Virus record (IMG/VR): IMGVR_UViG_3300013004_000031
Location: 57,815-121,814 of that record
From: a virus
Length of the DNA stretch: 64,000 nucleotides
Reading direction: 5' to 3' (one strand)
The notes beneath the pieces were generated by a model that was not told the DNA's origin, searched no databases, and saw only the letters and a program-made list of their open reading frames with translations. Positions 1-64,000 of the stretch are shown here, piece by piece (position 1 is the first letter of the stretch; every line of letters starts with the position of its first letter). The translations under genes and the position numbers were made by a program.

Positions 1-389
1 ATGTCGGCAATATTGATAATATTATATACCGATCCGGTTTGGAATTAAAGTTGTTTCGCTTTTGTGATAATAATCCCAATGTGGTGGAATGGAATAGTGA
101 GGACATTATTGTGCCTTATTTCGATACTCTTTTGAAAAAGAATCGTAAATATTTTATTGATGCCTATGTAAAGATACAGGAAGGGGATATTGTCAAGAAA
201 TATTTGGTGGAAGTCAAGCCTTGGAAGCAGACGCAAGAGCCGAAAGCTGGGAAGGGTAAGAAGAAATCCAATCTGTTATATGAACAGGTTGCTTGGAAAA
301 ACAATTGTGACAAGTGGGCTTTCGCAAAAGAATTCGCCAAGAAACATGGGATGGAATTCATTATTATTACGGAAAAAGAACTAAATTGA
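1..389 (+). CDS. 4: gp4-like head completion nuclease (5' partial)
   Basis: The frame is open from the window edge, so the N-terminus is missing; a TTG at 39 is probably internal. The visible 129 codons contain YRSGLELKLFRFCD, then VVEWNSEDIIVPY and YFIDAYVK...LVEVKPWK. This is the pattern of T4-family head completion protein gp4 (also called gp50/gp4), a PD-(D/E)XK-like fold that finishes the packaged head before tail joining. The spaced acidic residues and the EVKP lysine fit the nuclease core. It lies upstream of gp21-gp22-gp23, consistent with a head-gene cluster. Family assignment is from remembered motifs; confidence is good, but the start lies outside the window. Confidence 0.75.
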   Translation, partial: VGNIDNIIYRSGLELKLFRFCDNNPNVVEWNSEDIIVPYFDTLLKKNRKYFIDAYVKIQEGDIVKKYLVEVKPWKQTQEPKAGKGKKKSNLLYEQVAWKNNCDKWAFAKEFAKKHGMEFIIITEKELN

Positions 390-422
390 TATCAAAGTCC
401 ATTCATGGGACTAAATAATACT

Positions 423-2183
423 ATGGGTGGAAAGTATCATAGTAATAAAGATGTTATAGATCATTTCAAAAGAATACACTGTGATAAATACGATTATTCA
501 TTAGTTCATTATACTGGTAATCTAAATTTAGTCGATATCATATGTCAAAAACATGGAGTATTTAAGCAGTCTCCAAAAAAACATAAAATAGGTCATGGGT
601 GTCATAAGTGTAATACCCAAAGAAAGCGAACTGAAGAGGAGGCAATTGAAGAGTTCAAAATAAAACACGGTAATAAATACGATTATTCGGATTTGGAATA
701 TAAAAACGGTTCCAGTCTGATTAAAATAGGATGCCCAACTCATGGGTGGTTTTATCAAAAAGCCAGTGAACATAAAATCGGTTATGGGTGTGCTAAATGT
801 GCCAATCACGAGAAAAGTCCCCCATATGAAGAATGGTTAAATTCGTGTGTTGAAAGACATAATAATTATTATGATTATTCTATTTCAAAATACGAAACAT
901 TGTCTAAATCAGTTAGAATAATTTGCCCAAAACATGGAATTTTCACACAAAAGGCGGGAACACATAGAAATGGTAGTGGTTGTAAAAAATGTGGGGATGA
1001 TAGAAAAAGTTTGAAATATCAACAATTATTTACCACGGAATCTTATATAGAAAAGTTAGAAGAAAAACATGGTGATAAGTATGATTATAGTAAGGTTAAT
1101 TATACCACTTTAAAAAATCCTGTCACTCTTACATGTCCCAAACATGGAGACTTTACAAGATTTCCCCAAAATTTATTAAAAGGTGGTGGATGTGACAAAT
1201 GTTTAGATGAAATCAGAGTTAAAAAATCTCTAACAAAAGTTAAAAAACATTTTAAACATAATAATTTCGAGTTGGTAATAGATGAAAGCAAGTTCAAGGG
1301 ATTCAATAATGAGATATTTTTAACATGTTCAAAGCATGGAGAATTTGTAAGATTTCTTGATATGAATATTTTTGTTTTAAATCATCCGTGTTTAAAATGT
1401 GGGATGAAGATATCAAAATTGGAACAACGAGTGTCCGAAACGTTGGACGATCTTGGAATATCACACATCCAACACACTAGATATAAAGATGATAACGGTA
1501 AAATATACGAAATTGATATATTAACCCCTGATTTGAGTATAGGGTTTGAGATTAACGGACTTAGATATCATGGAGAAGTTATGGGTAAGGATTCTGACTA
1601 TCATAGGTGGAAAACCGAAGAATGTTATAAACGAGGTATAAAATTGACACACATTTATGAAAATGAGATTATAGGATCAGACCACTTCAAACACAAAATT
1701 TTCAGAGAATTGGGATTGAGAACCCAAGCAAATGACTCGTGTGTATTTGAATATGTTGGAGATGATTCCATAAATGATTTTATAATCAATAATCACCCAT
1801 TGGGGTTGATGAAAAATTGTATTAATATGGTTTGTTGTAATGATGGAGATATATATGGTTGTATATCGTTTAAAGATAACACTGTATTAAGAGTAGCCAA
1901 TAAACACGATGTTGATATGTCTAAAGTGTTTCAATCTATGATAAGACAGTATATGAATGATCATGAATTAAATACAATAGTAAGTAATGTGTTATTTGAT
2001 TGGGATGATCTTACACTATTTGAAGAATCAGGATTTATCGTCAAAGATACCATCGAACCAGTTTGTTGGAAATTTATCAACGCGAAACATGATAAGATTT
2101 ACACCCACGATGAAGAATTATTGGCTGATAATGTTGATAAATTTTGGGATACTGGTGGATATTTGATGGAATTTTTGATTTAA
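423..2183 (+). CDS. Vsr-like homing endonuclease with DUF723-type zinc repeats
   Basis: About 586 residues. The N-terminal half holds about five copies of a 60-65 residue unit (HG.KYDYS..Y....I.CP.HG.F.....H..G.GC..C), each with a CxxC pair, as in DUF723/zinc-ribbon arrays of phage endonucleases. A Vsr/EDxHD-type nuclease domain follows (EIDILTPDLSIGFEINGLRYHG, then HRWKTEECYKRGIKLTHIYENE). I start at ATG 423 rather than ATG 405 because a class A box (CTAAATAATA) ends just before 423. It is a free-standing mobile endonuclease inserted between gp4 and gp21, and a sister of the gene at 6698-8152. Such enzymes cut intron-less alleles of neighbouring genes; the target here is unknown. Confidence 0.75.
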   Translation: MGGKYHSNKDVIDHFKRIHCDKYDYSLVHYTGNLNLVDIICQKHGVFKQSPKKHKIGHGCHKCNTQRKRTEEEAIEEFKIKHGNKYDYSDLEYKNGSSLIKIGCPTHGWFYQKASEHKIGYGCAKCANHEKSPPYEEWLNSCVERHNNYYDYSISKYETLSKSVRIICPKHGIFTQKAGTHRNGSGCKKCGDDRKSLKYQQLFTTESYIEKLEEKHGDKYDYSKVNYTTLKNPVTLTCPKHGDFTRFPQNLLKGGGCDKCLDEIRVKKSLTKVKKHFKHNNFELVIDESKFKGFNNEIFLTCSKHGEFVRFLDMNIFVLNHPCLKCGMKISKLEQRVSETLDDLGISHIQHTRYKDDNGKIYEIDILTPDLSIGFEINGLRYHGEVMGKDSDYHRWKTEECYKRGIKLTHIYENEIIGSDHFKHKIFRELGLRTQANDSCVFEYVGDDSINDFIINNHPLGLMKNCINMVCCNDGDIYGCISFKDNTVLRVANKHDVDMSKVFQSMIRQYMNDHELNTIVSNVLFDWDDLTLFEESGFIVKDTIEPVCWKFINAKHDKIYTHDEELLADNVDKFWDTGGYLMEFLI

Positions 2184-2198
2184 AACATAAATAAGAAC

Positions 2199-2870
2199 AT
2201 GGCATTAAAACTAAAGCTGATGTACAATGATCCCACCAACTTCGATGGATTGGAAATTGTCGAAGAACAGACTAATCGTGGAAGTGGTAGTAATCTATAT
2301 GTGCAGGGGGTTTACCTTGGTTCGGAGATTAATAAGAACGGGAGAATCTATCCAGAGCATGAGCTTGATCGTGAAATTAATCGGTATCTGAATGAGATGG
2401 TTGTAACTAAACGATCACTTGGGGAATTAAATCATTCCAATACCAGTGAGGTAAATCCAGAGCGTGCATGTCACCTTGTTACTGAACTCAGGAAAGATGG
2501 TAAGGCATGGGTTGGGAAATCAAAGATTCTCTCTGGAGAAGGCATGATATGTGGAAATATTGTTCGCGGACTCATCAATAATGGAGTTTCCCTCGGTATG
2601 AGTACTAGATCGCTTGGATCGTTGCGTGAAGCGTCTGGTCATAAGGTTGTGGAAAACATGCATTTGGTTGCAATCGACTGTGTTGCCGATCCATCATATC
2701 CAACAGCTTTTGTTGACGGTATTCTTGAAAGTAAAAGTTGGACTATTACCGAAAACGGTGATTACGAACAAATCTACGAGGACTTTGGCAAAGCTCTAAA
2801 AACACTTCCAAAACACGATGTTGATAATTATCTTCGCGCACAGATCATAAAGTTTATCCAACAAATCTAA
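2199..2870 (+). CDS. 21: Prohead core protease gp21
   Basis: A 223-residue protein matching T4-family prohead proteases, which cleave scaffold and capsid proteins during head maturation. Visible features: GELNHSNTSEVNPERACH (candidate catalytic His79), GVSLGMSTRS (candidate Ser135) and VAIDCVADPSYPTAF (acidic residues near 160-164). The length is close to T4 gp21. The gene begins just after an ATAAATA box and precedes scaffold and capsid genes, the usual order in this family. Assigned with high confidence from motifs and synteny. Confidence 0.88.
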   Translation: MALKLKLMYNDPTNFDGLEIVEEQTNRGSGSNLYVQGVYLGSEINKNGRIYPEHELDREINRYLNEMVVTKRSLGELNHSNTSEVNPERACHLVTELRKDGKAWVGKSKILSGEGMICGNIVRGLINNGVSLGMSTRSLGSLREASGHKVVENMHLVAIDCVADPSYPTAFVDGILESKSWTITENGDYEQIYEDFGKALKTLPKHDVDNYLRAQIIKFIQQI

Positions 2871-2878
2871 ATAATACT

Positions 2879-3415
2879 ATGGGCAAAACATATAAAGATT
2901 TGAAGAAACAGGGCAAGCACGTTTTCGATGGACCGGAAGTGAAACAGCGCAAGAATTTTGCCCCCGCAACCAAAACGGAAAAGCCGAAGAAGGGCAAAGG
3001 ATCGTATAATCGCGGGAACGCTTTTGATGAGGATGAGGAATCCGGTGATGATAAGAGAACCAAACGTATTAAACAGGCTGAATCCATGGGTTACAAGAAA
3101 TTACCACAACATGATGCGGTTTGGACACATAAAGGTATGAAAATTTATGGAGTTAATAATCTCCCACCATTGAAAGATGAAAAAAATGATGAGGATGAGG
3201 AAAAAGCCTGTTGGAAAGGTTACGAAAAGAAAGGCACCAAGAAAAAGGGTGGAAAGACTGTCAACAATTGTGTGAAGGAATCAACCGATCTCTCCAAATT
3301 CATTGAGGCTATCATGACCAATGATCATGCCCAAGCTCATAAACAACTCAAGGATGCTGTGAATTTCAAAATCCAACAGAGAATTGCTCAAGAAATCGAC
3401 AATCCTTTGTTCTGA
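2879..3415 (+). CDS. Basic prohead-associated hypothetical protein
   Basis: A 178-residue, lysine-rich, low-complexity protein lying between the protease and scaffold genes. The middle contains ACWKGYEKKGTKKKGGK...NNC, a motif I have seen in hypothetical proteins of T4-like phages. The last 45 residues (DLSKFIEAIMTNDHAQAHKQ...IDNPLF) resemble the tail of small prohead core proteins. Position and charge suggest an internal or core head component, but no function is established. Its class A box is CTAAATAATACT directly before the ATG. Confidence 0.6.
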   Translation: MGKTYKDLKKQGKHVFDGPEVKQRKNFAPATKTEKPKKGKGSYNRGNAFDEDEESGDDKRTKRIKQAESMGYKKLPQHDAVWTHKGMKIYGVNNLPPLKDEKNDEDEEKACWKGYEKKGTKKKGGKTVNNCVKESTDLSKFIEAIMTNDHAQAHKQLKDAVNFKIQQRIAQEIDNPLF

Positions 3416-3440
3416 TTTTCAAAAAATTCATACCCGATCT

Positions 3441-3452
3441 CTAAATAATAAT
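3441..3452 (+). promoter_or_regulatory. Class A (late-type) start box, representative copy
   Basis: CTAAATAATAAT abuts the gp22 ATG. The same element, consensus YTAARTAWTA followed by 2-8 nt and the start codon, precedes the genes starting at 423, 2199, 2879, 8679, 10254, 17000, 17349, 20285, 21723, 22884 (GTG), 28620 (GTG), 33174 and 41587. On the - strand it precedes starts at 6673, 8152, 15794, 20211, 21380, 21694, 27831, 28572, 29843, 30458, 30874, 35462 and 37491. It resembles the T4 late promoter TATAAATA. If it is a -10 element, transcription would begin at about the start codon. An alternative reading is an A/T-rich translation enhancer. Confidence 0.65.
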
Positions 3453-4340
3453 ATGAAGAAAAAAAGCACGAACCTTTTCTCGGAAGACATCCAAAAAAGT
3501 CTGGGACTCAGCGATGAATCCATCAAGGCAATTCAGGAATCCCTTGAATCCAAGATTGATCTGGCCGTTGAAGCTGCCCTTTTGGAACAGGATGAAGTAT
3601 ATGCCTCCAAACTCAAGACCCTGATGACATCCGTTGATAAGGATCGCACGGTCAAGATGAAAAAGATCATGGAAGCTTTTGATAGAGATAAGACCGCAAA
3701 GCTGGTCAAGGTTATCAAAAAGTATGAGCGCGAACAGAACGGCGATCTTCTCAAGTTCAAAAAACAACTTACGGAATCCGTTAGTGCTTTCCTTGACGAG
3801 TTCATTGATGAATCCATTCCAACCAAAGATATCAAGGAAGCTGTCAAGAACAAGACAGCCATGAATGTTCTGGAAAATCTCAAAAAGGTCTTTGCAATCG
3901 ATCTTGCTGTCATGAAGGAATCCGTATCTGGGGCAATCGTGGAAGGTAAGAGTGAAATCGACAAGCTCCGCAATAAGAATGCTGAACTTGAAAAGAACGT
4001 TCGCTTCCTCACCGAATCCAAGAACAAGTCGGAAGTCAAACTTTTCCTTGAAGGCAGAACTTCCAAGTATCCTGAAACCAAAAAGAATTTTGTGAAGAAG
4101 GCTTTGGGAGACAAGTCCCTGCAATTCATTCAGGATAACTTTGATTACACCGTTCGCCTCTTTGAAAAACAAGAGAAAAAGCAACTGGAAACCATCAAGG
4201 AAGAAGCTGTTCAAAACCGCAAGCACAAGCCCGATTTCGTAAAAGAACAAAAAATTGTTACTGAAAAGGTAAATAATAATACGGATGAAGAATCTGATCC
4301 TTATCTGGATGTTTTGAAACAACAAACATTCCGTAGGTAA
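3453..4340 (+). CDS. 22: Prohead core scaffold protein gp22
   Basis: A 295-residue, highly charged, predominantly helical protein with long coiled-coil stretches. The N-terminus (LGLSDESIKAIQESLESKIDLAVEAALLEQDEVYASKL) is the hallmark of T4-family gp22, the internal scaffold that is degraded by gp21. The frame is open further upstream, but the ATG at 3453 follows a class A box and aligns with the family start. Sits between the core-associated gene and gp23. Confidence 0.85.
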   Translation: MKKKSTNLFSEDIQKSLGLSDESIKAIQESLESKIDLAVEAALLEQDEVYASKLKTLMTSVDKDRTVKMKKIMEAFDRDKTAKLVKVIKKYEREQNGDLLKFKKQLTESVSAFLDEFIDESIPTKDIKEAVKNKTAMNVLENLKKVFAIDLAVMKESVSGAIVEGKSEIDKLRNKNAELEKNVRFLTESKNKSEVKLFLEGRTSKYPETKKNFVKKALGDKSLQFIQDNFDYTVRLFEKQEKKQLETIKEEAVQNRKHKPDFVKEQKIVTEKVNNNTDEESDPYLDVLKQQTFRR

Positions 4341-4403
4341 AAAATTTCCAACCCGCACTATGAGGAAGCAATTCCTGAACAATGTGAATAGAAAGTCAAA
4401 TAT

Positions 4404-5870
4404 ATGAATAATCTACCATCTACTGATATCCAAGGCTCCAAGATGCAACAAGCAGTTGCCAAGTGGCGTAAGGTTCTCGATTATAGCTCGGACTCGATCC
4501 CAGCTATTCGGAACGAACACGTTTACAAGACCACTGCAATGCTCCTTGAGAACCAAGAACAGTGGTGCTACCAAGAATCGAATACTGCTGCCTCCGGTGG
4601 TGTGTTCGGTGCAACGACTTCCATTGGCAACGGTATCGCTAACAGCGACTCCTATGCTACTGGTGATGCTCGTCTGCCAAAGATTCTGATTCCTATGATT
4701 CGACGCACTTTCCCTGAATTGATTTCCAATGAGATCGTAGGCGTTCAGCCTATGGGTGGTCCTGTTGGTCTTGCTTTCGCTCTTCGTTACGCCTATCAAG
4801 GTGATACTCTGAGCGATAGTAGCATCGACGGCAAGACCTCTGGAGGTGGAACTGGTTCTAGCTTCGGTAATCAGCTTAAAGCTGCTTACGATGGTAGTAC
4901 TGGTCTTCCAGACACCGAACTTGGTTATCAACTTCTGGACACACGTTTCACTGGCACATCTGCTGGATTCCTTTCGGGTAACACCGAACACTGGACATTC
5001 GCAGATCAAGACCGTGGTATTGCTGAACTTTTGAGCAACTACGAATTGACGGGTAAAATCCCTCAAATCGAACTCAAGTTTGAAAAGACCGCTGTTGAGG
5101 CCGGAACACGTAGATTAGCTACCCGCTGGTCGGTTGAGTTGGAACAAGACATCAAAAACATGAACGGTATCGATATCGATGGAGAACTTACGAATGCAAT
5201 GTCGTATGAAATCCAAGCCGAAATCGACCGCGAAGTTGTGATGCGTATGATCCAAACTGCCTTCAATGCTGGTGCTGGCGCAGGTTTCTCCATCTGGAGT
5301 CCTGTTAGTGCGGATGGACGTTGGACTGCTGAACGGAATCTTACCTTCTATCAACGCCTTATTATCGAAAGTGGTCGTATGGCTGCTCGTAACCGTAGAG
5401 GTGCCGCTAACTTTGTTATCGCCACTCCTCGTGTTTGCAGCATCCTCGAAATGCTTCCTGACTTTAAGGTTTACGAAATCAATGGCACAGTCTCGACTGC
5501 TGGTGTTGGTATCGCAAAAGTTGGTACTGTTGGTAGCCGCTGGACGGTTTATCGTGATACTCGGACTGAAGTTCAGAATTCCTCGCTCTATAGCCCTAAC
5601 TACTACTCTGGTCAAACCAGTGGTGTGGAATATGCGCTGTTGGGTTACAAGGGTTCTGAATACTATGATACTGGTCTGATATACTGTCCGTATATCCCGA
5701 TCATGGTGCAAAGAACGATTGGACCAAATGATTTCGCTCCTCGTGTGGGTCTTATGACTCGTTACGGGATTGTGAACAACATTTTTGGTGCATCGCTCTA
5801 TTACCACCTTATCATCGTAAAGGGTCTTGGTACTGCGTTTACACCGGGGTCGGTTTCAACCTACCTCTAA
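4404..5870 (+). CDS. 23: Major capsid protein gp23
   Basis: A 488-residue capsid protein. The N-terminal region KWRKVLDYSSDSIPAIRNEH...TTAMLLENQEQW is the conserved gp23 propeptide region, and cleavage by gp21 is expected shortly after it, near the Ser/Thr/Gly-rich stretch beginning NTAASGG. Further conserved blocks include RRTFPELISNEIVGVQPMGG and the C-terminal FGASLYYHLIIVKGL. The gene is followed by a terminator (5908-5947). The upstream AT-rich TCAAATAT differs from the usual class A box, so this highly expressed gene may have a modified promoter or be read from gp22. Confidence 0.93.
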   Translation: MNNLPSTDIQGSKMQQAVAKWRKVLDYSSDSIPAIRNEHVYKTTAMLLENQEQWCYQESNTAASGGVFGATTSIGNGIANSDSYATGDARLPKILIPMIRRTFPELISNEIVGVQPMGGPVGLAFALRYAYQGDTLSDSSIDGKTSGGGTGSSFGNQLKAAYDGSTGLPDTELGYQLLDTRFTGTSAGFLSGNTEHWTFADQDRGIAELLSNYELTGKIPQIELKFEKTAVEAGTRRLATRWSVELEQDIKNMNGIDIDGELTNAMSYEIQAEIDREVVMRMIQTAFNAGAGAGFSIWSPVSADGRWTAERNLTFYQRLIIESGRMAARNRRGAANFVIATPRVCSILEMLPDFKVYEINGTVSTAGVGIAKVGTVGSRWTVYRDTRTEVQNSSLYSPNYYSGQTSGVEYALLGYKGSEYYDTGLIYCPYIPIMVQRTIGPNDFAPRVGLMTRYGIVNNIFGASLYYHLIIVKGLGTAFTPGSVSTYL

Positions 5871-5881
5871 GTCGTTAATAC

Positions 5882-6673
5882 TCAAGCAGTTACGCAAATC
5901 AAATCTGAAACCCAAGGTGCCGAAGACCCTTGGGTTTCCTCGTTTTTATAGGTATCGAATGTTCTTATCTCTGAAATATATTTTATAACCGTCTTAACTG
6001 GAAATGGGTGTTTTGTAAGTTTGGTTCTCTTCTTGAAGACATATTCGCCGTTTGTTCTGATGCGCGAGAATACATGATCTTCTGTTTTATATTCAGTTAG
6101 AAAATCTCTGAGTGTTTTACTCTCAACGACAGACTTGCCATCGGGATATGATATCTCATACGTGACAATACCGAATCCATTATCTAGCATGAATTGTCTC
6201 TTTTTAATTTCCTTATCAGATTTACCCTCTTTAGATTTTCTTAAATCCATCGTAGCTTTCCTTTTCTTTAAGGATTCTTTCCATTTATCATAATGTTCGG
6301 GGTCTTTATATTTTTCTTTAAGACCACTGCTTATTTTAGAATACACTTCATCCAATTCATTTTCATCCATGTATTCAGTGTAATAACCCCCCCTACCACC
6401 CTTTTGAATATTGTAACAATTACTCTTACCGAATTTGTGGTGTAGCCTTCTGATTAACTTGATTTCCAATCTATTCAAGTCTTCTGGTGTAGTTATCTTT
6501 AAATTAAACCACCTAGTTTCAAAATTTTCTTTTCCATATTTGACCATAGCTTGGCGCAATCTATAACCAGAACCCATATATCTAGTTTTTGGATACCAAT
6601 AATGTTTTCCCCCATAAACCTTGCCATTGATTTTGTTGATAGTGACGTATAATTTGAATTGTTTTCTGTTCAT
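5882..6673 (-). CDS. GIY-YIG homing endonuclease (Seg-like)
   Basis: A 263-residue protein starting MNRKQFKLYVTINKINGKVYGG. The GIY-YIG core is modified (LYVTINKINGKVYGGKH), followed by the family's Arg/Glu region (MGSGYRLRQAMVKYGKENF, LNRLEIKLI) and a basic DNA-binding tail. I chose ATG 6673 because it follows a TTAAGTATTA box; eight upstream codons are open. The gene is antisense to gp23 and its last codons run through the gp23 terminator hairpin, a typical close insertion of a free-standing mobile endonuclease. Confidence 0.75.
   Translation of the reverse strand: MNRKQFKLYVTINKINGKVYGGKHYWYPKTRYMGSGYRLRQAMVKYGKENFETRWFNLKITTPEDLNRLEIKLIRRLHHKFGKSNCYNIQKGGRGGYYTEYMDENELDEVYSKISSGLKEKYKDPEHYDKWKESLKKRKATMDLRKSKEGKSDKEIKKRQFMLDNGFGIVTYEISYPDGKSVVESKTLRDFLTEYKTEDHVFSRIRTNGEYVFKKRTKLTKHPFPVKTVIKYISEIRTFDTYKNEETQGSSAPWVSDLICVTA
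5908..5947 (+). terminator. Rho-independent terminator after gp23
   Basis: Perfect 10-bp stem AAACCCAAGG (5908-5917) / CCTTGGGTTT (5928-5937) with a 10-nt loop, followed by CCTCGTTTTTA. It lies 38 nt after the gp23 stop and would end the head operon. The antisense GIY-YIG gene overlaps it. Confidence 0.85.
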
Positions 6674-6697
6674 GGTAATACTTAATACCGGAATCAA

Positions 6698-8152
6698 TTA
6701 TTGCAATGATTTCCTCCACACAAATTTATAATTACCACAATCATATATCTTATAAAAACCATTCATCTTCATATTATCCCCTTCACTCAACGACTCATCA
6801 AAGATTGGTAACTTATCTTCGAGCTTATGTTTCTGGAACTGATGGCGAGAATATCTAATACCTTCTCGCTTATTAAAATAATAATAATTCACCGCATCAT
6901 TTTGAATCTCTTTCATACCAACACTACGGTATATATTACCAATTGAATATCGCTTATCTGCGTAAGATACTATGGAATTTGGATTATAAGTTCTGATGAA
7001 GTGTTTGAACAACTTCTGAAATCCACCGACTATCGAAGTGTTCAATACGTTGGCGAAACGAATAAGCTCCCATTCCACATTCTTATCGAATCTACTTTTA
7101 CCAAATGTTAATATGGATACCAATTGGTTATTGTAATAGAGTCCTAGCGAAATTGAACAATTGGAATATCCTTGTAGATGGTTGTCGTTTAGAAAATGTC
7201 TTGTATTGAAATTGTCAACCATTCTTATTTCACATTTTCTAGCATGGATTTTATTGGGAACTTTCCCGAAATTATATCTAATAATGGATTTCCAAATCTC
7301 CTGTTTGTTCCGCCATTCATCCTCAAATATGTGAAACAGACGAATACCAGATTCCAGACACTTATTTGTCTTGTATAAATGATAATGTTTGTCCTTACCT
7401 TCTTCTTCTGAATGACAAAATAACCCGTTCATCTCAATTGCAATATTGTGTTTTGGGGATAGGACATCCAATTCTTTTTTATCTAAAATTTGTTTATCGT
7501 TTCTAATAATGTCGGTATCCAATTCAGACTCCACAAATTCTCTAAGTTCTTCTTCAATCTTAGATAGATTCTCAGCACATACTGGACATCTTGTTTTAGA
7601 GTGAAGAAGATTATCCGGTCTAACCAACCATTCTCCATGCAATTCACACACAGCTTTAATATGTGTTTTATTGTTTGTGTATTCCTGATTGGGAATTTGA
7701 TATGATGTTAATTCCCTGATCCTTTCAATCGTCAATCTTTTCTTTCCCGAACATTCGGAACAACCATATTGTCTTGCCAACAAGTGCTTGGGAGTGATTT
7801 GAAATTCTCCGTGTTTGGGACATGCGATAATTCCTTTGGTGGTGTTGTTCTTATATATGAATTTAGAAAAATCATATTCCTGAAATTTCGAATATTTTTC
7901 TTTCAATTCTTCCATGAATTGTTCTTGGGTTCTTCGTTTGAATCCCCCTCTTGGGACACCCGCGCAATCAGGACAACCAGAACCTTGTAAATGATGTTGC
8001 TTGGAAGTTAGAAATTGACCATGATCTTTACAAATCACAATCCCTTTATCATTCTTTTTACCGGGATAAATAAACATCGAATAATCATATCTATCCCCAT
8101 GCTTCTCCTTGAAAAGTTTGATCACTTCATCTGTTGAGTATTTTTTAGCCAT
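6698..8152 (-). CDS. Vsr-like homing endonuclease with DUF723-type zinc repeats (second copy)
   Basis: About 484 residues, starting MAKKYSTDEVIKLFKEKHGDRYDYS. Three N-terminal CxxC repeat units of the same type as in the gene at 423-2183 precede a Vsr/EDxHD-like nuclease (KELDVLSPKHNIAIEMNGLFCHSEE, LYKTNKCLESGIRLFHIFEDEW). A roughly 200-residue C-terminal region resembles the corresponding part of other phage endonucleases. ATG 8152 is preferred over an upstream open stretch because a TTAAGTAATAG box precedes it. It directly follows the GIY-YIG gene on the same strand, making a double mobile insertion behind gp23. Confidence 0.75.
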   Translation of the reverse strand: MAKKYSTDEVIKLFKEKHGDRYDYSMFIYPGKKNDKGIVICKDHGQFLTSKQHHLQGSGCPDCAGVPRGGFKRRTQEQFMEELKEKYSKFQEYDFSKFIYKNNTTKGIIACPKHGEFQITPKHLLARQYGCSECSGKKRLTIERIRELTSYQIPNQEYTNNKTHIKAVCELHGEWLVRPDNLLHSKTRCPVCAENLSKIEEELREFVESELDTDIIRNDKQILDKKELDVLSPKHNIAIEMNGLFCHSEEEGKDKHYHLYKTNKCLESGIRLFHIFEDEWRNKQEIWKSIIRYNFGKVPNKIHARKCEIRMVDNFNTRHFLNDNHLQGYSNCSISLGLYYNNQLVSILTFGKSRFDKNVEWELIRFANVLNTSIVGGFQKLFKHFIRTYNPNSIVSYADKRYSIGNIYRSVGMKEIQNDAVNYYYFNKREGIRYSRHQFQKHKLEDKLPIFDESLSEGDNMKMNGFYKIYDCGNYKFVWRKSLQ

Positions 8153-8202
8153 ACTATTACTTAACAGACTATCAGACCAAAAACAGATTTCAATAAAAAT
8201 AT

Positions 8203-8230
8203 TTGACAAATTTAAAAATTGTGTTAAATT
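8203..8230 (+). promoter_or_regulatory. Sigma70-type promoter with start codon 5 nt after -10
   Basis: TTGACA (8203-8208), 16-nt spacer, TAAATT (8225-8230), then AATAC and ATG at 8236. The initiation site expected 6-7 nt after the -10 falls on the start codon, predicting a leaderless transcript. Confidence 0.65.
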
Positions 8231-8235
8231 AATAC

Positions 8236-8670
8236 ATGACAGTATCAGAAACCGCAATCCAAAAAGCTTACGAGTTGGCAGAAATAGACGCTTTTTACGT
8301 TGAACGACCATATTCAAAAGAAACAGTTGAAAACCGTTTGAACTTGTTGGATTGGTTTAGGGGATGGTTTGATAAAAACGAAGAGGGTGATATTTATTGG
8401 GATAGCGGACGAAATTGGCTGTGCGAAGAAATCGAGGCATATTATAATGATAAAATTTTTGATTTAAAATATTCAAATGTGGCGAAGACACCGTTGGTAG
8501 TTAAATGGATTAAAATTCTATCATTACCAAGATTCAATCTTCCACAATCCGCATATCATGAGGTTGCAGAAGATTTGGAAAAAATCGAGCTTGATAATAT
8601 TGAAGCTGGAAAGGATACCGTGTCTTCCAAACTCATAGAATACTTTGAAAATAATTACCCAAATTACTAA
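8236..8670 (+). CDS. Hypothetical protein
   Basis: 144 residues, acidic, rich in Trp/Tyr (LLDWFRGWFDKNEEGDIYW, WLCEEIEAYYN). I do not recognise a family. It has its own TTGACA promoter, unlike the surrounding late genes, and is divergent from the homing endonuclease at 8152, so it may have been an early gene brought in with or displaced by the mobile block. Confidence 0.65.
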   Translation: MTVSETAIQKAYELAEIDAFYVERPYSKETVENRLNLLDWFRGWFDKNEEGDIYWDSGRNWLCEEIEAYYNDKIFDLKYSNVAKTPLVVKWIKILSLPRFNLPQSAYHEVAEDLEKIELDNIEAGKDTVSSKLIEYFENNYPNY

Positions 8671-8678
8671 ATAATACT

Positions 8679-9131
8679 ATGAGCCTATACACGTTCCAAA
8701 CCGTCCTCCTTTCCGCTGAAAAAACCGGAACCCCGAACCTTACGAACACTTCCCTATCTGCCACGGGTGTCACCTATCTCTCTGGGGCAGACGTTGTGGT
8801 TACAAGTCGCCAAGTTGGAGTCGTATCCCTTTCCACCACCGATGTAGGACTCGCTTTCTCCCCCGTGAATTTTTCTGTGGGTAGCACCGTTCACACCGCA
8901 TCAGCATTCTCCCTTGCAACCTTTCCAAACGTCACGGTGAATGTTCTGGGATCGGTGTTCAACATCCCGTCTTCCCTCCACCTCACCGATATGGCAGTTG
9001 TCAACACCGACAATTCCTATTCGGTTTTCCCGTTCCTCAGTTCGGTTACTACCGTTCCCGTATCAGCGTTCTCTGAGACGTTCTCGGTGTCCACGGCTGA
9101 TACGCGCAGGAAAAGGTTGCTTGGATATTAA
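8679..9131 (+). CDS. Putative small virion surface protein
   Basis: 150 residues, very rich in Ser, Thr, Val and Leu, with almost no charged residues until the C-terminal TRRKRLLGY. This composition suggests an all-beta structural protein such as a head decoration or fibre-type protein. It carries a class A late box (CTAAATAATACT), is followed at once by a terminator, and is adjacent to a fucosyltransferase gene. No family recognised, so the structural role is inference. Confidence 0.6.
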   Translation: MSLYTFQTVLLSAEKTGTPNLTNTSLSATGVTYLSGADVVVTSRQVGVVSLSTTDVGLAFSPVNFSVGSTVHTASAFSLATFPNVTVNVLGSVFNIPSSLHLTDMAVVNTDNSYSVFPFLSSVTTVPVSAFSETFSVSTADTRRKRLLGY

Positions 9132-9157
9132 AAAACGGACGGAAAGTGTCCGTTTTT
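9131..9157 (+). terminator. Rho-independent terminator
   Basis: AAAAACGGAC (9131-9140), 7-nt loop, GTCCGTTTTT (9148-9157): a 10-bp stem ending in a T tract. It starts at the last base of the preceding stop codon, and because the stem is A/T flanked it could also work on the other strand. Confidence 0.85.
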
Positions 9158-9172
9158 GTATTTTTCAGCACC

Positions 9173-9200
9173 TTGACATCCTTTCTTGGAATGGTAAGAT
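9173..9200 (+). promoter_or_regulatory. Sigma70-type promoter with start codon 6 nt after -10
   Basis: TTGACA (9173-9178), 16-nt spacer, TAAGAT (9195-9200), GCTCCC, then ATG 9207. It lies between a terminator and the gene, so there is little doubt that it drives the glycosyltransferase. Geometry predicts initiation at the ATG. Confidence 0.75.
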
Positions 9201-9206
9201 GCTCCC

Positions 9207-9977
9207 ATGAGTAATTGCTACGTGCATCCAATTGGTGGTTTGGGAAACCAGCTATTCATTATTGCTGCGGGATACGCCTATGCCAAAAAGCATGACAAGA
9301 ATTTGATAATCGTTCCCGATAATTGGAATGCTGGTCAAGGTAATAGCGTCTTATCGTATAAAGATAATATCTTTCGCAATTTTGAATATGGTTCTCCACC
9401 AGTTACTAGAGATGTGATTTCTCTTCACGAGAAGAGATTCAATTACGATGAATTACCTTTTCATCATGGAAGTGTTTCTCTTCATGGATATTTCCAATCC
9501 CTCAAATATTTTGAGGAATTTAAGGATGAATTTATATCGTTATTGGACTTTGGGGATAGTAATTCAACTCCCAGTATTTATCCCATAATCAGAGTGGCGT
9601 TCCATGTAAGAAGGGGGGATTATTTGATATATCCAAATATTCATTATGTCTGTAAGACAGAATATTTCGATTATTTCCTCAACATTTTTGCCCCCGAAAT
9701 GGTAAAAGGAACCAAAATTTATATGTTCACGGATTCTCCTGAACACGTTACAAAAGAATTTAATATGTTCAATTACACTTTGATTGAAACCGATTCTGAT
9801 GTGAAAGAGCTTGCCATGATGAGTAAATGTGATATTATAGTGGGAAGCAATTCCACGTTCTCTTGGTGGGCATCCTTAATTGGGGGAAAGACTTGTTACT
9901 TTCCATCCAAATGGTTTGCTGATGGTGGAGAACATGGAGACATTTACAGAGAGGATATGATACTACACGATGTTTAA
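9207..9977 (+). CDS. Family GT11 alpha-1,2-fucosyltransferase
   Basis: 256 residues. Three blocks of the GT11 family are visible: GGLGNQLF (10-17, nucleotide-sugar site), HVRRGDY (133-139) and SNSTFSWWASLIGG (214-227). GT11 enzymes transfer fucose from GDP-fucose to galactose-type acceptors. A phage copy might modify a virion protein (the neighbour at 8679-9131 is a candidate substrate) or host surface glycan; this is inference. It has its own consensus promoter and overlaps the next gene by 8 nt. Confidence 0.82.
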   Translation: MSNCYVHPIGGLGNQLFIIAAGYAYAKKHDKNLIIVPDNWNAGQGNSVLSYKDNIFRNFEYGSPPVTRDVISLHEKRFNYDELPFHHGSVSLHGYFQSLKYFEEFKDEFISLLDFGDSNSTPSIYPIIRVAFHVRRGDYLIYPNIHYVCKTEYFDYFLNIFAPEMVKGTKIYMFTDSPEHVTKEFNMFNYTLIETDSDVKELAMMSKCDIIVGSNSTFSWWASLIGGKTCYFPSKWFADGGEHGDIYREDMILHDV

Positions 9978-10245
9978 CACCATAAATCATATTATCTTTG
10001 ATAAGAAAGGAGAGATGACCAACGAATTGTTGGAAGAGTTCTCCCCTTACATGGTGACACGTTATCTGAGTTTCTATGATGACGATCTGTTGAATTATGC
10101 CAATGAGACGGTAAATAAGTATAGTCAGATTTTTGAGACTGATGAAGAACAATTTCGTTTCTTTCAGAACTTGATACCCAAGTTGAAACGGAAAAGAATT
10201 AATTATATTTCTAAAAAACGCTTGCCTTCCAAAAAAGATGAATAA
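9970..10245 (+). CDS. 62: gp62-like clamp loader small subunit
   Basis: 91 residues. FSPYMVTRYLSFYDDDLLNYANE...FFQNLIPKLKRKRINYISKK follows the short clamp-loader small-subunit pattern found in many T4-related phages (P-[FY]-M-[IV]-x-[RK]-x-L-S, then F..xLIP.KK..I.YI.K). That protein works with gp44 to load the sliding clamp for DNA replication and late transcription. It is far shorter than T4 gp62, as in marine T4-like phages. Assignment rests on remembered pattern only. Confidence 0.5.
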   Translation: MFNTINHIIFDKKGEMTNELLEEFSPYMVTRYLSFYDDDLLNYANETVNKYSQIFETDEEQFRFFQNLIPKLKRKRINYISKKRLPSKKDE

Positions 10246-10253
10246 ATATTCTC

Positions 10254-10679
10254 ATGACAGTAAGCATTGATAAGTTAGCACCCCAAAAATCCCACATTGA
10301 TCTAAATGATCCCAACCTTCCCACAGACTTCGGTATGGATGATTATATCCTCTCCCGCCTGATGGATGATGTGATGCTTGTGGAATATTGTGACATTGCC
10401 CAAGGAACTGAACAATCGGGCGATTTTGTCCAGCGTGGTAGTCTTCTGATTCCAATTGCAAATGTGGATAAGATGTGGCGCAAGGGAAAAGTGATTTTAA
10501 AAGGACCGAATGTTCTCTTCACGGAAGTTGGAGAGATTGTGGTGTTTCCCAGCGGAATGGGAAGTGGTGTGAGTAATCTGGAAGTTAAAGGCTACGGAAA
10601 AGTGAAGAACGGACTGTTCTTGAATGAGCAACGCATGTTTGGCGTTTGTGAGATAAATGAGACTAATAAAACGGACTGA
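10254..10679 (+). CDS. GroES-like co-chaperonin (gp31 functional analogue)
   Basis: 141 residues. The core aligns by eye with GroES: DVMLVEYCDIAQ, a flexible loop region, RGSLLIPIANVDKMWRKGKVILKGP, VGEIVVFPSGMG and a C-terminal LNEQRMFGVCEI in place of the GroES SESDILAIVE strand. Such proteins cap host GroEL so that the phage capsid protein can fold. It carries an ATAAATA box. The assignment is plausible rather than certain; an unrelated small beta-barrel is the alternative. Confidence 0.5.
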   Translation: MTVSIDKLAPQKSHIDLNDPNLPTDFGMDDYILSRLMDDVMLVEYCDIAQGTEQSGDFVQRGSLLIPIANVDKMWRKGKVILKGPNVLFTEVGEIVVFPSGMGSGVSNLEVKGYGKVKNGLFLNEQRMFGVCEINETNKTD

Positions 10680-11070
10680 GTTACAGCGTTTGCTGAAAAG
10701 CAATATCTGTGATCTGATGATCGTCCGTAGAAGACCGGAACGCGCCCCCGGAAGACCGGAGATTCGCCAGATGCTATGCACCAATAGCAACGAGATTCTA
10801 CGATCCGAAAACGGATTGAGAACCCTCCAGTATCAAGGTTCTCTGGAACCCAAGAAAATCAACGAACGTAAACATAATATCGTGGTAGCATGGGATATTT
10901 TCATGCAATCATATAGAAATATATCAATGGATATGTGCTACCTCGTTCAACAAATGCCAGCAGATGATACGTTCTGGCCGTTCTTTAATGAAAAAATATT
11001 TCCCATGAGTCCCAACGAAAAGATGCGATACATGGATATTGAATTGAACCTTGACCCCTTTCCAAAATGA
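10657..11070 (+). CDS. Hypothetical protein, RxMLCT/WDIFMQ family
   Basis: 137 residues starting MRLIKRTELQRLLKSN. Contains an Arg-rich stretch (RRRPERAPGRPEIRQMLCT), resembling the R-x-M-x-C-T strand of DUF2693-like phage proteins, followed by NIVVAWDIFMQSYRNISMDMC. Overlaps the upstream gene by 23 nt and the downstream gene by 4 nt, suggesting translational coupling. Function unknown. Confidence 0.6.
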   Translation: MRLIKRTELQRLLKSNICDLMIVRRRPERAPGRPEIRQMLCTNSNEILRSENGLRTLQYQGSLEPKKINERKHNIVVAWDIFMQSYRNISMDMCYLVQQMPADDTFWPFFNEKIFPMSPNEKMRYMDIELNLDPFPK

Positions 11071-11396
11071 TTAAAATTGAAGAACATCTTAAACAATTGA
11101 TTTTCCGTGAAGTGAAATTTGTGTTAAACTCCCGAACCATCAGGGAGGGTAAAATACAAATGTTCAACACCAAGCAGAATTTCGTAAAATTCAAAATCGA
11201 AGAAGGAGGGGAAGTCAAGGAATGGGAAATCTCCTATCCTTATGACATCAAGCTCACGGAGGGGGGATTTATTTTCGATTATGCCCTGAGTGCGTTTTGT
11301 CCCCGAACGGAAGAGGTGTATTGGAAAATGCGGATGCTGAACAAATCGGAAGCTTCAAAATTCTTCGATAATCATCTCTACGTGATCACGGGTTGA
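11067..11396 (+). CDS. Hypothetical protein
   Basis: 109 residues, mostly beta-strand-like (GKIQMFNTKQNFVKFKIEEG, WEISYPYDIKL). Resembles small conserved proteins of T4-like phages next to replication genes, but I cannot name it. Overlaps the previous gene at ATGA, and the next gene's -35 lies over its stop codon. Confidence 0.6.
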   Translation: MIKIEEHLKQLIFREVKFVLNSRTIREGKIQMFNTKQNFVKFKIEEGGEVKEWEISYPYDIKLTEGGFIFDYALSAFCPRTEEVYWKMRMLNKSEASKFFDNHLYVITG

Positions 11397-11420
11397 CATT
11401 CGTTGTTGGTGGGGTATCAT
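11393..11420 (+). promoter_or_regulatory. Sigma70-type promoter with start codon 6 nt after -10
   Basis: TTGACA (11393-11398), 16-nt spacer, TATCAT (11415-11420), ACCCAT, ATG 11427. The -35 overlaps the stop codon of the preceding gene. Same geometry as the promoters at 9173 and 42500. Confidence 0.7.
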
Positions 11421-11426
11421 ACCCAT

Positions 11427-11975
11427 ATGAAACAGAGGGATATAGAAAATATCCAAAGGATTTTGATGAATGAAAGTCCTTGGAATTATGGGGTAATGGA
11501 CGATGATTTTGAAGAACACATGTCCAATTTTTCCGTTGAAAAGGTTCAACAAATGAAATTTGTAACTGAGTGGAATACCATGAATGTTTACTATCAGACT
11601 GAATTTGAATATGGGGAATATTACATTTTAAAAAATAATGAATTGGTCGCTTTTTATAGGTTTGATCCAAAGTCTAATTACATCCAAACGGAAATAACTT
11701 GGAATAAGCGAGGAAACAAAGGAGTTCTTAGAAAATTTTTGGCTGAATATATTATTCCTAAATATGGGATGGTTGAAAGTGGTAACAAATTATCAACGAA
11801 CGCATTTAGTATGTGGGAGAATATGTATGTGGAGTATCCACAGTATGATTATCTAGTGAAATATAAAAACGGAGAAACAAAAACAATAACACACCACACA
11901 CAATTCGTGTTGTATAGCAGTTCATCTTTTAATGATGACCTTGCTTTCACAACATTTATAGTAAAAGAAAAATGA
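11427..11975 (+). CDS. Hypothetical protein
   Basis: 182 residues. Central part (EYYILKNNELVAFYRFDPKSN...EITWNKRGNKGVLRKFLAEYIIPKYG) has a strand-turn-strand-helix look vaguely like an acetyltransferase fold, but the acetyl-CoA motif is not evident. The start is fixed by the promoter: eight in-frame codons exist upstream, but ATG 11427 sits 6 nt after the -10. Function unknown. Confidence 0.6.
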   Translation: MKQRDIENIQRILMNESPWNYGVMDDDFEEHMSNFSVEKVQQMKFVTEWNTMNVYYQTEFEYGEYYILKNNELVAFYRFDPKSNYIQTEITWNKRGNKGVLRKFLAEYIIPKYGMVESGNKLSTNAFSMWENMYVEYPQYDYLVKYKNGETKTITHHTQFVLYSSSSFNDDLAFTTFIVKEK

Positions 11976-12166
11976 ATATGATAGCAATAGAATATCCAGA
12001 TAAACCGACTGAAAAATACAGGGGTGGTGAAATATTCCAATACAGGGAATTCAATGGAATATACCAAGTCCATTCCAAGGGACGACAACATTGGGCATTG
12101 TGTGATACTCAATCCATGGCTAAAGTGGTGTGTGATGCATTGGAAGAATTTTATAAAAACAAATGA
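11972..12166 (+). CDS. Small hypothetical protein
   Basis: 64 residues, MNMIAIEYPDKPTEKYRGG...KVVCDALEEFYKNK. Its ATG overlaps the preceding stop (ATGA), and its own stop overlaps the helicase ATG, so the three genes form a tightly coupled run. The pattern of an aromatic N-terminal half plus a C-terminal helix recurs in the small genes of the 44-64 kb array. No family recognised. Confidence 0.5.
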   Translation: MNMIAIEYPDKPTEKYRGGEIFQYREFNGIYQVHSKGRQHWALCDTQSMAKVVCDALEEFYKNK

Positions 12167-13788
12167 ATAACTTAATCTTAAACTTTCCAGAGGGATTCAA
12201 TCCCCGTGACAAACAAGCCAAAGCTCTTAATGCCATTGAAAAAGCATTTGAGAATGGTAAGAAATTCGTGATCGTCCATGCCGATACGGGTGTTGGTAAA
12301 ACACATTTGGCAAAGACGCTTGGCAATGTATCCAAAGATGTTCCTGCCGAATTTGAAAGGATCGTCAGAAATTACAGCATCTTTGGGGAGGATGGAGCGG
12401 GATTGGTTTCAGATTTTGAACCTTTTGGCTGTTATGCCCTGACAATTACCAAATCCCTCCAAGACCAATATCAGATGACCTTCGATGATACGGGACTGTT
12501 AAAAGGCAAGAGCAATTACCAATGCGATGTGGATGACACACTATCGGTCGATGTCGCTCCCTGCATCTACGTGGCAAACCAGAAGACCGAATGCTGGAAA
12601 GCAAATCGCTGCCCTTATTACAATTCCCGTAATGACATGCTGACTTCCAAATTTGCAGCCCTGAATTACAGCATGTTTTTTTCCTTACCAAACCATCTCA
12701 AGAAGAGACAAGTGATGGTGTGTGACGAGGGATCGGAATTGGAAGAGCAATTGGTGAGTCAATTCACATGTGAGGTTGATATCCCATTCCTGATGAAAAC
12801 CCAGACTTTGGTGACACCGTTCCCCAACGATGACAAGAATAAGCCCAAGGTTCTCTCATGGATAAATTCCCTGATGGAAAAAGTCGAAACGTCTTGTGAG
12901 GATTACAAGGAATGGTTCTCTTCCAATACAGCCAAGAAAGACATCATCACGTTCAATAAAAAGAAACAGGAATATACCAAACTTCAGAATCTTTTCAATT
13001 CTTTGGGATTACTCTCTGAATCATTCTATGACAGTGATTATATAATTGAGCGGGTGGAATATGGTATCCGGTTCATTCCCCTGAAAGTGGATGTCCTGTC
13101 CAAGCACCTTTTCTCCCATGCGGAGAAGGTGGTAATCATGTCCGCAACGATCATTGATCCCGATGCATATTGCAAATCTCTGGGAATCAAGGATTATGAA
13201 TACCTTCATATTGGAACTGATTTCAATCCTGAGAAATCTCCAATTCATATTATGGCTAAACAAAAGTTGAATTTTCAAAATTTGAAATCCATGCTTCCAA
13301 CTCTGGTGAAACAGATCAAGGGGATTCTTGAACACCATGGGGATGAAAAAGGTATCATACACACTCATACCCAATACTTGACGGATTATATTCGAGATAA
13401 TGTAAAATCAGATCGTTTACTTTGTCGGGAACCGGGGGTGAATAATGAGCAGCTTTTGGAAATGCATGAGGAGTCGGAGGAACCCACTGTTCTGGTGTCT
13501 CCCTCCATGACCTATGGTGTTGACCTGAAAGGCGATCTGGCGCGGTTCCAGATCATCCTGAAGGCACCTTGGCTACCAACCAAGGATGTGCGGGTGGAGA
13601 AGCTGATGAAGCTTGATAAGGATTGGTATGGAAATCAGATGTTGAAGACACTGGTGCAAGCTTGTGGTCGCGGCGTTAGATCAAAAGATGATTATTGCGA
13701 AACATACATACTTGACGGGAGCATTTTTGATGCTATAAACAGGAACAAGAAGAAGCTGCCGAAGTTCTTTTTAGATAGATTTAATTAA
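12163..13788 (+). CDS. Superfamily 2 Fe-S DNA helicase (DinG/XPD-like)
   Basis: 541 residues. Walker A HADTGVGKTH (39-48); a cluster of cysteines between about 115 and 150 (NYQC, APC, TECWKANRC) as in the iron-sulfur domain of XPD/DinG helicases; a Walker B-like VMVCDEGSELEE; motif IV-VI elements including MSATIID, PSMTYGVDLKG and QACGRGVRSKDD. Such enzymes unwind DNA 5'-3'. In this operon with an AAA+ ATPase it probably belongs to phage replication or recombination. Confidence 0.82.
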   Translation: MNNLILNFPEGFNPRDKQAKALNAIEKAFENGKKFVIVHADTGVGKTHLAKTLGNVSKDVPAEFERIVRNYSIFGEDGAGLVSDFEPFGCYALTITKSLQDQYQMTFDDTGLLKGKSNYQCDVDDTLSVDVAPCIYVANQKTECWKANRCPYYNSRNDMLTSKFAALNYSMFFSLPNHLKKRQVMVCDEGSELEEQLVSQFTCEVDIPFLMKTQTLVTPFPNDDKNKPKVLSWINSLMEKVETSCEDYKEWFSSNTAKKDIITFNKKKQEYTKLQNLFNSLGLLSESFYDSDYIIERVEYGIRFIPLKVDVLSKHLFSHAEKVVIMSATIIDPDAYCKSLGIKDYEYLHIGTDFNPEKSPIHIMAKQKLNFQNLKSMLPTLVKQIKGILEHHGDEKGIIHTHTQYLTDYIRDNVKSDRLLCREPGVNNEQLLEMHEESEEPTVLVSPSMTYGVDLKGDLARFQIILKAPWLPTKDVRVEKLMKLDKDWYGNQMLKTLVQACGRGVRSKDDYCETYILDGSIFDAINRNKKKLPKFFLDRFN

Positions 13789-13791
13789 AAA

Positions 13792-14937
13792 ATGAGTAAA
13801 TTAAAAACAATAATCGACAAATCGTTGGAGAACGTGTTCTGGGTTTCCCATCAGGGGAAATTCCTTGGCTCTTCCGATTACCCCCAAGAATTTGAGCAGA
13901 AATATGGGAATATCTCCTATGTGTCTTTGGCAATAGATGACTATCTTTTTGACAAGCAGCAGCTTGAGAGAATCCATGATTTCCTGAGAAAATGGAAATT
14001 CGATGTCACACAACAATACAAGATCAACGAATACAACACGGGGTATTATTACTGCGACGATCTGACGCTTATGGTTCGGGCTACATTTGGTATGCCGGAA
14101 GATAAGGTTGAGAAAGAGGATGATGAGGGGGAGGTTTTCTCGCCAAATAGTGGAGGGATCACTATTAGCTTTTCACCTCTGATTAAGAATAGAAAAAATA
14201 TTGAGGAATTTTTGAAAGAATTTGTGGATGGGGAATTTCTGTTTCTCCCCACTTCTGAAAAGAACTTTTATATGATTGCTCAGACTCAGCATGGATTAAC
14301 TAAGCAGAAAACGAGTTTTGCTGATATTGAAATTAAGGATGATAGATATGATCTATATTATGGAGAAGCGTTTCCAAAAGATAAAATTATGAGCTTTGTT
14401 AAGGATAAACATCCAGAAAGTTTGCTACTTTTTCATGGGGTGCCGGGGTCTGGAAAATCTAACCTGATTAAAAATCTCATCACCGAATGTGAAGATGATG
14501 TGATCTATATTCCACCCTCCATGGTATCGGTGATCTCCCAACCATCTTTCATATCATTCATGTTAGATAATCGCGGATGCATATTATTAATCGAAGATGC
14601 GGAAGAAATATTATCAGTTGATAGGAATTCGGGAACACAAAATATTTTGGGTATGACCGATGGTTTCCTCCGCGACTGTATGGGTATGCGTATCATTTGC
14701 ACATTCAATTGCGATTTGAAAAAAGTTGATCCAGCCTTATTGCGTAAGGGTAGGCTCTACCTAGAATACCGTTTCGGAGAGCTTTCCATTAAAGATGGTC
14801 AGAGATTAGCTGATCATTGTAATCTTGATATTACAATTGACAAGGAAATGACACTGGCTGATATTTTCAATTATCATAAAGAAAACACTTCTACGAAGTC
14901 GTTTGAGGATCGTCCAATGGGGTTTGGGAATTTTTAA
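13792..14937 (+). CDS. AAA+ ATPase
   Basis: 381 residues. A 200-residue unassigned N-terminal region is followed by an ATPase with Walker A GVPGSGKS (216-223), Walker B CILLIEDAEE (263-272), a sensor region MRIICTFNCDL and arginine finger-like LLRKGRLYLEYRF. The last features recall BCS1/ATPase-type phage AAA proteins. Starts 3 nt after the helicase stop; no separate promoter visible. The 3' 47 nt overlap the antisense GIY-YIG gene. Exact role unknown, probably DNA metabolism. Confidence 0.72.
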   Translation: MSKLKTIIDKSLENVFWVSHQGKFLGSSDYPQEFEQKYGNISYVSLAIDDYLFDKQQLERIHDFLRKWKFDVTQQYKINEYNTGYYYCDDLTLMVRATFGMPEDKVEKEDDEGEVFSPNSGGITISFSPLIKNRKNIEEFLKEFVDGEFLFLPTSEKNFYMIAQTQHGLTKQKTSFADIEIKDDRYDLYYGEAFPKDKIMSFVKDKHPESLLLFHGVPGSGKSNLIKNLITECEDDVIYIPPSMVSVISQPSFISFMLDNRGCILLIEDAEEILSVDRNSGTQNILGMTDGFLRDCMGMRIICTFNCDLKKVDPALLRKGRLYLEYRFGELSIKDGQRLADHCNLDITIDKEMTLADIFNYHKENTSTKSFEDRPMGFGNF

Positions 14938-15664
14938 TTTTGTTTCCGCCTATGGCATTTTTATTTCCCATCAAACTTTGAGAAATTCTTTTTCTTCGTT
15001 CTTCTGGAACTGGGTTACCATAGCTTGGATTATTTTCACCGCTCAATTTTAGAGATAATTTTAATCTTTCGTTGGGGTCTTCGTATCGTTTTCTCATTAT
15101 TTCAGCAGTTTTTCTTTTTCCTTCTTCGGAATTAGCTCGGATTTTTTGTGATCTTCTCATATTTTCAATAGCTTCTGGAGAAGCTTTAACCCCCAATCTA
15201 GACTTTCTAATATTTTCCCTATGCTCTTCTGTGAATGGTTTCTTTTTCTTACCCTTCTTAGATAAGCTCATATTTATTCTAGCTTCAGGTGATGCTTTCT
15301 TTCCTAATTTAGCTAGTGACATTTTTTTTCTACTTTCTTCACTATATTTTCTTCCAGTATTATCTAAACCTCTAGTGCAAACATTATACCCAAGTGGAAC
15401 CAAACAATTATATTTTATTATTAATTGTTCTTCTAAGTCATGTAAAAATGTTTTATTGACATCTGGTAGGTAGTATATTTCTACGTGGAAATTATTAATA
15501 CCATGTTTTTTAAAAGCTTTTGAAATAACTTGGTGTTTATGGGATCGGTGTTCACTTATTCGTTTATGGATATTCATCGTTTCCCCAATATAATACTTCC
15601 CATTCACCTCATTGCGAATGATATACACCCCCGGTTTGTTCTCAAATTTATCAGTTAGTCTCAT
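14891..15664 (-). CDS. GIY-YIG homing endonuclease with NUMOD3 repeats
   Basis: 257 residues. PGVYIIRNEVNGKYYIGETMNIHKRISEHR is a classic GIY-YIG module with its Arg; then HHGINNF-type region and LEEQLI (catalytic Glu). The C-terminal half has about four NUMOD3-type DNA-binding units (RKKMSLAKLGKKASPEAR, RENIRKSRLGVKASPEA). Its C-terminal codons overlap the end of the AAA+ gene in antisense. Its ATG overlaps the end of the small RHH gene, so the two form one - strand transcription unit. Confidence 0.82.
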   Translation of the reverse strand: MRLTDKFENKPGVYIIRNEVNGKYYIGETMNIHKRISEHRSHKHQVISKAFKKHGINNFHVEIYYLPDVNKTFLHDLEEQLIIKYNCLVPLGYNVCTRGLDNTGRKYSEESRKKMSLAKLGKKASPEARINMSLSKKGKKKKPFTEEHRENIRKSRLGVKASPEAIENMRRSQKIRANSEEGKRKTAEIMRKRYEDPNERLKLSLKLSGENNPSYGNPVPEERRKRISQSLMGNKNAIGGNKIKNSQTPLDDPQTTS

Positions 15665-15794
15665 TCAATTTATCCTCTAGTATTCTTTTGATATATTCGG
15701 TCATAGTCAGACCAGATTTCTTAGCAATTTTACGAATTTGTTCCTTCATCTCGGAAGTCACATACAGTTCTATTTTTTTCTTTATTGTTTCCAT
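15651..15794 (-). CDS. Ribbon-helix-helix (Arc/CopG-like) mini-protein
   Basis: 47 residues: a predicted beta strand (KKKIELYVTSE) followed by two helices (EMKEQIRKIAKKSG and MTEYIKRILEDKL). This is the ribbon-helix-helix layout of small DNA-binding repressors. The stop lies 14 nt inside the GIY-YIG gene. A CTAAGTAATATAG box precedes the ATG. It may control the endonuclease or be part of the mobile unit; both are inference. Confidence 0.65.
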   Translation of the reverse strand: METIKKKIELYVTSEMKEQIRKIAKKSGLTMTEYIKRILEDKLNETN

Positions 15795-15893
15795 ACTATA
15801 TTACTTAGTAAATTTTAATGATTTTTCCATGATTTTTTCATAAAAAAGTTGAGAGAAGGTTATTATATTAAGTATTATCAGACCGTGTAAAAA

Positions 15894-16973
15894 ATGAACG
15901 ATTACAATTACTTCTTTGAAAATTCCCAACTCCTCAACATGTTCGTTGCAGCGTTTGACGATGCATTCGTATATCGTTATGATGCTCGCACCCGTGTAGC
16001 AAAGGAGAAGATTGAGGTTCGATACGTCAATGGACCGAAACACCGTGTTCTCCTCGATCTGAGCGATAGAGCCAAGACACTCACCCTACCCGTGGTGACG
16101 ATTGAGCAAACCTCATTGGCGCGTGATCCGTCCCGTATCCATAATAAAGGCCAATTTATTTACAGAAAACAGTTGGATTCCACGAATCGGATGGCTAAAA
16201 TTCCCCAACCAATTCCCGTAAATCTTACTCTGGATGTGAACATCATCTGCTATTTCAAGGAGGATTTGGATCAGATCATTCAGAATTTCGTGGTGAATTG
16301 CAATCCATATATCATGGTTTCTTGGAAAATTCCTGAAAAATTCAACATGCCGTTCATTGATGAGATTCGTTCGGAAATTCAGTGGTCGGGAGATATTTCC
16401 TATGAAAATCCCAAGGACTTGTCTCCCGATGTGAAATGGAGAATTTCTGCTTCCACTTCTTTCACGGTCAAGGGATGGTTGTTCAAGGATTACAATCAGA
16501 CCCAAGCACCAATCTATGTAATCAATGCTGACTTTCATGCGCTTCCGTTTAGCAGCCGCTTCTGTGATTACAATCTCTTTGATGCGATCAGTGCTGAAGG
16601 AGTGGTGACGGATAGCGTATCAATCAGTGCATATCCAGAATTCACCAATTATTTCATCAACGGTATTCACCAAGGGGATTCTCTGGTTGTCACGGAATTG
16701 AATGACAGGAACTTCCAATTCTATGGTAAGCGATTTGGATATAATAACACTTGGTATCTATCAGGTGCTTATAATATTCCCGAATTGGTATATACGGAGA
16801 TTGACACTGCCAAGTTCCCCACCATTTCCGCATACCAGTTACCAGAGAATGTGATTACCACAGTGAATGATAATATTGTCACGGTGTCGCTAAGTTCCAA
16901 TTATTTTAGTAATTTGTCAGGAAATATGGTTTTTGTGACAGCTAATGATGCGGGATGGGTTGCATCCTATTAA
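15894..16973 (+). CDS. 15: gp15-like tail sheath stabiliser/terminator
   Basis: 359 residues. The order RYDARTRVAKEKIEVRYVNGPK, TLPVVTIEQTSLARDPSR, PIPVNLTLDVNIICYFKEDLDQIIQNF and SFTVKGWLF matches T4-family gp15, the ring that caps the tail and joins it to the head. A TTAAGTATTA box lies about 15 nt further from the ATG than usual, so this gene may have a short leader. Confidence 0.75.
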   Translation: MNDYNYFFENSQLLNMFVAAFDDAFVYRYDARTRVAKEKIEVRYVNGPKHRVLLDLSDRAKTLTLPVVTIEQTSLARDPSRIHNKGQFIYRKQLDSTNRMAKIPQPIPVNLTLDVNIICYFKEDLDQIIQNFVVNCNPYIMVSWKIPEKFNMPFIDEIRSEIQWSGDISYENPKDLSPDVKWRISASTSFTVKGWLFKDYNQTQAPIYVINADFHALPFSSRFCDYNLFDAISAEGVVTDSVSISAYPEFTNYFINGIHQGDSLVVTELNDRNFQFYGKRFGYNNTWYLSGAYNIPELVYTEIDTAKFPTISAYQLPENVITTVNDNIVTVSLSSNYFSNLSGNMVFVTANDAGWVASY

Positions 16974-16999
16974 AAAAAACAATTCAACTAAATAATATC

Positions 17000-17308
17000 A
17001 TGACTACGAAAGATCAATTTGCAATTTCAAATCTTATAACAGAGATGTATTCAGAACAATCAGGTATTGTTAAATTGGAGCAAGATGAATTTGGAAATCT
17101 TTCGACCAGAACACCAGACGGTGAATTGGAAATGTTAATGGGATATTCTAGCGGTGGAGAACCAGTAACTTTCAAATTTCCAATGAGTGAGTATCAACAA
17201 CAATATTTTTCCAATGCTTTGTATGATGCAATTGAGACTGGTATGTTACCATCGTCCACGACAGCAGTTCAATTACCAGATGGTTCCACTTTTGAAATAC
17301 CTAAATAG
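17000..17308 (+). CDS. Hypothetical protein between gp15 and gp20
   Basis: 102 residues, acidic, MTTKDQFAISNLITEMYSEQSG; Met/Gln-rich with a beta-like centre (STRTPDGELEMLMGY). ATG 17000 chosen because CTAAATAATATC abuts it; 15 upstream codons are open but run back into the end of gp15. Possibly a virion protein by position and late-type box; no family recognised. Confidence 0.6.
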   Translation: MTTKDQFAISNLITEMYSEQSGIVKLEQDEFGNLSTRTPDGELEMLMGYSSGGEPVTFKFPMSEYQQQYFSNALYDAIETGMLPSSTTAVQLPDGSTFEIPK

Positions 17309-17348
17309 ATTTCATTGAATAATTGAAGATTCCGCTTAAATAATAAGT

Positions 17349-19172
17349 ATGGCGGGTATCGGCAGTTCAACAACACCATCTTCAAACAAACAATACCAAG
17401 GAACGGATGGTAAAGGTTCCACATTTGATAGGAACATGCAATCCTATTTGAAGAATCGCGGGAATTTCATTGAGAAGACTCCTGACGAAGCGAAGAATAC
17501 AAAATATAAATATTTCCAAAAGATTGGTTTACGCAGACCGGAAGCGATTGCTAGAAATTCCGTAGCTCTCAATAACGACTGGAACAACACTGCATTTTCC
17601 GCAATTTACCAAGACAAGTCCTTTACGGATTTGATGTATTCCCAAGCTTCGGAGGAAAAACCGGGGCGTTTGCGGGACTACCGCATGATTGCCGCTTACT
17701 CTGAAGTGGCGGATGCCATGGATGAGATTTGCGATGAGACGATCAATGTGGATGAGAACGGAGAGATTGTAACTCTAGAAATCCGTAATACTGATCTGGA
17801 ATCGGAAAAGAAAGAGGAGATTGAGAAGGAATTCTCCCGTTTCGTTGCCATGATGGAACTGGAAGACAATGGTTGGAATTATTTCCGCCAATTTCTTATT
17901 GAAGGCGAACTGTTCTTTGAATTGATTCTAAAAGATGATTATATCAAACAAGGGGTAGTTGCCATCAAAAACCTCCCTGCTGAACAATTTGATCCTGTAT
18001 ATGACAACATTCAGACGATGTTGGTGAAAGCGTTCATTTACAAGAAGCCAATCTTCTCTTCGGTGGATAATAAAAAGGTAGAACGCTATGAATACATTCC
18101 CTTTGAACAAAACCAAGTCCTCTATGTGAACAGTGGGCAATATAATGAAACCAAGGATTTTATCATTCCTTTCATTGAGAATTGCCGTAGAGCTTACAGA
18201 CAGCTTTCCATGATTGAGGATTCCGTGGTGATCCACAGAATGGTTCATGCGCCCCTCCGCTTCCTCTTCAACGTGGATGTGGGAAGATTGCCCGTCCCCG
18301 CAGCAGAAGCCTACCTACGCAAGCTACAGAGCCAATACTGGTCAACCAAGACGTTTGACATGGATCAGGGAGATATTGTCAAGAAATACGCACCTCAATC
18401 CACGCTTGATTCATTCTGGTTTGCCAAGAGACAAGGACAAGAGGCAACTACAGTTGAAACATTTGGGGGTCAAATGTCGGATGGTAATATGGAACCTCTT
18501 GATTGGTTCATCAAGAAATTATATCGTTCTCTCAAGACTCCAACTTCTCGTTTGAATAATGAAACGGGTTATAATGATGGAACGGAGATGCTTCGGGAAG
18601 AACTGAAGTTTGCCAAGATGATCATTCGTCAACAACAACGCTTTGCCCAAGGTATCAAGAGAGCGTTTATCACACACCTCAAGTTCAAGGACATGTTCGA
18701 TGATTGGGATTTGTTCGATGACAATATCCGCGTGGAATTCAATGTTCCCACCAATTTCTATGATATGCGGGAGAGCCAGAAGCTCAATCTTAAGATTGAG
18801 ACTTTCAATAACATTACGGGTAATGAAATGGTATCCACGATTTATGCCATGAAGAAATATCTGGATTGGAGAGATTCCGATATCCTTGCCAACCTACATT
18901 TCAAGAAGGTGGAAGCGGAACACATGTTTGAAATCGAACAAATAAAAACACTCGGACCCAACTACAAAGAGTTATTAGCTCAACAAGCTGGAGGCGAAGC
19001 TGGTGGTGATATGGGAGCCATGGGAGGATCAAGTGGAGGTGGTGGGATGCCTCCAGATTTTGGAGGCTCTGGCGCAGCTATAACTGATTCAGAAGCTCCA
19101 AATGTCGAAGCTCCACTCGATCAAGCAGAAACGCCGGAAGCTCCGTCCAATGAACCAGAGATGGGTGTCTAA
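17349..19172 (+). CDS. 20: Portal vertex protein gp20
   Basis: 607 residues. Conserved portal blocks include RDYRMIAAYSEVADAMDEICDE, the LNNDWNNTAF region, RMVHAPLRFLFNVDVGRLP and TLPSS-type TPTSRLNNETGYNDGTEMLREELKF. These are hallmarks of T4-family gp20, the dodecameric DNA entry portal and packaging-motor dock. The last 60 residues are a Gly/Pro/Ala-rich tail. Class A box TTAAATAATAAG. The 3' 95 nt overlap the antisense HNH gene. Confidence 0.9.
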   Translation: MAGIGSSTTPSSNKQYQGTDGKGSTFDRNMQSYLKNRGNFIEKTPDEAKNTKYKYFQKIGLRRPEAIARNSVALNNDWNNTAFSAIYQDKSFTDLMYSQASEEKPGRLRDYRMIAAYSEVADAMDEICDETINVDENGEIVTLEIRNTDLESEKKEEIEKEFSRFVAMMELEDNGWNYFRQFLIEGELFFELILKDDYIKQGVVAIKNLPAEQFDPVYDNIQTMLVKAFIYKKPIFSSVDNKKVERYEYIPFEQNQVLYVNSGQYNETKDFIIPFIENCRRAYRQLSMIEDSVVIHRMVHAPLRFLFNVDVGRLPVPAAEAYLRKLQSQYWSTKTFDMDQGDIVKKYAPQSTLDSFWFAKRQGQEATTVETFGGQMSDGNMEPLDWFIKKLYRSLKTPTSRLNNETGYNDGTEMLREELKFAKMIIRQQQRFAQGIKRAFITHLKFKDMFDDWDLFDDNIRVEFNVPTNFYDMRESQKLNLKIETFNNITGNEMVSTIYAMKKYLDWRDSDILANLHFKKVEAEHMFEIEQIKTLGPNYKELLAQQAGGEAGGDMGAMGGSSGGGGMPPDFGGSGAAITDSEAPNVEAPLDQAETPEAPSNEPEMGV

Positions 19173-20211
19173 ATTTTAAATTAGCTCTCTTACTGTCGTT
19201 AAGAGACTCTGGTATTGTTTGGAGATTTCCATGGTGATGATAACCTCCTTTGGTTAGAGGTAAGATATGATCAACATTATATTTGATACCTAGACAATCT
19301 TCCAGCCTGATTCGCATATCAACATATGTTTTTTCAATGTTTTGATCGTGATTAGGATGTGTTGCGTTCTTTTTTAACGCTCGTCTTTTACTATTTCTCA
19401 ATAATACCTTATCCCAATTATTTTTATCCCAATTATTCTTTTTAATATTTAATTGTTCTTTATTATTTTTATAATATTCAGAAAATTTTTTGTTGTGGCA
19501 AGCTTCACAATAAGACGATCTATTTTTAAATTTTTTATGTAATATACAAAAGCTATCAATTGGGGAAATTTGATCGCATGAGTAACATTTTTTATTACCA
19601 CTCATTTCTAATTTTACATTTTCTATTTGTAATGCCTTGTCCCATAAAAATTCTGGAGTGTCCCCCCAATATTTTAATATGGGATTATCGTGCTTAATTA
19701 ATTTATTGGCTATTCCCTCGAATGATTTTGGTATAACTTGAATATTTTGGTGATGATGATAACCTCCTTTATTCATTGGGATTATTTTATGTAATATAAA
19801 TTTAACACCTAAACATTTTTGCAATCTAATTTTCATTTCTATTAAAACAGCTTCTATCTTCGGATCATGTTGTTCGTGATAAGCATCGTTTTTAATTGCA
19901 TTCGTCTTATAAGAACCCAATTGTCTAATCACCGGATTCTTCAATTTATAATTTTTAGAACGGAGTAATTCCTTTTCCAAATTCTTTTCTCTATATATTT
20001 TACCTCTCTCTATACAAAGCTCACGGTTTTCTTCTCTGTATTTTACCATATAAGCATCATGACGATCTTTATTTTTCAATCTCCATTCACGTTTTCGTTC
20101 TTTCCCACATTCAATACATTCATATTGCAAACCATCAGGACTTTTGGAAGATTTTGTAAATAAATTTAATGATAACTCACTTTTACATCTAGTGCATTCC
20201 TTCGTATTCAT
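19078..20211 (-). CDS. HNH homing endonuclease with internal duplication
   Basis: 377 residues built as two tandem modules, each a four-Cys zinc ribbon (CTRC...CIEC; CYSC...CEAC), a charged helical linker and an HNH-like segment. In the second copy the motif is intact (NVDHILPLTKGGYHHHGNLQTIP); in the first it reads FILHKIIPMNKGGYHHHQN, with the Asp-His pair altered. The second nuclease therefore looks active and the first degenerate. It is inserted antisense over the end of the portal gene, with a TTAAATATTAAT box before its ATG. Confidence 0.75.
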   Translation of the reverse strand: MNTKECTRCKSELSLNLFTKSSKSPDGLQYECIECGKERKREWRLKNKDRHDAYMVKYREENRELCIERGKIYREKNLEKELLRSKNYKLKNPVIRQLGSYKTNAIKNDAYHEQHDPKIEAVLIEMKIRLQKCLGVKFILHKIIPMNKGGYHHHQNIQVIPKSFEGIANKLIKHDNPILKYWGDTPEFLWDKALQIENVKLEMSGNKKCYSCDQISPIDSFCILHKKFKNRSSYCEACHNKKFSEYYKNNKEQLNIKKNNWDKNNWDKVLLRNSKRRALKKNATHPNHDQNIEKTYVDMRIRLEDCLGIKYNVDHILPLTKGGYHHHGNLQTIPESLNDSKRANLKFRHPSLVHWTELPAFLLDRVELRHLELLNQL

Positions 20212-20284
20212 ATTAATATTTAACTAAACGGATCAAACTGGAAAGAAAAAATTGTGATAAATCACCATCAAATTAAATATTATC

Positions 20285-20704
20285 ATGACTTCCCACGACT
20301 TCAAAAATCTAGCACTATTATATGAAAGTATGGAAAACCATACCATGTCTCTGAACGATATTTATGGTGATATTGAATATGATGTTCCTGAAAACGAGGC
20401 ACTTTATAGTGCTGTTGACCCCGAAATAGGGGATATCCAAATTCCGATCAAAACACTATCACCAGATCAATTGTTGAAATTGACGACATATAAAGATGAT
20501 ACCACGGTATTTCAAGCATATAAAGATTTTGCTGATAGGGATCAGAAGCAAATCGTAAATCATTACAAGAAAAATTTAAATGAATTACACGATAACCCAA
20601 TCGTCATTAATAATAACACGGCTTTGGATGGGTATCATCGAATTATTGCAGCTATTTTGATGAAACAATCTTTGAAAGTATTGGATGTGTCGGATATACA
20701 GTAG
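20285..20704 (+). CDS. ParB/sulfiredoxin-fold domain protein with possible N-terminal head-targeting tag
   Basis: 139 residues. The C-terminal third, NPIVINNNTALDGYHRIIAAILMKQSLKVLDVSDI, has the PI.I....LDG.HR..AA pattern of ParB-like nuclease/sulfiredoxin-fold domains. There is no helix-turn-helix domain, so it is not a complete partition ParB. The N-terminus (FKNLALLYESMENH) shares an aliphatic-xx-aliphatic-Tyr motif with five other proteins here. Class A box TTAAATATTATC. Role unknown. Confidence 0.6.
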   Translation: MTSHDFKNLALLYESMENHTMSLNDIYGDIEYDVPENEALYSAVDPEIGDIQIPIKTLSPDQLLKLTTYKDDTTVFQAYKDFADRDQKQIVNHYKKNLNELHDNPIVINNNTALDGYHRIIAAILMKQSLKVLDVSDIQ

Positions 20705-20705
20705 T

Positions 20706-21380
20706 TTAATTTAAAGGAATGCCATAAGTCTTGGCATATTCTTTCGATTTCTGGTCAAAAGGATAAATTGTCCCATGCCACAGGAAATCGTTTCCCGAAT
20801 CGATTGCCCCCAAAGGACGGACTTTCACAATCCACTCGCCCATATATTCGCCTTTGGAGTTTTTAAATTTTAATTTACCAGAAAACTGTGAAAATACATC
20901 GGTTGAATCCTCCCATCTACGCATGTAATCATCAAGTTGATGTTCGTCTTCCACGAAATTTTTCCAATTTAATCTAAGCAATTCTTCTGATGATGTTGCA
21001 CACAGATTACAATATGCTTCATTCACCATAATATTAAGACCTTTGGAGGTAACTCTAAACGATGGTTTGGGATTGAGCCAAAACATAGCCTCTATTTCAG
21101 CTTTGATTATTTTCACAGAATCCCGCATGGAACCCCCACCATTCGGGGATATTTCATATTCAACATTTTTTAAACGATCATCAATATTTGACACAGTTCC
21201 TTGAATATTTTTTAAAGATTCTGGTATGGAATTCCGAGATTTAATATATTCCTGACGTTCCTTATATTTTTCGACAATAAAAGTCCTGAGTTGTTTCCAA
21301 GTCAATATAATGGCACCAATCGCCCCTAGAATAATTTTTATAAAATTGGCGTGTTGTTGAACAAAATCGTAAAAATCCAT
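20706..21380 (-). CDS. Membrane-anchored PAS-domain protein
   Basis: 224 residues. A hydrophobic segment (about 12-28, FIKIILGAIGAIILTW) predicts one membrane helix, followed by a basic/coiled-coil linker (to about 90). A PAS-like fold comes next (FRVTSKGLNIMVNEAYCNLCATSSEELLRLNWKNF...GEWIVKVRPLG). PAS domains bind small ligands or sense redox/light in cellular signalling proteins; no kinase or effector domain follows here. Class A box CATAAATAATAT. Function in the phage is unknown. Confidence 0.65.
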   Translation of the reverse strand: MDFYDFVQQHANFIKIILGAIGAIILTWKQLRTFIVEKYKERQEYIKSRNSIPESLKNIQGTVSNIDDRLKNVEYEISPNGGGSMRDSVKIIKAEIEAMFWLNPKPSFRVTSKGLNIMVNEAYCNLCATSSEELLRLNWKNFVEDEHQLDDYMRRWEDSTDVFSQFSGKLKFKNSKGEYMGEWIVKVRPLGAIDSGNDFLWHGTIYPFDQKSKEYAKTYGIPLN

Positions 21381-21397
21381 AATATTATTTATGAAAG

Positions 21398-21694
21398 TTA
21401 ATCACAAAAGCTCACACAGTTGAACGCGGAATTATAATAATATTTTGTTCCATTGTTTTCTTCAGCATTCCAACCCGAATCAGTGGGTCTATCACAGTCA
21501 TAGAAGTAGAATTGACTCCCATTATTGGACGATGGGTGGATGTAAGTGGTGTCCTGCCCCCAGAGGATGAAATCGTTGGCAGATAGGTAATAATACGCGG
21601 AACCGTTGTTGGTATTAGCATTCCAACCTGAAACGGTGGGGATGCCGCAGGATAATTCGTAATAAATGGAACCGTTGTTTGATTCAAAGGACAT
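21398..21694 (-). CDS. Short repeat protein (NNGSxYY repeats)
   Basis: 98 residues with four imperfect copies of an aromatic turn motif: SNNGSIYYELS, TNNGSAYYYLS, SNNGSQFYFYD and ENNGTKYYYNS. The repeats are about 22-27 residues apart, with GWNA between some. Start at ATG 21694 after a TTAAGTATTATT box; 29 upstream codons are open but antisense to the next gene. Composition suggests a small beta-solenoid or fibre-like structural protein. Not recognised. Confidence 0.55.
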   Translation of the reverse strand: MSFESNNGSIYYELSCGIPTVSGWNANTNNGSAYYYLSANDFILWGQDTTYIHPSSNNGSQFYFYDCDRPTDSGWNAEENNGTKYYYNSAFNCVSFCD

Positions 21695-21722
21695 AATAAT
21701 ACTTAACAGATTAAATAAGATT

Positions 21723-22862
21723 ATGAGCTTATGCCAAGTTGAACCAATTTCCGCTTTCATGTCCACCAATCTCAATTCCAAGATTGAGTGTTACCAGCGT
21801 TTGGGAGAGAGGATTCTGAGAACCTTGGGACATCCCATGATTAATGTGGAGTTACATTACGATCAGTTACACGAAGCCATATCAATGGCGGTTGACTTCT
21901 ATACAGTATATAGTGGTTACACTAAAGAATATCTTATTTTTGACAGCCGATTGTATGAGGGTAACAAAGGCTTACGATTGGATCATCTTTTCACAGTTGC
22001 CAATTCGGGATACACACCATCGGAAAAGCTCAATGATAAGAGAACCGGACCACAACCGGATTATGAAGTGACTCTCCCAACTCCTTTATATGTTTCCCTT
22101 TCCACAATTCCCAGCGCATATTTCACAGCTTCTTCAGCATTAAGCGGAGTGGTTCCTTCCGATGGCATTACTTCCATGCAAATTATTGACCAAACTACTT
22201 ACGATCTTCTAGTGGGATTCAATGCTGGTTTGAGTGTGCTGTTCCAACAATCCTATCAAAAACCGTTCACGATACAGTGTGAACAACAGGATGATGTGAA
22301 CACATTCAATAATATGTTTGATTATGATGTCATGGATTACCGCAAAGTAGTTGATGTTATTTCTTTTGAGGAAGGTTCTTCCACAGGTGTAAACACATTG
22401 TTTTCCGTGGAACAAACCATGGCTCAACAAAGTTATCACGCTTATTCGCTGGGTAACTATGGATTTGATATTCTATCTTGGCACACCGTCAAGGATTGGA
22501 TTGATACCCGCGAAAAAATGTTTGCTACTCGTCGGGACATCTATTTTGATGCAAGAACACAATATCTCCGTTTAATACCTCAACCGAAAAACACTCAATT
22601 TTTTGGCTTGCTCACTTGCTACGTGGAAAAACCTTTAAGAGATTTGATCAAGGAGAAGTGGATTTTGGAATACGCCACCGCCATGTCTAAGATCATGTGG
22701 GGACGGATACTCACTAAGATATCCGGTGTTACTTTACCCGGAGGTGGTTCCATTGATGGTTCCAGCATTCTTTCGGAAGGATTGGAAGCGAAAAAAGAAT
22801 TGGAACAATTCTTAATTGAAGGTGGATTCTCAACGGACCCTCCCTTGATGCTCGTGATGTGA
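21723..22862 (+). CDS. 13: gp13-like neck protein
   Basis: 379 residues. YQRLGERILRTLGHPMINVELHYDQLHEAISMAVDFYTVYSG near the N-terminus and KWILEYATAMSKIMWGRILTKISGVTLPGGGSIDGSSI near the C-terminus match T4-family head-tail connector (neck) proteins, gp13 type. Start at ATG 21723 after TTAAATAAGATT; 19 upstream codons are open. Its position with the gp5-like gene downstream fits a neck/tail block. The gp13 name is moderately secure; a related connector is the alternative. Confidence 0.65.
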   Translation: MSLCQVEPISAFMSTNLNSKIECYQRLGERILRTLGHPMINVELHYDQLHEAISMAVDFYTVYSGYTKEYLIFDSRLYEGNKGLRLDHLFTVANSGYTPSEKLNDKRTGPQPDYEVTLPTPLYVSLSTIPSAYFTASSALSGVVPSDGITSMQIIDQTTYDLLVGFNAGLSVLFQQSYQKPFTIQCEQQDDVNTFNNMFDYDVMDYRKVVDVISFEEGSSTGVNTLFSVEQTMAQQSYHAYSLGNYGFDILSWHTVKDWIDTREKMFATRRDIYFDARTQYLRLIPQPKNTQFFGLLTCYVEKPLRDLIKEKWILEYATAMSKIMWGRILTKISGVTLPGGGSIDGSSILSEGLEAKKELEQFLIEGGFSTDPPLMLVM

Positions 22863-22883
22863 GATACCTTATTAAGTATTGTT

Positions 22884-23609
22884 GTGTTTATTCGTGGATC
22901 AGGGGCGGGCAATGAGGCGAAAAGGAACGACGAATCGTTCTACCGTGGAATTGTGGTCAAGAACAACGATCCCCTGAAAATGAATCGGGTTAAGATATTC
23001 ATTCCCGAATTATCCAACCAACCTTTTGAGGAATGGTTTGAGAAATATGAGGAAATGAATATTCAAAGACCCGGACTCAACAACCCCGAAGACACTTGGG
23101 TTGATATCAAGATTTACGAAGAGATTTCCAAACACATTCCATGGGCGGAACCGTGTTATCCTCTGATGGGAGAATCCGGTAATGGACGATACTTCAAACA
23201 GGATGGGGATGGTTTGGCTGTTATAACGGACAGTAACTATTCGGAGACTTACGAAAATAATAATACTGAAGTCCCAACTTTAAGCGGGGGATCGTTCTCC
23301 CCTTCATTTTTATATGAAAACATGGATACCATGGTATCCGATGCGTTTGCCAATCCTCTTGATGTTTTCGCTGTCAAATGCAATCCCTATGCTTTTGGAT
23401 ATAAATCGAATAATTTCACAAACAAATCCAAGGGAATGTTCGGTATTCCCGAAGTGGGTTCCAAGGTTTGGGTGTTCCATTATCTGGGAGATTTAAACTT
23501 TCCCATTTACTTTGGAGTGTCGCAGGATTTCCGTGGACTGACACTGATAAATAGAACCGACAATGATAATAAAATTTCCCCTTATTATCCAAACGATTTT
23601 GAGAATTGA
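22884..23609 (+). CDS. 5: gp5-like baseplate hub protein (OB-fold part)
   Basis: 241 residues, GTG start. YRGIVVKNNDPLKMNRVKIFIPEL at the N-terminus and MFGIPEVGSKVWVFHYLGDLNFPIYFGVSQ at the C-terminus are the strands of the OB-fold shared by gp5/VgrG hub proteins. No lysozyme domain is visible, unlike T4 gp5. The GTG follows a TTAAGTATTGTT box at the normal class A spacing, which fixes the start. It precedes a spike-like protein with a 2-nt gap. Confidence 0.65.
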   Translation: MFIRGSGAGNEAKRNDESFYRGIVVKNNDPLKMNRVKIFIPELSNQPFEEWFEKYEEMNIQRPGLNNPEDTWVDIKIYEEISKHIPWAEPCYPLMGESGNGRYFKQDGDGLAVITDSNYSETYENNNTEVPTLSGGSFSPSFLYENMDTMVSDAFANPLDVFAVKCNPYAFGYKSNNFTNKSKGMFGIPEVGSKVWVFHYLGDLNFPIYFGVSQDFRGLTLINRTDNDNKISPYYPNDFEN

Positions 23610-23611
23610 TT

Positions 23612-25204
23612 ATGGCCGATAAAATTTACAGAAATAGGACGATACTAAACCAAAGGGGTGGCTCTTTGGTGATTACAAACACAACCGATCAGGAGAGCAT
23701 TCAGCTTTCCCAAAGATCGGGAAGCAATGTTCTGATGAACAATCTGGTCAATTCAGAACTTGCCACTAACAACAAGCAAACCCATGTCATCAATGATAAT
23801 TTTGAGACTGTTCTGAATGATGATAATAAATTCGTAAAAGGCGTTCAGACCAATCGTGTGGGAAATACCAGATATGATTTCAAGGGGTTCCTGAAAGACG
23901 AGGAATTTGATGCTTACCAGCAATGGAAAGACACTTTTAATTCGGTGGCATTGGTAAATTCCAAATTCAAAATCAAACGGGGAGGAGTATCCGGCCCGAA
24001 TGGTGTGGATACTGATTTGGAAGGAGAACGTGCGGACAATCCGGTGATCGGTTCCAAGGTCTATGTTGTCGAGAATAAGTTCGGGGGGTATATAAAATTA
24101 CCCCGAAGATTATCATCTACAGATGAAGTTACTGATTATTCCCCCGTTCCTGACCGTGGCAAGACCAAACCAGCGGAAGAAAAAGATATAAAAGAGGAGG
24201 ATATTTCCAAGAGTGCGGGAGAGCAAGGATCGAAAGCTCCCGGTGTTTTGGAATTTGGAGCAAATAAATCAGCAGCTACGGAGAACGGGGAATGGGAGCC
24301 GGAAGAGGATGCCCAAAACATTGCTGATGCTGTATTGGCAATTCAGGAAGAACTCACTCCCATTGAAGAGAAGATGGGTGATGGGGGGGATGAACATATC
24401 ATCGTCAAGAGAAACAAAATTGAAACGGTGGGAGCGATTTTCAATGATTACCCATCGGTTCGCATTGATGAAAAAGGGAGAAGTCAACCATTTGAAATGT
24501 TGGTTGGTGATACGGGTGTATATAAAAACCATGATTACATTCCCCATGTGGAAGAAATAGATAATTCTTCCAATTTCCCTTGTGGACAGGACACTAAGAT
24601 TGTGGGCAATTCCTACAACCGTATCGTCGGTTCCGGTGGCATTTCCCTGAAGACCACGGGAGCCACCGAATTGGGGGGAGCCACTTTAAAAGCCGGATTC
24701 AAAAAAATAAATATTAATGCTTCCCATGGTGTCCACATTGGATCGGAGAACGCAATTGAATTGCAATCCATGAAAACCATCGTTCTCCGCACGAACAGGC
24801 AGGTTTATATCGAATCATCCCTTGGAGTTAAAAATAACTTAATTGTGGGGGGTGGTCTTGCCGTGGAGGGTCAGACATACCTCCAAGGCGTTACTGCCCC
24901 GCTGGAGGTGCAGCAGACGGAAAATACGCTGGTTTCCGGCAGGTTCGCCACAACCACTGATCGCAGCTTGTATATTGGGGACTGCGAAATTGCAGGAGAG
25001 TATTATCCCGTGTATGCCAGAGCCGCCGATGACCTGATTGTGACGTATCCCCATAGCCACCACTTCAACAACCTACCGTTGAAACTTATGGAAGCCAATG
25101 AGGACGTTCGGAAGGATGCCCACAAGAACGGTATCAATGTCCACAATTCGATTGCCCAAGCGTATCCTCAGATGCATGAGAAGAAGAAACCGCAAAAGGG
25201 CTAA
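23612..25204 (+). CDS. Baseplate central spike / hub-associated protein
   Basis: 530 residues. The N-terminal 120 residues (NQRGGSLVITNTTDQESIQLSQRSG) and a C-terminal run of short strands (HGVHIGSENAIELQSMKTIV, VYIESSLGVKNNLIVGGGLAV) suggest a beta-helical spike like the C-terminal needle of gp5, here as a separate chain. The end has PHSHHFNNLP. A Lys/Glu-rich linker lies at about 180-250. An in-frame TTG at 23606 exists, but ATG 23612 fits better. The stop overlaps the convergent nrdA stop by 4 nt. Confidence 0.6.
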   Translation: MADKIYRNRTILNQRGGSLVITNTTDQESIQLSQRSGSNVLMNNLVNSELATNNKQTHVINDNFETVLNDDNKFVKGVQTNRVGNTRYDFKGFLKDEEFDAYQQWKDTFNSVALVNSKFKIKRGGVSGPNGVDTDLEGERADNPVIGSKVYVVENKFGGYIKLPRRLSSTDEVTDYSPVPDRGKTKPAEEKDIKEEDISKSAGEQGSKAPGVLEFGANKSAATENGEWEPEEDAQNIADAVLAIQEELTPIEEKMGDGGDEHIIVKRNKIETVGAIFNDYPSVRIDEKGRSQPFEMLVGDTGVYKNHDYIPHVEEIDNSSNFPCGQDTKIVGNSYNRIVGSGGISLKTTGATELGGATLKAGFKKININASHGVHIGSENAIELQSMKTIVLRTNRQVYIESSLGVKNNLIVGGGLAVEGQTYLQGVTAPLEVQQTENTLVSGRFATTTDRSLYIGDCEIAGEYYPVYARAADDLIVTYPHSHHFNNLPLKLMEANEDVRKDAHKNGINVHNSIAQAYPQMHEKKKPQKG

Positions 25205-26853
25205 CCTTCACAGGACTTACAATTCATGATCGATCTCGCCAAATCTTGGGAAGGATTTGAACTGCGACTGTAATATAAAGATTTAATCCCCTGTTCCCAA
25301 GCGAAGATCATAAGCTGATTAATTTCCTTTGGTTTGGTTCCCGCTGGAATCATTAGGTTTAGCGATTGTCCTTGATCTAGATATTGACCCCGTTGAGCAG
25401 CATGAACAACGATTTCTCGTTGGGAAATTTCTGCAAACGTCTTAAACACATCTTTCTCTTCTTGGGTTAAGAAATCTAGATGTTGAACACTCCCCCCATG
25501 CGCCAAAATATCTTTCCAAACATCCTTGGTATTTTTATCTTTAGATTTCAATAATTCAATGAGATGTGGATTTTTATATGTGAATTTACCTTTTGCCAAA
25601 TTCTTTACAAAGTAGTTGGAATTGAGAGGTTCGATGGATGGAGAGACTTGCCCCAAAATAAAACTGCTTGAAGTTGTTGGAGCCACAGCCAACGTTGTAG
25701 TATTCCGTCTTCCATATCCTTTTAGGACTTCCGGTTCCCCGAACATTTGAGCCAATTCTTCCGTTGCCTTATCAGCACGTTCACGAATCTTGGAAAAGAT
25801 TTCAATATTCTCGAAATGTGCATCCATACTTTCCCAAGCGATCATCTTGGATTGGAGGTAATTGTGATAACCCAGAACTCCCATACCTAATGCCCGATGA
25901 TTCTTGGCAAATCTATGAGCAGCTTCCATCAATCTAATATCTGCGGTTTTTTCGATGAATTCGCTCATCACAGCGTCAAGGAACATAATCAGCGTTTCGA
26001 CAGCATCAGTATCTTTGATTTCATCCCACCAAAGCAGGTTCAACGACGATAAACAGCACACGAACGATTCTTCTCTGGTTGAAGGGAGAAAAATTTCAGT
26101 ACACATGTTGGAACTATTGATTTTATAATCTTTATCTTTATAAACTTGTGGTTTCTGATTGTTTGCATTATCAGTGAAAAATACATACGGATAACCAGTT
26201 TCAGAACGTTTTTTGATAACAGCAGACCATCTACGTCTTTTTTCCTTATCACCTTCAACCATTGATTGCATCCATTCATCAGAAACACATACACCAATTG
26301 ACATTTCTTGGATGGTATTACCTTCCGATCTAATTTTGATAAATTCATCAAAGTCATCATGATCAATTGGTAAATATGCAGCAAAGTGTCCTCTACGTGC
26401 GCTTCCTTGACTAACGATACTTGTTACAGTATCAAATAATTCCATACAACGCGCTGCACCTTCAGCAATTCCACCACCAGTGATTTTAGAACCGCGAGGA
26501 CGAATATCCCCAAAATAACCAGAACATCCCCCACCAACTTTCGTCATCATCCCCACTTCTGCTTGTTTGAAGAGGAAATCTTCAATACTATCAGAAACGT
26601 GTGAATTGAAACATGAAATACCCAATCCACGTTTATTCCCAAAATTCATCCAAACGGGAGTTGCCAAACTATAATAACCCTTGGACATATAATCCTCGAA
26701 TTTATCGGAAAATCCATCAACACCCAAGATTTTTTCGGCGGCATCAGCAATCTCTTTAATTCTCTCCAAAGGAGTCTGCCCCTCTTTCAAATATCCCTTC
26801 TCCAAAAATTTAACGGAGTCTTCGTTCAACCAATAGTATTTTTCTCTTGTCAT
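25201..26853 (-). CDS. nrdA: Class I ribonucleotide reductase large subunit NrdA
   Basis: 550 residues. Reduces ribonucleoside diphosphates to deoxy forms with NrdB. Key elements: ATPVWMNFG, LGISCFN (substrate-site Cys), SSNMCTEIFLP (active-site Asn-Cys-Glu triad), SFVCCLSSLNL (partner Cys) and the C-terminal CKSCEG redox pair. The N-terminal ATP-cone is absent, so overall activity control by dATP is predicted to be missing, as in several marine phage NrdA proteins. Starts 4 nt after the nrdB stop and is probably co-transcribed with it. Confidence 0.92.
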   Translation of the reverse strand: MTREKYYWLNEDSVKFLEKGYLKEGQTPLERIKEIADAAEKILGVDGFSDKFEDYMSKGYYSLATPVWMNFGNKRGLGISCFNSHVSDSIEDFLFKQAEVGMMTKVGGGCSGYFGDIRPRGSKITGGGIAEGAARCMELFDTVTSIVSQGSARRGHFAAYLPIDHDDFDEFIKIRSEGNTIQEMSIGVCVSDEWMQSMVEGDKEKRRRWSAVIKKRSETGYPYVFFTDNANNQKPQVYKDKDYKINSSNMCTEIFLPSTREESFVCCLSSLNLLWWDEIKDTDAVETLIMFLDAVMSEFIEKTADIRLMEAAHRFAKNHRALGMGVLGYHNYLQSKMIAWESMDAHFENIEIFSKIRERADKATEELAQMFGEPEVLKGYGRRNTTTLAVAPTTSSSFILGQVSPSIEPLNSNYFVKNLAKGKFTYKNPHLIELLKSKDKNTKDVWKDILAHGGSVQHLDFLTQEEKDVFKTFAEISQREIVVHAAQRGQYLDQGQSLNLMIPAGTKPKEINQLMIFAWEQGIKSLYYSRSSNPSQDLARSIMNCKSCEG

Positions 26854-26856
26854 ATA

Positions 26857-27831
26857 TTAAAATAGTTCATCTTCCTCATAACACTGCCCCTTTTTAGAAT
26901 ATTCCACACTTTTTGAATGGAAAAAATCTGTCATATTGGAACCCATCAATTCTTCTTCAAACCATGATGTTTCATCCAATAATACTTCATCAATATCAAA
27001 AACTTTTTTAAATCCAATCTGAACCAGAGATTCGTTGATCCTGTTTTTGATGAATTCCTTGAGAATTGGAGCAGTCAGTCCCTTTTCATCAATACCATTC
27101 ACCATCCAGTCGATGATCTTCGATTCCGATATGAAAGCTTGTTCTGCTTCCTGTAAAATCTTGGTTTCCAATTCCTCATCAAAAAGCTCCGGTAGTTCCT
27201 CCCTAATGGTATTGATAATCTTAACACCTACCAACGCATGAATCATTTCTTCATTGCGGGTGTATCGAACCTGTTGATCAGTGTCTTTCAGGACACTCTT
27301 GTTCCGTCCGAACCAATTGATCACATAGAATTGAGAAAACAAGGATACGTTTTCCACAAACAATGTGAAAAGAATCAGGGCATAAAGATATTGTTTCTTG
27401 GAATCCTTATAGAAACGATGGGTATATTTTTTGAGATATTTCACTCTTCCCTGAATCCATTCCAATTTAAGGTTCTCTTCAAAAACATCCTCCATATCCA
27501 ATACGGACAGGAGACGTTCGTATGCATTATTGTGGATCACCTCAACATTTGCCATCACAAATCCTAGATCAGACAAGGATGGGTGGGGGAGGTTGTCCCC
27601 AAGCTTTGCCCAAAATGTCTTTACCGCAACCTCAATCTGTCCAATGGCAGACAAGGTTCTCACAATGATTTCCCGTTCCTGATCCGTGAGTTGTGTCTTG
27701 AATTGATGAAGATCGCTTTTGAAAGAGAATTCCTTGTCAGTCCAAAAACCATTGTGCATTGCTTCAATGAATTTTTCTGTCCACGGGTATTTGTTTGGTT
27801 TCCTGCTTATCTGTTCGTCAAAAATGCTCAT
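26857..27831 (-). CDS. nrdB: Class I ribonucleotide reductase small subunit NrdB
   Basis: 324 residues. Di-metal ligands are all present: Glu67, Glu97 and His100 (ExxH), Glu160, Glu195 and His198 (ExxH). The tyrosyl-radical position Tyr104 sits at +7 from Glu97, as in E. coli R2, so this should be a standard radical-bearing subunit. Forms an operon with nrdA. A GAATAAATAATC box lies 8 nt upstream of the ATG. Confidence 0.92.
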   Translation of the reverse strand: MSIFDEQISRKPNKYPWTEKFIEAMHNGFWTDKEFSFKSDLHQFKTQLTDQEREIIVRTLSAIGQIEVAVKTFWAKLGDNLPHPSLSDLGFVMANVEVIHNNAYERLLSVLDMEDVFEENLKLEWIQGRVKYLKKYTHRFYKDSKKQYLYALILFTLFVENVSLFSQFYVINWFGRNKSVLKDTDQQVRYTRNEEMIHALVGVKIINTIREELPELFDEELETKILQEAEQAFISESKIIDWMVNGIDEKGLTAPILKEFIKNRINESLVQIGFKKVFDIDEVLLDETSWFEEELMGSNMTDFFHSKSVEYSKKGQCYEEDELF

Positions 27832-27930
27832 ATCGCCTGATTATTTATTCCCCACTTTCGTTGTTTCTCTTTCTTGATTTTGGTTGTTCGCCACGCTAAA
27901 TACTGGCATAGCTTTTCCAAAAATCAAGCC

Positions 27931-28572
27931 TTAAACGATCTCATCAACGATTCCGTATTGGAGGCATTCCTCTGCATTGAGCCAGATGTCCCGCTTCAAA
28001 AGTTCATCCAATTTCTTCATGGGAAGCTTGGTATTCTTTTTATAGAAATCTTTCAAAAGTTTCATCAGATTGGTGCAATTGAAAATCTCATCCTCCATCT
28101 CCGAGAACTTTCCATAAACACCGGAACTCAATTGGTGGATCAAAAGATGAGCATGTTGTCCCATGTATCTCTTGCTACCAATGGCGGAAACCAAGGTTCC
28201 TGCACTTGCCACACTACCATCAATGTGGGTATGGACTTTGGATTTCAGTCTGCGGATGGTATCCACGGTGGAGAATGCTGCAAAGATACTACCACCAAAG
28301 GTATTCAGGTGAAGATGGATGGTGGATTCATACGCACCGTCTAAAGCAAGTTCCATGCTTTGAAGCTTCAAATCTGTTTCTAAAAGAACCCTATTCAATT
28401 CTAACATCGCCCCCTCATTAACATCAGCATAAAATAAAATTTTATTATTGATGACTCTAATACCTTGAGGATATTGAGTTTCTTCATTATCAGAAGAATT
28501 TATGATAATCTGGGGCATTTGGAATGCATTCATGTTCTCCTTCTCCTCTTCGTTTCGGTAACGCCACTTCAT
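27931..28572 (-). CDS. clpP: ClpP-like serine protease
   Basis: 213 residues. Catalytic triad visible: Ser123 in GSVASAGT, His146 in LLIHQLSSG and Asp195 in KRDIWLNAEE. IHLHLNTFGGSIFAAFS is the conserved ClpP oligomer region. The N-terminal 35 residues are poorly conserved. ClpP peptidases need an unfoldase partner; none is seen in this window, so it might use the host ClpX/A or act alone as a procapsid-type protease. TTAAGTATTATAC box before ATG 28572. Confidence 0.85.
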   Translation of the reverse strand: MKWRYRNEEEKENMNAFQMPQIIINSSDNEETQYPQGIRVINNKILFYADVNEGAMLELNRVLLETDLKLQSMELALDGAYESTIHLHLNTFGGSIFAAFSTVDTIRRLKSKVHTHIDGSVASAGTLVSAIGSKRYMGQHAHLLIHQLSSGVYGKFSEMEDEIFNCTNLMKLLKDFYKKNTKLPMKKLDELLKRDIWLNAEECLQYGIVDEIV

Positions 28573-28619
28573 GTATAATACTTAACACAGAAATCGGGGT
28601 TCGCAATCTAAATACTAAT

Positions 28620-28925
28620 GTGGATCAAGAATTAAAAAACATCTATTCCGATATTATTTTGGAATACCAATCGGGTTTCAATCCTCCCCAAAGGGTTCCC
28701 AAGCAAGCGGTTCCCGATGAAGCTGGGGGTAAATTATCATATGGTAAGATTAAAATGGGAATGGTCAACACTCCAGTAACTACCAATGTCTATGGGGAAC
28801 AGGAGGAGGAAGCTGAAGGTATTTTAAAAATTATTCAGGATGTGGAATCGGAATATCGGGGGGATTCTCCCATAAATAATGCCGTGAGATTGGCATTCGG
28901 CAAATTAAAGGAAAAATTGGCATGA
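28620..28925 (+). CDS. Hypothetical protein with N-terminal LxxIY motif
   Basis: 101 residues, GTG start. The ATG two bases earlier opens a 5-codon frame only, while GTG 28620 opens the long frame and follows CTAAATACTAAT. N-terminus ELKNIYSDIILEYQSGF resembles the LxxLYE group. Middle (PDEAGGKLSYGKIKMGMVN) is Gly-rich. Ends at ATGA shared with the next gene. Function unknown; virion candidate by motif and box. Confidence 0.55.
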   Translation: MDQELKNIYSDIILEYQSGFNPPQRVPKQAVPDEAGGKLSYGKIKMGMVNTPVTTNVYGEQEEEAEGILKIIQDVESEYRGDSPINNAVRLAFGKLKEKLA

Positions 28926-29173
28926 ACAAGGATCAGGAAATATTGGAAGAGATGGTGAGGGAAATTATCGAGGAAATTGCCAAACATGGTAAGACCCGCA
29001 AGTTATATGAGCTTTTGGATGATGCCGTGAAAAAAGGATTTGTGAAATACGTCGAGAAAAATGGGAAGATTATGGTGAAGTCCCTGAAAGATGATCGCCA
29101 ATATCTAGCTCATCTTGGGGAAGTTGCAGTTGATCCCGTTTTTCGTTTTCTGAAAAAGCTTGGATATAATTGA
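28922..29173 (+). CDS. Hypothetical protein
   Basis: 83 residues, helical and charged (LEEMVREIIEEIAKHGKTRKLYELLDDAVKKG...DPVFRFLKKLGYN). Starts inside the stop of the upstream gene (ATGA), so translation is probably coupled. No family recognised. Confidence 0.55.
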   Translation: MNKDQEILEEMVREIIEEIAKHGKTRKLYELLDDAVKKGFVKYVEKNGKIMVKSLKDDRQYLAHLGEVAVDPVFRFLKKLGYN

Positions 29174-29174
29174 T

Positions 29175-29843
29175 TTATTGAAGATTTTTATTGTTTATGG
29201 AGATTTTTTTATCTTCTTTAGATTTTAGAAGATTTTCTATACCCCATAACGGGCGAAGATTTACATAATTAAAACATTTGAATTGTTCTTCAGGGATGGA
29301 TAAATCAAAAGAACAACAAGGAATAATGTGATCAATATGCCACTCACCATAATTATCCCATGACATATTTTCTTGAAATTGATTTTGAAGATGCAGCTTA
29401 AAAAAATCTACATCACAACCAAGTAATTCTATTGTCGATTTCGACTTACATTTCCCATGTAAAGCTCTTCTAATTCTTATTCTTAAACGTTCAGATAAAA
29501 CATGGTTTATATTATGTTTTCCTCTGCTGTGATACCATTTATTGATATTTCTCCTCTGAGAACCAGATTCTTTTCGCTGTTTATATACAGCATCCCAATT
29601 ATTTTTCCGCCACTCTTGATTTCTTTCATATACCTTTTTTCTATTTTTTTCAGTATATCTTCTTTGGCTTTCTAAGTCTTTTTGTTTATATTCTGGATTG
29701 TTTCGATAAAAGGTTTTCGATTCCTTATCATATTTTCTTTTAATTTCCAATTGTTCGGGAGTCATGTCTTTTCGTGGTAGATTCCACCATAATGATACTC
29801 CTTCTGGGAATTTTGGTCGTTGTATTTCGATATCATCTTGCAT
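29175..29843 (-). CDS. HNH homing endonuclease
   Basis: 222 residues. Basic helical N-terminal half, then WDNYGEWHIDHIIPCCSFDL...QFKCFNYVNLRPLWGIENLLKSKED, the phage-type HNH with HIDHI.P and the N-L-R-P-L-W-x-x-E-N signature. Start: ATG 29843 lies 5 nt after TTAAATA; an in-frame ATG at 29849 is closer to the box. It abuts the end of the + strand hypothetical gene and lies just behind the endolysin. Confidence 0.78.
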   Translation of the reverse strand: MQDDIEIQRPKFPEGVSLWWNLPRKDMTPEQLEIKRKYDKESKTFYRNNPEYKQKDLESQRRYTEKNRKKVYERNQEWRKNNWDAVYKQRKESGSQRRNINKWYHSRGKHNINHVLSERLRIRIRRALHGKCKSKSTIELLGCDVDFFKLHLQNQFQENMSWDNYGEWHIDHIIPCCSFDLSIPEEQFKCFNYVNLRPLWGIENLLKSKEDKKISINNKNLQ

Positions 29844-29879
29844 AATCATATTTAACATGATTATGACAATATGCAACAA

Positions 29880-30458
29880 CTACCGATTCACTGCTTCGTG
29901 GTGCATTGCATCGTATCCCCAAAAAGCACCAGCGGCAATCCACCCCTCACGGGCAAAGCATTCCATAATCTCCAATGGCATATCTGATTTCATTGGCCAG
30001 CTATCGCGGAAAGTATTATCATCGGCATCCAAATCAATGGCAGCACCATAGGCATGTAGAGAATAAGAAGAACCTCCACGCTTCAAGCGGAAATTGAAAA
30101 CGCCCCCATAATCTTCAGCTTCATCTTTAATATCTGGATATTTTGGAATTATATCCTTAATGTTGTTCAATACCCTCAAAAGAGAATCCACACATTTCTT
30201 ATTAACACGGGTTTTAGTAACCAATTTACCACCATAATACATTGGGTATGGAAAGTTGATCATTACGAGATTTGATTCGTCTCCGGGTTTTCCGTAAAAT
30301 TTAGTTAAGGATGCTTGATCACTTTTTGGCCATGGGTTGTTCTTAGGCATCAGAGAGCGTAGATATGTTTTACATGCGGCTTGTGATTTCGGACCCCAAA
30401 ATCCATCAACAGTTGTTCCGATTTTTTTCTGCATTTTTTTAATTTCATCGCTATTCAT
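29880..30458 (-). CDS. Endolysin: peptidoglycan-binding plus M15 peptidase domain
   Basis: 192 residues. Residues 1-36 (EIKKMQKKIGTTVDGFWGPKSQAACKTYL) form a short PG_binding_1-like repeat. The C-terminal part carries M15/VanY zinc-peptidase ligands: SLHAYGAAIDLD (His135, Asp142) and GYDAMHHE (His186/187). Such enzymes cleave D-Ala- or L-Ala-D-Glu-containing peptide cross-links for host lysis. No signal peptide, so a holin is expected; none was identified with certainty. CTAAGTATTTTT box before the ATG. Confidence 0.82.
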   Translation of the reverse strand: MNSDEIKKMQKKIGTTVDGFWGPKSQAACKTYLRSLMPKNNPWPKSDQASLTKFYGKPGDESNLVMINFPYPMYYGGKLVTKTRVNKKCVDSLLRVLNNIKDIIPKYPDIKDEAEDYGGVFNFRLKRGGSSYSLHAYGAAIDLDADDNTFRDSWPMKSDMPLEIMECFAREGWIAAGAFWGYDAMHHEAVNR

Positions 30459-30466
30459 AAAAATAC

Positions 30467-30874
30467 TTAGTCCAATCCATATTTTTCAAATCTCTTTTTC
30501 CAGATAAAATAAGAACCCGCAACAACAGCAGAATAAATCGTCCATCTCATGGGAAGAGATACCCCAGCCTCTTTCATCAATTCTAAAAACATCCAGTTGG
30601 ATTCCTTCCAAGTGAATTTGTCGTTGAATGGAGAGAAGCACCAATCATGAATCAGAGCCGCTGGAAAAGCTCCTCCAAATGGCCCGACAATTGGCCAAGC
30701 GAATTTCGGGGAACTGATCCCATCAGTGATGAATCCTTTCTTTACGGTGATGAGATGATTCTTATAAAAACAGCGAAAATTCTCCCCCAACTCAAATTTT
30801 CGGGTTCCTTTATGGATACCCAAATCTTTCAGATATATCGTATCAGGAAAGGTGTTTTTATTAACGGTGGTCAT
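30467..30874 (-). CDS. DUF1353 family protein
   Basis: 135 residues. ITVKKGFITDGISSPKFAWPIVGPFGGAFPAALIHDWCFSP is the DUF1353 signature, often found beside lysis genes. A hydrophobic stretch near the C-terminus (WTIYSAVVAGSYFIW) could be a membrane segment. Located between the endolysin and thyX on the endolysin strand, consistent with a role in lysis, but that is inference. CTAAATATTATT box before the ATG. Confidence 0.72.
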   Translation of the reverse strand: MTTVNKNTFPDTIYLKDLGIHKGTRKFELGENFRCFYKNHLITVKKGFITDGISSPKFAWPIVGPFGGAFPAALIHDWCFSPFNDKFTWKESNWMFLELMKEAGVSLPMRWTIYSAVVAGSYFIWKKRFEKYGLD

Positions 30875-30916
30875 AATAATATTTAGCTTGACATTGGGAA
30901 ATATTTTATTATAGTG

Positions 30917-31558
30917 ATGGAAATGAAAGCAGAACTAATGAATTATTTTGGAGACGATTTAATGATCGTCAATGCGGCTAGAGTTTCTTTTGGGAAAAAT
31001 AAAAATATTTTGGATGAGAAAGATGAAAAGCTGATCAAGTATTTAGTGGAGCATAAACACACAGCACCTTTTCGACATCCCCAATTACAATTCAGAATTG
31101 AATGTCCTATCTTTGTGGAACGACAGCTTTTCAAACATCAGGTAGGATTATCAGCCAACAGTATTAGTGGTAGATATGTGGATTTCTCCGATAATTATTA
31201 TCATGTTGAGGAGCTTAGACAACAATCGTCTTCGTCCAAACAAGGGAGTGATGGGTTGTTGAATAGACCGGATTTGATTAGCCAAATGGATCATCATATT
31301 ACATTGGGTAAGAAATTGTATAAGGAATTGTGTGATGCTGGTGTTGCCAAAGAACAAGCTAGAGTTATCCTGCCGCTTTGTTTGGAGACGCAATTTATCT
31401 GGACTGGATCGTTGTTGGCATTCATTCATATGTGGAAATTGCGGTTGAAAAGTGACACCCAACAAGAAACAAGAGAAATTGCCCAACAGATGTTTGATCT
31501 TGTTAAAAACATCGAGGGGAACCCGTTTGAACACACTTTAAACGCTTGGGGATATTAA
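30917..31558 (+). CDS. thyX: Flavin-dependent thymidylate synthase ThyX
   Basis: 213 residues. FRHPQLQFRIECPIFVERQLFKHQVGLSANSISGRY (about 52-87) covers the ThyX signature region. The canonical RHR triad reads KHQ here and the block is one residue longer, so catalysis should be checked. Converts dUMP to dTMP using FAD and methylene-tetrahydrofolate. Possible promoter: TTGACA 30888-30893 and TTATAG 30909-30914 with a 15-nt spacer. Alternative starts are GTG 30914 and ATG 30923. Confidence 0.85.
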   Translation: MEMKAELMNYFGDDLMIVNAARVSFGKNKNILDEKDEKLIKYLVEHKHTAPFRHPQLQFRIECPIFVERQLFKHQVGLSANSISGRYVDFSDNYYHVEELRQQSSSSKQGSDGLLNRPDLISQMDHHITLGKKLYKELCDAGVAKEQARVILPLCLETQFIWTGSLLAFIHMWKLRLKSDTQQETREIAQQMFDLVKNIEGNPFEHTLNAWGY

Positions 31559-31559
31559 T

Positions 31560-31937
31560 ATGATTACAATATTAGCAGGATCAAGAGAGGGTGTCCATTA
31601 CGATGATATCCTAAAAGCCATGGAAACCTGCCCATGGTCGCCCACAGAAGTCGTGTCAGGCAAAGCCCGTGGGGTTGATACTATGGGAGAACAGTGGGCA
31701 ATGGAAAATAATATTCCAATTAAAGAATTTCCTGCCGATTGGAAAAATCTAGGGAGGTCTGCTGGATATCGTAGAAATGAACAAATGGGAGATTATGCCG
31801 ATGCTCTCATAGCTGTGTGGGATGGCTCAAGTAGAGGAACTGCACACATGATCAAATATGCCAAAGAAAAAGGTTTGAAAGTGTTTGTCCATGATTTAAG
31901 TAAAATCAATGAATACAAATTTCAAGATTGGATATAA
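31560..31937 (+). CDS. SLOG-superfamily (YAcAr/DUF2493-like) protein
   Basis: 125 residues. ITILAGSREGV, VVSGKARGVDTMGEQWA, FPADWKNLGRSAGYRRNEQM, ADALIAVWDGSSRGTAHMI: the conserved nucleotide-binding blocks of the DprA/SLOG-like family common in phages. Predicted to bind or sense nucleotides; no defined reaction. It starts 1 nt after thyX. The 3' 29 nt overlap the next gene. Confidence 0.75.
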   Translation: MITILAGSREGVHYDDILKAMETCPWSPTEVVSGKARGVDTMGEQWAMENNIPIKEFPADWKNLGRSAGYRRNEQMGDYADALIAVWDGSSRGTAHMIKYAKEKGLKVFVHDLSKINEYKFQDWI

Positions 31938-32094
31938 AGTTCAAGACCCGAAATGGGGGATGTGTGAGATTGGAAGTGAGGGTTCTATGATTGAAAGTGG
32001 GGAGATTGCTTATGTGGCAATTCCTCTTGAAGAAAGATATAAAGGTTGGGGTAAATTTTGTTTACTTGAAAAAGATTTGGAACTCATTAAATAA
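31909..32094 (+). CDS. Small hypothetical protein
   Basis: 61 residues, MNTNFKIGYKVQDPKWGMCEIGSEG...YKGWGKFCLLEKDLELIK; an all-beta SH3-like look. Overlaps the SLOG gene by 29 nt in another frame. Unrecognised. Confidence 0.5.
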   Translation: MNTNFKIGYKVQDPKWGMCEIGSEGSMIESGEIAYVAIPLEERYKGWGKFCLLEKDLELIK

Positions 32095-32101
32095 TTTCGT
32101 T

Positions 32102-32299
32102 ATGATTAAAATTCTAAAAAATAATAGTGTTCAATTGTGCTGCAAAGGAAAAAGTTGCCCTATCGTTACTGAACTTGCTGATGGAATGGTGGAGATTGTG
32201 GATGATAACGGCAATCGTATCGTAGTCCGCAAGGAAGAAGCCCTCTTGATTTCCGATGGGGTGAAAACGATTGATAGTCAGAAATTGATCCTTGGATGA
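32102..32299 (+). CDS. Small hypothetical protein
   Basis: 65 residues. A CCKGKSCP motif is followed by beta-rich GMVEIVDDNGNRIVVRKEEALLISDG; may be a small zinc- or metal-binding protein. ATG 32102 is preferred over upstream in-frame codons that lie inside the previous gene. Stop overlaps the next ATG. Confidence 0.5.
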   Translation: MIKILKNNSVQLCCKGKSCPIVTELADGMVEIVDDNGNRIVVRKEEALLISDGVKTIDSQKLILG

Positions 32300-32604
32300 G
32301 CCTTTGGTTTCAATCATTTGTTTTAATTGGCTGTTGTTTGATCCTGAAATACGGATCAATCCTTGAGCCTATTCGTGTCTTTCTCAGACAATGGGAATTC
32401 TTTGAAAAGCTTCTCAAGTGCTGTATGTGTATGGGCTTTTGGGTGGGAGTATTCTTTGGAATATTCTGGTCTGCCCACATTTGGGAGATTCCGCTTTGGG
32501 GATTCTACGCATCTGTAATCTGCTGGTTTGCAGACTATCTGACGATGGTGCTTGACAAATATCTGGATGATGGTAAAGTGGAGGATGAAGAAATTACCAA
32601 ATAA
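32296..32604 (+). CDS. Membrane protein, DUF1360-like
   Basis: 102 residues with two to three hydrophobic segments (about 4-22, 42-60, 64-85). LLKCCMCMGFWVG resembles the C-x-x-C-x-G-F-W/V signature of DUF1360-like membrane proteins. Starts at an ATGA junction with the previous gene and overlaps the next by 20 nt. Could take part in lysis or superinfection exclusion; not established. Confidence 0.55.
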   Translation: MSLWFQSFVLIGCCLILKYGSILEPIRVFLRQWEFFEKLLKCCMCMGFWVGVFFGIFWSAHIWEIPLWGFYASVICWFADYLTMVLDKYLDDGKVEDEEITK

Positions 32605-32890
32605 TTTTCATCAGAAAACGATTGAAGAAAAATCACAGTATTTTCATTCTTTATCTGACAAAGATGTGTATGATTTATCACCATCTATGTCTTTTATATT
32701 TTATAAAACCAATAACATCGAGGGATGTTTATATGATGGATGGTATTATGATAAGGTTGTAATTAATAAAAATGCCTCAACATATCAACAAAAATTAATT
32801 TGTAAGGTAGTGGAAAAATATTATGGGTTTTTGAAATGGGATGACATATTGGGATCGCAAAAAATAGTTAATCACATTAAAACATTATGA
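32585..32890 (+). CDS. Hypothetical protein
   Basis: 101 residues starting MKKLPNNFHQKTIEEKSQ; Tyr/Lys/Asn-rich with a possible C-terminal helix pair. The first 20 nt overlap the upstream membrane protein gene. No family recognised. Confidence 0.5.
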   Translation: MKKLPNNFHQKTIEEKSQYFHSLSDKDVYDLSPSMSFIFYKTNNIEGCLYDGWYYDKVVINKNASTYQQKLICKVVEKYYGFLKWDDILGSQKIVNHIKTL

Positions 32891-33060
32891 ATAAAAAACA
32901 TCCACATTATAAGGCAACTGTTGTGAGATACAGAGGGATCGGTGGCGGATTTAAAATTAAATGCAAAGACGGATCATTGTCTGATGAAACATACGGAACT
33001 AGGAAAGGTGCGGAGAAAATGATCAACGGAACATTTGGAAGTGCTGGAGGTATTAGATGA
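32887..33060 (+). CDS. Small basic hypothetical protein
   Basis: 57 residues, MNKKHPHYKATVVRYRGIGGGFKIKCKDG...NGTFGSAGGIR. ATG overlaps the upstream stop (ATGA) and its stop overlaps the next tiny ORF, continuing the coupled run that begins at thyX. Basic and Gly-rich; function unknown. Confidence 0.5.
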   Translation: MNKKHPHYKATVVRYRGIGGGFKIKCKDGSLSDETYGTRKGAEKMINGTFGSAGGIR

Positions 33061-33119
33061 AAACAAAGGAAGAGCTTTTAGAGGAATGGAAAGATGATGA
33101 TAATGTGGAAGGTGAATGA
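33057..33119 (+). CDS. Possible micropeptide
   Basis: 20 codons, MKTKEELLEEWKDDDNVEGE, overlapping the previous gene at ATGA. Helical and acidic; may be a remnant of a longer gene or the end of the coupled run. Low confidence. Confidence 0.25.
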   Translation: MKTKEELLEEWKDDDNVEGE

Positions 33120-33173
33120 GTGTAAGAATGCTGGATTAAAAACTAGATTATTATAAAGTGATTAAATAATCAA

Positions 33174-33938
33174 ATGGAAAGCTTCAAGACATTTTACGAA
33201 AAATTTGTAAACGGGGAACTCCCCCCAACCAACCGTAGGCGTAGGATGCTTCTGGAGGCGCAATACACTTACCCATCCACCGGAGATAAGGCGATAATGG
33301 ATTTATATGCCTTATATGCCCTGTGGTGGGAGCTTGGAGGGGGTAAGGCTTCTTATGGCTACGAAGACACCAACGTTCGCAATTATAAGGTCAGGGAAAA
33401 GGTTGACCGCTATTTTGAGGAAGCTCTGGTGGTTATTTCCAATACCCTTTTGGAAGAATCCAAGGAAGCCATTGCAGATGAAGCTGAAAATATCTTCGAC
33501 GAATACCTAATCCCCTCTCAAGTGGTGGTGGATTGGTTTAAGGAAAATGATATGATGCCAAAATTGGCAAAAGCTTATAATGGCGGTAAAGGGGGAATTT
33601 GGTTCTCCGTGTTTGATTATGGGGATACCCTTGATATATTATCCGCGCCATTTTGGGAACAATATGCAAATCTTTATGGTGGGGATAAATGGGTGACTAT
33701 TACGGAAACCACCCGCCAACTGGATAATGCTATTCGTAGGGAGAAGGTTCAAAATCTTATGAACGCCTTTGTCAAATTCATGGACTTGGAACACAATACT
33801 GGAAGTCTTTATTCCAAACTTAAAAGAATGAAAGTATCCAAGGAAACACTTGATCTTCGGGCGGGGTTCCGTTCAGCGGAGGATTTTAAACCGCATGTCA
33901 GTCCCCAAGTGGCGAAGCTGATTGGGCTTGTGAGATAA
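33174..33938 (+). CDS. Hypothetical late protein with N-terminal FxxFYE motif
   Basis: 254 residues. N-terminus MESFKTFYEKFVNGELPPTNRRRR has the short motif also seen at 35462, 37491 and 41587, followed by a basic patch. The remainder is helical with conserved-looking aromatic blocks (LYALWWELGGG). Class A box TTAAATAATC before the ATG. No family recognised; a head-internal protein is possible. The stop codon abuts that of the convergent CCA-adding enzyme gene. Confidence 0.55.
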   Translation: MESFKTFYEKFVNGELPPTNRRRRMLLEAQYTYPSTGDKAIMDLYALYALWWELGGGKASYGYEDTNVRNYKVREKVDRYFEEALVVISNTLLEESKEAIADEAENIFDEYLIPSQVVVDWFKENDMMPKLAKAYNGGKGGIWFSVFDYGDTLDILSAPFWEQYANLYGGDKWVTITETTRQLDNAIRREKVQNLMNAFVKFMDLEHNTGSLYSKLKRMKVSKETLDLRAGFRSAEDFKPHVSPQVAKLIGLVR

Positions 33939-35462
33939 TTAATTCAATGAATGAAAATATGTAACCCATTCATTGAATTGGTTCCCCTTCAAAATACCGG
34001 AAGCAATTGTTTTCATTTCCTCTTCATTCGGTTCCCTACCAGCATTCAATTCTTCTAGAACATATTCTTGCAAGGCTGCTGTGATATCCTTGAATTTGGA
34101 TTTATCCTTGACAAGAATTGGAAACCATTGCATTAATTTATCACCACTGAAATATTGTTTCAGAAGTTTTCTGGTGTCATCTTCCGATCCTCCAATGTTG
34201 GAAACCTTCTCTTCCGCCCTTTTGATCTTCTCCCAAAATTCCTGTTTATTGAAAAGACCAGAACCACGGGATGCTTCATCACAGTAACCAACTGCTTTGA
34301 TGGTTTCCCATGATGGATTCTGAATCAGCTTGGTGAGAGTCTTGATATTCAATTTATCTAAATTGTGAACAAGCATATGTTTATCAACTGCTGCCAATAT
34401 GTTCTTTTTATCTTGGGGGGATAATTCCGCAAAACGCAATCTTTTGAAAATTTCCTCAACAATGGGAACTCCCGCCGATTCGTGTCCATGATAATTACTG
34501 AAACCATTATCTTTCTTTCCTCTGGTAGTGGCTTTCCCGAAGTCATGGAAGAGAACTGCCAGATTGATCACAGGGTCTTTGTATGGTGATGCCTTTAGAC
34601 ATTCATAGATGTGTCCCAGAACTTGGGAATCCCCTTCGGGGTGGTGTTGTGGGTCGTGATCATATCCTTCCATCGTGGTAAATTCGGGAAGGATATCATG
34701 GAGGATTTTGGTGTCCTGTAATTTCTTTAGGAAATTCGCAAGCGTTTGTCCCGTTTTGGCGGATTTGAAAAATTCCTTGGAAATGCTTTCTTGGGAAATT
34801 GCCTTGGGGTCTTGGAGGAGATGCTTCAATTCAATTGCGGCAGCTTTGGTATTATCCTCAATTTCAAAATCCATCTTGGCGGCAAAACGAAAGACACGGA
34901 GGATTCTCGTAGCGTCTTCCAGAAATCTTTGTTTTGCGTCTCCCACGGCACGGACGATCTTGTTCTTCAAATCTTCCAGACCACCTTGGTAATCCACGAT
35001 CTTACCCTCTTCATCCAACCCGAAAGAATTGATTGTTAAATCTCGCCGCTCCGTATCCTTTTCAAATGAATCTGTTTCTGTTGATATGTTGGATTGTCTT
35101 CCAATATCGCCGGAGTCGGTTCTGAATTTTGCCAGATCATAAACATAACCTTTCCAGAGAATGGCATACACGGGTTGGGAATCGTTCTTGGAAATATTTC
35201 TCAATTCAAAATGTTTTTCCAATTCTTCCACGGGAATATTGGTAGCCAAATCCACATCATCAATTGCGTTACCCATGAGTAGATCACGGGGAACTCCCCC
35301 AACGATATAGATTTCTCCTTGTAATTTTGCCTTGATATTCTTCATCAAATCCAAAGCAACTTGGAGTTCTTCCGATTCTTTGACAGCGGTATTCCACTTC
35401 TCATCAAAATCCTCCACGTATTCACGCATGAGTCGGTGATATAATTTATGAAATCTTTCCAT
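33939..35462 (-). CDS. cca: CCA-adding tRNA nucleotidyltransferase with HD domain
   Basis: 507 residues. Class II nucleotidyltransferase core: EIYIVGGVPRDLLMGNAIDDVDLAT (Gly55-56, catalytic Asp69 and Asp71), RRDLTINSF, and RILRVFRFAAKMDFEI. An HD-type phosphohydrolase motif follows (LAVLFHDFGKATT). Adds or repairs the 3' CCA of tRNAs. Start at ATG 35462 after a TATAAATA box; 23 upstream codons are open. N-terminal 20 residues (FHKLYHRLMREY) precede the usual enzyme start and share the LxxLY motif. Neighbour of the seven-tRNA cluster. Confidence 0.85.
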   Translation of the reverse strand: MERFHKLYHRLMREYVEDFDEKWNTAVKESEELQVALDLMKNIKAKLQGEIYIVGGVPRDLLMGNAIDDVDLATNIPVEELEKHFELRNISKNDSQPVYAILWKGYVYDLAKFRTDSGDIGRQSNISTETDSFEKDTERRDLTINSFGLDEEGKIVDYQGGLEDLKNKIVRAVGDAKQRFLEDATRILRVFRFAAKMDFEIEDNTKAAAIELKHLLQDPKAISQESISKEFFKSAKTGQTLANFLKKLQDTKILHDILPEFTTMEGYDHDPQHHPEGDSQVLGHIYECLKASPYKDPVINLAVLFHDFGKATTRGKKDNGFSNYHGHESAGVPIVEEIFKRLRFAELSPQDKKNILAAVDKHMLVHNLDKLNIKTLTKLIQNPSWETIKAVGYCDEASRGSGLFNKQEFWEKIKRAEEKVSNIGGSEDDTRKLLKQYFSGDKLMQWFPILVKDKSKFKDITAALQEYVLEELNAGREPNEEEMKTIASGILKGNQFNEWVTYFHSLN

Positions 35463-35466
35463 ATTT

Positions 35467-37491
35467 TTATAGATATTTATAATAGAGTTTATACAATTGT
35501 GGATAATTGTATTTTTTGGATAAATCTTCAAATTCTTCAGGGTTGGTTGCTACGGTTTTCAACATGTGTAAGGCATACAATCTAAAAGCATTTATAATGT
35601 GGGGATACATATCATCAACAAATTGAACGAATTGATAATTTTTATTATCCATTTTGGGAAAGAGCATTTTGAGATTTGTGAATTCCAAATCCCCATAATT
35701 GAAATGTGTATTACCCGACAACATATAATCAACCCCATCCAGAGGATTGGAATACGACTCGAAAAATTTGTCAAATTGTAACTGCGCCGGATCATTATCC
35801 AACTTCGGTTTGAAATTTTCCATAGCCAGTTTTGTTATGATGTTTTCCAACACTCCTTTTGATTGACCATGTTTACTATCCATAACACCCTGAAGAGCAT
35901 GGCGGAAATCCTCAAGAATAATAAGTCTGCTTGGAAATCTTACAGTAAAGGATTTCCTGACATCGTTGCCTGAAATTGTCAGGGTGTCGAACGGTTCTTC
36001 TTCCATTTCAATATAATCTTCAATCATGGAGAAATTGCTATCTCCGCTTGCAGCGGTTTTTATAAACCCACCATCAATAAGCACTGTATAAAGCTCATCC
36101 TCATCATCCAACATATCCTCAATCTTATCGTCAAAATTCTTCATATAGTGACAATATGTATCAAATTTATCGGAATCATTATGATATTCCTCTTCTGAAA
36201 AGTGGATTTCCAAGCTGGTGTTGGTTAGGATCATTCGATATATGTTGATGTCGGTAGCGTCATATATGTATTGGAACAATTGGGAATACTCATAATCATC
36301 ATCATATTTCCCATCCCTAGCTTTACTCACATCATAATCTTCAGCTTCCAACTCGACATCATCCGGTAAATTGAACTTGGTTAAATCGATGGTTGATGTT
36401 CCGCTTGCTTGGAAATATACTTCTTCATCGTCCATCAAGTAATAATCAACACTACTATATGTCAACCTGCCGTTATATTCCTCTTTTATTTCTTCCAGTT
36501 CATCTTCCAGACCCAATTGGGAATGTCTGCTTTCCCCCCTTTCATCATCCCGATCATGGTTTATTCGTTTGAAATCGGATGAGTCTTGGGTGGATTCCTC
36601 ATCCGTGAAATAATTGGCAACCAGATCAAGGATTTCATCATCATAATAAGTTCCCCCCTTTTTCGTATAGGAATTACCACGGAAATCTTCGGGAGTGGTT
36701 GTTTGTTTATTTTTCAGATAATTTACCAAGGATTTGTAGAAATTGGGGATTGCGGTATCTCCATATATCTTGGTATCGGGAATGGCAATCTCATCTCCGT
36801 AATCATCCACCAATCGACGAACACGCAAACGGGACATGGGGCGCAATCCATATGCACCGGATATGCCCCTGTCGGAATCAACGAATATTTCCCTCTTCTG
36901 AAAGTCCTCTTCCGTAAGCTCATTGAAATCCTCTTCTCGCACCACATAAGCCACAGCACCTCCTGAAATGGCTTCTTGGATGGCACACTGGAAATATCCC
37001 CCACCTTGGGAATGACAGGATGATATGTTGCGGTGATCGGACATGCGAACCACATCAATGGGAGCGCGGGAAAGGATGACTATGAATTCCGGTTTCTCAA
37101 ACGCGGATTCCAGATTGTCCTTATACATTGCAAACCAATCCAGATATTTTTTCTTTTTATTCTCCGATACTTTCAGGGCAGCAATGGCTTTACCAATGTT
37201 GATTTTCTGTTCCTTGTGTTCCCCCTGCCCATATTTTGGATCAAGCTTTATTTTTCTGATGACTTCCCCTTTTTTCAAATCCACCTTGTCAAAATGCTGA
37301 ATTCTTTTCAGGTCATCCATGATACTCTGAGCCGTGATGTCCGTCCCGATTGGAAATGCCACACGCATTTTGTCTCCAAAAATATGATCAAAAGGTAAGA
37401 CATCCGAATGTTGGTTGAGATAATCCACGACCTTTTGGTTCATCTCTGTGATGAGGACGGATTCGTAGAGTTCTTGGAGTTGGAAAATCAT
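35467..37491 (-). CDS. Large unidentified late protein
   Basis: 674 residues, acidic. N-terminus IFQLQELYESVLITEMNQKV carries the LxxLYE motif; the rest has alternating Asp/Glu/Tyr-rich and helical parts. The best conserved-looking region is VVRMSDHRNISSCHSQGGGYFQCAIQEAISGGAVAYVV (about 155-195), with Cys and His that could bind metal or be catalytic. Start at ATG 37491, with TTAAATAATAAC before it. I do not recognise a family; a virion-internal enzyme injected with DNA is one possibility. Confidence 0.55.
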   Translation of the reverse strand: MIFQLQELYESVLITEMNQKVVDYLNQHSDVLPFDHIFGDKMRVAFPIGTDITAQSIMDDLKRIQHFDKVDLKKGEVIRKIKLDPKYGQGEHKEQKINIGKAIAALKVSENKKKKYLDWFAMYKDNLESAFEKPEFIVILSRAPIDVVRMSDHRNISSCHSQGGGYFQCAIQEAISGGAVAYVVREEDFNELTEEDFQKREIFVDSDRGISGAYGLRPMSRLRVRRLVDDYGDEIAIPDTKIYGDTAIPNFYKSLVNYLKNKQTTTPEDFRGNSYTKKGGTYYDDEILDLVANYFTDEESTQDSSDFKRINHDRDDERGESRHSQLGLEDELEEIKEEYNGRLTYSSVDYYLMDDEEVYFQASGTSTIDLTKFNLPDDVELEAEDYDVSKARDGKYDDDYEYSQLFQYIYDATDINIYRMILTNTSLEIHFSEEEYHNDSDKFDTYCHYMKNFDDKIEDMLDDEDELYTVLIDGGFIKTAASGDSNFSMIEDYIEMEEEPFDTLTISGNDVRKSFTVRFPSRLIILEDFRHALQGVMDSKHGQSKGVLENIITKLAMENFKPKLDNDPAQLQFDKFFESYSNPLDGVDYMLSGNTHFNYGDLEFTNLKMLFPKMDNKNYQFVQFVDDMYPHIINAFRLYALHMLKTVATNPEEFEDLSKKYNYPQLYKLYYKYL

Positions 37492-37519
37492 GTTATTATT
37501 TAAGGGATAATGTGGAAAA

Positions 37520-37600
37520 TGGTAGATGCTGAGGGAATCGAACCCAATCTCTGAGAGGATCAAAACCTCTAGTGCTAAAAAACCGTTACACTACGCATCA
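37520..37600 (-). tRNA. tRNA-Gln (anticodon TTG)
   Basis: Anticodon arm GAGG-TTTTGAT-CCTC gives TTG. T loop GGG-TTCGATT-CCC and an encoded CCA are present. The acceptor stem is imperfect (position 1-72 reads T.T; 7-66 reads G.A) and the T stem has only three clear pairs, so it may be a weak or degenerating gene. Confidence 0.7.
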
Positions 37601-37610
37601 ATTATAAAAA

Positions 37611-37708
37611 TGGTCTAGGTGACAGGATTCGAACCTGCGAGAGACAGACACTTACTGCCCCCAAGTAGTTCCAAGCTACCCCGATTACCAAGCTATCGCA
37701 ACACCTAG
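37611..37708 (-). tRNA. tRNA-Pro (anticodon TGG) with long variable arm
   Basis: Acceptor CTAGGTG/CACCTAG, discriminator A, encoded CCA; anticodon arm GTAG-CTTGGAA-CTAC gives TGG; T arm GCAGG-TTCGAAT-CCTGT. Between anticodon and T arms lie about 25 nt that can form a GGCAG/CTGTC hairpin, a class II-like variable arm not normal for proline tRNA. Serine identity is the main alternative. Confidence 0.65.
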
Positions 37709-37711
37709 ATA

Positions 37712-37798
37712 TGGTGTGTCACATAGGATTCGAACCTACTCAGCCCAAAGGCAAATGATTTACAGTCATTCTCAACTCTCCAACTTTGACGGTGACAC
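37712..37798 (-). tRNA. tRNA-Tyr (anticodon GTA)
   Basis: Acceptor GTGTCAC/GTGACAC (7 bp), discriminator A, encoded CCA. Anticodon arm AATGA-CTGTAAA-TCATT gives GTA. Normal class II variable arm. Confidence 0.88.
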
Positions 37799-37811
37799 AT
37801 ATTAAAAAAAG

Positions 37812-37884
37812 AGCCGTAGGAGGAATTCGAATCCCCGACCACCGAATTACAAATTCGACGCTCTACCAACTGAGCTACTACGGC
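37812..37884 (-). tRNA. tRNA-Thr (anticodon TGT)
   Basis: Acceptor GCCGTAG/CTACGGC; anticodon arm TCGAA-TTTGTAA-TTCGG gives TGT; T arm with GATTCGAAT. No encoded CCA (next bases CTT), so 3' CCA must be added. Confidence 0.88.
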
Positions 37885-37889
37885 ATTGA

Positions 37890-37961
37890 CACTTCTGAGG
37901 GGAATCGAACCCCTATTTGGTGGATGAAAACCACCCGTCCTAACCATTAGACGACAGAAGC
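37890..37961 (-). tRNA. tRNA-Glu (anticodon TTC)
   Basis: Acceptor GCTTCTG/CAGAAGT; anticodon arm GGTGG-TTTTCAT-CCACC gives TTC; T arm AGGGG-TTCGATT-CCCCT. No encoded CCA. Confidence 0.88.
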
Positions 37962-38087
37962 AAAATTGGCTCGCTTATTTGTTGACGGAGGCATTAGTCT
38001 TTCGACAGCGAACGATGATCACTATTACGATCCTCTCCGAAGCAGTTTTTTGATTTGGGGACATACTCAGCCCAAGATTTTATAAAA
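37962..38087 (-). other. Unassigned 126-nt stretch inside the tRNA cluster
   Basis: No ORF or standard cloverleaf found. A long-range pair, CGGAGG near 38005 and CCTCTCCG near 38035, and a GATCGTAATAGTGATC palindromic section suggest structured RNA. It could be a decayed tRNA or a small RNA in the tRNA precursor. Confidence 0.35.
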
Positions 38088-38162
38088 TGGCTCTCAGGGT
38101 AGGATTCGAACCTACAACCTAGAAATTAACAGTTTCCCGCTCTACCATTGAGCTACCTGAGA
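38088..38162 (-). tRNA. tRNA-Asn (anticodon GTT)
   Basis: Acceptor TCTCAGG/CCTGAGA, discriminator G, encoded CCA; anticodon arm GGAAA-CTGTTAA-TTTCT gives GTT; T arm TGTAGG-TTCGAAT-CCTAC. Confidence 0.88.
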
Positions 38163-38164
38163 TT

Positions 38165-38241
38165 TGGTGAGAGTCGCGGGATTTGAACCCACAAGACCAC
38201 GGATTAAAAGTCCGTTGCTTTACCAAATAAGCTTCACTCTC
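38165..38241 (-). tRNA. tRNA-Lys (anticodon TTT)
   Basis: Acceptor GAGAGT paired with ACTCTC, discriminator A, encoded CCA; anticodon arm ACGGA-CTTTTAA-TCCGT gives TTT; T arm TGTGGG-TTCAAAT-CCCGC. First tRNA of the - strand cluster. Confidence 0.88.
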
Positions 38242-38328
38242 ATAATATTAAAAACATTCAGTGTGCTTGTTTCATCACAATCTCCCTTTCGGACTTTAAT
38301 GTGTTCGGCCACATAACCCCTAGATAAC

Positions 38329-38356
38329 AAAAAACCCCATCTTGTTAAGGATGGGG
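38329..38356 (-). terminator. Rho-independent terminator upstream of tRNA cluster
   Basis: On the - strand CCCCATC, 8-nt loop, GATGGGG (38335-38356) then a run of six Ts. It separates the small genes at 38.5-41.5 kb from the tRNA cluster, implying that the tRNAs have their own promoter in 38242-38328 or depend on read-through. Confidence 0.75.
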
Positions 38357-38385
38357 TGAAAACGAAACAGGATATTACCATATAA

Positions 38386-38448
38386 TCATTTGCACCGCCA
38401 CCCAGATGGTGTCGGTTTCTCCTGATTATAATTTTGGTTGTTGCTCAT
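38386..38448 (-). CDS. Possible micropeptide
   Basis: 20 codons, MSNNQNYNQEKPTPSGWRCK, downstream of a CTAAATAAGAATAA stretch that looks like a class A box. The distance from box to ATG (about 8-11 nt) is longer than usual. Only the box argues for it; low confidence. Confidence 0.25.
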   Translation of the reverse strand: MSNNQNYNQEKPTPSGWRCK

Positions 38449-38493
38449 GTCGTTATTCTTATTTAGCAGATGCGTTTAGATTTTCAAGTTCTT

Positions 38494-38691
38494 TTATAAT
38501 AAAATTTCATTCATTTGATCAATTATCTCATTAATATTGATTGGAGATGCGTTTGTTTTATAGAATTGTGCTGCTGGTGAATACCAATTAACCCAATGGG
38601 TAATATTCTCAATAGATACACCATTCAAATATTTGGAGTAAATGAGTAAATCAATATCAGCAAAATCCATCTCTTTTAATTCTTTGTCCAT
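38494..38691 (-). CDS. Small hypothetical protein
   Basis: 65 residues, MDKELKEMDFADIDLLIYSKYLNG. ATG 38691 overlaps the upstream stop (TAATATG), so it is probably coupled to the preceding gene; a TTG start four codons earlier is less likely. Acidic, helical; unrecognised. Confidence 0.5.
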   Translation of the reverse strand: MDKELKEMDFADIDLLIYSKYLNGVSIENITHWVNWYSPAAQFYKTNASPININEIIDQMNEILL

Positions 38692-38692
38692 A

Positions 38693-39112
38693 TTATTCCC
38701 CAAGTTCTTTCTTCAATTGTTCCAGAAGCAGAATTTTCTGTTCCTTGGTCTTTGCCAATTTGTTCATTTCCTTCTCCTTTTTCTTACGTTCGTATTCTTC
38801 CTTGCGCTTACGTTCCGCTTCCAGACATTTGATACGTTCATCCTGTCTCTTTTTCACAATAAAATCAATTGCTGATTGGGCGGTGATCTGTTCTTGTTTC
38901 ACCACAAGGAACGCAAAAGATTTATTTTTATTTTTTGGCAAGTTGAAATTGCTCACAAATTCTTCCAATTCATATAAATCATCATCCTCCACCTCTTCCC
39001 ATGGGGAATGATCTTCCACTAAAACCCTTGTGATGTCGGAGTAATCGTCCCCATAATTGAAATAAACCGTGTTGGTTTCCGTATTTGCGATAATCAATTT
39101 TACTTGTTTCAT
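38693..39112 (-). CDS. Hypothetical protein with C-terminal coiled coil
   Basis: 139 residues. N-terminal half beta-rich (VKLIIANTETNTVYFNYGDDYSD); residues about 85-139 form a Lys/Glu-rich coiled coil (KRKEEYERKKKEKEMNKLAK). Class B box TTAAAAACTA, then -10-like TACAAT. Not recognised. Confidence 0.6.
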   Translation of the reverse strand: MKQVKLIIANTETNTVYFNYGDDYSDITRVLVEDHSPWEEVEDDDLYELEEFVSNFNLPKNKNKSFAFLVVKQEQITAQSAIDFIVKKRQDERIKCLEAERKRKEEYERKKKEKEMNKLAKTKEQKILLLEQLKKELGE

Positions 39113-39133
39113 GTCTTTATTGTATTCTAGTTT

Positions 39134-39358
39134 TTAAGGCACTCCAGCCCGTAATCGTTTTGATCTTCCGTTGTGATAGGAATTACTGGCGGCAAACAAC
39201 GTTCCTTTATCATTATAGATGGGAACCTTACCAAAGCTGATCATATACCAGAGAAAGTGGATGTCAATCCTCCTGTCCATGCAGATGTGAATACCAAAGG
39301 AAATATCGGGATATCCGAAATCGGTGATCCAGAATTTTTTAATCTTGTGGAATTTCAT
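39134..39358 (-). CDS. Small hypothetical protein
   Basis: 74 residues, aromatic/Ile-rich: MKFHKIKKFWITDFGYPDISFGIHICMDRRIDIHFLWYMISFGK. The stop codon is part of the class B box of the next gene downstream (start 39112). No clear box of its own: the 90 nt upstream (39363-39451) hold an AT-rich stretch and no gene. Confidence 0.5.
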   Translation of the reverse strand: MKFHKIKKFWITDFGYPDISFGIHICMDRRIDIHFLWYMISFGKVPIYNDKGTLFAASNSYHNGRSKRLRAGVP

Positions 39359-39451
39359 TCTTATCCTTACAAGTTCTTTTCCACTTAAACCATTTCAACC
39401 ATTTGCAGGTTGAGGTTTCGTTTTTGATTTTCTTTCGTAGCTTTTTATATT

Positions 39452-39733
39452 TCATATCATGCGGGATGCTTCCCAATCCGCCAAAGGACGGGCATTGTAA
39501 TTACAATCAATATTGTGAACCTCTCGCCAATTTGCCAGACAGGATAGCTCATTAGCGAGATCATCAGCCAATTTCCTTTCGGCATTGAGATCATCGAGAC
39601 GATCATTCAACTGATCGATGATAGATTGTAGGGCATCACGGGAACCGATGAACAGTTCATCACATTCCGCGATTTCCAGCTTGCCGTTTTTCCTTCGATG
39701 TAGGACTACTTGACTTGGTTCTTCTTTGTTCAT
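39452..39733 (-). CDS. Hypothetical protein
   Basis: 93 residues with a central coiled coil (ALQSIIDQLNDRLDDLNAERKLADDLANEL). ATG overlaps the upstream stop by ATGA. Unrecognised small phage protein. Confidence 0.55.
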   Translation of the reverse strand: MNKEEPSQVVLHRRKNGKLEIAECDELFIGSRDALQSIIDQLNDRLDDLNAERKLADDLANELSCLANWREVHNIDCNYNARPLADWEASRMI

Positions 39734-39978
39734 ATTTTTACAAATGTCCCATCTTCAACCGCTTTACGAATATATCTCATAAAGTATATTGCCTTGTCAT
39801 GATTTTGGAAGGTTGCATCTCCACAATCCTCAATAGGAACAGGGAATCTATAAAGACCGCATTCATCTTCTGGTAATCCATTACCAATAACAACTACGTT
39901 ATAATATAGAATACCTTTACGATACTCTACAAATCTCACATAATTTTTATCTACAATTTGTTTTATTGTTAATTTCAT
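39730..39978 (-). CDS. Conserved small phage protein (DKAIYFMRYIRKA type)
   Basis: 82 residues. FPVPIEDCGDATFQNHDKAIYFMRYIRKAVEDGTFVK matches, from memory, a small protein family recurring in T4-like and other phages, function unknown. Overlaps both neighbours at ATGA junctions, so three genes (39452-40205) form one coupled unit. Confidence 0.6.
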   Translation of the reverse strand: MKLTIKQIVDKNYVRFVEYRKGILYYNVVVIGNGLPEDECGLYRFPVPIEDCGDATFQNHDKAIYFMRYIRKAVEDGTFVKI

Positions 39979-40205
39979 TTTATACTTGATCCGAATTTTT
40001 TATCAATCTTTGCTTTTTCGGTGACATCTTCCACTGATCTTGTGCCTTGACTAACACCAATCACTTCCCATCCATCTTCCCAAGTCTTATCATCCTTTTT
40101 GATTTTGATGAACTTATTCATCACGGCGAATTTTGAAGGAATCCATGCCATATGATGTTGGTTTATTCGCTTGAGTGAACATTGTGTGTATGTATCTTTT
40201 TTCAT
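39975..40205 (-). CDS. Conserved small phage protein
   Basis: 76 residues, starting MKKDTYTQCSLKRINQHHMAWIPSKFAVMNKFIKIKKDD...WEVIGV. The W-I-P-x-K-F-A ... GK/NKFIKIK pattern recurs in small phage proteins of unknown role. ATG 40205 follows the stop of the upstream gene; 36 open codons upstream are in another gene's territory. Confidence 0.55.
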   Translation of the reverse strand: MKKDTYTQCSLKRINQHHMAWIPSKFAVMNKFIKIKKDDKTWEDGWEVIGVSQGTRSVEDVTEKAKIDKKFGSSIK

Positions 40206-40209
40206 AATT

Positions 40210-40500
40210 TTAATCAGTAATATAATATAAACCCCATCTTTCACAAACAAAATTGAGACTATCCTTGATAAATTCCCGCATTGTTTTATCATTGTTTGGT
40301 GTAATAACTTCAAACCAAACCCCTCTAAGTTCCGATATGAATGAAAAATCTTTTATAAATTCCTGTTTCAAAGAATCATCGGGAAGCAGTAACAGCCCCC
40401 TTGAGTAATTTTCTATGTTTATTGTGGTATGAAAATCATATTTTCCTTCTTCAAGATCAACAATGGTTGCGTTATTTTTAGTTCTTATATAGTGTGTCAT
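40210..40500 (-). CDS. Hypothetical protein
   Basis: 96 residues starting MTHYIRTKNNATIVDLEEGKYDFHTTINIENYSRG. AT-rich AAAAATAAAAAT precedes the ATG; 23 more upstream codons are open but run into the tRNA-Gly gene. Not recognised. Confidence 0.5.
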   Translation of the reverse strand: MTHYIRTKNNATIVDLEEGKYDFHTTINIENYSRGLLLLPDDSLKQEFIKDFSFISELRGVWFEVITPNNDKTMREFIKDSLNFVCERWGLYYITD

Positions 40501-40519
40501 ATTTTTATTTTTTTGAAAG

Positions 40520-40596
40520 TGGAGCGACATGAGGGACTTGCACCCCCCAACCTGATGTTTGGAAAACACCCGCTCTACTAATTGAGCTAATGTCGC
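40520..40596 (-). tRNA. tRNA-Gly (anticodon TCC)
   Basis: Acceptor GCGACAT/ATGTCGC, discriminator T, encoded CCA; anticodon arm GGTGT-TTTCCAA-ACATC gives TCC; T loop TGCAAGT variant within GGGGG...CCCTC. Confidence 0.82.
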
Positions 40597-40597
40597 G

Positions 40598-40685
40598 TTG
40601 CGGGAGTGGAATTTGAATCCACAACAGGACTTTAACCTTTCTCTTGGTTATGAGCCAAGGATTTTACCAATTAAACTACCCCGCG
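40598..40685 (-). tRNA. tRNA-Met (anticodon CAT), initiator-like acceptor, long variable arm
   Basis: Anticodon arm CTTGG-CTCATAA-CCAAG gives CAT. Acceptor CGCGGGG pairs with TCCCGCA leaving C1.A72 unpaired, the mark of bacterial initiator tRNA; position 73 is A; no CCA is encoded. Anticodon stem pairs 29-31 are T-A, G-C, G-C, not the full three G-C pairs of an initiator, and D-stem 11-24 is T-A (elongator type). About 20 nt lie between anticodon and T arms, far longer than normal for Met. Confidence 0.7.
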
Positions 40686-40698
40686 ATTGAAATTGTAT

Positions 40699-41151
40699 TT
40701 AACCATGACAACCGTAATTGTCAATCATCTTCTGTTTGAATTCATCATCAAATCCACTGTAACCAACCAGAACGGGCAATCCCCCATTATCCCTGAAGTT
40801 ACGCATGAGATTGACCAACATTTTCACATACACCCTACATTGGGAACGCTCTTTCCAAACATTCCCAATGAGGGAAGCAAGGGGATAATACCAACCCCAC
40901 CCATTCATGTGCCATTCGGCAATCTCCTCATGGATCATCTTGATTTGTAGATCGTATTGTTGTTTGCCATTGATCATGGGTTCCACGATCTTTTTCTCTT
41001 CTTCCGTGATACCCTTGTAACCTTGGGATTCAATTCTGGTAAAAATATCGATCTGTTCCCTTGTCGGTTCCGTAAAATCGGGGTAATAATTCCTATCCAC
41101 GAAATGAGCAATCGTCTTGGCGATTTCGTAATGTTTCTTTTTTAATTTCAT
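40699..41151 (-). CDS. Hypothetical protein
   Basis: 150 residues starting MKLKKKHYEIAKTIAHFVDRNYYPDF. Helical; centre has MIHEEIAEWHMNGWGWYYPLASLIG. Ends 14 nt from the tRNA-Met gene. Upstream 13 codons are open, but ATG 41151 follows a TATAATT stretch. No family recognised. Confidence 0.55.
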   Translation of the reverse strand: MKLKKKHYEIAKTIAHFVDRNYYPDFTEPTREQIDIFTRIESQGYKGITEEEKKIVEPMINGKQQYDLQIKMIHEEIAEWHMNGWGWYYPLASLIGNVWKERSQCRVYVKMLVNLMRNFRDNGGLPVLVGYSGFDDEFKQKMIDNYGCHG

Positions 41152-41153
41152 AA

Positions 41154-41522
41154 TTATAGACAATTTGCTGCCATCCTTGCCATGTTCCATCCTTCCGTTG
41201 TCGGCTCAAACCGCGCACACACGATATGACCATCTCCCAGAATGTGGGGATCAAGCTTTCCAAAGTATTTCACATCAATGTGGCAACGCAATAATAATAA
41301 TTTATCTCCCTTGAATGTGGTGCATCCCTCGTAATTCACCAGAAGGATCATTCCCCTTTCCAACTTTTCCTCTTTCAAAATTTTGAATTTGAAAGGGTTT
41401 GGATTGGGGGCATAAATCTTTTCCTTTGGAATCTTTAGAAAATTATTGATCGTTGAACTCGATGCCGTTTGGGGCATTGAGTTCCTGTCACTGCTTTTTG
41501 ATAATCCGATTGCCAATCCCAT
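41154..41522 (-). CDS. Hypothetical protein
   Basis: 122 residues. NPFKFKILKEEKLERGMILLVNYEGCTTFKGDKLLLLRC...LDPHILGDGHIVCARFEPTTEGWNMA reads as a beta-barrel-like domain seen in small proteins of other large phages. Promoter is unusually complete (see 41532-41559). Function unknown. Confidence 0.6.
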   Translation of the reverse strand: MGLAIGLSKSSDRNSMPQTASSSTINNFLKIPKEKIYAPNPNPFKFKILKEEKLERGMILLVNYEGCTTFKGDKLLLLRCHIDVKYFGKLDPHILGDGHIVCARFEPTTEGWNMARMAANCL

Positions 41523-41531
41523 GATGGATTC

Positions 41532-41559
41532 ATTGTAGCTTAGTTTTTAAGAATGTCAA
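41532..41559 (-). promoter_or_regulatory. Class B box inside a full -35/-10 promoter
   Basis: On the - strand: TTGACA (41559-41554), a 16-nt spacer that contains TTAAAAACTA, then TACAAT (41537-41532), 9 nt, ATG 41522. This copy shows where the class B box sits relative to a classical promoter: it occupies the spacer immediately upstream of the -10. Confidence 0.7.
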
Positions 41560-41586
41560 GGGGGGATTATTTAGCTAAATAAGAGT

Positions 41587-42443
41587 ATGAACAAGGATGA
41601 TTTATCCCTACAACAAATCTACCAAGAAATGGCTCTTTCCAATCTACAAAAGATTGGCAAATGGGATGATAAGAAAAATCGCCATGGTTATGACAAAGCA
41701 TCCATTGGGATTTTGTCGTCTCCTGCTGGTTTGAAAAAGCTGGAACAAAAATTTAATAATATTGGTAATTGGGATTTTAATTTATATTTCGTCAAGAATC
41801 CCAATGCTTGGAAATATGCCGAACAGGGAAAAGTAACCGCTGGTCAACTTCAAGCTAGATTGGGATTGGAAGTTGGAAAAGATTTCCCCAACCGAAAGGC
41901 GATCAGATCACGGTCTTCTTCACAAACAATGCCGCTGCTGAGAAAGTTCCCCTGACCCCATGGACAATCGCTCACAGAATTGGTCATGCTTTTGCAAAAA
42001 CCTTTCGCAATGGTATTGGTTCGAGTAGGGTGGAATGGAATAATGATCAAATTTCAAGAATCCTAAGTAAAATATTGGGATGTTATGGAATCCAAAAAGG
42101 GTGGTCTGGATTGAGATATTCCGAAGAATATTATATTCGGGACTTGTATCAAAAGATTGGAAAATTCCGCAGTGCGAGAATGAGTAAGTTAATAAGACCC
42201 AATGAATTCTACCACGAAGCATTTGCCTATTGGTTACTACATGATGGGGAACTTGATTTTAACGATCCTCCCCAATATCTGACATCATCCAATAAAAAAG
42301 CATGGGGTAATCCAACGGGAAGAAATTACATGTTAAAGGATGAGGACGGTGCCACAGAACTTGTTCACCAATTGAGATATGCTCTGGAGGAAATGTTTCA
42401 TACCATGGTAGGGGAACATATGGGAGAAATATCCATCATGTGA
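41587..42443 (+). CDS. Late protein apparently expressed by -1 frameshift
   Basis: Frame 1 runs 41587-41955 (122 codons) and a second frame continues to 42443. Sequence character switches at T-TTC-CCC (41883-41889): after it frame 1 becomes Arg/Ser-rich, whereas the -1 frame reads FPQPKGDQITVFFTNN...VPLTPWTIAHRIGHAF with no stop. A single slip gives a coherent product of about 285 residues. TTTCCCC is a canonical X-XXY-YYZ slippery heptamer, but one lost C in the C run would have the same effect. N-terminus LSLQQIYQEM shares the LxxLY motif; box CTAAATAAGAG. AHRIGHA could be part of a metal site. Confidence 0.6.
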
Positions 42444-42458
42444 CGATAACCTTCCCTT

Positions 42459-42487
42459 GCACGATAAACACCGGAACTTTATCGTGC
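42459..42487. terminator. Inverted repeat, possible terminator
   Basis: GCACGATAAA (42459-42468), 9-nt loop, TTTATCGTGC (42478-42487). Perfect 10-bp stem between the frameshifted gene and the next promoter. No T tract follows on either strand, so termination is uncertain; it may protect the mRNA 3' end. Confidence 0.5.
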
Positions 42488-42499
42488 GGAATCAGGGTA

Positions 42500-42527
42500 T
42501 TGACAAAACCAAATATTCTGTTAAGAT
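42500..42527 (+). promoter_or_regulatory. Sigma70-type promoter with start codon 6 nt after -10
   Basis: TTGACA (42500-42505), 16-nt spacer, TAAGAT (42522-42527), AAAGCC, ATG 42534. The -10 plus following hexamer (TAAGAT-AAAGCC-ATG) is nearly identical to many class B promoters of the 44-64 kb array, linking the two designs. Confidence 0.78.
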
Positions 42528-42533
42528 AAAGCC

Positions 42534-43055
42534 ATGATAAACAAAATCTTCATCGATCTGGACGAGTGTATGCTACATTCGATGCTTCGTAAACCCAACC
42601 AAGAACATATCCAATTCACTCTGGAGAATGATGACAACACCTATTACACCGTCATCCGTCCCTGCGCCCAAGGATTGATTGATTTTGCACGGGAACTTGT
42701 GGGAAAGGATAACGTGTATATCCTAACCACATCCACCACCGATTACGCCAATATGATCAATGAAAAGGCGGGATGGGGATTTGAGAGGGATCATATCATT
42801 GCCAGAGAGGAGATTAAAAGACACCTGATACCCACGGCTTATGGCGGAAGCGCATACATCGAGAAAGAAGGGATTGCTCACAAGGACAACGTTCTCATCG
42901 ACAATCTCCCTTATCGGGAAAACATGGGTAAAGTCACCCTGATTGGAATTAAGGAAGATCGCTATCTGAAGGTGAAAGATTACTGGGGAGTAAACGGGAT
43001 TGAAAATTGGTTTGAGGAGGATGTGAGGGAATTCCTGAAGGAAAAAATGGTATGA
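42534..43055 (+). CDS. HAD-superfamily phosphatase
   Basis: 173 residues. Motif I IFIDLDECML (Asp8, Asp10), motif II VYILTTSTTD, Lys in motif III region (EIKRHL), motif IV-like NVLIDNLPYRENMG. The pattern fits phage HAD 5'-nucleotidases/polynucleotide phosphatases. The substrate cannot be told from the sequence. Stop overlaps the next ATG. Confidence 0.7.
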   Translation: MINKIFIDLDECMLHSMLRKPNQEHIQFTLENDDNTYYTVIRPCAQGLIDFARELVGKDNVYILTTSTTDYANMINEKAGWGFERDHIIAREEIKRHLIPTAYGGSAYIEKEGIAHKDNVLIDNLPYRENMGKVTLIGIKEDRYLKVKDYWGVNGIENWFEEDVREFLKEKMV

Positions 43056-43273
43056 CAAACGAAGAATTAATTAAGAAATGGGAAGCGGTTCTGGATTATA
43101 CGGATGGGGAGACTCCTGCTTTGAACGAATTTCAAAGGTTATACAGAGCAACATTGATGGAAAATTGTGAGTTGGATTATTTTAAATACGGGAATTATCC
43201 TGACCAAGCCCTGTTCGAAATGATTGGCGAAATACGGAGAACAGGTAAGCTACTCAACTCTCCATACGAATAA
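43052..43273 (+). CDS. Small protein resembling the gp23 N-terminal region
   Basis: 73 residues. IKKWEAVLDYTDGETPALNEFQRLYRATLM-EN-CE lines up with residues about 20-52 of the gp23 encoded at 4404-5870 (AKWRKVLDYSSDSIPAIRNEHVYKTTAMLLENQE), with some 15 identities in 35 positions. It lacks everything downstream of the propeptide region. It could be a gene-duplication relic, a binding mimic that regulates capsid assembly, or a coincidental small-domain family. Coupled to the HAD gene by ATGA. Confidence 0.55.
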   Translation: MTNEELIKKWEAVLDYTDGETPALNEFQRLYRATLMENCELDYFKYGNYPDQALFEMIGEIRRTGKLLNSPYE

Positions 43274-43277
43274 TAAT

Positions 43278-43565
43278 ATGAACACACTGACACCAAGAAT
43301 GAAAGAGGCATGGGAAAGCTCATCGAGAACGGCTGATGGGTTTTATTCAACCACAACTCCTATGAGTGTTTATGCTAGAATCTGCTATGAAGAAGGATGC
43401 AAACTGGAAAACGAACTCGCCGCCGTTACCGCACAGCGCGACATGCTGGCGGAGGCTTTGGGAAGACTAGAAAAAACAGCAGGTTTGCCAGCATTGCAGG
43501 ATGACCCAGCAAGAGTTCAAGCACGACAAGCCCTCCAATCCCTAACCCCGAAGGAAGAACCATGA
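43278..43565 (+). CDS. Hypothetical protein
   Basis: 95 residues starting MNTLTPRMKEAWESSSRTADGFYS, with a coiled-coil centre (CKLENELAAVTAQRDMLAEALGRLEKTAG). ATG 43278 follows AATAATAAT. More G+C-rich than its neighbours, suggesting a different origin. No family recognised. Confidence 0.5.
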   Translation: MNTLTPRMKEAWESSSRTADGFYSTTTPMSVYARICYEEGCKLENELAAVTAQRDMLAEALGRLEKTAGLPALQDDPARVQARQALQSLTPKEEP

Positions 43566-43615
43566 CCCTAGAACAACAAAGAATTGCCATCGCGGAAGAA
43601 TCCGGCAGAGAATAA
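43562..43615 (+). pseudogene. Truncated gene remnant (MTLEQQRIAIAE...)
   Basis: 17 codons, MTLEQQRIAIAEESGRE, then stop. The first 12 residues match the start of a widespread small phage protein (M-T/N-L-E-Q-Q-R-I-A-I-A-E-A-C-G-W), but the rest is missing, so this looks like a 5' remnant after a deletion. Overlaps the upstream gene at ATGA. Confidence 0.4.
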
Positions 43616-43947
43616 CGAAATCACCATATTGCACGGAGGAGTTCCGGTAGATATCGGAAGTATTTGGGAAAATCGAGAAAAATATAATAAAAAAATTTTT
43701 TTCAATGGGGGGGAATTTCGATTTTTTATAGAAAAAAAATAAAAATTTATATGTCATATTTTTTCAAATGGTAATTTTTATATTTTTTATAAAAATAATT
43801 TTAGCCATGGCACCCCACCCCATACCCCCCCATCCCTAGTTTTTAAAGCAAATCGAAGTAGCCCCCCCCTAACAGTTAGATATGGCATATCTAACAGAAA
43901 GCATTTATATATCATTTGCATATCTAACAGATCATATATCATGACAC
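43616..43947. other. Gene-free, AT-rich intergenic block with repeats
   Basis: No convincing gene. Holds A/T homopolymers, two C runs, an orphan class B box (CTAGTTTTTAA near 43838-43850), an inverted repeat GTTAGATATG-g-CATATCTAAC (43875-43895) and two direct copies of GCATATCTAACAG (43885-43897, 43918-43930). It lies where the + strand block meets the end of the - strand array; a regulatory site or replication origin is possible. Confidence 0.4.
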
Positions 43948-43990
43948 AAAAAAAGCCCCTTGGCATACCTTCAAGAGATATGCCAAGGGG
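43948..43990 (-). terminator. Strong terminator ending the - strand array
   Basis: On the - strand CCCCTTGGCATA, 11-nt loop, TATGCCAAGGGG (43956-43990), then GC and TTTTTTT. A perfect 12-bp stem plus T tract, 9 nt after the last array gene. Confidence 0.9.
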
Positions 43991-43998
43991 CGAGGGGA

Positions 43999-44208
43999 TC
44001 AGGCGAAGTCGGCAAGGAACTCTTTCAGGGTGCTGCCGTTGACCGTGACAGTCTCACCGTCATAACAATCAACTTGTGCGTAGAACGTGAAGGCTCCCCG
44101 CTTGCGGGACATGTAAACGGTTTCGGAATCTTGCGCGTTCCAACGAAACCCCTTCTTTTCAAGGACGGTGACAACGGCAACGAATTGTGGTAATGTGGTG
44201 GTATTCAT
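43999..44208 (-). CDS. Array protein 1, hypothetical
   Basis: 69 residues, MNTTTLPQFVAVVTVLEKKGFRWNAQDSETVYMSRKRGAFTFYAQVDCYDG. Helix then three strands, a small alpha-beta unit common in this array. Last gene before the array terminator. -10 TAAGAT, 9 nt to the ATG. Confidence 0.55.
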   Translation of the reverse strand: MNTTTLPQFVAVVTVLEKKGFRWNAQDSETVYMSRKRGAFTFYAQVDCYDGETVTVNGSTLKEFLADFA

Positions 44209-44232
44209 GGTAGTAGCATCTTACCCTAGTTT

Positions 44233-44451
44233 TTATAGGGTGATGATCTCCGCATCCTTCAGAGTGGCGGCGAACGCTTGCGCTTCCTCCAAGGTAGCGT
44301 AGCGGGAGAAGCCGAAGGCATCGCAAACCTTGAACTTCTTTGCGTCCTCCTTGGCGCGATAGGCATCGAAGGCTGCGGCTTCTGCGCGTTGTGCTTCCTC
44401 CGATGGAGTGCAGCGTCCGGTGAAGTCATACTCAGGTGTCAGGTATCTCAT
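44233..44451 (-). CDS. Array protein 2, hypothetical
   Basis: 72 residues, Ala/Glu-rich (EEAQRAEAAAFDAYRAKEDAKK) followed by FKVCDAFGFSRYATLEEAQAFAATLK. The C-terminal Y/F-x-T-x-E-E-A-x-A-x-A motif recurs in other array proteins such as that at 52600-52851. -10 TAAGAT, 9 nt. Confidence 0.55.
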   Translation of the reverse strand: MRYLTPEYDFTGRCTPSEEAQRAEAAAFDAYRAKEDAKKFKVCDAFGFSRYATLEEAQAFAATLKDAEIITL

Positions 44452-44507
44452 GGTAGTAGCATCTTACCCTAGTTTTTATTCTCCACAGGCTTTCAGGAAA
44501 GTGTCAA

Positions 44508-44795
44508 TCAGTCGCAACCATGCAACATCATCTCGTCCTCATTCATCACTTCATCCTCACTCTCAACATCACGAACAGCGAGGGCAAACGCTTGTGCGTA
44601 ATCCATTCCATCCCCTAGTCCACGGTGGATGAAGTTTTCGCCGGAGAAATTCCAATGCCCGATCTCAACTCGAACCTTGGCGAACCTTGCACAAGCCCAA
44701 TGAGGTTGGACATCCTTGGAGATGACAGTGAAGGTTTCTTTGTAGCGTGGGGAATAATAGGTGGTGGTCATGGTGGTGTTGATGGTGTTGGTCAC
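44508..44795 (-). CDS. Array protein 3, hypothetical (GTG start)
   Basis: 95 residues. GTG 44795 is exactly 6 nt after TAAGAT, whereas the first ATG is 24 nt further in; the promoter geometry therefore selects GTG. Aromatic middle (HWACARFAKVRVEIGHWNFSGENF), acidic end. Unknown function. A 36-nt non-coding tail precedes the next box. Confidence 0.5.
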   Translation of the reverse strand: MTNTINTTMTTTYYSPRYKETFTVISKDVQPHWACARFAKVRVEIGHWNFSGENFIHRGLGDGMDYAQAFALAVRDVESEDEVMNEDEMMLHGCD

Positions 44796-44864
44796 AAGGG
44801 CATCTTACCCTAGTTTTTAAACGCTAGGACGTTGAGCGTGTCGGATGCGCTCCCCCCGTTTTGA

Positions 44865-45113
44865 TCATGCTTCGTAAGCCATCCACGTTCCCGCGTCATA
44901 TGGCTCCGCATACAGCCCCAAGGACTTCAGGGCTTTCTGGACTTCAGGATGCACCTGCTCGTCGTGGTAGCAGTCGAAGAAGGGCATTCCATCCGTGTGA
45001 AGATTCCCTTCTTGGCGAAACCAGATGCCGCCTTCCTCCCCATCCCATTCGGTGGTGGATACGGCTTTGATCTTGGGGAACAACTCATTCAGCTTGGCGA
45101 TTTTGTTTTTCAT
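44865..45113 (-). CDS. Array protein 4, hypothetical
   Basis: 82 residues, MKNKIAKLNELFPKIKAVSTTEWDGEEGGIWFRQEG...FDCYHDEQVHPEVQKALKSLGLYAEPYDAGTWMAYEA. The G-x-W-F / V-H-P-x-V-x-x-x-L-x-x-x-G layout resembles small phage proteins that I cannot name. -10 TAAGAT, 9 nt. Confidence 0.55.
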   Translation of the reverse strand: MKNKIAKLNELFPKIKAVSTTEWDGEEGGIWFRQEGNLHTDGMPFFDCYHDEQVHPEVQKALKSLGLYAEPYDAGTWMAYEA

Positions 45114-45141
45114 GGTGAGGCTATCTTAGGCTAGTTTTTAA

Positions 45142-45160
45142 AAGGGGGATCGAACCCCTT
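45142..45160 (-). repeat. tRNA T-arm-like hairpin, copy 1
   Basis: On the - strand AAGGGG-TTCGATC-CCCCTT, identical in form to a tRNA T arm, lying between the stop of the gene at 45168 and the next class B box. No acceptor or anticodon arm is adjacent. Copies 2 and 3 at 47003 and 47660. Confidence 0.55.
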
Positions 45161-45167
45161 TCGCTTA

Positions 45168-45455
45168 TCAGATCAGGCTGAAGACCAGCAACCAGCTTGG
45201 ACTACCGTCCGGGCCGTGACCGTCAGACTCCACACGCTTACCCGTAGGAGTCTTGCAAACTCCATCCATTCCCCACCGTTCCAAGGAGGACATCGATGGG
45301 GCTTTGAATGCGCTTGTGATACGCACCTGAAGCGGTTCGGGATGCGCTGGCGAGTGAACAAGGCAACGGCTGTCCTTGCCCTCGATGAAGGAGACGGGCA
45401 AGCCCTTGGCAAGTGTGGAACCGTCTTTGAGTAGGATGTCTTTTTGTGTTTTCAT
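45168..45455 (-). CDS. Array protein 5, hypothetical
   Basis: 95 residues, MKTQKDILLKDGSTLAKGLPVSFIEGKDSRCLVHSPAHPEPLQVRITSAFKAPSM. Beta-rich, possibly an SH3-like barrel. Followed by a T-arm-like hairpin. -10 TAGAAT, 9 nt. Confidence 0.55.
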   Translation of the reverse strand: MKTQKDILLKDGSTLAKGLPVSFIEGKDSRCLVHSPAHPEPLQVRITSAFKAPSMSSLERWGMDGVCKTPTGKRVESDGHGPDGSPSWLLVFSLI

Positions 45456-45479
45456 GGTAGTAGGATTCTAGGCTAGTTT

Positions 45480-45701
45480 TTAACCCTCGTTGTTATAGGT
45501 GGTTGCGTGAGACTTCTTTGTAAAGGCGCGGTATCCGCCACCCACCCGCACAAGGTAACGGTAGTTTGGGTGAGGATTGTCCTTGGCGTTATTGTCAAAC
45601 GTGGTGATACCGTTCTCAATGGAAAGGTCAGCATCCATGTCAATCTCATAGGATTGAATGAACACGTTCGGGAACTCTTCGGATTTGTATCGGGTGATCA
45701 T
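45480..45701 (-). CDS. Array protein 6, hypothetical
   Basis: 73 residues, MITRYKSEEFPNVFIQSYEIDMDADLSIENG...YRYLVRVGGGYRAFTKKSHATTYNNEG. Acidic N-terminal half and basic end. -10 CAAAAT, 9 nt. Not recognised. Confidence 0.5.
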   Translation of the reverse strand: MITRYKSEEFPNVFIQSYEIDMDADLSIENGITTFDNNAKDNPHPNYRYLVRVGGGYRAFTKKSHATTYNNEG

Positions 45702-45718
45702 GGTGAGGCTATTTTGTG

Positions 45719-46033
45719 CTAGTTTTTATTCGCGTTTTCCCAGAGGGTTTTGATTTCCCATTTGTCCCATATGATTTGATCTTCATCGGTGACATCGTTC
45801 CCCACGTAGAGAACGGTTTTCCCAAGCTTTGCGGGACGGGTTCCGGTTCCGGGTCGTCCATACAAGCCAGAGGTTTCCCCACAGTAAAGCGTATGGGTTG
45901 CGCCTTGTGCCTTTGACCAGTCACAAGGTGCGCCCCCATAGACTTCATGGGTCTTGCCATAACTCTTTTCACGGACTCCCGTGATGGAGGTTTTACGGGC
46001 GCGGAGGATGTCTTCCAATGGGTAGTTGCTCAT
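45719..46033 (-). CDS. Array protein 7, hypothetical
   Basis: 104 residues, MSNYPLEDILRARKTSITGVREKSYG...CDWSKAQGATHTLYCGETSGLYGRPGTG. Gly/Tyr-rich middle. Last residues ENANKN are encoded by the start of the next class B box. -10 TAGACT, 9 nt. Confidence 0.5.
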   Translation of the reverse strand: MSNYPLEDILRARKTSITGVREKSYGKTHEVYGGAPCDWSKAQGATHTLYCGETSGLYGRPGTGTRPAKLGKTVLYVGNDVTDEDQIIWDKWEIKTLWENANKN

Positions 46034-46060
46034 GGTGCAATCAGTCTAGGCTAGTTTTTA

Positions 46061-46198
46061 TCAGGCGTATTCTGCTCCGATCAATTCGTTACCCCAGCGA
46101 ACGGGGCGACGAGCGAAATTTGAGATGGCAATTGCCTCATCCCTTGTGATGGCATAGGCAAGGACTTGTCCGCTGGCGGTGAATAACATATCGTTCAT
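46061..46198 (-). CDS. Array protein 8, hypothetical, short
   Basis: 45 residues, MNDMLFTASGQVLAYAITRDEAIAISNFARRPVRWGNELIGAEYA. Too short to classify, but has the standard class B promoter (TAGACT, 9 nt) and fills the space between two boxes exactly. Confidence 0.5.
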   Translation of the reverse strand: MNDMLFTASGQVLAYAITRDEAIAISNFARRPVRWGNELIGAEYA

Positions 46199-46222
46199 GG
46201 TGCAATCAGTCTAGGCTAGTTT

Positions 46223-46321
46223 TTAAAACCACAGATAAAGGAAAAACAGGAGAAGGGCGAAAGGCCACAAGCCATAGGCAAGCAAGCCGACAATGGCGAG
46301 GATAAAAATGAGTTCTTTCAT
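46223..46321 (-). CDS. Array micropeptide, membrane
   Basis: 32 residues, MKELIFILAIVGLLAYGLWP followed by FALLLFFLYLWF: almost wholly hydrophobic, one or two membrane helices. Its upstream element is truncated: AAAAACTAAC runs directly into ATG with no -10 hexamer, so it probably depends on read-through from upstream. Confidence 0.45.
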   Translation of the reverse strand: MKELIFILAIVGLLAYGLWPFALLLFFLYLWF

Positions 46322-46341
46322 GTTAGTTTTTAAATGGTTTG

Positions 46342-46369
46342 CCCCTCCCCGGAACCACCCGGAGAGGGG
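46342..46369 (-). repeat. GC-rich hairpin in the array
   Basis: CCCCTCCCCGG (46342-46352) against CCCGGAGAGGGG (46358-46369), a long GC-rich stem after the gene at 46382. No T tract. Possible processing site or attenuator; compare 56305-56350. Confidence 0.5.
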
Positions 46370-46381
46370 ACTTTTACCATG

Positions 46382-46621
46382 TTACCCCACGAAAGAGAAA
46401 CCCGCTTGGGCGATTGCGCCCCGAACCATGCCTTGTTGCTTTGAAGTTGTGACGCTGTAGCGGTCAGGATTGACCCAGAAACCGCCTTCCACACGCTTGG
46501 CAAGGGGGAAGTGGTAGCCATAGCTGTAAAGGGTGTCCCCTTCGATGAACATGCTCTTCAGGCTATTCTTGCCCTTGGTTGCGCCGGATACGAATGCTTT
46601 AACGATTTGTTTGTTGGTCAT
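46382..46621 (-). CDS. Array protein 9, hypothetical
   Basis: 79 residues, MTNKQIVKAFVSGATKGKNSLKSMFIEGDTLYSYGYHFPLAKR...GMVRGAIAQAGFSFVG. Looks like a small nucleic-acid-binding alpha-beta domain, unverified. The -10-like TAGACT is about 33 nt from the ATG, one of the few array genes with a real leader (repetitive ACC/AAC sequence). Confidence 0.5.
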   Translation of the reverse strand: MTNKQIVKAFVSGATKGKNSLKSMFIEGDTLYSYGYHFPLAKRVEGGFWVNPDRYSVTTSKQQGMVRGAIAQAGFSFVG

Positions 46622-46670
46622 GGTGGTGTGTGTTGTTGGTGTTGGTTACGAGATCAGTCTAGGCTAGTTT

Positions 46671-46814
46671 TTATCCAACCGTTACCGTTGTCCCAAAGGG
46701 AAGGTGCGCGGTGAATGGAAAGACCTTGGCAATGTCCACCTTGCCATCGCTGGAAAGGGTGAACTTGGAATGGCGGGTGTTTCCGACAGTGATGGAGACG
46801 AGTATCAGTTTCAT
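46671..46814 (-). CDS. Array protein 10, hypothetical, short
   Basis: 47 residues, MKLILVSITVGNTRHSKFTLSSDGKVDIAKVFPFTAHLPFGTTVTVG. Beta-strand-like. -10 CAAAAT, 9 nt. Unrecognised. Confidence 0.5.
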   Translation of the reverse strand: MKLILVSITVGNTRHSKFTLSSDGKVDIAKVFPFTAHLPFGTTVTVG

Positions 46815-46838
46815 GGTGAGGCTATTTTGGTTTAGTTT

Positions 46839-46976
46839 TTATGCGATGGAGTCGATGAATGCCTTGGCTTCCGTGGTTGTCAAGGTGTGTCCGATCTTCC
46901 GCATGTCAGGGGAATAGATGTCAAATCCATCCCCGATCATGCCCGACTTAATGATTGTATGTGTTTTGTATTTCAT
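46839..46976 (-). CDS. Array protein 11, hypothetical, short
   Basis: 45 residues, MKYKTHTIIKSGMIGDGFDIYSPDMRKIGHTLTTTEAKAFIDSIA. Strand-strand-helix. -10 TAAGAT, 9 nt. Confidence 0.5.
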   Translation of the reverse strand: MKYKTHTIIKSGMIGDGFDIYSPDMRKIGHTLTTTEAKAFIDSIA

Positions 46977-47002
46977 GGTGCAGCTATCTTACGCTAGTTT
47001 TT

Positions 47003-47020
47003 AAGGGGATTGAACCCTTA
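47003..47020 (-). repeat. tRNA T-arm-like hairpin, copy 2
   Basis: On the - strand AAGGG-TTCAATC-CCCTT, between the gene at 47032 and the class B box of the next gene. Slightly weaker stem than the copies at 45142 and 47660. Confidence 0.5.
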
Positions 47021-47031
47021 GGTTTGTTTGA

Positions 47032-47235
47032 TTAACGGCCATTCAAAACCATCTTAATGGCTTTCACGGTGTCGGGCTTCCACCCGTAGCAACGGGCATC
47101 CGTCTCCAGATTCATGGCGACTCCGAAAGGCATCCCCTTTCCTTGTTGACCAAAGGTGAAGTTCTCCACCGCGATACGTTTGGCCTTTGGATACTTGGCC
47201 ATTGCTTTCTCGACTGCTTGTGTGTGTTCGTTCAT
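47032..47235 (-). CDS. Array protein 12, paralogue of 57817-58023
   Basis: 67 residues. AVENFTFGQQGKG...FGVAMNLETDARCYGWKPDTVKAIKMVLNGR matches the gene at 57817 (AVWNFLGTAHYSG...NALMNLDMDARLYGWNKETTQAIRDGLLN): conserved N-L-x-x-D-A-R-x-Y-G-W core and amphipathic C-terminal helix. Function unknown. -10 TAACAT, 9 nt. Confidence 0.6.
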   Translation of the reverse strand: MNEHTQAVEKAMAKYPKAKRIAVENFTFGQQGKGMPFGVAMNLETDARCYGWKPDTVKAIKMVLNGR

Positions 47236-47259
47236 GGTAATGTGATGTTAGTCTAGTTT

Positions 47260-47631
47260 TTAAGCAAGGCGGGACAACCAGACTTCGCTCGCCTTTGGCA
47301 ATCCCCTCTCAGCAATCGCACCGTCCCGCATGACTTCCTTTGTCATGGCTTTTCTTGCGCTTTGAAGGGCTTTGATTTGAGCCAAGGAAGGGGCGCGATA
47401 GCTTGGGAAAACCGCTTGAATCGCCTTCTCTTCCGCTTGCAAGTTGCGGTGATTCTCTTCCGCGCTCTTGAAGGAATCAACATAGGGCTTAAATGTAAGT
47501 AAACGCTTACCTTTCACCTTTTCCCCGTCCTTAAAGAGATTGTAGCATCCTACGCCAAGGGGAACGATGTTCGCTTCACGGGCGGGGACGATCTTTTCGA
47601 TTTCAGGTATTATATCAGATATATGTTTCAT
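47260..47631 (-). CDS. Array protein 13, hypothetical
   Basis: 123 residues, MKHISDIIPEIEKIVPAREANIVPLGVGCYNLF...SLAQIKALQSARKAMTKEVMRDG. N-terminal alpha-beta, C-terminal helices. -10 TAAACT, 9 nt. No family recognised. Confidence 0.55.
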   Translation of the reverse strand: MKHISDIIPEIEKIVPAREANIVPLGVGCYNLFKDGEKVKGKRLLTFKPYVDSFKSAEENHRNLQAEEKAIQAVFPSYRAPSLAQIKALQSARKAMTKEVMRDGAIAERGLPKASEVWLSRLA

Positions 47632-47659
47632 GGTAGTAGCAGTTTACGCTAGTTTTTAA

Positions 47660-47679
47660 AAGGGGGATTGAACCCCTTT
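47660..47679 (-). repeat. tRNA T-arm-like hairpin, copy 3
   Basis: On the - strand AAAGGGG-TTCAATC-CCCCTT, after the gene at 47690 and before the next class B box. Confidence 0.55.
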
Positions 47680-47689
47680 CGGGGTTGGT

Positions 47690-47941
47690 TTAATATCCGG
47701 CAAACTTGAATTTCACCTCTCCGAACATATCGTCTTCGAAGTAAAACCAGCCACCCTTAAAGGTTATTTCCTGATGCTCCCAAAGGATAGGGAAATCGGT
47801 GGATACCTCATCGAAAAGGATGAAATGGGGAGGAGTTCCAAACTCATCGGCGGGGTGATATTCAAATTGTCCCAGAACGATGTTGCCATCGACATAGGTT
47901 TCAACTGCGATGGGGGCGGTGCTTGTTAGTTGTATTTTCAT
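47690..47941 (-). CDS. Array protein 14, hypothetical
   Basis: 83 residues, MKIQLTSTAPIAVETYVDGNIVLGQFEYHPADEFGTPPHF...WFYFEDDMFGEVKFKFAGY. Mostly beta strands and acidic. -10 TAAGAT, 9 nt. Unrecognised. Confidence 0.5.
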   Translation of the reverse strand: MKIQLTSTAPIAVETYVDGNIVLGQFEYHPADEFGTPPHFILFDEVSTDFPILWEHQEITFKGGWFYFEDDMFGEVKFKFAGY

Positions 47942-47965
47942 AACGAGACGATCTTACTCTAGTTT

Positions 47966-48049
47966 TTATCCAATCAGGATGAACAGGATGATGGGGGTGA
48001 ACGCGAACAGGAAGAACGCAGCGAGGGTGTCAAGGATGAGTTGTTTCAT
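47966..48049 (-). CDS. Array micropeptide, membrane
   Basis: 27 residues, MKQLILDTLAAFFLFAFTPI then ILFILIG: a single predicted membrane helix. Full class B promoter (TAAGAT, 9 nt) argues that it is expressed. Confidence 0.5.
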   Translation of the reverse strand: MKQLILDTLAAFFLFAFTPIILFILIG

Positions 48050-48073
48050 GGTGCAGCTATCTTAATCTAGTTT

Positions 48074-48268
48074 TTAAGAGAAGAGTCTGTCCACATGGCG
48101 AACAATCCAAGGCTGGTTTCTGTCCTTCTCGATGGCAGCAAAGATTTCCTTGCCCTTGTGCATCACCCGGACAGTCCCGGCTTGCCAGTCCTTTTCCACG
48201 GGCAGTCCCGCGCTTTCCAGAGCTTTTACCATTGCTTTAACGTGTTCTTTTGTAAGTAATTTGGTCAT
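48074..48268 (-). CDS. Array protein 15, hypothetical
   Basis: 64 residues, MTKLLTKEHVKAMVKALESAGLPVEKDWQAGTVRVMHKGKEIFAAIEKDRNQPWIVRHVDRLFS. Helix-strand-strand-helix. -10 TAAGAT, 6 nt. Confidence 0.5.
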   Translation of the reverse strand: MTKLLTKEHVKAMVKALESAGLPVEKDWQAGTVRVMHKGKEIFAAIEKDRNQPWIVRHVDRLFS

Positions 48269-48289
48269 GGTTAAATCTTAGTCTAGTTT

Positions 48290-48472
48290 TTATTCCTCTT
48301 CTTCCTCTTCTTCCTCGTCCTCTTCTTCTTCCTCGATGAATCCTTCGCGCTCGCAAAGGTCTTGAACATCGGCTTCCGACATGTAGGAGCAGAAGGCACT
48401 GATCACGGTATCCTTATCAAGAATACCCTCTTCGATCATTTCAAGCAGTTGGTTTGTGTATTGTCTGGTCAT
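48290..48472 (-). CDS. Array protein 16, polyglutamate-tailed
   Basis: 60 residues. Helical N-terminal 45 residues (QLLEMIEEGILDKDTVISAFCSYMSEADVQDLCEREGF) then a run of about 14 Glu/Asp. An extended acidic tail may mimic DNA or bind a basic protein; inference only. -10 TAAGAT, 6 nt. Confidence 0.55.
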   Translation of the reverse strand: MTRQYTNQLLEMIEEGILDKDTVISAFCSYMSEADVQDLCEREGFIEEEEEDEEEEEEEE

Positions 48473-48493
48473 GGTGTTATCTTAATCTAGTTT

Positions 48494-48685
48494 TTAAACG
48501 ATCACATATTCCCCGCGCTCCAATAGAACCCCCACAGGATCATCCTTTCGCTCATGGATAAAAATCAATCCTTTTTCCTTCCAATCGGGTTGATTGGTGG
48601 CATGGGAGAATCCATAGGTCTTGCGAACATCAAGAACAATATCAGTTCCCAACAGCTTGTAATTATGTAGTGGCTTTGCTTTCAT
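48494..48685 (-). CDS. Array protein 17, hypothetical
   Basis: 63 residues, MKAKPLHNYKLLGTDIVLDVRKTYGFSHATNQPDWKEKGLIFIHERKDDPVGVLLERGEYVIV. Small beta-barrel-like layout. -10 TAAGAT, 9 nt. Confidence 0.5.
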   Translation of the reverse strand: MKAKPLHNYKLLGTDIVLDVRKTYGFSHATNQPDWKEKGLIFIHERKDDPVGVLLERGEYVIV

Positions 48686-48692
48686 GGTGAGG

Positions 48693-48905
48693 CTATCTTA
48701 CGCTAGTTTTTATCGCTTCAAATTCATTTGAATATTTTCGCTCATCCGCATTCACCCTTGCCATTTCAGCAAGGACAAAATCCTCGACAAGTTGCGTTTG
48801 CTCTCCCGTGATAATGCCTTGTTTGTAAAGGTTGTATGCAAGGAACTCAAAGGTCGTGGTGAGCTTTCCAACAAGATATGGGTAACAGATAGGTGCTTCG
48901 TTCAT
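48693..48905 (-). CDS. Array protein 18, hypothetical
   Basis: 70 residues, helical (LVGKLTTTFEFLAYNLYKQGIITGEQTQLVEDFVLAEMA). It does not stop at the next class B box but reads through it (last residues KTSVR are box-encoded) and ends inside the next promoter. -10 TAAGAT, 9 nt. Confidence 0.5.
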   Translation of the reverse strand: MNEAPICYPYLVGKLTTTFEFLAYNLYKQGIITGEQTQLVEDFVLAEMARVNADERKYSNEFEAIKTSVR

Positions 48906-48962
48906 AGTGACAATATCTTAGGCTAGTTTTTAAATGGTATCACAACCCGCCTTCGGTTATGT

Positions 48963-49142
48963 TCAGATGTTGAATAGGTTGAGGATCTCAACTTTCATGT
49001 TTTCCAGATACGCATCCATGTGTTCCGCATCGTATTCCATGGAGACTTCCATCTCAAAGTAATTGGAGATTTCATTTTGATATTGCAGAATGATATCTGC
49101 GATTTTTTCTTTCATGCTGTCAGTGTTTTGTGGCGTGTTCAT
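48963..49142 (-). CDS. Array protein 19, hypothetical
   Basis: 59 residues, MNTPQNTDSMKEKIADIILQYQNEISNYFEMEVSMEYDAEHMDAYLENMKVEILNLFNI; acidic, helical, Met-rich. -10 TAAGAT, 9 nt. Not recognised. Confidence 0.5.
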   Translation of the reverse strand: MNTPQNTDSMKEKIADIILQYQNEISNYFEMEVSMEYDAEHMDAYLENMKVEILNLFNI

Positions 49143-49166
49143 GGTGACAATATCTTAGGCTAGTTT

Positions 49167-49409
49167 TTAAATGAATTGGGCTACTACTGTGGAGCTTCCT
49201 ACCAATTCTTCCTTGAAAAAGCAGTCATTTCTATCAGAATTCCATCCACTGAAAAGGAACTTTCGCCCCTCGTAGGTGAGAACTTTCTTACTAATTTTCT
49301 TTACATCATCCCATCCGTTAGGGACTTCGATATAAAGCCATCCACGCCCATCGGTGGAAACACGGTAATCTGCTTTGATTTCTTTCGGGTTAATGGTGAT
49401 GTTGGACAT
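49167..49409 (-). CDS. Array protein 20, paralogue of 55823-56062
   Basis: 80 residues. NGWDDVKKISKKVLTYEGRKFLFSGWNSDRNDCFF is nearly the same as EGWDDVKKLVKKVLTFEGRKFAYTGWNSDRNEAFF in the gene at 55823. The W-D-D-V-K-K...G-W-N-S-D-R-N block is a small conserved domain of unknown function. -10 TAAGAT, 6 nt. Confidence 0.62.
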   Translation of the reverse strand: MSNITINPKEIKADYRVSTDGRGWLYIEVPNGWDDVKKISKKVLTYEGRKFLFSGWNSDRNDCFFKEELVGSSTVVAQFI

Positions 49410-49435
49410 GGCTAAATCTTAATCTAGTTTTTAAA

Positions 49436-49510
49436 TGGTGGAGCGTGTAGGAATCGAACCTACATTGGAGGTGTAGAAAACCTCAGTCCTATCCGTTGAA
49501 CGAACGCTCC
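49436..49510 (-). tRNA. tRNA-Arg (anticodon TCT)
   Basis: Acceptor GGAGCGT/ACGCTCC, discriminator A, encoded CCA; anticodon arm GAGGT-TTTCTAC-ACCTC gives TCT; T arm TGTAGG-TTCGATT-CCTAC. A class B box lies directly upstream, but its -10-like CAAAAT is only 1 nt from the mature 5' end. Confidence 0.88.
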
Positions 49511-49533
49511 GATTTTGTGTTAGTTTTTAAGAG

Positions 49534-49609
49534 TGGTGCGCCCGAATGGATTTGAACCATTGACCCGCCGATTATGAGTCGGATGCTCTAACCACTGAGC
49601 TACAAGCGC
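49534..49609 (-). tRNA. tRNA-Met or tRNA-Ile2 (anticodon CAT)
   Basis: Acceptor GCGCTTG/CGGGCGC with two G.T pairs, discriminator A, encoded CCA; anticodon arm CCGA-CTCATAA-TCGG gives CAT; T arm AATGG-TTCAAAT-CCATT. Fully paired acceptor means not an initiator. Met elongator and lysidine-type Ile cannot be told apart by eye. Confidence 0.85.
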
Positions 49610-49613
49610 ATTT

Positions 49614-49629
49614 TGTTCCACGTGGAACA
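49614..49629. promoter_or_regulatory. Perfect 16-bp parS-like palindrome
   Basis: TGTTCCACGTGGAACA, between tRNA-Met and tRNA-Leu. It matches the bacterial chromosomal parS consensus (TGTTNCACGTGNAACA), the binding site of ParB. Either the phage can recruit host ParB or the site came with a host-derived tRNA segment. No parA or full-length parB gene is present in the window. Confidence 0.65.
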
Positions 49630-49637
49630 TTGAAAGG

Positions 49638-49720
49638 TGCTTCGGAAGGGACTTGAACCCTTACGCCATTACTGGCAACGGATTTTAAGTCCGTAGTGTC
49701 TGCCATTCCACCACCAAAGC
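49638..49720 (-). tRNA. tRNA-Leu (anticodon TAA)
   Basis: Acceptor GCTTTGG/CCGAAGC, discriminator A, CC then T (no full CCA); anticodon arm ACGGA-CTTAAAA-TCCGT gives TAA; class II variable arm with TGCCAGTAATGGCG; T arm AAGGG-TTCAAGT-CCCTT. Confidence 0.88.
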
Positions 49721-49728
49721 ATGAGACT

Positions 49729-49797
49729 TTATTTAACGATTCCGTTGTGATAGTCAATCATGTCTTGGATATCGGATTCGGTCATTGTTTCGTTCAT
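49729..49797 (-). CDS. Array micropeptide
   Basis: 22 residues, MNETMTESDIQDMIDYHNGIVK. Complete class B promoter (CAAAAT, 6 nt) directly upstream of the ATG; ends just before tRNA-Leu, so it may act as the leader of a tRNA transcript. Confidence 0.4.
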   Translation of the reverse strand: MNETMTESDIQDMIDYHNGIVK

Positions 49798-49821
49798 GGT
49801 GCTATTTTGGTTTAGTTTTTA

Positions 49822-49968
49822 TCAGTGTCCCATAGCAACCTTGAATCCATATTGGTAATATCCACCAGTATCCAATTCGGAAATAATTACGTCTTTCGTC
49901 CACACACCGTTCCATTCCATGTGATAGACTTGTCCTAACGTCATTATTCTAAATTTTGTCGTTATCAT
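49822..49968 (-). CDS. Array protein 21, hypothetical, short
   Basis: 48 residues, MITTKFRIMTLGQVYHMEWNGVWTKDVIISELDTGGYYQYGFKVAMGH; beta-rich. -10 CAGAAT, 6 nt. Confidence 0.5.
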   Translation of the reverse strand: MITTKFRIMTLGQVYHMEWNGVWTKDVIISELDTGGYYQYGFKVAMGH

Positions 49969-49982
49969 AGCTTTATTCTGCG

Positions 49983-50174
49983 CTAGTTTTTATCGTGTTC
50001 CTTTTGCGATTTCAGCATGATGATCGGCTTGATACTTTCCGGCGCATATTGTGATTGTGCCTTGAAAAATCCCACCCAATCCCCGAATTTGTCGATCAGC
50101 TTTTGCTTTTGCTCGTCGGTGATGAAGTCGCCTTTCATATACATTCCCGCTTTTGAATTGTCCTTGTTTCGCAT
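49983..50174 (-). CDS. Array protein 22, hypothetical
   Basis: 63 residues, MRNKDNSKAGMYMKGDFITDEQKQKLIDKFGDWVGFFKAQSQYAPESIKPIIM. Lacks its own class B box; the nearest one (before 50252) opens only a seven-codon frame. Ends HDKN, encoded by the next box. Basic, helical; unrecognised. Confidence 0.5.
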   Translation of the reverse strand: MRNKDNSKAGMYMKGDFITDEQKQKLIDKFGDWVGFFKAQSQYAPESIKPIIMLKSQKEHDKN

Positions 50175-50228
50175 GATTCCGCTTTCATGATATCGAAATC
50201 CGATATTGCAAGCGAAGGAAATAAAGTC

Positions 50229-50252
50229 TTATTCCGTTGGTTTTCTTTTCAT
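50229..50252 (-). CDS. Possible leader peptide or truncated gene
   Basis: MKRKPTE then stop, with a perfect class B promoter (TAAGAT, TTTGAC, ATG). Either a leader peptide before the gene at 49983-50174, or a gene cut short by frameshift. Confidence 0.3.
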   Translation of the reverse strand: MKRKPTE

Positions 50253-50319
50253 GTCAAAATCTTACGCTAGTTTTTAAAACCAATTGCCTCCATCCTTTCG
50301 TATTCCCCTATCCCAAAAT

Positions 50320-50429
50320 CTTAGCCAAGGCTAAGTTTCTTAGTCCTAACATACTTTCTTAGCAGGGACTTAGATTGTTTTTCATGGCTAAGAAACTTAG
50401 CCTGTACTAAGTTTTTTAGTCTTGACTAA
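50320..50429. repeat. Cluster of CTAAG/CTTAG repeats
   Basis: At least eight CTTAG or CTAAG pentamers in 110 bp, including three 13-mers of the form CTAAG-N3-YTTAG at 50331-50343, 50388-50400 and 50407-50419. The first two are reverse complements of each other (CTAAGTTTCTTAG, CTAAGAAACTTAG). Located in a 189-nt gap without a gene. An operator array, iteron-like origin or structured RNA are the options. Confidence 0.6.
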
Positions 50430-50441
50430 TAACTATCCCTA

Positions 50442-50822
50442 TCAGTCTTTAATCCTTAATTGTTCTACCTTGATTCCCATCTTATCAGCAATTTCTTGCA
50501 ATGTCATTTCAACCACTTTTGGGCGTTTGTCAAATAAAACTCCATAGGAGTTTTCCCGATAGATTTCATTGCCCCTTGAATCGTATTCACTTTTACTCCA
50601 ATAACCAGTGGAGTCTTCCCGATAGATTTCATTGCCCCTTGAATCGTATTCACTTTTACCCCAATAACCAGTGGAGTCTTCCCAATAGATTGTATTGCCA
50701 TTGGTATCCCGTTCTCTTTTGCTCCAAGAACCAGTGGAGGTTTCATAATAGATTGTATTGCCATTCTTATCTTTGATGACGAATGGAAATGTTGTTACTT
50801 TTAATTGTTTGGCGATTGTCAT
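50442..50822 (-). CDS. Repeat protein (NGNxIYxExSTGxW) with C-terminal HTH-like segment
   Basis: 126 residues. Residues about 18-100 hold four tandem 21-residue repeats (GNTIYYETSTGSWSKRERDT, GNTIYWEDSTGYWGKSEYDS, GNEIYREDSTGYWSKSEYDS, GNEIYRENSYG), also visible as DNA repeats. The C-terminus MTLQEIADKMGIKVEQLRIK looks like a helix-turn-helix that often ends such proteins. Ends 13 nt from the CTAAG repeat cluster. -10 CAGAAT, 6 nt. Confidence 0.62.
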   Translation of the reverse strand: MTIAKQLKVTTFPFVIKDKNGNTIYYETSTGSWSKRERDTNGNTIYWEDSTGYWGKSEYDSRGNEIYREDSTGYWSKSEYDSRGNEIYRENSYGVLFDKRPKVVEMTLQEIADKMGIKVEQLRIKD

Positions 50823-50905
50823 AGTGCTATTCTGCTTTAGTTTTTAAGAGAGAAATCCGATCCCCATCAATCCATATAAACCCCAGCCTTGGAAAGTTAG
50901 TCTCC

Positions 50906-51250
50906 TCAAAGTTGCCACCATTCCACCAGTGTTTCCTCGGGAATTTCCATCCTTTTCGCAGCATTGGCCATGCGTTTGCATTCCCTGTATTGCTGGGGAG
51001 TCATCATGGAATCATCGAATTCCTCCCGCCCATTGCTTACATCGGATGCAAAGCAGAAAAGGATATCTTTCCCATCGGGTTCCTTATTGTTTTGTGTATT
51101 GTAAATACTAGCGAAGTAATCGAAGGATACGCTGTTTCTTCCCTTGGAAACCCTCACCTTGTAATGGTTATGTATTCCCATTGACCACGTTGGTTGCTTG
51201 GTATTGGAAAGGGTTGTCTTGATTGTGATTCCGTTGATTGTGTCTTGCAT
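50906..51250 (-). CDS. Array protein 23, hypothetical
   Basis: 114 residues, MQDTINGITIKTTLSNTKQPTWSMGIHNHYKVRVSKGRNSVSFDYFASIYNTQNNKEPDGKDILFCFASDVSNG. N-terminal beta domain, C-terminal helices (YRECKRMANAAKRM). This layout recurs in small conserved phage/plasmid proteins. -10 GATAAT, 6 nt. Confidence 0.55.
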   Translation of the reverse strand: MQDTINGITIKTTLSNTKQPTWSMGIHNHYKVRVSKGRNSVSFDYFASIYNTQNNKEPDGKDILFCFASDVSNGREEFDDSMMTPQQYRECKRMANAAKRMEIPEETLVEWWQL

Positions 51251-51271
51251 GTTCTTATTATCGTTTAGTTT

Positions 51272-51514
51272 TTAAACCAATCCCACAAGTCCTTCGGATT
51301 CCTTAATATCCTTGAAGTCTTGAAGGTGTTTTTCTTTGAATTCATGAAATACTTGGAATGATTCTGCTTGTTCTTTTGAATACACTCCCCCTTTGGAAAC
51401 ACGCAAACCGCTTTCCTCATGGATGATGCTTGCGTGTCTTCCCCAAGATAGGGTTTCAGTTTTCAATTTGAATCCGATTTTCTTTAATTCTTTTCTTAAT
51501 TGATTTAATGTCAT
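51272..51514 (-). CDS. Array protein 24, hypothetical
   Basis: 80 residues, MTLNQLRKELKKIGFKLKTETLSWGRHASIIHEESGLRVSKGGVYSKEQAESFQVFHEFKEKH. Helix-strand-strand-helix. -10 CAGAAT, 6 nt. Confidence 0.55.
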   Translation of the reverse strand: MTLNQLRKELKKIGFKLKTETLSWGRHASIIHEESGLRVSKGGVYSKEQAESFQVFHEFKEKHLQDFKDIKESEGLVGLV

Positions 51515-51535
51515 GGTGCTATTCTGCTTTAGTTT

Positions 51536-51811
51536 TTAATACTTCCTCTCCACCTTGGGGCAAATCTTCCGCAGGGCGGTTTCAATATGGGAATCGTTCA
51601 TATACTCATAAAGCTCATTGATAAAATTGTATTGCTTTGTGGAAAATAGGATATCCCACACGAATCTCTTTTGCAGGTCTTTCACCCTATCGGCACGGGG
51701 AAATTGTCCTTGTTCATAAAGGGATTTGATATGTTCTATTCCCCCGCATCTTTCCGCTTCCGTATTGATAATGGTTTCCAGCTTTTGGTAATCCTCCCGT
51801 TTGATCTTCAT
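51536..51811 (-). CDS. Array protein 25, hypothetical
   Basis: 91 residues, helical: MKIKREDYQKLETIINTEAERCGGIEHIKSLYEQGQFPRADRVKDLQKRFVWDILF. R-x-x-D-L-x-K-R-F-x-W-D pattern is familiar from small phage proteins of unknown role. -10 GATAAT, 6 nt. Confidence 0.55.
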   Translation of the reverse strand: MKIKREDYQKLETIINTEAERCGGIEHIKSLYEQGQFPRADRVKDLQKRFVWDILFSTKQYNFINELYEYMNDSHIETALRKICPKVERKY

Positions 51812-51832
51812 GGCTTTATTATCCTCTAGTTT

Positions 51833-52000
51833 TTAACCTTCGTAAAGTTCCTTGCCTTTTTCAATGATCGCTTTCATTCCGCTTGGGGAAAGATTGTAAT
51901 CCCCTGCCATCTTTTCAATTGTCAGATAATTATTAACCCAATCCAGATACGTTTTGATTGTCCATGCATCCAAAGCTTGTTTTGCTTGTGTTTCGGTCAT
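51833..52000 (-). CDS. Array protein 26, helical, HTH-like
   Basis: 55 residues, MTETQAKQALDAWTIKTYLDWVNNYLTIEKMAGDYNLSPSGMKAIIEKGKELYEG. The segment YLTIEKMAGDYNLSPSGMKAIIEKG resembles a helix-turn-helix. -10 TAAGAT, 6 nt. Confidence 0.5.
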   Translation of the reverse strand: MTETQAKQALDAWTIKTYLDWVNNYLTIEKMAGDYNLSPSGMKAIIEKGKELYEG

Positions 52001-52021
52001 GTCCAAATCTTAATCTAGTTT

Positions 52022-52585
52022 TTAAAGGAATGGATTGGGAATCATTTCCCGTATCATCTCACAGTGTTCTAACCTTGCTGCTGACGCTGCTGACCGTGCT
52101 GTTGACCATGCTGCTGACTCTGCTGACCATGCTGCTGACGCTGCTGCTGACGCTGCTGACTCTGCTGACCATGCTGCTGACCATGCTGCTGACGCTGCTG
52201 CTGACGCTGCTGACTCTGCTGACCATGCTGCTGACCATGCTGCTGACGCTGCTGCTGACGCTGCTGCTGACGCTGCTGCTGACGCTGCTGACCGTGTTTC
52301 TTCGCAAGGGTTTTCAATCCATGCCCTTGCAGCTTCAATTGCAAGTTTTGGGCGATTTTCCCCTTTAGGTATATTGACAAGACATTTTTCCGCAAATGCT
52401 ATGGACAATCTCACTGATTGTTCCTTTTCAAGAGGTTTGCATTTTTCAAGCATCCAAAAAAGCCATTCTGGTTCCTCACAAGCATCCCAAACTTGGGACA
52501 TGGTTTCGTGGCTTAGAGCAAATTCTCGCCCTTCCTCACACATCTCATTCGGGGAGTATTTGTTACAAAATTCAGTCGTGTTCAT
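52022..52585 (-). CDS. Alanine/serine repeat protein
   Basis: 187 residues. N-terminal 95 residues: EPEWLFWMLEKCKPLEKEQSVRLSIAFAEKCL...LAIEAARAWIENPCEETR, a helical domain I have seen in small conserved proteins. Then about 70 residues of SAA/SAAW/SAES repeats encoded by a tandem DNA repeat (52075-52294), and a short end MIREMIPNPFL. Residue pattern A-x-x-A-A-W predicts one long amphipathic helix. -10 TACAAT, 6 nt. Confidence 0.6.
   Translation of the reverse strand: MNTTEFCNKYSPNEMCEEGREFALSHETMSQVWDACEEPEWLFWMLEKCKPLEKEQSVRLSIAFAEKCLVNIPKGENRPKLAIEAARAWIENPCEETRSAASAAASAAASAAASAAWSAAWSAESAASAAASAAWSAAWSAESAASAAASAAWSAESAAWSTARSAASAARLEHCEMIREMIPNPFL
52075..52294. repeat. Tandem CTGCTGAC-type microsatellite inside a gene
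   Basis: About 220 bp built from GCTGCTGAC, GCTGACCAT and GCTGACTCT units in higher-order blocks. All unit lengths are multiples of three, so expansion or contraction keeps the reading frame of the Ala/Ser protein. Confidence 0.75.
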
Positions 52586-52599
52586 GGTGTTATTGTATT

Positions 52600-52851
52600 C
52601 TAGTTTTTATTGTTCAGTTTTTCCGCCATTGCTTGGGCTTCCTCCATCGTTTGGATGATCTTCCCATAGAAGTAATTGGAATAGGTGATTCTTCCGCGAT
52701 CATTGATTTCCATGGAAGGCTTGTGAATCACTTCATAAGCTTCCTTGGGGGAGGGCATTGCGCCATGAAAGGAAACGTGTTTGGGTAATAGCAGATGGGC
52801 ATATTCATCCTTGAGCTTCCATAAGGGATTTGATATCGCTTTGTAGGTCAT
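52600..52851 (-). CDS. Array protein 27, hypothetical
   Basis: 83 residues, MTYKAISNPLWKLKDEYAHLLLPKHVSFHGAMPSPKEAYEVIHKPSMEINDRGRITYSNYFYGKIIQTMEEAQAMAEKLNNKN. Ends with the E-E-A-x-A-x-A helix seen in other array proteins; final KN from the class B box. -10 TAAGAT, 6 nt. Confidence 0.55.
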   Translation of the reverse strand: MTYKAISNPLWKLKDEYAHLLLPKHVSFHGAMPSPKEAYEVIHKPSMEINDRGRITYSNYFYGKIIQTMEEAQAMAEKLNNKN

Positions 52852-52865
52852 GGCTAAATCTTAAT

Positions 52866-53033
52866 CTAGTTTTTAACCCGTGTGATTTGCACCAGTTCAA
52901 TCCCATAGGTATCCCCTTGCCATGATATGATGCTATTCCAGAACCAATCTTGGATTTCAAAAACATCCCCCCCCTTGCGATATTCCGTGATGATTTCCCC
53001 ACAATCCTTGTAAGTGATCCTGTATTTGTTCAT
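52866..53033 (-). CDS. Array protein 28, hypothetical, short
   Basis: 55 residues, MNKYRITYKDCGEIITEYRKGGDVFEIQDWFWNSIISWQGDTYGIELVQITRVKN. Beta-rich. Contains a run of eight Gs in the coding strand that is prone to slippage; the frame is intact. Stop TAG is supplied by the class B box. -10 CACAAT, 6 nt. Confidence 0.5.
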   Translation of the reverse strand: MNKYRITYKDCGEIITEYRKGGDVFEIQDWFWNSIISWQGDTYGIELVQITRVKN

Positions 53034-53054
53034 GGGGTAATTGTGGTTTAGTTT

Positions 53055-53258
53055 TTAAGCTTTTCTTTTCTCCAGATCAGATTCCCCGAATGTCGCCTGT
53101 CCCAGAAAGTCAAATTCCTCATCAGTGCATACGTTTTTAGCGGAGGCGCATTCGTTGAGCCTGTCAAACCCTGTCACAATACAAGTTCCCCAGCGAGGGG
53201 CGTTGAATTTGTCGCCTTTGCGAACGGGCTTTTGATCGTGGTATCGGAGTGTCTTCAT
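53055..53258 (-). CDS. Array protein 29, hypothetical
   Basis: 67 residues, MKTLRYHDQKPVRKGDKFNAPRWGTCIVTGFDRLNECASAKNVCTDEEFDFLGQATFGESDLEKRKA; looks like a small SH3/KOW-type barrel (V-x-K-G-D-K...G-x-x-x-V). -10 TAATAT, 6 nt. Confidence 0.5.
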   Translation of the reverse strand: MKTLRYHDQKPVRKGDKFNAPRWGTCIVTGFDRLNECASAKNVCTDEEFDFLGQATFGESDLEKRKA

Positions 53259-53279
53259 GGCTCTATATTACGCTAGTTT

Positions 53280-53561
53280 TTAAAGAGGGCATGGGCATTC
53301 CCCATTCACCCAATCGCAAATTTCCTCAGATAATTCGTTAATCGCACTTTGGAGCGTTTCAATGTTCCTCCCCTTCCAATGCTCTCCCATACCATCAGGA
53401 ACAGCGAGGATTTTGCGCTTGCCTGTCACAACATGGATAGGATAAAAGAACCATCGGCTCCCCATGTCACTTGAGCGATCCCAAGCTGCATCAATGCTTT
53501 TGAAATTCCTTCCTTCCGTAACCATTTCACCATCGATGGCAATACATTTGAGTTGAATCAT
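53280..53561 (-). CDS. Array protein 30, hypothetical
   Basis: 93 residues, MIQLKCIAIDGEMVTEGRNFKSIDAAWDRSSDMGSRWFFYPIHVVTGKRKILAVPDGMGEHWKGRNIETLQSAI. The W-F-F-Y-P-I ... I-x-x-x-P-x-G-M-x-x-W-x-G-R-x-I-x-T motif recurs in small conserved phage proteins of unknown role. -10 CATAAT, 6 nt. Confidence 0.6.
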   Translation of the reverse strand: MIQLKCIAIDGEMVTEGRNFKSIDAAWDRSSDMGSRWFFYPIHVVTGKRKILAVPDGMGEHWKGRNIETLQSAINELSEEICDWVNGECPCPL

Positions 53562-53582
53562 GTCGTTATTATGGTTTAGTTT

Positions 53583-53777
53583 TTAAAAGTCTGATTCAGG
53601 GCAACAATCGGGATTATAGAAACTTTCCACCTCCTCCCCAATAGTTACCAATTGCAGATATTCCACATTTTCATCATGTTCATATGAGTCAAAAGCGTGT
53701 TTGGCATCTTTCAGAAATTGAAAAGATTGGTAAGTCTTATCACAATTTCCCCATTCAATCAGTAGTAAGTAAGGCAT
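53583..53777 (-). CDS. Array protein 31, hypothetical
   Basis: 64 residues, MPYLLLIEWGNCDKTYQSFQFLKDAKHAFDSYEHDENVEYLQLVTIGEEVESFYNPDCCPESDF. Alpha-beta, acidic. -10 AATAAT, 6 nt. Confidence 0.5.
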   Translation of the reverse strand: MPYLLLIEWGNCDKTYQSFQFLKDAKHAFDSYEHDENVEYLQLVTIGEEVESFYNPDCCPESDF

Positions 53778-53798
53778 GGCTTTATTATTGTTTAGTTT

Positions 53799-54089
53799 TT
53801 AAAGGCAGCTTTCGGCATCTGCCAGAATTTCCTTGGCAACCTCTCGACAATTGGAATTCCGAAAGAGATATCCCACTCCCCACGTTGGATAAAGATAAGC
53901 TCCCCCCGTATAGCTATTATCCCCCGTTTGATATCCCCATTCCCCATTTTCCGTATTGATCCCAATTGTGATTTGCATGGATGGCGTATCCCCATCCTCA
54001 AATGCACGGGAATCCTCATCAATGTATTTCTTGCAATGTATGAGAAGCTTTGTAATTTCCTTGATCGTTGGTAGCTTGTGTTTCGTCAT
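53799..54089 (-). CDS. Array protein 32, hypothetical
   Basis: 96 residues, MTKHKLPTIKEITKLLIHCKKYIDEDSRAFEDGDTPSMQITIGINTENGEWGYQTGDNSYTGGAYLYPTWGVGYLFRNSNCREVAKEIL. Central D-x-x-P-x-M-Q-x-T-I-G...W-x-x-Q-T-G-D-N-S-Y-T-G-G-A-Y is a well-formed small domain, unknown function, of a kind common in phages. -10 CATAAT, 6 nt. Confidence 0.6.
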   Translation of the reverse strand: MTKHKLPTIKEITKLLIHCKKYIDEDSRAFEDGDTPSMQITIGINTENGEWGYQTGDNSYTGGAYLYPTWGVGYLFRNSNCREVAKEILADAESCL

Positions 54090-54110
54090 GTCCTTATTAT
54101 GGTTTAGTTT

Positions 54111-54569
54111 TTAAGCTCTCACATAATAGTCATCCCCTTGATAGGAAACGATTGTGTAATCTTGTGCCAAGGCTTCCGCCGCAGCTTCCCAATCAATATG
54201 ATTGTAAGGCCATGACGCATTTCTTTCAGTTACTCCCAAATCTTCCGCCAGTTCCCTTGCATAGTCCTCAAAATCATCGACGGGAATCATCGTTTCCCCA
54301 CGGCTAAAATCGGAAATTTCGCTTTCCAGTTCCTCCAATTCCTCCAGTTCCCCTTTCTCGTCATCGGAGAAATTATCAATGGCATTTTGCAAGGTTTCCT
54401 CCAATTCATCCAATTCATCCTCCCATTCCCTGATTTCTTCCTCATCCTCTTCGGAGGGTTTCAAATCGCGGTGTTGATCCAATTCCGATTGGGCATCCGT
54501 AACGACATCCCGCAGGGCTTCCAGTTCTTCCTTGCGCTCTTTCAAGTCTCTTGTGTCAATTGTTTTCAT
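54111..54569 (-). CDS. Coiled-coil protein with conserved C-terminal WPYNHIDW domain
   Basis: 152 residues. Residues 1-85 are an acidic coiled coil (LEALRDVVTDAQSELDQH, EDELDELEETLQNAIDNF). The C-terminal part VDDFEDYARELAEDLGV...SWPYNHIDWEAAAEALAQDYTIVSYQGDDYYVR is a domain widespread in plasmids and phages, sometimes fused to ArdA-like antirestriction proteins. An antirestriction role is possible but unproven. -10 TAAAAT, 9 nt. Confidence 0.6.
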   Translation of the reverse strand: MKTIDTRDLKERKEELEALRDVVTDAQSELDQHRDLKPSEEDEEEIREWEDELDELEETLQNAIDNFSDDEKGELEELEELESEISDFSRGETMIPVDDFEDYARELAEDLGVTERNASWPYNHIDWEAAAEALAQDYTIVSYQGDDYYVRA

Positions 54570-54600
54570 CGTGCTTTTATTTTATTCTAGTTTTTAAAAG

Positions 54601-54678
54601 TGGTAGTCCGGGCGGGTGTCGATCCCGCAACCTCTCACTTATAAGGCAAGCGCTCTCACCGCTTTGAGCTACCGGACA
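54601..54678 (-). tRNA. tRNA-Ile (anticodon TAT)
   Basis: Anticodon arm CTTGC-CTTATAA-GTGAG gives TAT (reads AUA). Acceptor GTCCGG pairs with CCGGAC, with T1.T72 mismatch, discriminator A, encoded CCA. T loop is ATCGACA rather than TTCGANN. Functional but unusual. Confidence 0.75.
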
Positions 54679-54705
54679 ATTTTTATTTAATTTTATAGGA
54701 CTTTT

Positions 54706-54900
54706 TCAAATCTCGCAAATGTTATAAATGTCTTCAATTTCAAAGTGTAGAAGAATCAATTGCCTACGCATCTCCCCAAGTTCCTTTTTCACTTTCTTCA
54801 TATGAATCTTGGATTCAAGAGAGATATTTCCTTTTTCTTTATTGGCAATGTCCTGAATCATCGTTGCCAATTGCTGTTTAATGCTCTCGTATTGGTGCAT
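54706..54900 (-). CDS. Array protein 33, coiled coil
   Basis: 64 residues, MHQYESIKQQLATMIQDIANKEKGNISLESKIHMKKVKKELGEMRRQLILLHFEIEDIYNICEI. ATG 54900 is 6 nt after TAAGAT; an upstream TTG in frame is ruled out by this spacing. Confidence 0.5.
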   Translation of the reverse strand: MHQYESIKQQLATMIQDIANKEKGNISLESKIHMKKVKKELGEMRRQLILLHFEIEDIYNICEI

Positions 54901-54914
54901 GATCAAATCTTAAT

Positions 54915-55211
54915 CTAGTTTTTAAGTAGTCGGGCGGTGTATTTGTCAATTGCGGGTTTCAAATCGTAAATCAAATCTCTCAAATACAATGCAACTTCAC
55001 TCTCCCCCGCTGAATGTCCCCTTTCATATGCCATATAGGACAAAACTGAAACAAATTCTTCGGGAATGCTTTTCAATAGAAGCTCAGATTCCGTGGTTTC
55101 CTCAATCACCAGATCATCGCAAAAATCCATTTCATTTTCAACCTGCTCTTTGGTTGGATATTGGCAAGTGTATTTATACTTTGCGCTTGTGCCGATATAA
55201 ATTTTGTTCAT
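54915..55211 (-). CDS. Array protein 34, hypothetical
   Basis: 98 residues, MNKIYIGTSAKYKYTCQYPTKEQVENEMDFCDDLVIEETTESELLLKSIPEEFVSVLSYMAYERGHSAGESEVALYLRDLIYDL. Ends LLKN with stop from the class B box. Its promoter (GAG-GATACT-TCAAAC) is identical to that of the next gene upstream, but its box reads GAAAACTAG, a variant. Confidence 0.55.
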   Translation of the reverse strand: MNKIYIGTSAKYKYTCQYPTKEQVENEMDFCDDLVIEETTESELLLKSIPEEFVSVLSYMAYERGHSAGESEVALYLRDLIYDLKPAIDKYTARLLKN

Positions 55212-55232
55212 GTTTGAAGTATCCTCTAGTTT

Positions 55233-55412
55233 TCACTCGCCCAAATATGTCCACCCCACAAATCCCAACCTTTGGAATAGCTCATCCTTGAAGATTGTTC
55301 GTGCTTCCTTTTCCGTCAAACGGATTTCCAGAGTATCCCCTTGGCATCCCTTGATTGCAGCGAACAAATCCGCGCTTCTCTCAAACCGATACAGACCTGC
55401 TTTGTGTTTCAT
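55233..55412 (-). CDS. Array protein 35, hypothetical
   Basis: 59 residues, MKHKAGLYRFERSADLFAAIKGCQGDTLEIRLTEKEARTIFKDELFQRLGFVGWTYLGE. Alpha-beta. -10 GATACT, 6 nt; the promoter copy is duplicated at 55211. Confidence 0.5.
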   Translation of the reverse strand: MKHKAGLYRFERSADLFAAIKGCQGDTLEIRLTEKEARTIFKDELFQRLGFVGWTYLGE

Positions 55413-55433
55413 GTTTGAAGTATCCTCTAGTTT

Positions 55434-55625
55434 TTAATAAGACATGATTCGGTAGAAATCATCATTCTTGTCCACCCCAGCACCCGTTTCAGCAAAAGCA
55501 ATCGACAATCCTTTTATGAACCAATCGGCTTGCTCTTTCGTCAGACCATAGGCGGAATCCCTACCGTTCATTCTCACAGTGAAATACCCATTTTTGTCCT
55601 CTTTGAGTTCAATGCGGTGTGTCAT
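55434..55625 (-). CDS. Array protein 36, hypothetical
   Basis: 63 residues, MTHRIELKEDKNGYFTVRMNGRDSAYGLTKEQADWFIKGLSIAFAETGAG. Two strands plus helix; -10 CATAAT, 6 nt. Confidence 0.5.
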   Translation of the reverse strand: MTHRIELKEDKNGYFTVRMNGRDSAYGLTKEQADWFIKGLSIAFAETGAGVDKNDDFYRIMSY

Positions 55626-55639
55626 GGGCTGATTATGGT

Positions 55640-55801
55640 TTAGTTTTTAAATTCTGATACTCCCGCCCATTCCAGAAGTTGGACATCCCCTGAATTGATA
55701 TGCTCTTTCAGGGATTCCAGTTCCGCGATTTCCTCATAACTGATACGTTCCGCTTCAATCTCCCCGCGAAGGTATTCCAATCGTTTTTGAATTTCGTTCA
55801 T
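55640..55801 (-). CDS. Array protein 37, coiled coil
   Basis: 53 residues, MNEIQKRLEYLRGEIEAERISYEEIAELESLKEHINSGDVQLLEWAGVSEFKN. Typical small helix-turn-helix-like pair (LRGEIEAERISYEEIAELESL), also seen in other phage small proteins. Stop TAA from the class B box. -10 GATAAT, 6 nt. Confidence 0.55.
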   Translation of the reverse strand: MNEIQKRLEYLRGEIEAERISYEEIAELESLKEHINSGDVQLLEWAGVSEFKN

Positions 55802-55822
55802 GGCTTAATTATCGTTTAGTTT

Positions 55823-56062
55823 TTAAGAGATTTTGGCAACCATCTCCACCCCATTCAAAGGGCGAGCGAAGAAAGCTTCGTTCCTATCGCTATTCCATCC
55901 CGTGTAAGCGAATTTCCTCCCCTCAAACGTGAGAACCTTTTTCACAAGCTTCTTCACATCATCCCATCCTTCGGGACAATCCACTGTCAGGAATTCCCTC
56001 CCCACATCTTCCCGGATGCTATGTCTCACTGTCACTTCCTTGGGATCAATTGTTGCTTTCAT
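55823..56062 (-). CDS. Array protein 38, paralogue of 49167-49409
   Basis: 79 residues, MKATIDPKEVTVRHSIREDVGREFLTVDCPEGWDDVKKLVKKVLTFEGRKFAYTGWNSDRNEAFFARPLNG. See the paralogue at 49167 for the shared W-D-D-V-K-K domain. -10 CACAAT, 6 nt. Confidence 0.62.
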   Translation of the reverse strand: MKATIDPKEVTVRHSIREDVGREFLTVDCPEGWDDVKKLVKKVLTFEGRKFAYTGWNSDRNEAFFARPLNGVEMVAKIS

Positions 56063-56076
56063 GTCCGTATTGTGGT

Positions 56077-56274
56077 CTAGTTTTTAACCTCTTGATTTTC
56101 CTCATTATCCCAAACCATGAAATCAATCCGGTTCAAATCTTTCCTTGGCTTGCGATTCGTGAAACGTTCATTAGAATCAGACAAACGAACAATCGTGAAT
56201 TTGTAAAGATTTGAAAGAGGATTTTTCATACCTTTTGCGGGCGGGGCTTGCCAATGGATATAATACATGTTCAT
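56077..56274 (-). CDS. Array protein 39, hypothetical
   Basis: 65 residues, MNMYYIHWQAPPAKGMKNPLSNLYKFTIVRLSDSNERFTNRKPRKDLNRIDFMVWDNEENQEVKN. First of two ATGs chosen: it is 6 nt after CATAAT. Final KN and stop from the class B box. Confidence 0.5.
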   Translation of the reverse strand: MNMYYIHWQAPPAKGMKNPLSNLYKFTIVRLSDSNERFTNRKPRKDLNRIDFMVWDNEENQEVKN

Positions 56275-56304
56275 GTGCTGATTATGGTCTAGTTTTTAAA
56301 AGTC

Positions 56305-56350
56305 GTCCCCTTCCCTTGCAAACCCTACTCACCAGCGGGAGGAAGGGGAC
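56305..56350 (-). repeat. Perfect 10-bp inverted repeat, mid-array
   Basis: GTCCCCTTCC (56305-56314) and GGAAGGGGAC (56341-56350) with a 26-nt loop, after the gene at 56365. Same placement and composition as the hairpin at 46342-46369; no T tract. Confidence 0.55.
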
Positions 56351-56364
56351 TATCCGACGAGAAT

Positions 56365-56697
56365 TTATAGGGCGATCTTGGCTTGGAATGCGCCATTGAC
56401 TCGCGGTTGGATATACGATCCACTCTTGGAATGCCTCACCTTTGCGTCAGGATGCTCCTGTAGGGCGTTTGTCGCGGCAAAGAACCTTTCCCGCTTGGCT
56501 TTCTCTTCCGCCGCCTTGTTGCGCTCCTGAAAGAGCAATTCAACCCGTTCCGCCTTGCGATGGGCGCGATCCTTTTCCGCGAAGATCATTTTCAGCTTCT
56601 CCGAACGTGTGAACACGTTGCCCCTTGATGCTGCTCGGAAGATCGTTGGTGCTGAGTTCTTGCTTCCCATCCAGTTGCTTTTAAGTGTCGTTGTCAT
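56365..56697 (-). CDS. Array protein 40, basic helical protein
   Basis: 110 residues, strongly basic: MTTTLKSNWMGSKNSAPTIFRAASRGNVFTRSEKLKMIFAEKDRAHRKAERVELLFQERNKAAEEKAKRERFFA. Long central helix; could bind nucleic acid. -10 TACACT, 9 nt. More G+C-rich than flanking genes. Confidence 0.55.
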   Translation of the reverse strand: MTTTLKSNWMGSKNSAPTIFRAASRGNVFTRSEKLKMIFAEKDRAHRKAERVELLFQERNKAAEEKAKRERFFAATNALQEHPDAKVRHSKSGSYIQPRVNGAFQAKIAL

Positions 56698-56721
56698 TGT
56701 GGTATCAGTGTAGGCTAGTTT

Positions 56722-56940
56722 TTATGCTTCCAGATTCAGGAGAGTCATACGGATTTCAATGGATACCCGCAAATCCCTGTCAATCTCGGAGAATTTCTTA
56801 GTGTAGAAAAACAAATCTTCCATGAAAATCTTGCGATTGTCAGAGGTTGTTTCGTGAAGATTTGCCTGAAGCTTGTCGCGCTCTTCGTAGAGACGGTTGA
56901 TCTTATCTTCGTGGTATGCGATGTGTTCTTGCTTGGTCAT
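56722..56940 (-). CDS. Array protein 41, coiled coil
   Basis: 72 residues, MTKQEHIAYHEDKINRLYEERDKLQANLHETTSDNRKIFMEDLFFYTKKFSEIDRDLRVSIEIRMTLLNLEA; two long helices. -10 CACAAT, 6 nt. Confidence 0.55.
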   Translation of the reverse strand: MTKQEHIAYHEDKINRLYEERDKLQANLHETTSDNRKIFMEDLFFYTKKFSEIDRDLRVSIEIRMTLLNLEA

Positions 56941-56961
56941 GGTGTTATTGTGTTCTAGTTT

Positions 56962-57138
56962 TTATGCGTCTTGAAAGTTCTCCAATGCTCGGCAAAGTTT
57001 CCGCTTGTCGGCATGATCCATTTGCATTTCACTGGCAATGAACATAATATCACCATCCTTTAGGTTTTGGATGAAATCCAGCAGGGCATCCCGCTCATCT
57101 TCCGTTAGCTTGTTGAGTTTGTCTTAGTAGTAGGACAT
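56962..57138 (-). pseudogene. Array gene interrupted by an in-frame stop
   Basis: Complete class B promoter (GATAAT, AAAGCC, ATG) then MSYY, TAA at codon 5 (57124-57126), and the frame continues open as DKLNKLTEDERDALLDFIQNLKDG...CRALENFQDA to a box-encoded stop. A protein-like remainder of about 53 codons suggests a recent nonsense mutation, stop read-through, or restart at ATG codon 32. Confidence 0.5.
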
Positions 57139-57145
57139 GGCTTTA

Positions 57146-57289
57146 TTATCGTTTAGTTTTTATTTTTTCCAAAGAATTTAGAAAATCTTCCGCCGCCCAT
57201 TTGAAATCGAGTGCGAGTGTATTATTTAAAATCGCTTCTCGTAGCCAGAAGGCTAATTTTTCAGCATTGTTCAAAAATTCATCGTCCAT
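57146..57289 (-). CDS. Array protein 42, hypothetical, short
   Basis: 47 residues, MDDEFLNNAEKLAFWLREAILNNTLALDFKWAAEDFLNSLEKIKTKR. Reads through the next class B box in the third frame (IKTKR) and stops in the -10 region of the following pseudogene's promoter. -10 GATACT, 6 nt. Confidence 0.5.
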   Translation of the reverse strand: MDDEFLNNAEKLAFWLREAILNNTLALDFKWAAEDFLNSLEKIKTKR

Positions 57290-57310
57290 GGGTTCAGTAT
57301 CGTTTAGTTT

Positions 57311-57547
57311 TTAATATCCGTTCTCCAATGCCCAATCCTCAATCTGAGAAAGAACCTTATTGGAAATCTTCTCTTCCCCCCCATTATCTTTCTCAAGGAA
57401 TCCCATGTCCAGAGCAAGACCAAGGGAAGATGCTCCCCCCGTATTGCTCTCAATGTCACAATATGATCGTTGATCCCCTCCCTCCTCAAAGAGTTCCAAG
57501 GTGACGGTATATTTTCCAAATGTCTTGGTAATGGTTTCGTTTCTCAT
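57311..57547 (-). CDS. Array protein 43, hypothetical
   Basis: 78 residues, MRNETITKTFGKYTVTLELFEEGGDQRSYCDIESNTGGASSLGLALDMGFLEKDNGGEEKISNKVLSQIEDWALENGY. Beta hairpin then helices. -10 GATAAT, 6 nt. Confidence 0.5.
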   Translation of the reverse strand: MRNETITKTFGKYTVTLELFEEGGDQRSYCDIESNTGGASSLGLALDMGFLEKDNGGEEKISNKVLSQIEDWALENGY

Positions 57548-57568
57548 GGCTTTATTATCGTTTAGTTT

Positions 57569-57802
57569 TTAAGCGAAGTTGGTTTCGTATTCCGAATGGA
57601 TTTCCCCGTTTTTGAAAATATAAATATATTTCACTTCCTTGTGGAAACCTTTCTTTTCCGCGAAGCTGTCCCAATAATCACAGTCAATTATATGTTCCTT
57701 GACCCATGCTTTGGCTTCCTTGATTGTCAGGTGTTCCATGGGAGTTCCGATATGGTATTTCTCCCCATCAATCTCTTCAATACCTACGGTTTCAATTGTC
57801 AT
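57569..57802 (-). CDS. Array protein 44, hypothetical
   Basis: 77 residues, MTIETVGIEEIDGEKYHIGTPMEHLTIKEAKAWVKEHIIDCDYWDSFAEKKGFHKEVKYIYIFKNG. -10 CATAAT, 6 nt. Unrecognised. Confidence 0.5.
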   Translation of the reverse strand: MTIETVGIEEIDGEKYHIGTPMEHLTIKEAKAWVKEHIIDCDYWDSFAEKKGFHKEVKYIYIFKNGEIHSEYETNFA

Positions 57803-57816
57803 GGCGTAATTATGGT

Positions 57817-58023
57817 TTAGTTTTTATTCAGCAGTCCATCCCGAATCGCTTGCGTGGTTTCCTTGTTCCACCCATACAAACGGGCATCCATGTCCAGATT
57901 CATCAGGGCATTGGGAATGTTTCCGCTATAGTGCGCGGTTCCCAGAAAGTTCCACACAGCGGTTTCGTTCACCCTTGCGCGATTGGCAAGCTTTTCAATC
58001 TCTTCCCTCGGTATCTTGTTCAT
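57817..58023 (-). CDS. Array protein 45, paralogue of 47032-47235
   Basis: 68 residues, MNKIPREEIEKLANRARVNETAVWNFLGTAHYSGNIPNALMNLDMDARLYGWNKETTQAIRDGLLNKN. Shares the N-L-x-x-D-A-R-x-Y-G-W core with the earlier copy; the N-terminal helix IEKLANRARVNE adds a possible HTH. Last residues and stop from the class B box. -10-like AATATT, 6-7 nt. Confidence 0.6.
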   Translation of the reverse strand: MNKIPREEIEKLANRARVNETAVWNFLGTAHYSGNIPNALMNLDMDARLYGWNKETTQAIRDGLLNKN

Positions 58024-58235
58024 GGTCGCAATATTAATTTAGTTTTTAAGATTTCCAGTTCCTTTCGAATCTCTGCGATCTTTACCCGATTTTTAATAAA
58101 GTTATCCACGATATACATGGGAACTTTACTTTTAATTAAAACCTGAGAGGTTTCATCCATTGACAACATCCCCGCAAGTTTGATTTCCAATCGATCAATC
58201 TTTTCCGATAGTGTTTCTCTTTTGAATATGTTCAT
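58020..58235 (-). CDS. Array protein 46, coiled coil
   Basis: 71 residues, MNIFKRETLSEKIDRLEIKLAGMLSMDETSQVLIKSKVPMYIVDNFIKNRVKIAEIRKELEILKTKLILRP. Translation passes through the next class B box (LKTKLILRP) and ends at ATGA of the following gene. -10 CATAAT, 6 nt. Confidence 0.5.
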   Translation of the reverse strand: MNIFKRETLSEKIDRLEIKLAGMLSMDETSQVLIKSKVPMYIVDNFIKNRVKIAEIRKELEILKTKLILRP

Positions 58236-58264
58236 ATGTGTATTATGGTTTAGTTTTTAAGATT

Positions 58265-58528
58265 CTATCTCTCTTCATGTTCAAAGGGAGGAGACACGTA
58301 AAAATTATCATACCAGAGAGAATAATTTTCGTGATAAACGGGACTGAGAGGATTGTTGGACAACCTAAATTCCATGTCGCTTTTTGCAGAGATCATTAAA
58401 GCGCACAAACCACTATCGTTTTTAGACTCCCACGCTCTTATCATGGATTTGATTTTACTTTCCAGAACACAAATCCTTTCGTGTTGTGCGGATGAATATT
58501 GTCCATACCTATTCAATTTCCTTTTCAT
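58265..58528 (-). CDS. Array protein 47, hypothetical
   Basis: 87 residues, MKRKLNRYGQYSSAQHERICVLESKIKSMIRAWESKNDSGLCALMISAKSDMEFRLSNNPLSPVYHENYSLWYDNFY. Helical N-terminal half, aromatic C-terminal half. -10 CACAAT, 6 nt. Confidence 0.5.
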   Translation of the reverse strand: MKRKLNRYGQYSSAQHERICVLESKIKSMIRAWESKNDSGLCALMISAKSDMEFRLSNNPLSPVYHENYSLWYDNFYVSPPFEHEER

Positions 58529-58549
58529 GATAGGATTGTGTGCTAGTTT

Positions 58550-58822
58550 TTAAAGGACTTCAATTCCCCGCGCCATCAGATATCCCGTCATAACACCTTG
58601 GATATATGATTGCGTTTGCTGGTATGTCCCATAATCATCGGGAACATAATATTCCGATATCATATCACAATAGAAATATCTATCATCACAACGAAAATTG
58701 TCAGTGGAGAATCCCGCACCCCAATTATAATTGAGGAATCGTTCAATCAATTCTTGCCGATATGGTTCCATGTCTTCTTCAAACGCATGGTCGTATTTGA
58801 TATATATAATTTCTTTTTGCAT
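58550..58822 (-). CDS. Array protein 48, hypothetical
   Basis: 90 residues, MQKEIIYIKYDHAFEEDMEPYRQELIERFLNYNWGAGFSTDNFRCDDRYFYCDMISEYYVPDDYGTYQQTQSYIQGVMTGYLMARGIEVL. Begins next to the stop of the upstream gene (TGATATG); an in-frame ATG at 58831 is possible. A rare array gene without its own class B promoter, so probably coupled. Confidence 0.5.
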   Translation of the reverse strand: MQKEIIYIKYDHAFEEDMEPYRQELIERFLNYNWGAGFSTDNFRCDDRYFYCDMISEYYVPDDYGTYQQTQSYIQGVMTGYLMARGIEVL

Positions 58823-58823
58823 A

Positions 58824-58994
58824 TCATACATCGTGTGAGAAATCAATTGCAATATCCCATAGAACGTGATCGGAATCATCCAACCATTCCTCATGTCCCA
58901 GCGCATCTGCACAACATTGTGCTGCTTCCGTCCAATTGGAAAAGTCTTGCATATTAATGGCGAACCATTTTTCAATTTGTTTTTCCTCTGTCAT
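58824..58994 (-). CDS. Array protein 49, hypothetical, short
   Basis: 56 residues, MTEEKQIEKWFAINMQDFSNWTEAAQCCADALGHEEWLDDSDHVLWDIAIDFSHDV. ATG is 6 nt after CACAAT. The box in front is CTATTTTTTA on the + strand, one base off consensus. A longer open frame covering this region (to 58975) is a different frame and looks spurious. Confidence 0.5.
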   Translation of the reverse strand: MTEEKQIEKWFAINMQDFSNWTEAAQCCADALGHEEWLDDSDHVLWDIAIDFSHDV

Positions 58995-59008
58995 GTCGTA
59001 ATTGTGTT

Positions 59009-59413
59009 CTATTTTTTATGCGCCACCGGAGCATCCCCACAATCGTTCTCTTGAACGTAGCAAGCTCCCACATCCTGAAAAACATCCAGAAATTTCTGGA
59101 TCAGTTCCACGCTATTCCCCCACATTCCAAGAGAGAAAATGATTCCCCGCTTGCCAAGTTCCCCGTGGCATTCCTCAAAATCTTCCGTGTCCATATGGAC
59201 AAACATTTGCCGTTCGTCAACCCCATCCTTGAAACGGAAGATATAGAAATTCCAGTGAGGATCATATTCAGGCTTTACAAATACATTGGAATTGCTTACA
59301 AATGTATTTGTAGCTTCTCCTTGAATAGTTCTGATTACATCAAGCACCCTCTTACCAATCTCCCGAACATCAATGTTGTCGGTAACTACATATCCTTTAG
59401 TGTCGCATCCCAT
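59009..59413 (-). CDS. Array protein 50, hypothetical
   Basis: 134 residues, MGCDTKGYVVTDNIDVREIGKRVLDVIRTIQGEATN...NFYIFRFKDGVDERQMFVHMDTEDFEECHGELGKRGIIFSLGMWGNSVELIQKFLDVF. Begins M-G-C-D-x-K-G-Y like many conserved small phage proteins with an alpha-beta fold. -10 CATAAT, 6 nt. Confidence 0.58.
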   Translation of the reverse strand: MGCDTKGYVVTDNIDVREIGKRVLDVIRTIQGEATNTFVSNSNVFVKPEYDPHWNFYIFRFKDGVDERQMFVHMDTEDFEECHGELGKRGIIFSLGMWGNSVELIQKFLDVFQDVGACYVQENDCGDAPVAHKK

Positions 59414-59427
59414 GGTTGTATTATGGT

Positions 59428-59595
59428 TTAGTTTTTAAAAGCAATAATCTTATTCCAAGATTCTCCCACCTTGTGATTCCATTTCCATGCCAACTTATCA
59501 ACCCGACGATTCCAGTATTTCCACCTACGGAAATTCCCACGTATCAGGCGATTTTCATTTTTGATTGCTTGGGATAACTTTTCTCTCGTAGTCAT
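59428..59595 (-). CDS. Array protein 51, basic Trp-rich
   Basis: 55 residues, MTTREKLSQAIKNENRLIRGNFRRWKYWNRRVDKLAWKWNHKVGESWNKIIAFKN. Very basic and Trp-rich; may bind nucleic acid or membrane. ATG overlaps the upstream stop (ATGA). Stop from the class B box. Confidence 0.5.
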   Translation of the reverse strand: MTTREKLSQAIKNENRLIRGNFRRWKYWNRRVDKLAWKWNHKVGESWNKIIAFKN

Positions 59596-59813
59596 GGCTT
59601 GTTAGCGATAAGAGATTCGAGAGCTACCACCTGCTCGTGGACTTCGCATGTTGCCAAATTGTAGTCTGGTTTTGTGCCGTGCTCGTATCCGCCGTTATAG
59701 AGGCAGACGAGCGACATACACTCTCCATTCGCGTGTCGGTTGCAGCGAGATTTCAAATCGCTAACAAGGCGGTGGAGGACAACAGCCTCCCGTTGAGTCT
59801 CAGGTGTATTCAT
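59592..59813 (-). CDS. Array protein 52, hypothetical, Cys-rich
   Basis: 73 residues, MNTPETQREAVVLHRLVSDLKSRCNRHANGECMSLVCLYNGGYEHGTKPDYNLATCEVHEQVVALESLIANKP. Four Cys and several His (CNRHANGEC...C...C-x-x-H) suggest a zinc-binding unit. Between the class B -10-like CAATAT and the ATG lie about 40 nt, so it has a leader or an unrecognised alternative start. Confidence 0.52.
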   Translation of the reverse strand: MNTPETQREAVVLHRLVSDLKSRCNRHANGECMSLVCLYNGGYEHGTKPDYNLATCEVHEQVVALESLIANKP

Positions 59814-59857
59814 AGATTTTCGGCGGGAGGCTGTGCCTCACCTTGGTCGATATTGGT

Positions 59858-60022
59858 TTAGTTTTTAAATAGAAATTCCTGCTCATTGTCGATGGATTCC
59901 TTACACTCTTCCATGTCATCAAACTTGAGAAAACGTTCTTGCGTATCGGAATAATACTCAAACATTCCAGAGGGGAATAGAATAGTGATACCTTTGCCGT
60001 TGTGTTCAATGTAATCAGTCAT
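59858..60022 (-). CDS. Array protein 53, hypothetical, short
   Basis: 54 residues, MTDYIEHNGKGITILFPSGMFEYYSDTQERFLKFDDMEECKESIDNEQEFLFKN. Box-encoded FKN end; -10 GATAAT, 6 nt. The frame 59800-60009 that overlaps it lacks a promoter and is likely spurious. Confidence 0.55.
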   Translation of the reverse strand: MTDYIEHNGKGITILFPSGMFEYYSDTQERFLKFDDMEECKESIDNEQEFLFKN

Positions 60023-60049
60023 GGCTTTATTATCGTTTAGTTTTTAAGA

Positions 60050-60817
60050 TCACCGATCAGTCCTTGCGCTTGCCCAGACCTTGACAATCTCTCCACTTTT
60101 CAACTTAACTTCCACGCTGTTAATGGTTGCCGAATCCTCAATGACTTTCTCAATATCCTTGGAAAATTGATAGGATGGGCAAGATGAATATCCGATTTGC
60201 CATTGTTCATCCAATTCTTGGCATTCCTCTCGCTCAATTTCCTCCCCATCCCTTGTCCCTTCGGAGATACGCCATTCCGCCACAATATCCATGGGAATGC
60301 TATAATCACCTTGGCATCGCATGAACAAAGGATAGGCATAACCTCCCCGCACATCACATCCCGTATGGGCATAGCATACCATGATAGCTTCGTCATCGTA
60401 AATCCAATCCCGCTTCACATTATCAAAATGGGAATATACTTCCCATACATAGTCCTGAGATAAGTCATTCTCATTATTATATGTATTGTCCCTTGCAAGT
60501 TGTGTTAATCCCAACACTTCGGTTGCAAAGGTTTTCCCTGCTTCAAACCATGATAAATCGGAATTCTCTTCCAATGCCGCCCATGCTTCAAATTGCTCTT
60601 GGATATCGAAATCCACTTCACAAGTTTCAGCAAGGAAAAGAGCGGTTTCAATGGTTGCGGTAACATCGTTACCATATACATCGATCCTCACCATCGGTTG
60701 CTCTTCGGAGATTGGAGGCTTTTCATAATGCCTTCCGTAGTAGTCTCCACTATCCAACATGGACTTGCCTGTATTGAATCGGAATGCCTTGGCGATTGTC
60801 TCTTGGTTCTTGGTCAT
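60050..60817 (-). CDS. Large array protein, conserved hypothetical
   Basis: 255 residues, the longest array gene. N-terminus FRFNTGKSMLDSGDYYGRHYEK resembles the T-G-x-x-x-L-D-S-G-x-x-Y-G-R-x-Y pattern of a widespread phage hypothetical family. Middle acidic, with YAHTGCDVRGGYAYPLFMRCQGDYSIPMDIVAEW; C-terminus GEIVKVWASARTDR. Role unknown. -10 CACAAT, 6 nt. Confidence 0.6.
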   Translation of the reverse strand: MTKNQETIAKAFRFNTGKSMLDSGDYYGRHYEKPPISEEQPMVRIDVYGNDVTATIETALFLAETCEVDFDIQEQFEAWAALEENSDLSWFEAGKTFATEVLGLTQLARDNTYNNENDLSQDYVWEVYSHFDNVKRDWIYDDEAIMVCYAHTGCDVRGGYAYPLFMRCQGDYSIPMDIVAEWRISEGTRDGEEIEREECQELDEQWQIGYSSCPSYQFSKDIEKVIEDSATINSVEVKLKSGEIVKVWASARTDR

Positions 60818-60831
60818 GTCGTAATTGTGTT

Positions 60832-61065
60832 CTAGTTTTTAATGCGTCTTGGTCTTGTCGGATTTGTCGGGCGCGGTTCATCCACATCATTGACATTGCG
60901 AAAGATGTTCCTGTATGCCGCCACAATCACCCCCATGGGCAATCCTGAAACTTCCGCCATCTTTTCCATGCTCACATCTTCCAGAATGTATCGGGCGGAA
61001 CCAATGGCTTGCCAACGATCATCGTCAGTCATGTCCTCATAGGGCTTGATGTTTTCAATGTCCAT
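60832..61065 (-). CDS. Array protein 54, hypothetical
   Basis: 77 residues, MDIENIKPYEDMTDDDRWQAIGSARYILEDVSMEKMAEVSGLPMGVIVAAYRNIF; SMEKMAEVSGLPMGVIVAAYR is helix-turn-helix-like. Pro/Arg-rich tail ends RIKN (box-encoded). -10 AATAAT, 6 nt. Confidence 0.52.
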   Translation of the reverse strand: MDIENIKPYEDMTDDDRWQAIGSARYILEDVSMEKMAEVSGLPMGVIVAAYRNIFRNVNDVDEPRPTNPTRPRRIKN

Positions 61066-61086
61066 GTCGTAATTATTGTTTAGTTT

Positions 61087-61278
61087 TTATGGGAGGAGAT
61101 AGTAGCATTCCCCATCCTCATCCCTCCAGTATCCCCCGAACAGACTTTGATCCTTACACCATTCAAAGCGTATCATCATCCCCTTGCATTGCTTTTCCGT
61201 TCCCCGGAAATATTCGGGAAGATCAAGCATGTCCGTTCCCTTGTGCAGATGTTCCAGAGTGTGTTTAACGATCTTCAT
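61087..61278 (-). CDS. Array protein 55, hypothetical
   Basis: 63 residues, MKIVKHTLEHLHKGTDMLDLPEYFRGTEKQCKGMMIRFEWCKDQSLFGGYWRDEDGECYYLLP. -10-like CATACT, 6 nt. Unrecognised. Confidence 0.5.
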   Translation of the reverse strand: MKIVKHTLEHLHKGTDMLDLPEYFRGTEKQCKGMMIRFEWCKDQSLFGGYWRDEDGECYYLLP

Positions 61279-61299
61279 GATAGGAGTATGCTCTAGTTT

Positions 61300-61785
61300 T
61301 TATACCGCTTTAATCTCACCCTTACAGCACATGCAAGTGTATGTTTTACCCTCCATGATCCGATTCACAATCGTTTTGGATACAGTATGTTGACGGCATC
61401 CACAAGCGAAGAGATATTTCTTGACCTTGCGTGTCCTCTCAATGCCTGTAACATCGTAGCTATGGCATCGTGGCATGGTTTCCCCCGTAAGCACACGGCA
61501 AAAGTGACCCCATTCCCTCCCATGTGGCTTGGAATGGGGATAATGCTTGAACTGTAGGATGTGTGCCATTTCATGGGGGACCGTGCTGGACAAGAATTCG
61601 TCCATGTGCCTTTCAGCAAGAGCGAGATTGAATCGCATCTTGTGGCTTCTACGGAAAGCCTGTCCAGCGGTAGCACCCTTGAGAGAAAAATCAATCACAC
61701 ACTTGGGGAATTCGTAACCCTTAATTCGGGCAACTTCCGCAAATTGTTGGATTGTCTGGTGAATTCGGTTCTTGGTATCGGTCAT
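61300..61785 (-). CDS. SprT-like zinc metalloprotease
   Basis: 161 residues. TVPHEMAHILQF (70-79) supplies the HExxH motif, with a third His in KPHGREWG (about 88). The C-terminus has CGCRQH...TCMCCKG, a zinc-ribbon like that of SprT proteins. The fold matches SprT/SPRTN-type proteases; in cells these process DNA-protein cross-links. It is one of the few array proteins with a predicted activity. -10 GATAAT, 6 nt. Confidence 0.8.
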   Translation of the reverse strand: MTDTKNRIHQTIQQFAEVARIKGYEFPKCVIDFSLKGATAGQAFRRSHKMRFNLALAERHMDEFLSSTVPHEMAHILQFKHYPHSKPHGREWGHFCRVLTGETMPRCHSYDVTGIERTRKVKKYLFACGCRQHTVSKTIVNRIMEGKTYTCMCCKGEIKAV

Positions 61786-61806
61786 GGTGGGATTATCTGC
61801 TAGTTT

Positions 61807-61995
61807 TTATACGCAGAGATAGACTCGCTTGCTTGATCCATCCTCATTGGAGTAGATTGTGATATATGGGAACATGCGAACACCATCCCTAACTTCACTC
61901 TTATCAAACATCAGATCATATTCCAGATCGGATAAGTCCTTGGGAAGCATATCTTCGTATTCCCATTCCACAGTATATAGATCATAGTCTTTCAT
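61807..61995 (-). CDS. Array protein 56, hypothetical
   Basis: 62 residues, MKDYDLYTVEWEYEDMLPKDLSDLEYDLMFDKSEVRDGVRMFPYITIYSNEDGSSKRVYLCV. No class B box: the upstream sequence is TTTAATATT then ATG, closer to class A, preceded by a CCTGAT/ATCAGG inverted repeat in a 75-nt gap. Confidence 0.5.
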   Translation of the reverse strand: MKDYDLYTVEWEYEDMLPKDLSDLEYDLMFDKSEVRDGVRMFPYITIYSNEDGSSKRVYLCV

Positions 61996-62069
61996 AATAT
62001 TAAAGGTTCCTGATTACCGTATATCAGGATCGGGCGGGAGCTTCCGCTATGCTTGGCTATGGAAACATA

Positions 62070-62573
62070 TCAATCAATCACTTCTTCAGTGGAGAGAACG
62101 TTTTCCATCTTGATCGTGAAGCATTCAGGCTTTTCCTTTTCCCCCGTCAGTTTCTTGGCTTCCGATGGAGTGAGATATGTGGCAAAGATATCTTTTGATA
62201 TCTCATTACCATTGGCAAAATATCGCACAACAGGAATCGAATCAGTTGGATACATGCGAAGATAATAATTGGTATTGCCTTCCTTTTCATATTTGATTAG
62301 GTAGGGAAAGTAGGCCCACTCCCCGAAAGGAAGGGATTGAACTTCCCCACGTTCGCCGGATTCGATCCCAGCCTTGACACTGGAAAGATTGGCGAAATCA
62401 AGACCAGAACGAATAATTGAAGTGGTGCGTTTTTCCAGAACAACATCCTTGAATGAGGCTGCTGGTTTTGGATTGCTTTTCCATGCCGCTCGCATGAATT
62501 GACCCTTTCCTTTGAAAAAGTTGGAAAGGATTTCGTTGGCAGTCAATGACTGAATGTTTGTAGTGATGTTCAT
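62070..62573 (-). CDS. Array protein 57, conserved hypothetical
   Basis: 167 residues, MNITTNIQSLTANEILSNFFKGKGQFMRAAWKSNPKPAASFKDVVLEKRTTSIIRSGLDFANLSSVKAGIESGERGEV...FGEWAYFPYLIKYEKEGNTNYYLRMYP. Blocks such as G-E-W-x-x-F-P-Y-L-I-x-H/Y are familiar from small conserved phage proteins, function unknown. -10 CTACAC-like, 6 nt. Confidence 0.58.
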   Translation of the reverse strand: MNITTNIQSLTANEILSNFFKGKGQFMRAAWKSNPKPAASFKDVVLEKRTTSIIRSGLDFANLSSVKAGIESGERGEVQSLPFGEWAYFPYLIKYEKEGNTNYYLRMYPTDSIPVVRYFANGNEISKDIFATYLTPSEAKKLTGEKEKPECFTIKMENVLSTEEVID

Positions 62574-62594
62574 GTTTGTAGTGTAGTCTAGTTT

Positions 62595-62873
62595 TTAATA
62601 AAAAATGTATCCCAGCCCAAGACTATCTTGTTGGAGATTTCTGAGAACGTTTTTCAATTCCTTTACACCCGTAGTATCATAGTCCTCTCCCATGTCCTTG
62701 GCATCAAGAACCATTTCAAAGAAACATTCCCCGATTGCTCCCATGAGATCGTCCTTACTATCGCACGTAATGGCGGTTGTTGTCTTCCCATACATTCCCC
62801 GTCCACTGTAATCTTCGTAAAGGGATAGGTCGTTTCCGTAATCAATAATCATTTCTGCGATGTCTTTGTTCAT
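62595..62873 (-). CDS. Array protein 58, hypothetical
   Basis: 92 residues, MNKDIAEMIIDYGNDLSLYEDYSGRGMYGKTTTAITCDSKDDLMGAIGECFFEMVLDAKDMGEDYDTTGVKELKNVLRNLQQDSLGLGYIFY. The Y-S-G-R-G-M-Y-G-x-T-T block is a conserved motif of small phage proteins. -10 CATAAT, 6 nt; box one base off (AAAAAATAA). Confidence 0.58.
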   Translation of the reverse strand: MNKDIAEMIIDYGNDLSLYEDYSGRGMYGKTTTAITCDSKDDLMGAIGECFFEMVLDAKDMGEDYDTTGVKELKNVLRNLQQDSLGLGYIFY

Positions 62874-62894
62874 GTGCGTATTATGTTTTATTTT

Positions 62895-63131
62895 TTAAAT
62901 AATATCAATGTGTGATTTTTCGCAATCCACTGTGATCATGGCAGAGAATTGATCGACATTATGATCAATCTCCACAATTCCATCCTTAAAGTCCTCCGCA
63001 AAAAATGTATAGAATTCCCGATTTTCAGCATTCATCAAATCGGAGATATTGTTGTGAGCATCCGCCACATCAGGATAGATATCAACCGGAACATACATTA
63101 GAACCGGAATCGCGTGGTATTGTTTTGTCAT
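62895..63131 (-). CDS. Array protein 59, hypothetical
   Basis: 78 residues, MTKQYHAIPVLMYVPVDIYPDVADAHNNISDLMNAENREFYTFFAEDFKDGIVEIDHNVDQFSAMITVDCEKSHIDII. Alpha-beta. -10 GATACT, 6 nt. Confidence 0.5.
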   Translation of the reverse strand: MTKQYHAIPVLMYVPVDIYPDVADAHNNISDLMNAENREFYTFFAEDFKDGIVEIDHNVDQFSAMITVDCEKSHIDII

Positions 63132-63152
63132 AGTATAAGTATCGTTTAGTTT

Positions 63153-63263
63153 TTAATCCAGATTCGGAACCCATAGATATGCTATCAATAAAGCAACACC
63201 CCATAGAAAGTTTCCTGATATCATCAGCCAACACATTGTAATGAAAATAATTCCAGTTATCAT
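63153..63263 (-). CDS. Array micropeptide, membrane
   Basis: 36 residues, MITGIIFITMCWLMISGNFL then WGVALLIAYLWVPNLD: two short hydrophobic segments around SGN. Follows the upstream stop by 2 nt (TTTTAATTATG), so it is probably translationally coupled. Confidence 0.5.
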   Translation of the reverse strand: MITGIIFITMCWLMISGNFLWGVALLIAYLWVPNLD

Positions 63264-63265
63264 AA

Positions 63266-63829
63266 TTAAAATTCCTCCCCTTCTTCGGTGTAGATATCCG
63301 CATCTTCATCCAGATAATCCATGATACATTCCTCACTTGTGAGATATGCGTATTCGTTCTCCAGAGTATCGCAGAACATCTTGGCGACTTGATCAAATGC
63401 CTTGCGAACAGTTCTCCCATCAAGCAGTTCCTTCCATACGCATTCCACGATGTCCTCGTCAAAGCATACACCCGTGAATCCGCACACACCGGGGAATTCC
63501 ATGTCCTTGAAATGTTTGGGACGCGCATAGCCATTGTCGATCAGAACCCGCAGAAACCATGCCAGAGCGCGATTGCCTTCCAAGTCTTTAACGTAATAAT
63601 TAGCAACTTTCACCTTCCAATTTTGGCAATAGCTACCAAAGGAATAGTCAACCAATCGCAGATTGCAAGCTTCACAGACTGCTTTCAGGGAATCCAGCAT
63701 CTCTTGGGAAGTGAATTCCAAAAGACATTCATCGTTCTCCGCATCCCTGATCTTGTTGGTGATTACCCGTGCTTGCGCTTCGGGAGATAACTCCTTGTAG
63801 GAGTAGAGTTGTGTGGTGATTGTTGTCAT
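63266..63829 (-). CDS. Array protein 60, conserved hypothetical
   Basis: 187 residues. MTTITTQLYSYKELSPEAQARVITNKIRDAENDECLLEFTSQEMLDSLKAVCEACNLRLVDYSFG: the Y-x-Y/F-x-E-L-S-x-E-A-Q-x-x-A/V opening followed by a Cys-rich helical part is a family common in bacterial mobile elements and phages, function unknown. -10 CACAAT, 6 nt. Confidence 0.62.
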   Translation of the reverse strand: MTTITTQLYSYKELSPEAQARVITNKIRDAENDECLLEFTSQEMLDSLKAVCEACNLRLVDYSFGSYCQNWKVKVANYYVKDLEGNRALAWFLRVLIDNGYARPKHFKDMEFPGVCGFTGVCFDEDIVECVWKELLDGRTVRKAFDQVAKMFCDTLENEYAYLTSEECIMDYLDEDADIYTEEGEEF

Positions 63830-63843
63830 GGTTTGATTGTGGT

Positions 63844-64000
63844 TTAGTTTTTAAAAGCGAATGCTTCAGGATACGAGTTCCATGCGGGATTCTTTTTCCG
63901 TAGGATTTCCAATTCTTCCAATGTCGGCTTGTTGTCCTGCTTTGCAATCCAATCAATGGCATGGTATCGTTCAGCGATTTTCCGTTGGGATTGGTAGAAC
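63844..64000 (-). CDS. Array gene, 5' partial at window edge
   Basis: At least 51 residues: QRKIAERYHAIDWIAKQDNKPTLEELEILRKKNPAWNSYPEAFAFKN, open to the window end. Box-encoded FKN and stop. Start and promoter lie beyond the window. Confidence 0.5.
   Translation of the reverse strand, partial: FYQSQRKIAERYHAIDWIAKQDNKPTLEELEILRKKNPAWNSYPEAFAFKN

Follow-up and report, generated by a model that had tools for sequence, protein, structure and literature searches.

A stand-alone small protein related to the gp23 capsid propeptide in a T4-like phage

Organization of the locus

The window, i.e. the whole stretch of 64,000 nucleotides that was analysed, covers bases 57815-121814 of the 121.8-kb virus record of a T4-like phage. 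Two parts of it are considered here, the gene of the major capsid protein gp23 and a pair of overlapping genes that code for a HAD phosphatase and a protein of 73 amino acids (Table 1). The open reading frame (ORF) of the small protein starts with an ATG; its product (MTNEELIKKWEAVLDYTDGETPALNEFQRLYRATLMENCELDYFKYGNYPDQALFEMIGEIRRTGKLLNSPYE; residue numbers count from the Met) divides into a module resembling the gp23 propeptide and a tail. A search for homologues next to HAD genes in related phages, as proposed in an earlier sequence-only reading of this DNA, was successful in all four relatives found (L003-L006), and the ATGA overlap of the two genes is present throughout. At one of these loci, L005, a 284-aa ORF (4330-5184) corresponds to two ORFs in the window (41587-41955 and 42030-42443) and in L003. 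Within and around the head-gene cluster of the window, large ORFs with repeated Cys-pair motifs, by eye resembling HNH or homing endonucleases, are located at 405-2183, 6698-8317 and 19078-20211.

Table 1. Features of the gp23 and HAD loci and positions of the family D genes (window coordinates unless a record is named)
Feature	Position	Strand	Remarks
Major capsid protein gp23	4404..5870	+	PF07068, E 1.4e-83; phrog_138, E 1.4e-80
N-terminal propeptide region of the phage's gp23, residues 1-58	4404..4577	+	Presumed cleavage point
Putative sigma-70-like site	42500..42527	+	TTGACA-16-TAAGAT, TG before second hexamer; just 5' of HAD gene
HAD phosphatase, NIF/FCP type, 173 aa	42534..43055	+	PF03031, E 1.8e-8; stop overlaps start of small gene (ATGA)
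Shine-Dalgarno sequence AAGGA	43038..43042	+	9 nt 5' of the small gene's ATG, within the end of the HAD gene
Stand-alone propeptide-like protein gene (family A)	43052..43273	+	73 aa; span includes stop codon
gp23-propeptide module, residues 4-44	43061..43183	+	Pattern KW...LDY...P...RL..A.L.EN.E; hhalign, invariant positions, AF2 helices
Span with four [LI]xE (gp21-type) motifs	43121..43231	+	LNE 24-26, LME 35-37, LFE 54-56, IGE 58-60
Tail, residues 45-73	43184..43270	+	Absent from gp23; one predicted helix, 51-64
Family D gene, phage's own genome (outside the window)	L092:16117-16500		
Family D gene	L134:9898-10317	-	
Family D gene	L148:810-1193		
Family D gene	L165:15194-15448		
Family D gene	L158:6224-6808		

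Membership of the small protein in a known small-protein family was rejected, as none of Pfam, PHROGs, NCBIfam and PADLOC gave a significant match. Pfam yielded no match at all, and the HK97-type capsid domain (PF07068, phrog_138) was not matched; PHROGs returned only phrog_38114 (E 0.027), and the best NCBIfam hit was an unrelated enzyme (E 0.099). Fold searches against the PDB and BFVD gave zero matches at E <= 0.001, which is uninformative for a helical protein of 73 residues. Searched singly against 50,697 phage records, the protein found just three at E <= 1, all with an individually non-significant E of 0.8. Of the three, one corresponds to the N-terminal end of a major capsid protein from Straboviridae; another, from a Staphylococcus phage (L007), is coiled-coil-like and devoid of the KW...ENxE motif and was taken as a chance match.

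Homology to the gp23 propeptide

In this class of assembly, the gp23 propeptide probably binds to the gp22 scaffold. In T4, the propeptide comprises the N-terminal 65 residues of gp23, which are removed by gp21. The propeptide works in the prohead, and its removal by gp21 drives the maturation change (PMC9026906, PMC9958956).

In a single pairwise BLASTP comparison, residues 4-40 of the small protein aligned to residues 15-52 of the window's gp23 with 15/38 identities and one gap (E 5e-6), in agreement with the roughly 15 identities estimated in the sequence-only reading. For profile comparisons, 80 gp23 loci were gathered, their N-termini were extracted and 31 propeptides were aligned; a second alignment comprised the small protein and three relatives (four proteins). 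Aligned to each other by hhalign, the two profiles matched over 41 columns with a probability of 97.1 (E 7.6e-11), and the homologous spans are residues 4-44 of the small protein and 15-56 of the window's gp23. The HMM built from the propeptide alignment, which contains no small protein, hit only two places in the whole 121.8-kb genome, gp23 itself (2.3e-29) and the small ORF (2.6e-8); over all 2,182 reading frames of >= 30 aa, the small ORF scored 1.7e-8 and the next best frame 1.1. The HMM and hhalign comparisons by which the resemblance was to be checked thus indicate a significant relationship, and the small protein also shows similarity to the gp23-propeptide profile KW..vLdY...P......A.LLENQE. 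Seven positions are invariant and common to the small-protein family and gp23 (K9, W10, L14, A33, E37, N38 and E40). The similarity ends where the gp23 propeptide ends, ahead of the Gly-rich stretch on the far side of the probable cleavage site.

A chance resemblance between two short amphipathic helical proteins might be suspected, as the match is short and the helices are rich in Leu, Glu and Lys. It is nevertheless extremely improbable: the independent profile reached its low E-value on the single such ORF of the genome, Trp and Asn positions are common to both proteins, and 60 decoy searches, in which three models were run per genome on the reversed or shuffled ORFs of five genomes, gave no E below 0.032. 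Chance similarity was ruled out by the independent profile and the decoys. These alignments establish the small protein as a genuine relative of the propeptide of gp23, and the homology is firm.

The predicted structures agree with this assignment. AlphaFold2 modelled the small protein from 35 sequences with a mean pLDDT of 88 and helices at residues 3-9, 11-14, 26-46 and 51-64. The model of full gp23 has a mean pLDDT of only 39 and served solely to locate the helices of the propeptide (pLDDT ~63-68), which are predicted at 12-20, 22-25 and 38-61. The helices of the two proteins, whose comparison had been envisaged in the sequence-only reading, match in order with an offset of ~11, within the low confidence of the gp23 model. 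Both would accordingly have a helix-kink-helix-loop-long helix pattern, which is supporting evidence and not fully independent, because the alignment used for the small protein included gp23 rows.

Distribution among relatives

In IMG/VR viral contigs, the small-protein family (family A) is present at four loci, L003 to L006. The L003 protein is 100% identical to the small protein, and the two viruses are evidently identical or nearly so; L005 lies on a 207-kb contig. A propeptide-profile search detected a strong stand-alone copy in only 4/45 related records (G001-G004), and 24 further related records have the propeptide only within gp23. Most relatives lack the small gene, among them three other contigs of > 200 kb (G012, G014 and G035), and no relative was found in the bacterial genomes searched. 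A propeptide query against the 50,697 phage records hit 1,169 places in 1,169 records, one in each; among the matches listed, the proteins are annotated as gp23 or capsid, as hypothetical, or not at all. Stand-alone propeptide copies are rare, since the phage search gave one propeptide place per record and relatives have the gp23 copy alone. Searches of the open-access literature found no description of a gp23 propeptide encoded by itself. What appears to be new, as far as sequence comparison goes, is that a capsid propeptide module exists as its own gene; otherwise it was found only fused to capsid proteins.

Selection, recombination and origin

Pairwise dN/dS values are 0.16-0.29 for the whole small gene and 0.09-0.13 for the HAD gene; by this measure, the small gene is under purifying selection. 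The tail (residues 45-73) diverges more and has been swapped by recombination among relatives. L004 is a mosaic (L004:230-984 compared to window 42534-43273): its HAD gene and propeptide module are nearly exact to the window, with identical DNA over approximately residues 14-40, and its tail instead matches L005. These sequences place a recombination junction at the border of propeptide module and tail. Beside the identical stretch, residues 8-13 form a local hotspot of differences between the window and L004.

The resemblance to the phage's own gp23, from which the sequence-only reading set out, requires a distinction: the small protein is a relative of the propeptide, but probably not a recent copy of the resident one. 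Against the small-protein family, 73 of 140 other distinct gp23 propeptides outscore the phage's own, the best-scoring ones belonging to the L061 lineage (KKWAPLLDHSDDNTPAI). In a short tree, the family is placed beside the L061 group with a local support of 0.865, on ~45 columns and with a long branch. In sequence, the small protein thus seems to resemble the propeptides of a different gp23 lineage more than that of its own phage, which, on ~45 columns, is a lead and not a proof. That the resident gp23 was recently duplicated is disfavoured, since so many other propeptides outscore its own.

Processing motifs and transcription control

The protease gp21 cuts after L/I-X-E (PMC9026906), and several gp21 cuts are known within the propeptide of the T4 major capsid protein and within gp22 (PMC5694885). 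Each of the four family members retains all four [LI]xE motifs of the small protein, and the residue in the middle varies (LFE/LIE/LNE/LCE). Compared to shuffled sequences, their number is marginal (p 0.053), and one of the sites comes with the homology. The conserved motifs are suggestive of cleavage of the small protein by gp21.

The non-late control that had been assumed for the small gene is not borne out. The sigma-70-like site in front of the HAD gene belongs to a class that is not enriched in the region (8 sites found, 6.3 expected from shuffles), and a T4-late-like motif directly precedes the HAD gene in two relatives, L004 (TATAAATA) and L006 (TTTAAATA); there is none at this position in the window or in L005. 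Motifs like TATAAATA are enriched in the phage, being present <= 100 nt upstream of 12/39 genes compared to a background of 9.6%, and could represent a late promoter or a translation-initiation context. They often lie ~11-19 nt before the ATG, e.g. at ORFs 2199, 2879, 3453, 12163, 20706 (-), 26857 (-) and 33939 (-), among others.

Possible functions of the small protein

The reading that we tentatively favour, at somewhat less than even probability, is that of a gp23-propeptide paralogue acting in trans: the small protein would dock on the prohead core or scaffold, be processed there and tune assembly in the following manner. The free module would dock on the partner that the gp23 propeptide has while the prohead is built, the most plausible candidate being the gp22 scaffold or the core, and the small protein would enter the core or compete there, acting as a minor core component or as a competitor. 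Subsequently, gp21 may cut it at the conserved [LI]xE sites, so that no remnant would block maturation. As a result, the recruitment of gp23 or the extent of shell growth would be tuned, and specificity or timing might be set by the HAD partner and by the tail beyond residue 45. Such a role in assembly is supported by the homology of the module, the correspondence of helices and the end of the match at the propeptide end; by the four retained [LI]xE motifs together with the multiple cuts that gp21 makes in the T4 propeptide and gp22; and by the purifying selection on the module and the late-type motif before the operon in two relatives. Against it speaks the location of the small gene outside the head-gene cluster, ~37 kb from gp23. 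The gene is dispensable, because it is missing from most relatives.

Several known components of T4-type heads are similar in part. The small protein and the gp23 propeptide are homologous over ~41 residues, have an equal order of predicted helices and carry an LxE at the same place (LLEN/LMEN), whereas the small protein has its own gene, lacks a capsid domain and possesses its own ~29-residue tail; moreover, the invariant Gln of ENQE is replaced by Cys or Glu in its family. Like IPI, IPII, IPIII and Alt of T4, it is a small phage protein that may have gp21 sites and a place in the prohead core. The capsid targeting sequence (CTS) of T4 comprises 10-20 residues (PMC9026906, PMC5694885); as compared to the CTS-bearing internal proteins, in which a short N-terminal CTS precedes a mature cargo domain, the propeptide-like part of the small protein accounts for 41/73 residues and is followed by a ~29-residue tail. 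With the core proteins gp22, gp67 and gp68, the small protein has in common several gp21-type sites and a possible place in the core, in contrast to which its gene lies outside the gp20-gp24 head cluster and is patchy across T4-like phages; no resemblance in sequence to these core proteins was noticed.

The main rival to a role in assembly, rather unlikely in our estimate, is that the small protein serves the neighbouring HAD phosphatase as its subunit or regulator; the propeptide-like module might then be a mere docking helix pair, for example one that recruits the enzyme to the scaffold or to the core of the prohead. The gene order and the ATGA overlap are fixed in 4/4 loci, the small gene was never found without the HAD gene, and the pair stays constant while the downstream genes vary among the four loci. 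On the other hand, the more distant HAD homologues of G012 and G014 have no such neighbour, the linkage may reflect shared ancestry given the few lineages available, and the mosaic L004 points to different recent histories for the tail of the small gene and the HAD gene.

Two further possibilities place the target outside the phage's own head. Quite unlikely is an interference with co-infecting phages, in which the free propeptide, being nearest to another capsid lineage, would occupy the scaffold of a competitor and poison its prohead assembly. The scores and the tree that favour L061-like propeptides would fit, as would the patchy, mosaic distribution, which is typical of accessory genes; given the few alignable columns and the long branch, however, the likeness to the other lineage may indicate an older origin. 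We know of no phage that uses the capsid propeptide of a rival against this rival. Still more doubtful, and without specific support, is a decoy or antagonist of host defence that occupies a sensor of newly made capsid protein. Capsid-sensing defences do exist, and T4 gp23 is the trigger of one of them, CmdTAC; which part of gp23 is bound by CmdC is unmapped (PMC11618068). Unless it were an antagonist, a free copy of the trigger should itself set off the sensor, and PADLOC gave no match for the pair of HAD and small protein (best 0.04).

The gp23 propeptide is synthesized within the capsid protein and later discarded. If it is kept under selection as a separate gene, this piece would have a role in trans in its own right. 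The small protein would represent a naturally occurring peptide with the potential to block or modulate capsid assembly, and it makes a question of T4-type heads directly testable in laboratory phages, namely which partner the propeptide has and how free propeptide affects head size or yield.

Other capsid N-terminal pieces as separate proteins

Pieces of the gp23 N-terminus were also detected in three further kinds of small proteins, B, C and D. The first (L114:4577-4846, in G003) is an 89-aa ORF that lies between uvsW and gp55 and overlaps each of them; its N-terminus is propeptide-like (KW...TAMLIESQEK; genome E 2e-4 to 3.5e-4, hhalign 91%). Homologues of uvsW and gp55 are also present in the 121.8-kb record, where they adjoin directly and B is absent. 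Protein C (L115:3351-3749, in G014; 132 aa) has a KW propeptide-like start (E 1e-3 to 3e-3 with two models, 0.026 with the alignment of 31 propeptides; hhalign 75%) and then an unrelated C-terminal part; it carries a second piece, FPKCFIPQVRATL, similar to the gp23 N-arm (RLPKILIPMIRRTF in gp23), and only a single copy was found in IMG/VR. B and C have in common with family A that a KW-type N-terminal module resides on a small separate protein, but their similarity is much weaker, and their neighbours and tails are different.

T4-like phages of this clade may repeatedly have turned N-terminal modules of the capsid protein into small separate proteins that act in trans, with A, B and C representing the propeptide and D the Gly-rich segment next to it. 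Such proteins would steer the phage's own head assembly or sabotage that of a competitor; we consider this generalization unlikely. Family D, a small protein with a Lys-rich end that occurs in 5/5 genomes examined, matches the stretch of gp23 right after the propeptide (motif GGxFG...NxDxYAxGDxRxPK; E 4e-7 to 0.013, the copy of the window's own genome being the weakest), which suggests, at the level of sequence, that N-terminal pieces of gp23 recur as separate proteins. In four of the five genomes (G000, G003, G014 and G035), the family D gene is located close beside uvsW on the opposite strand.
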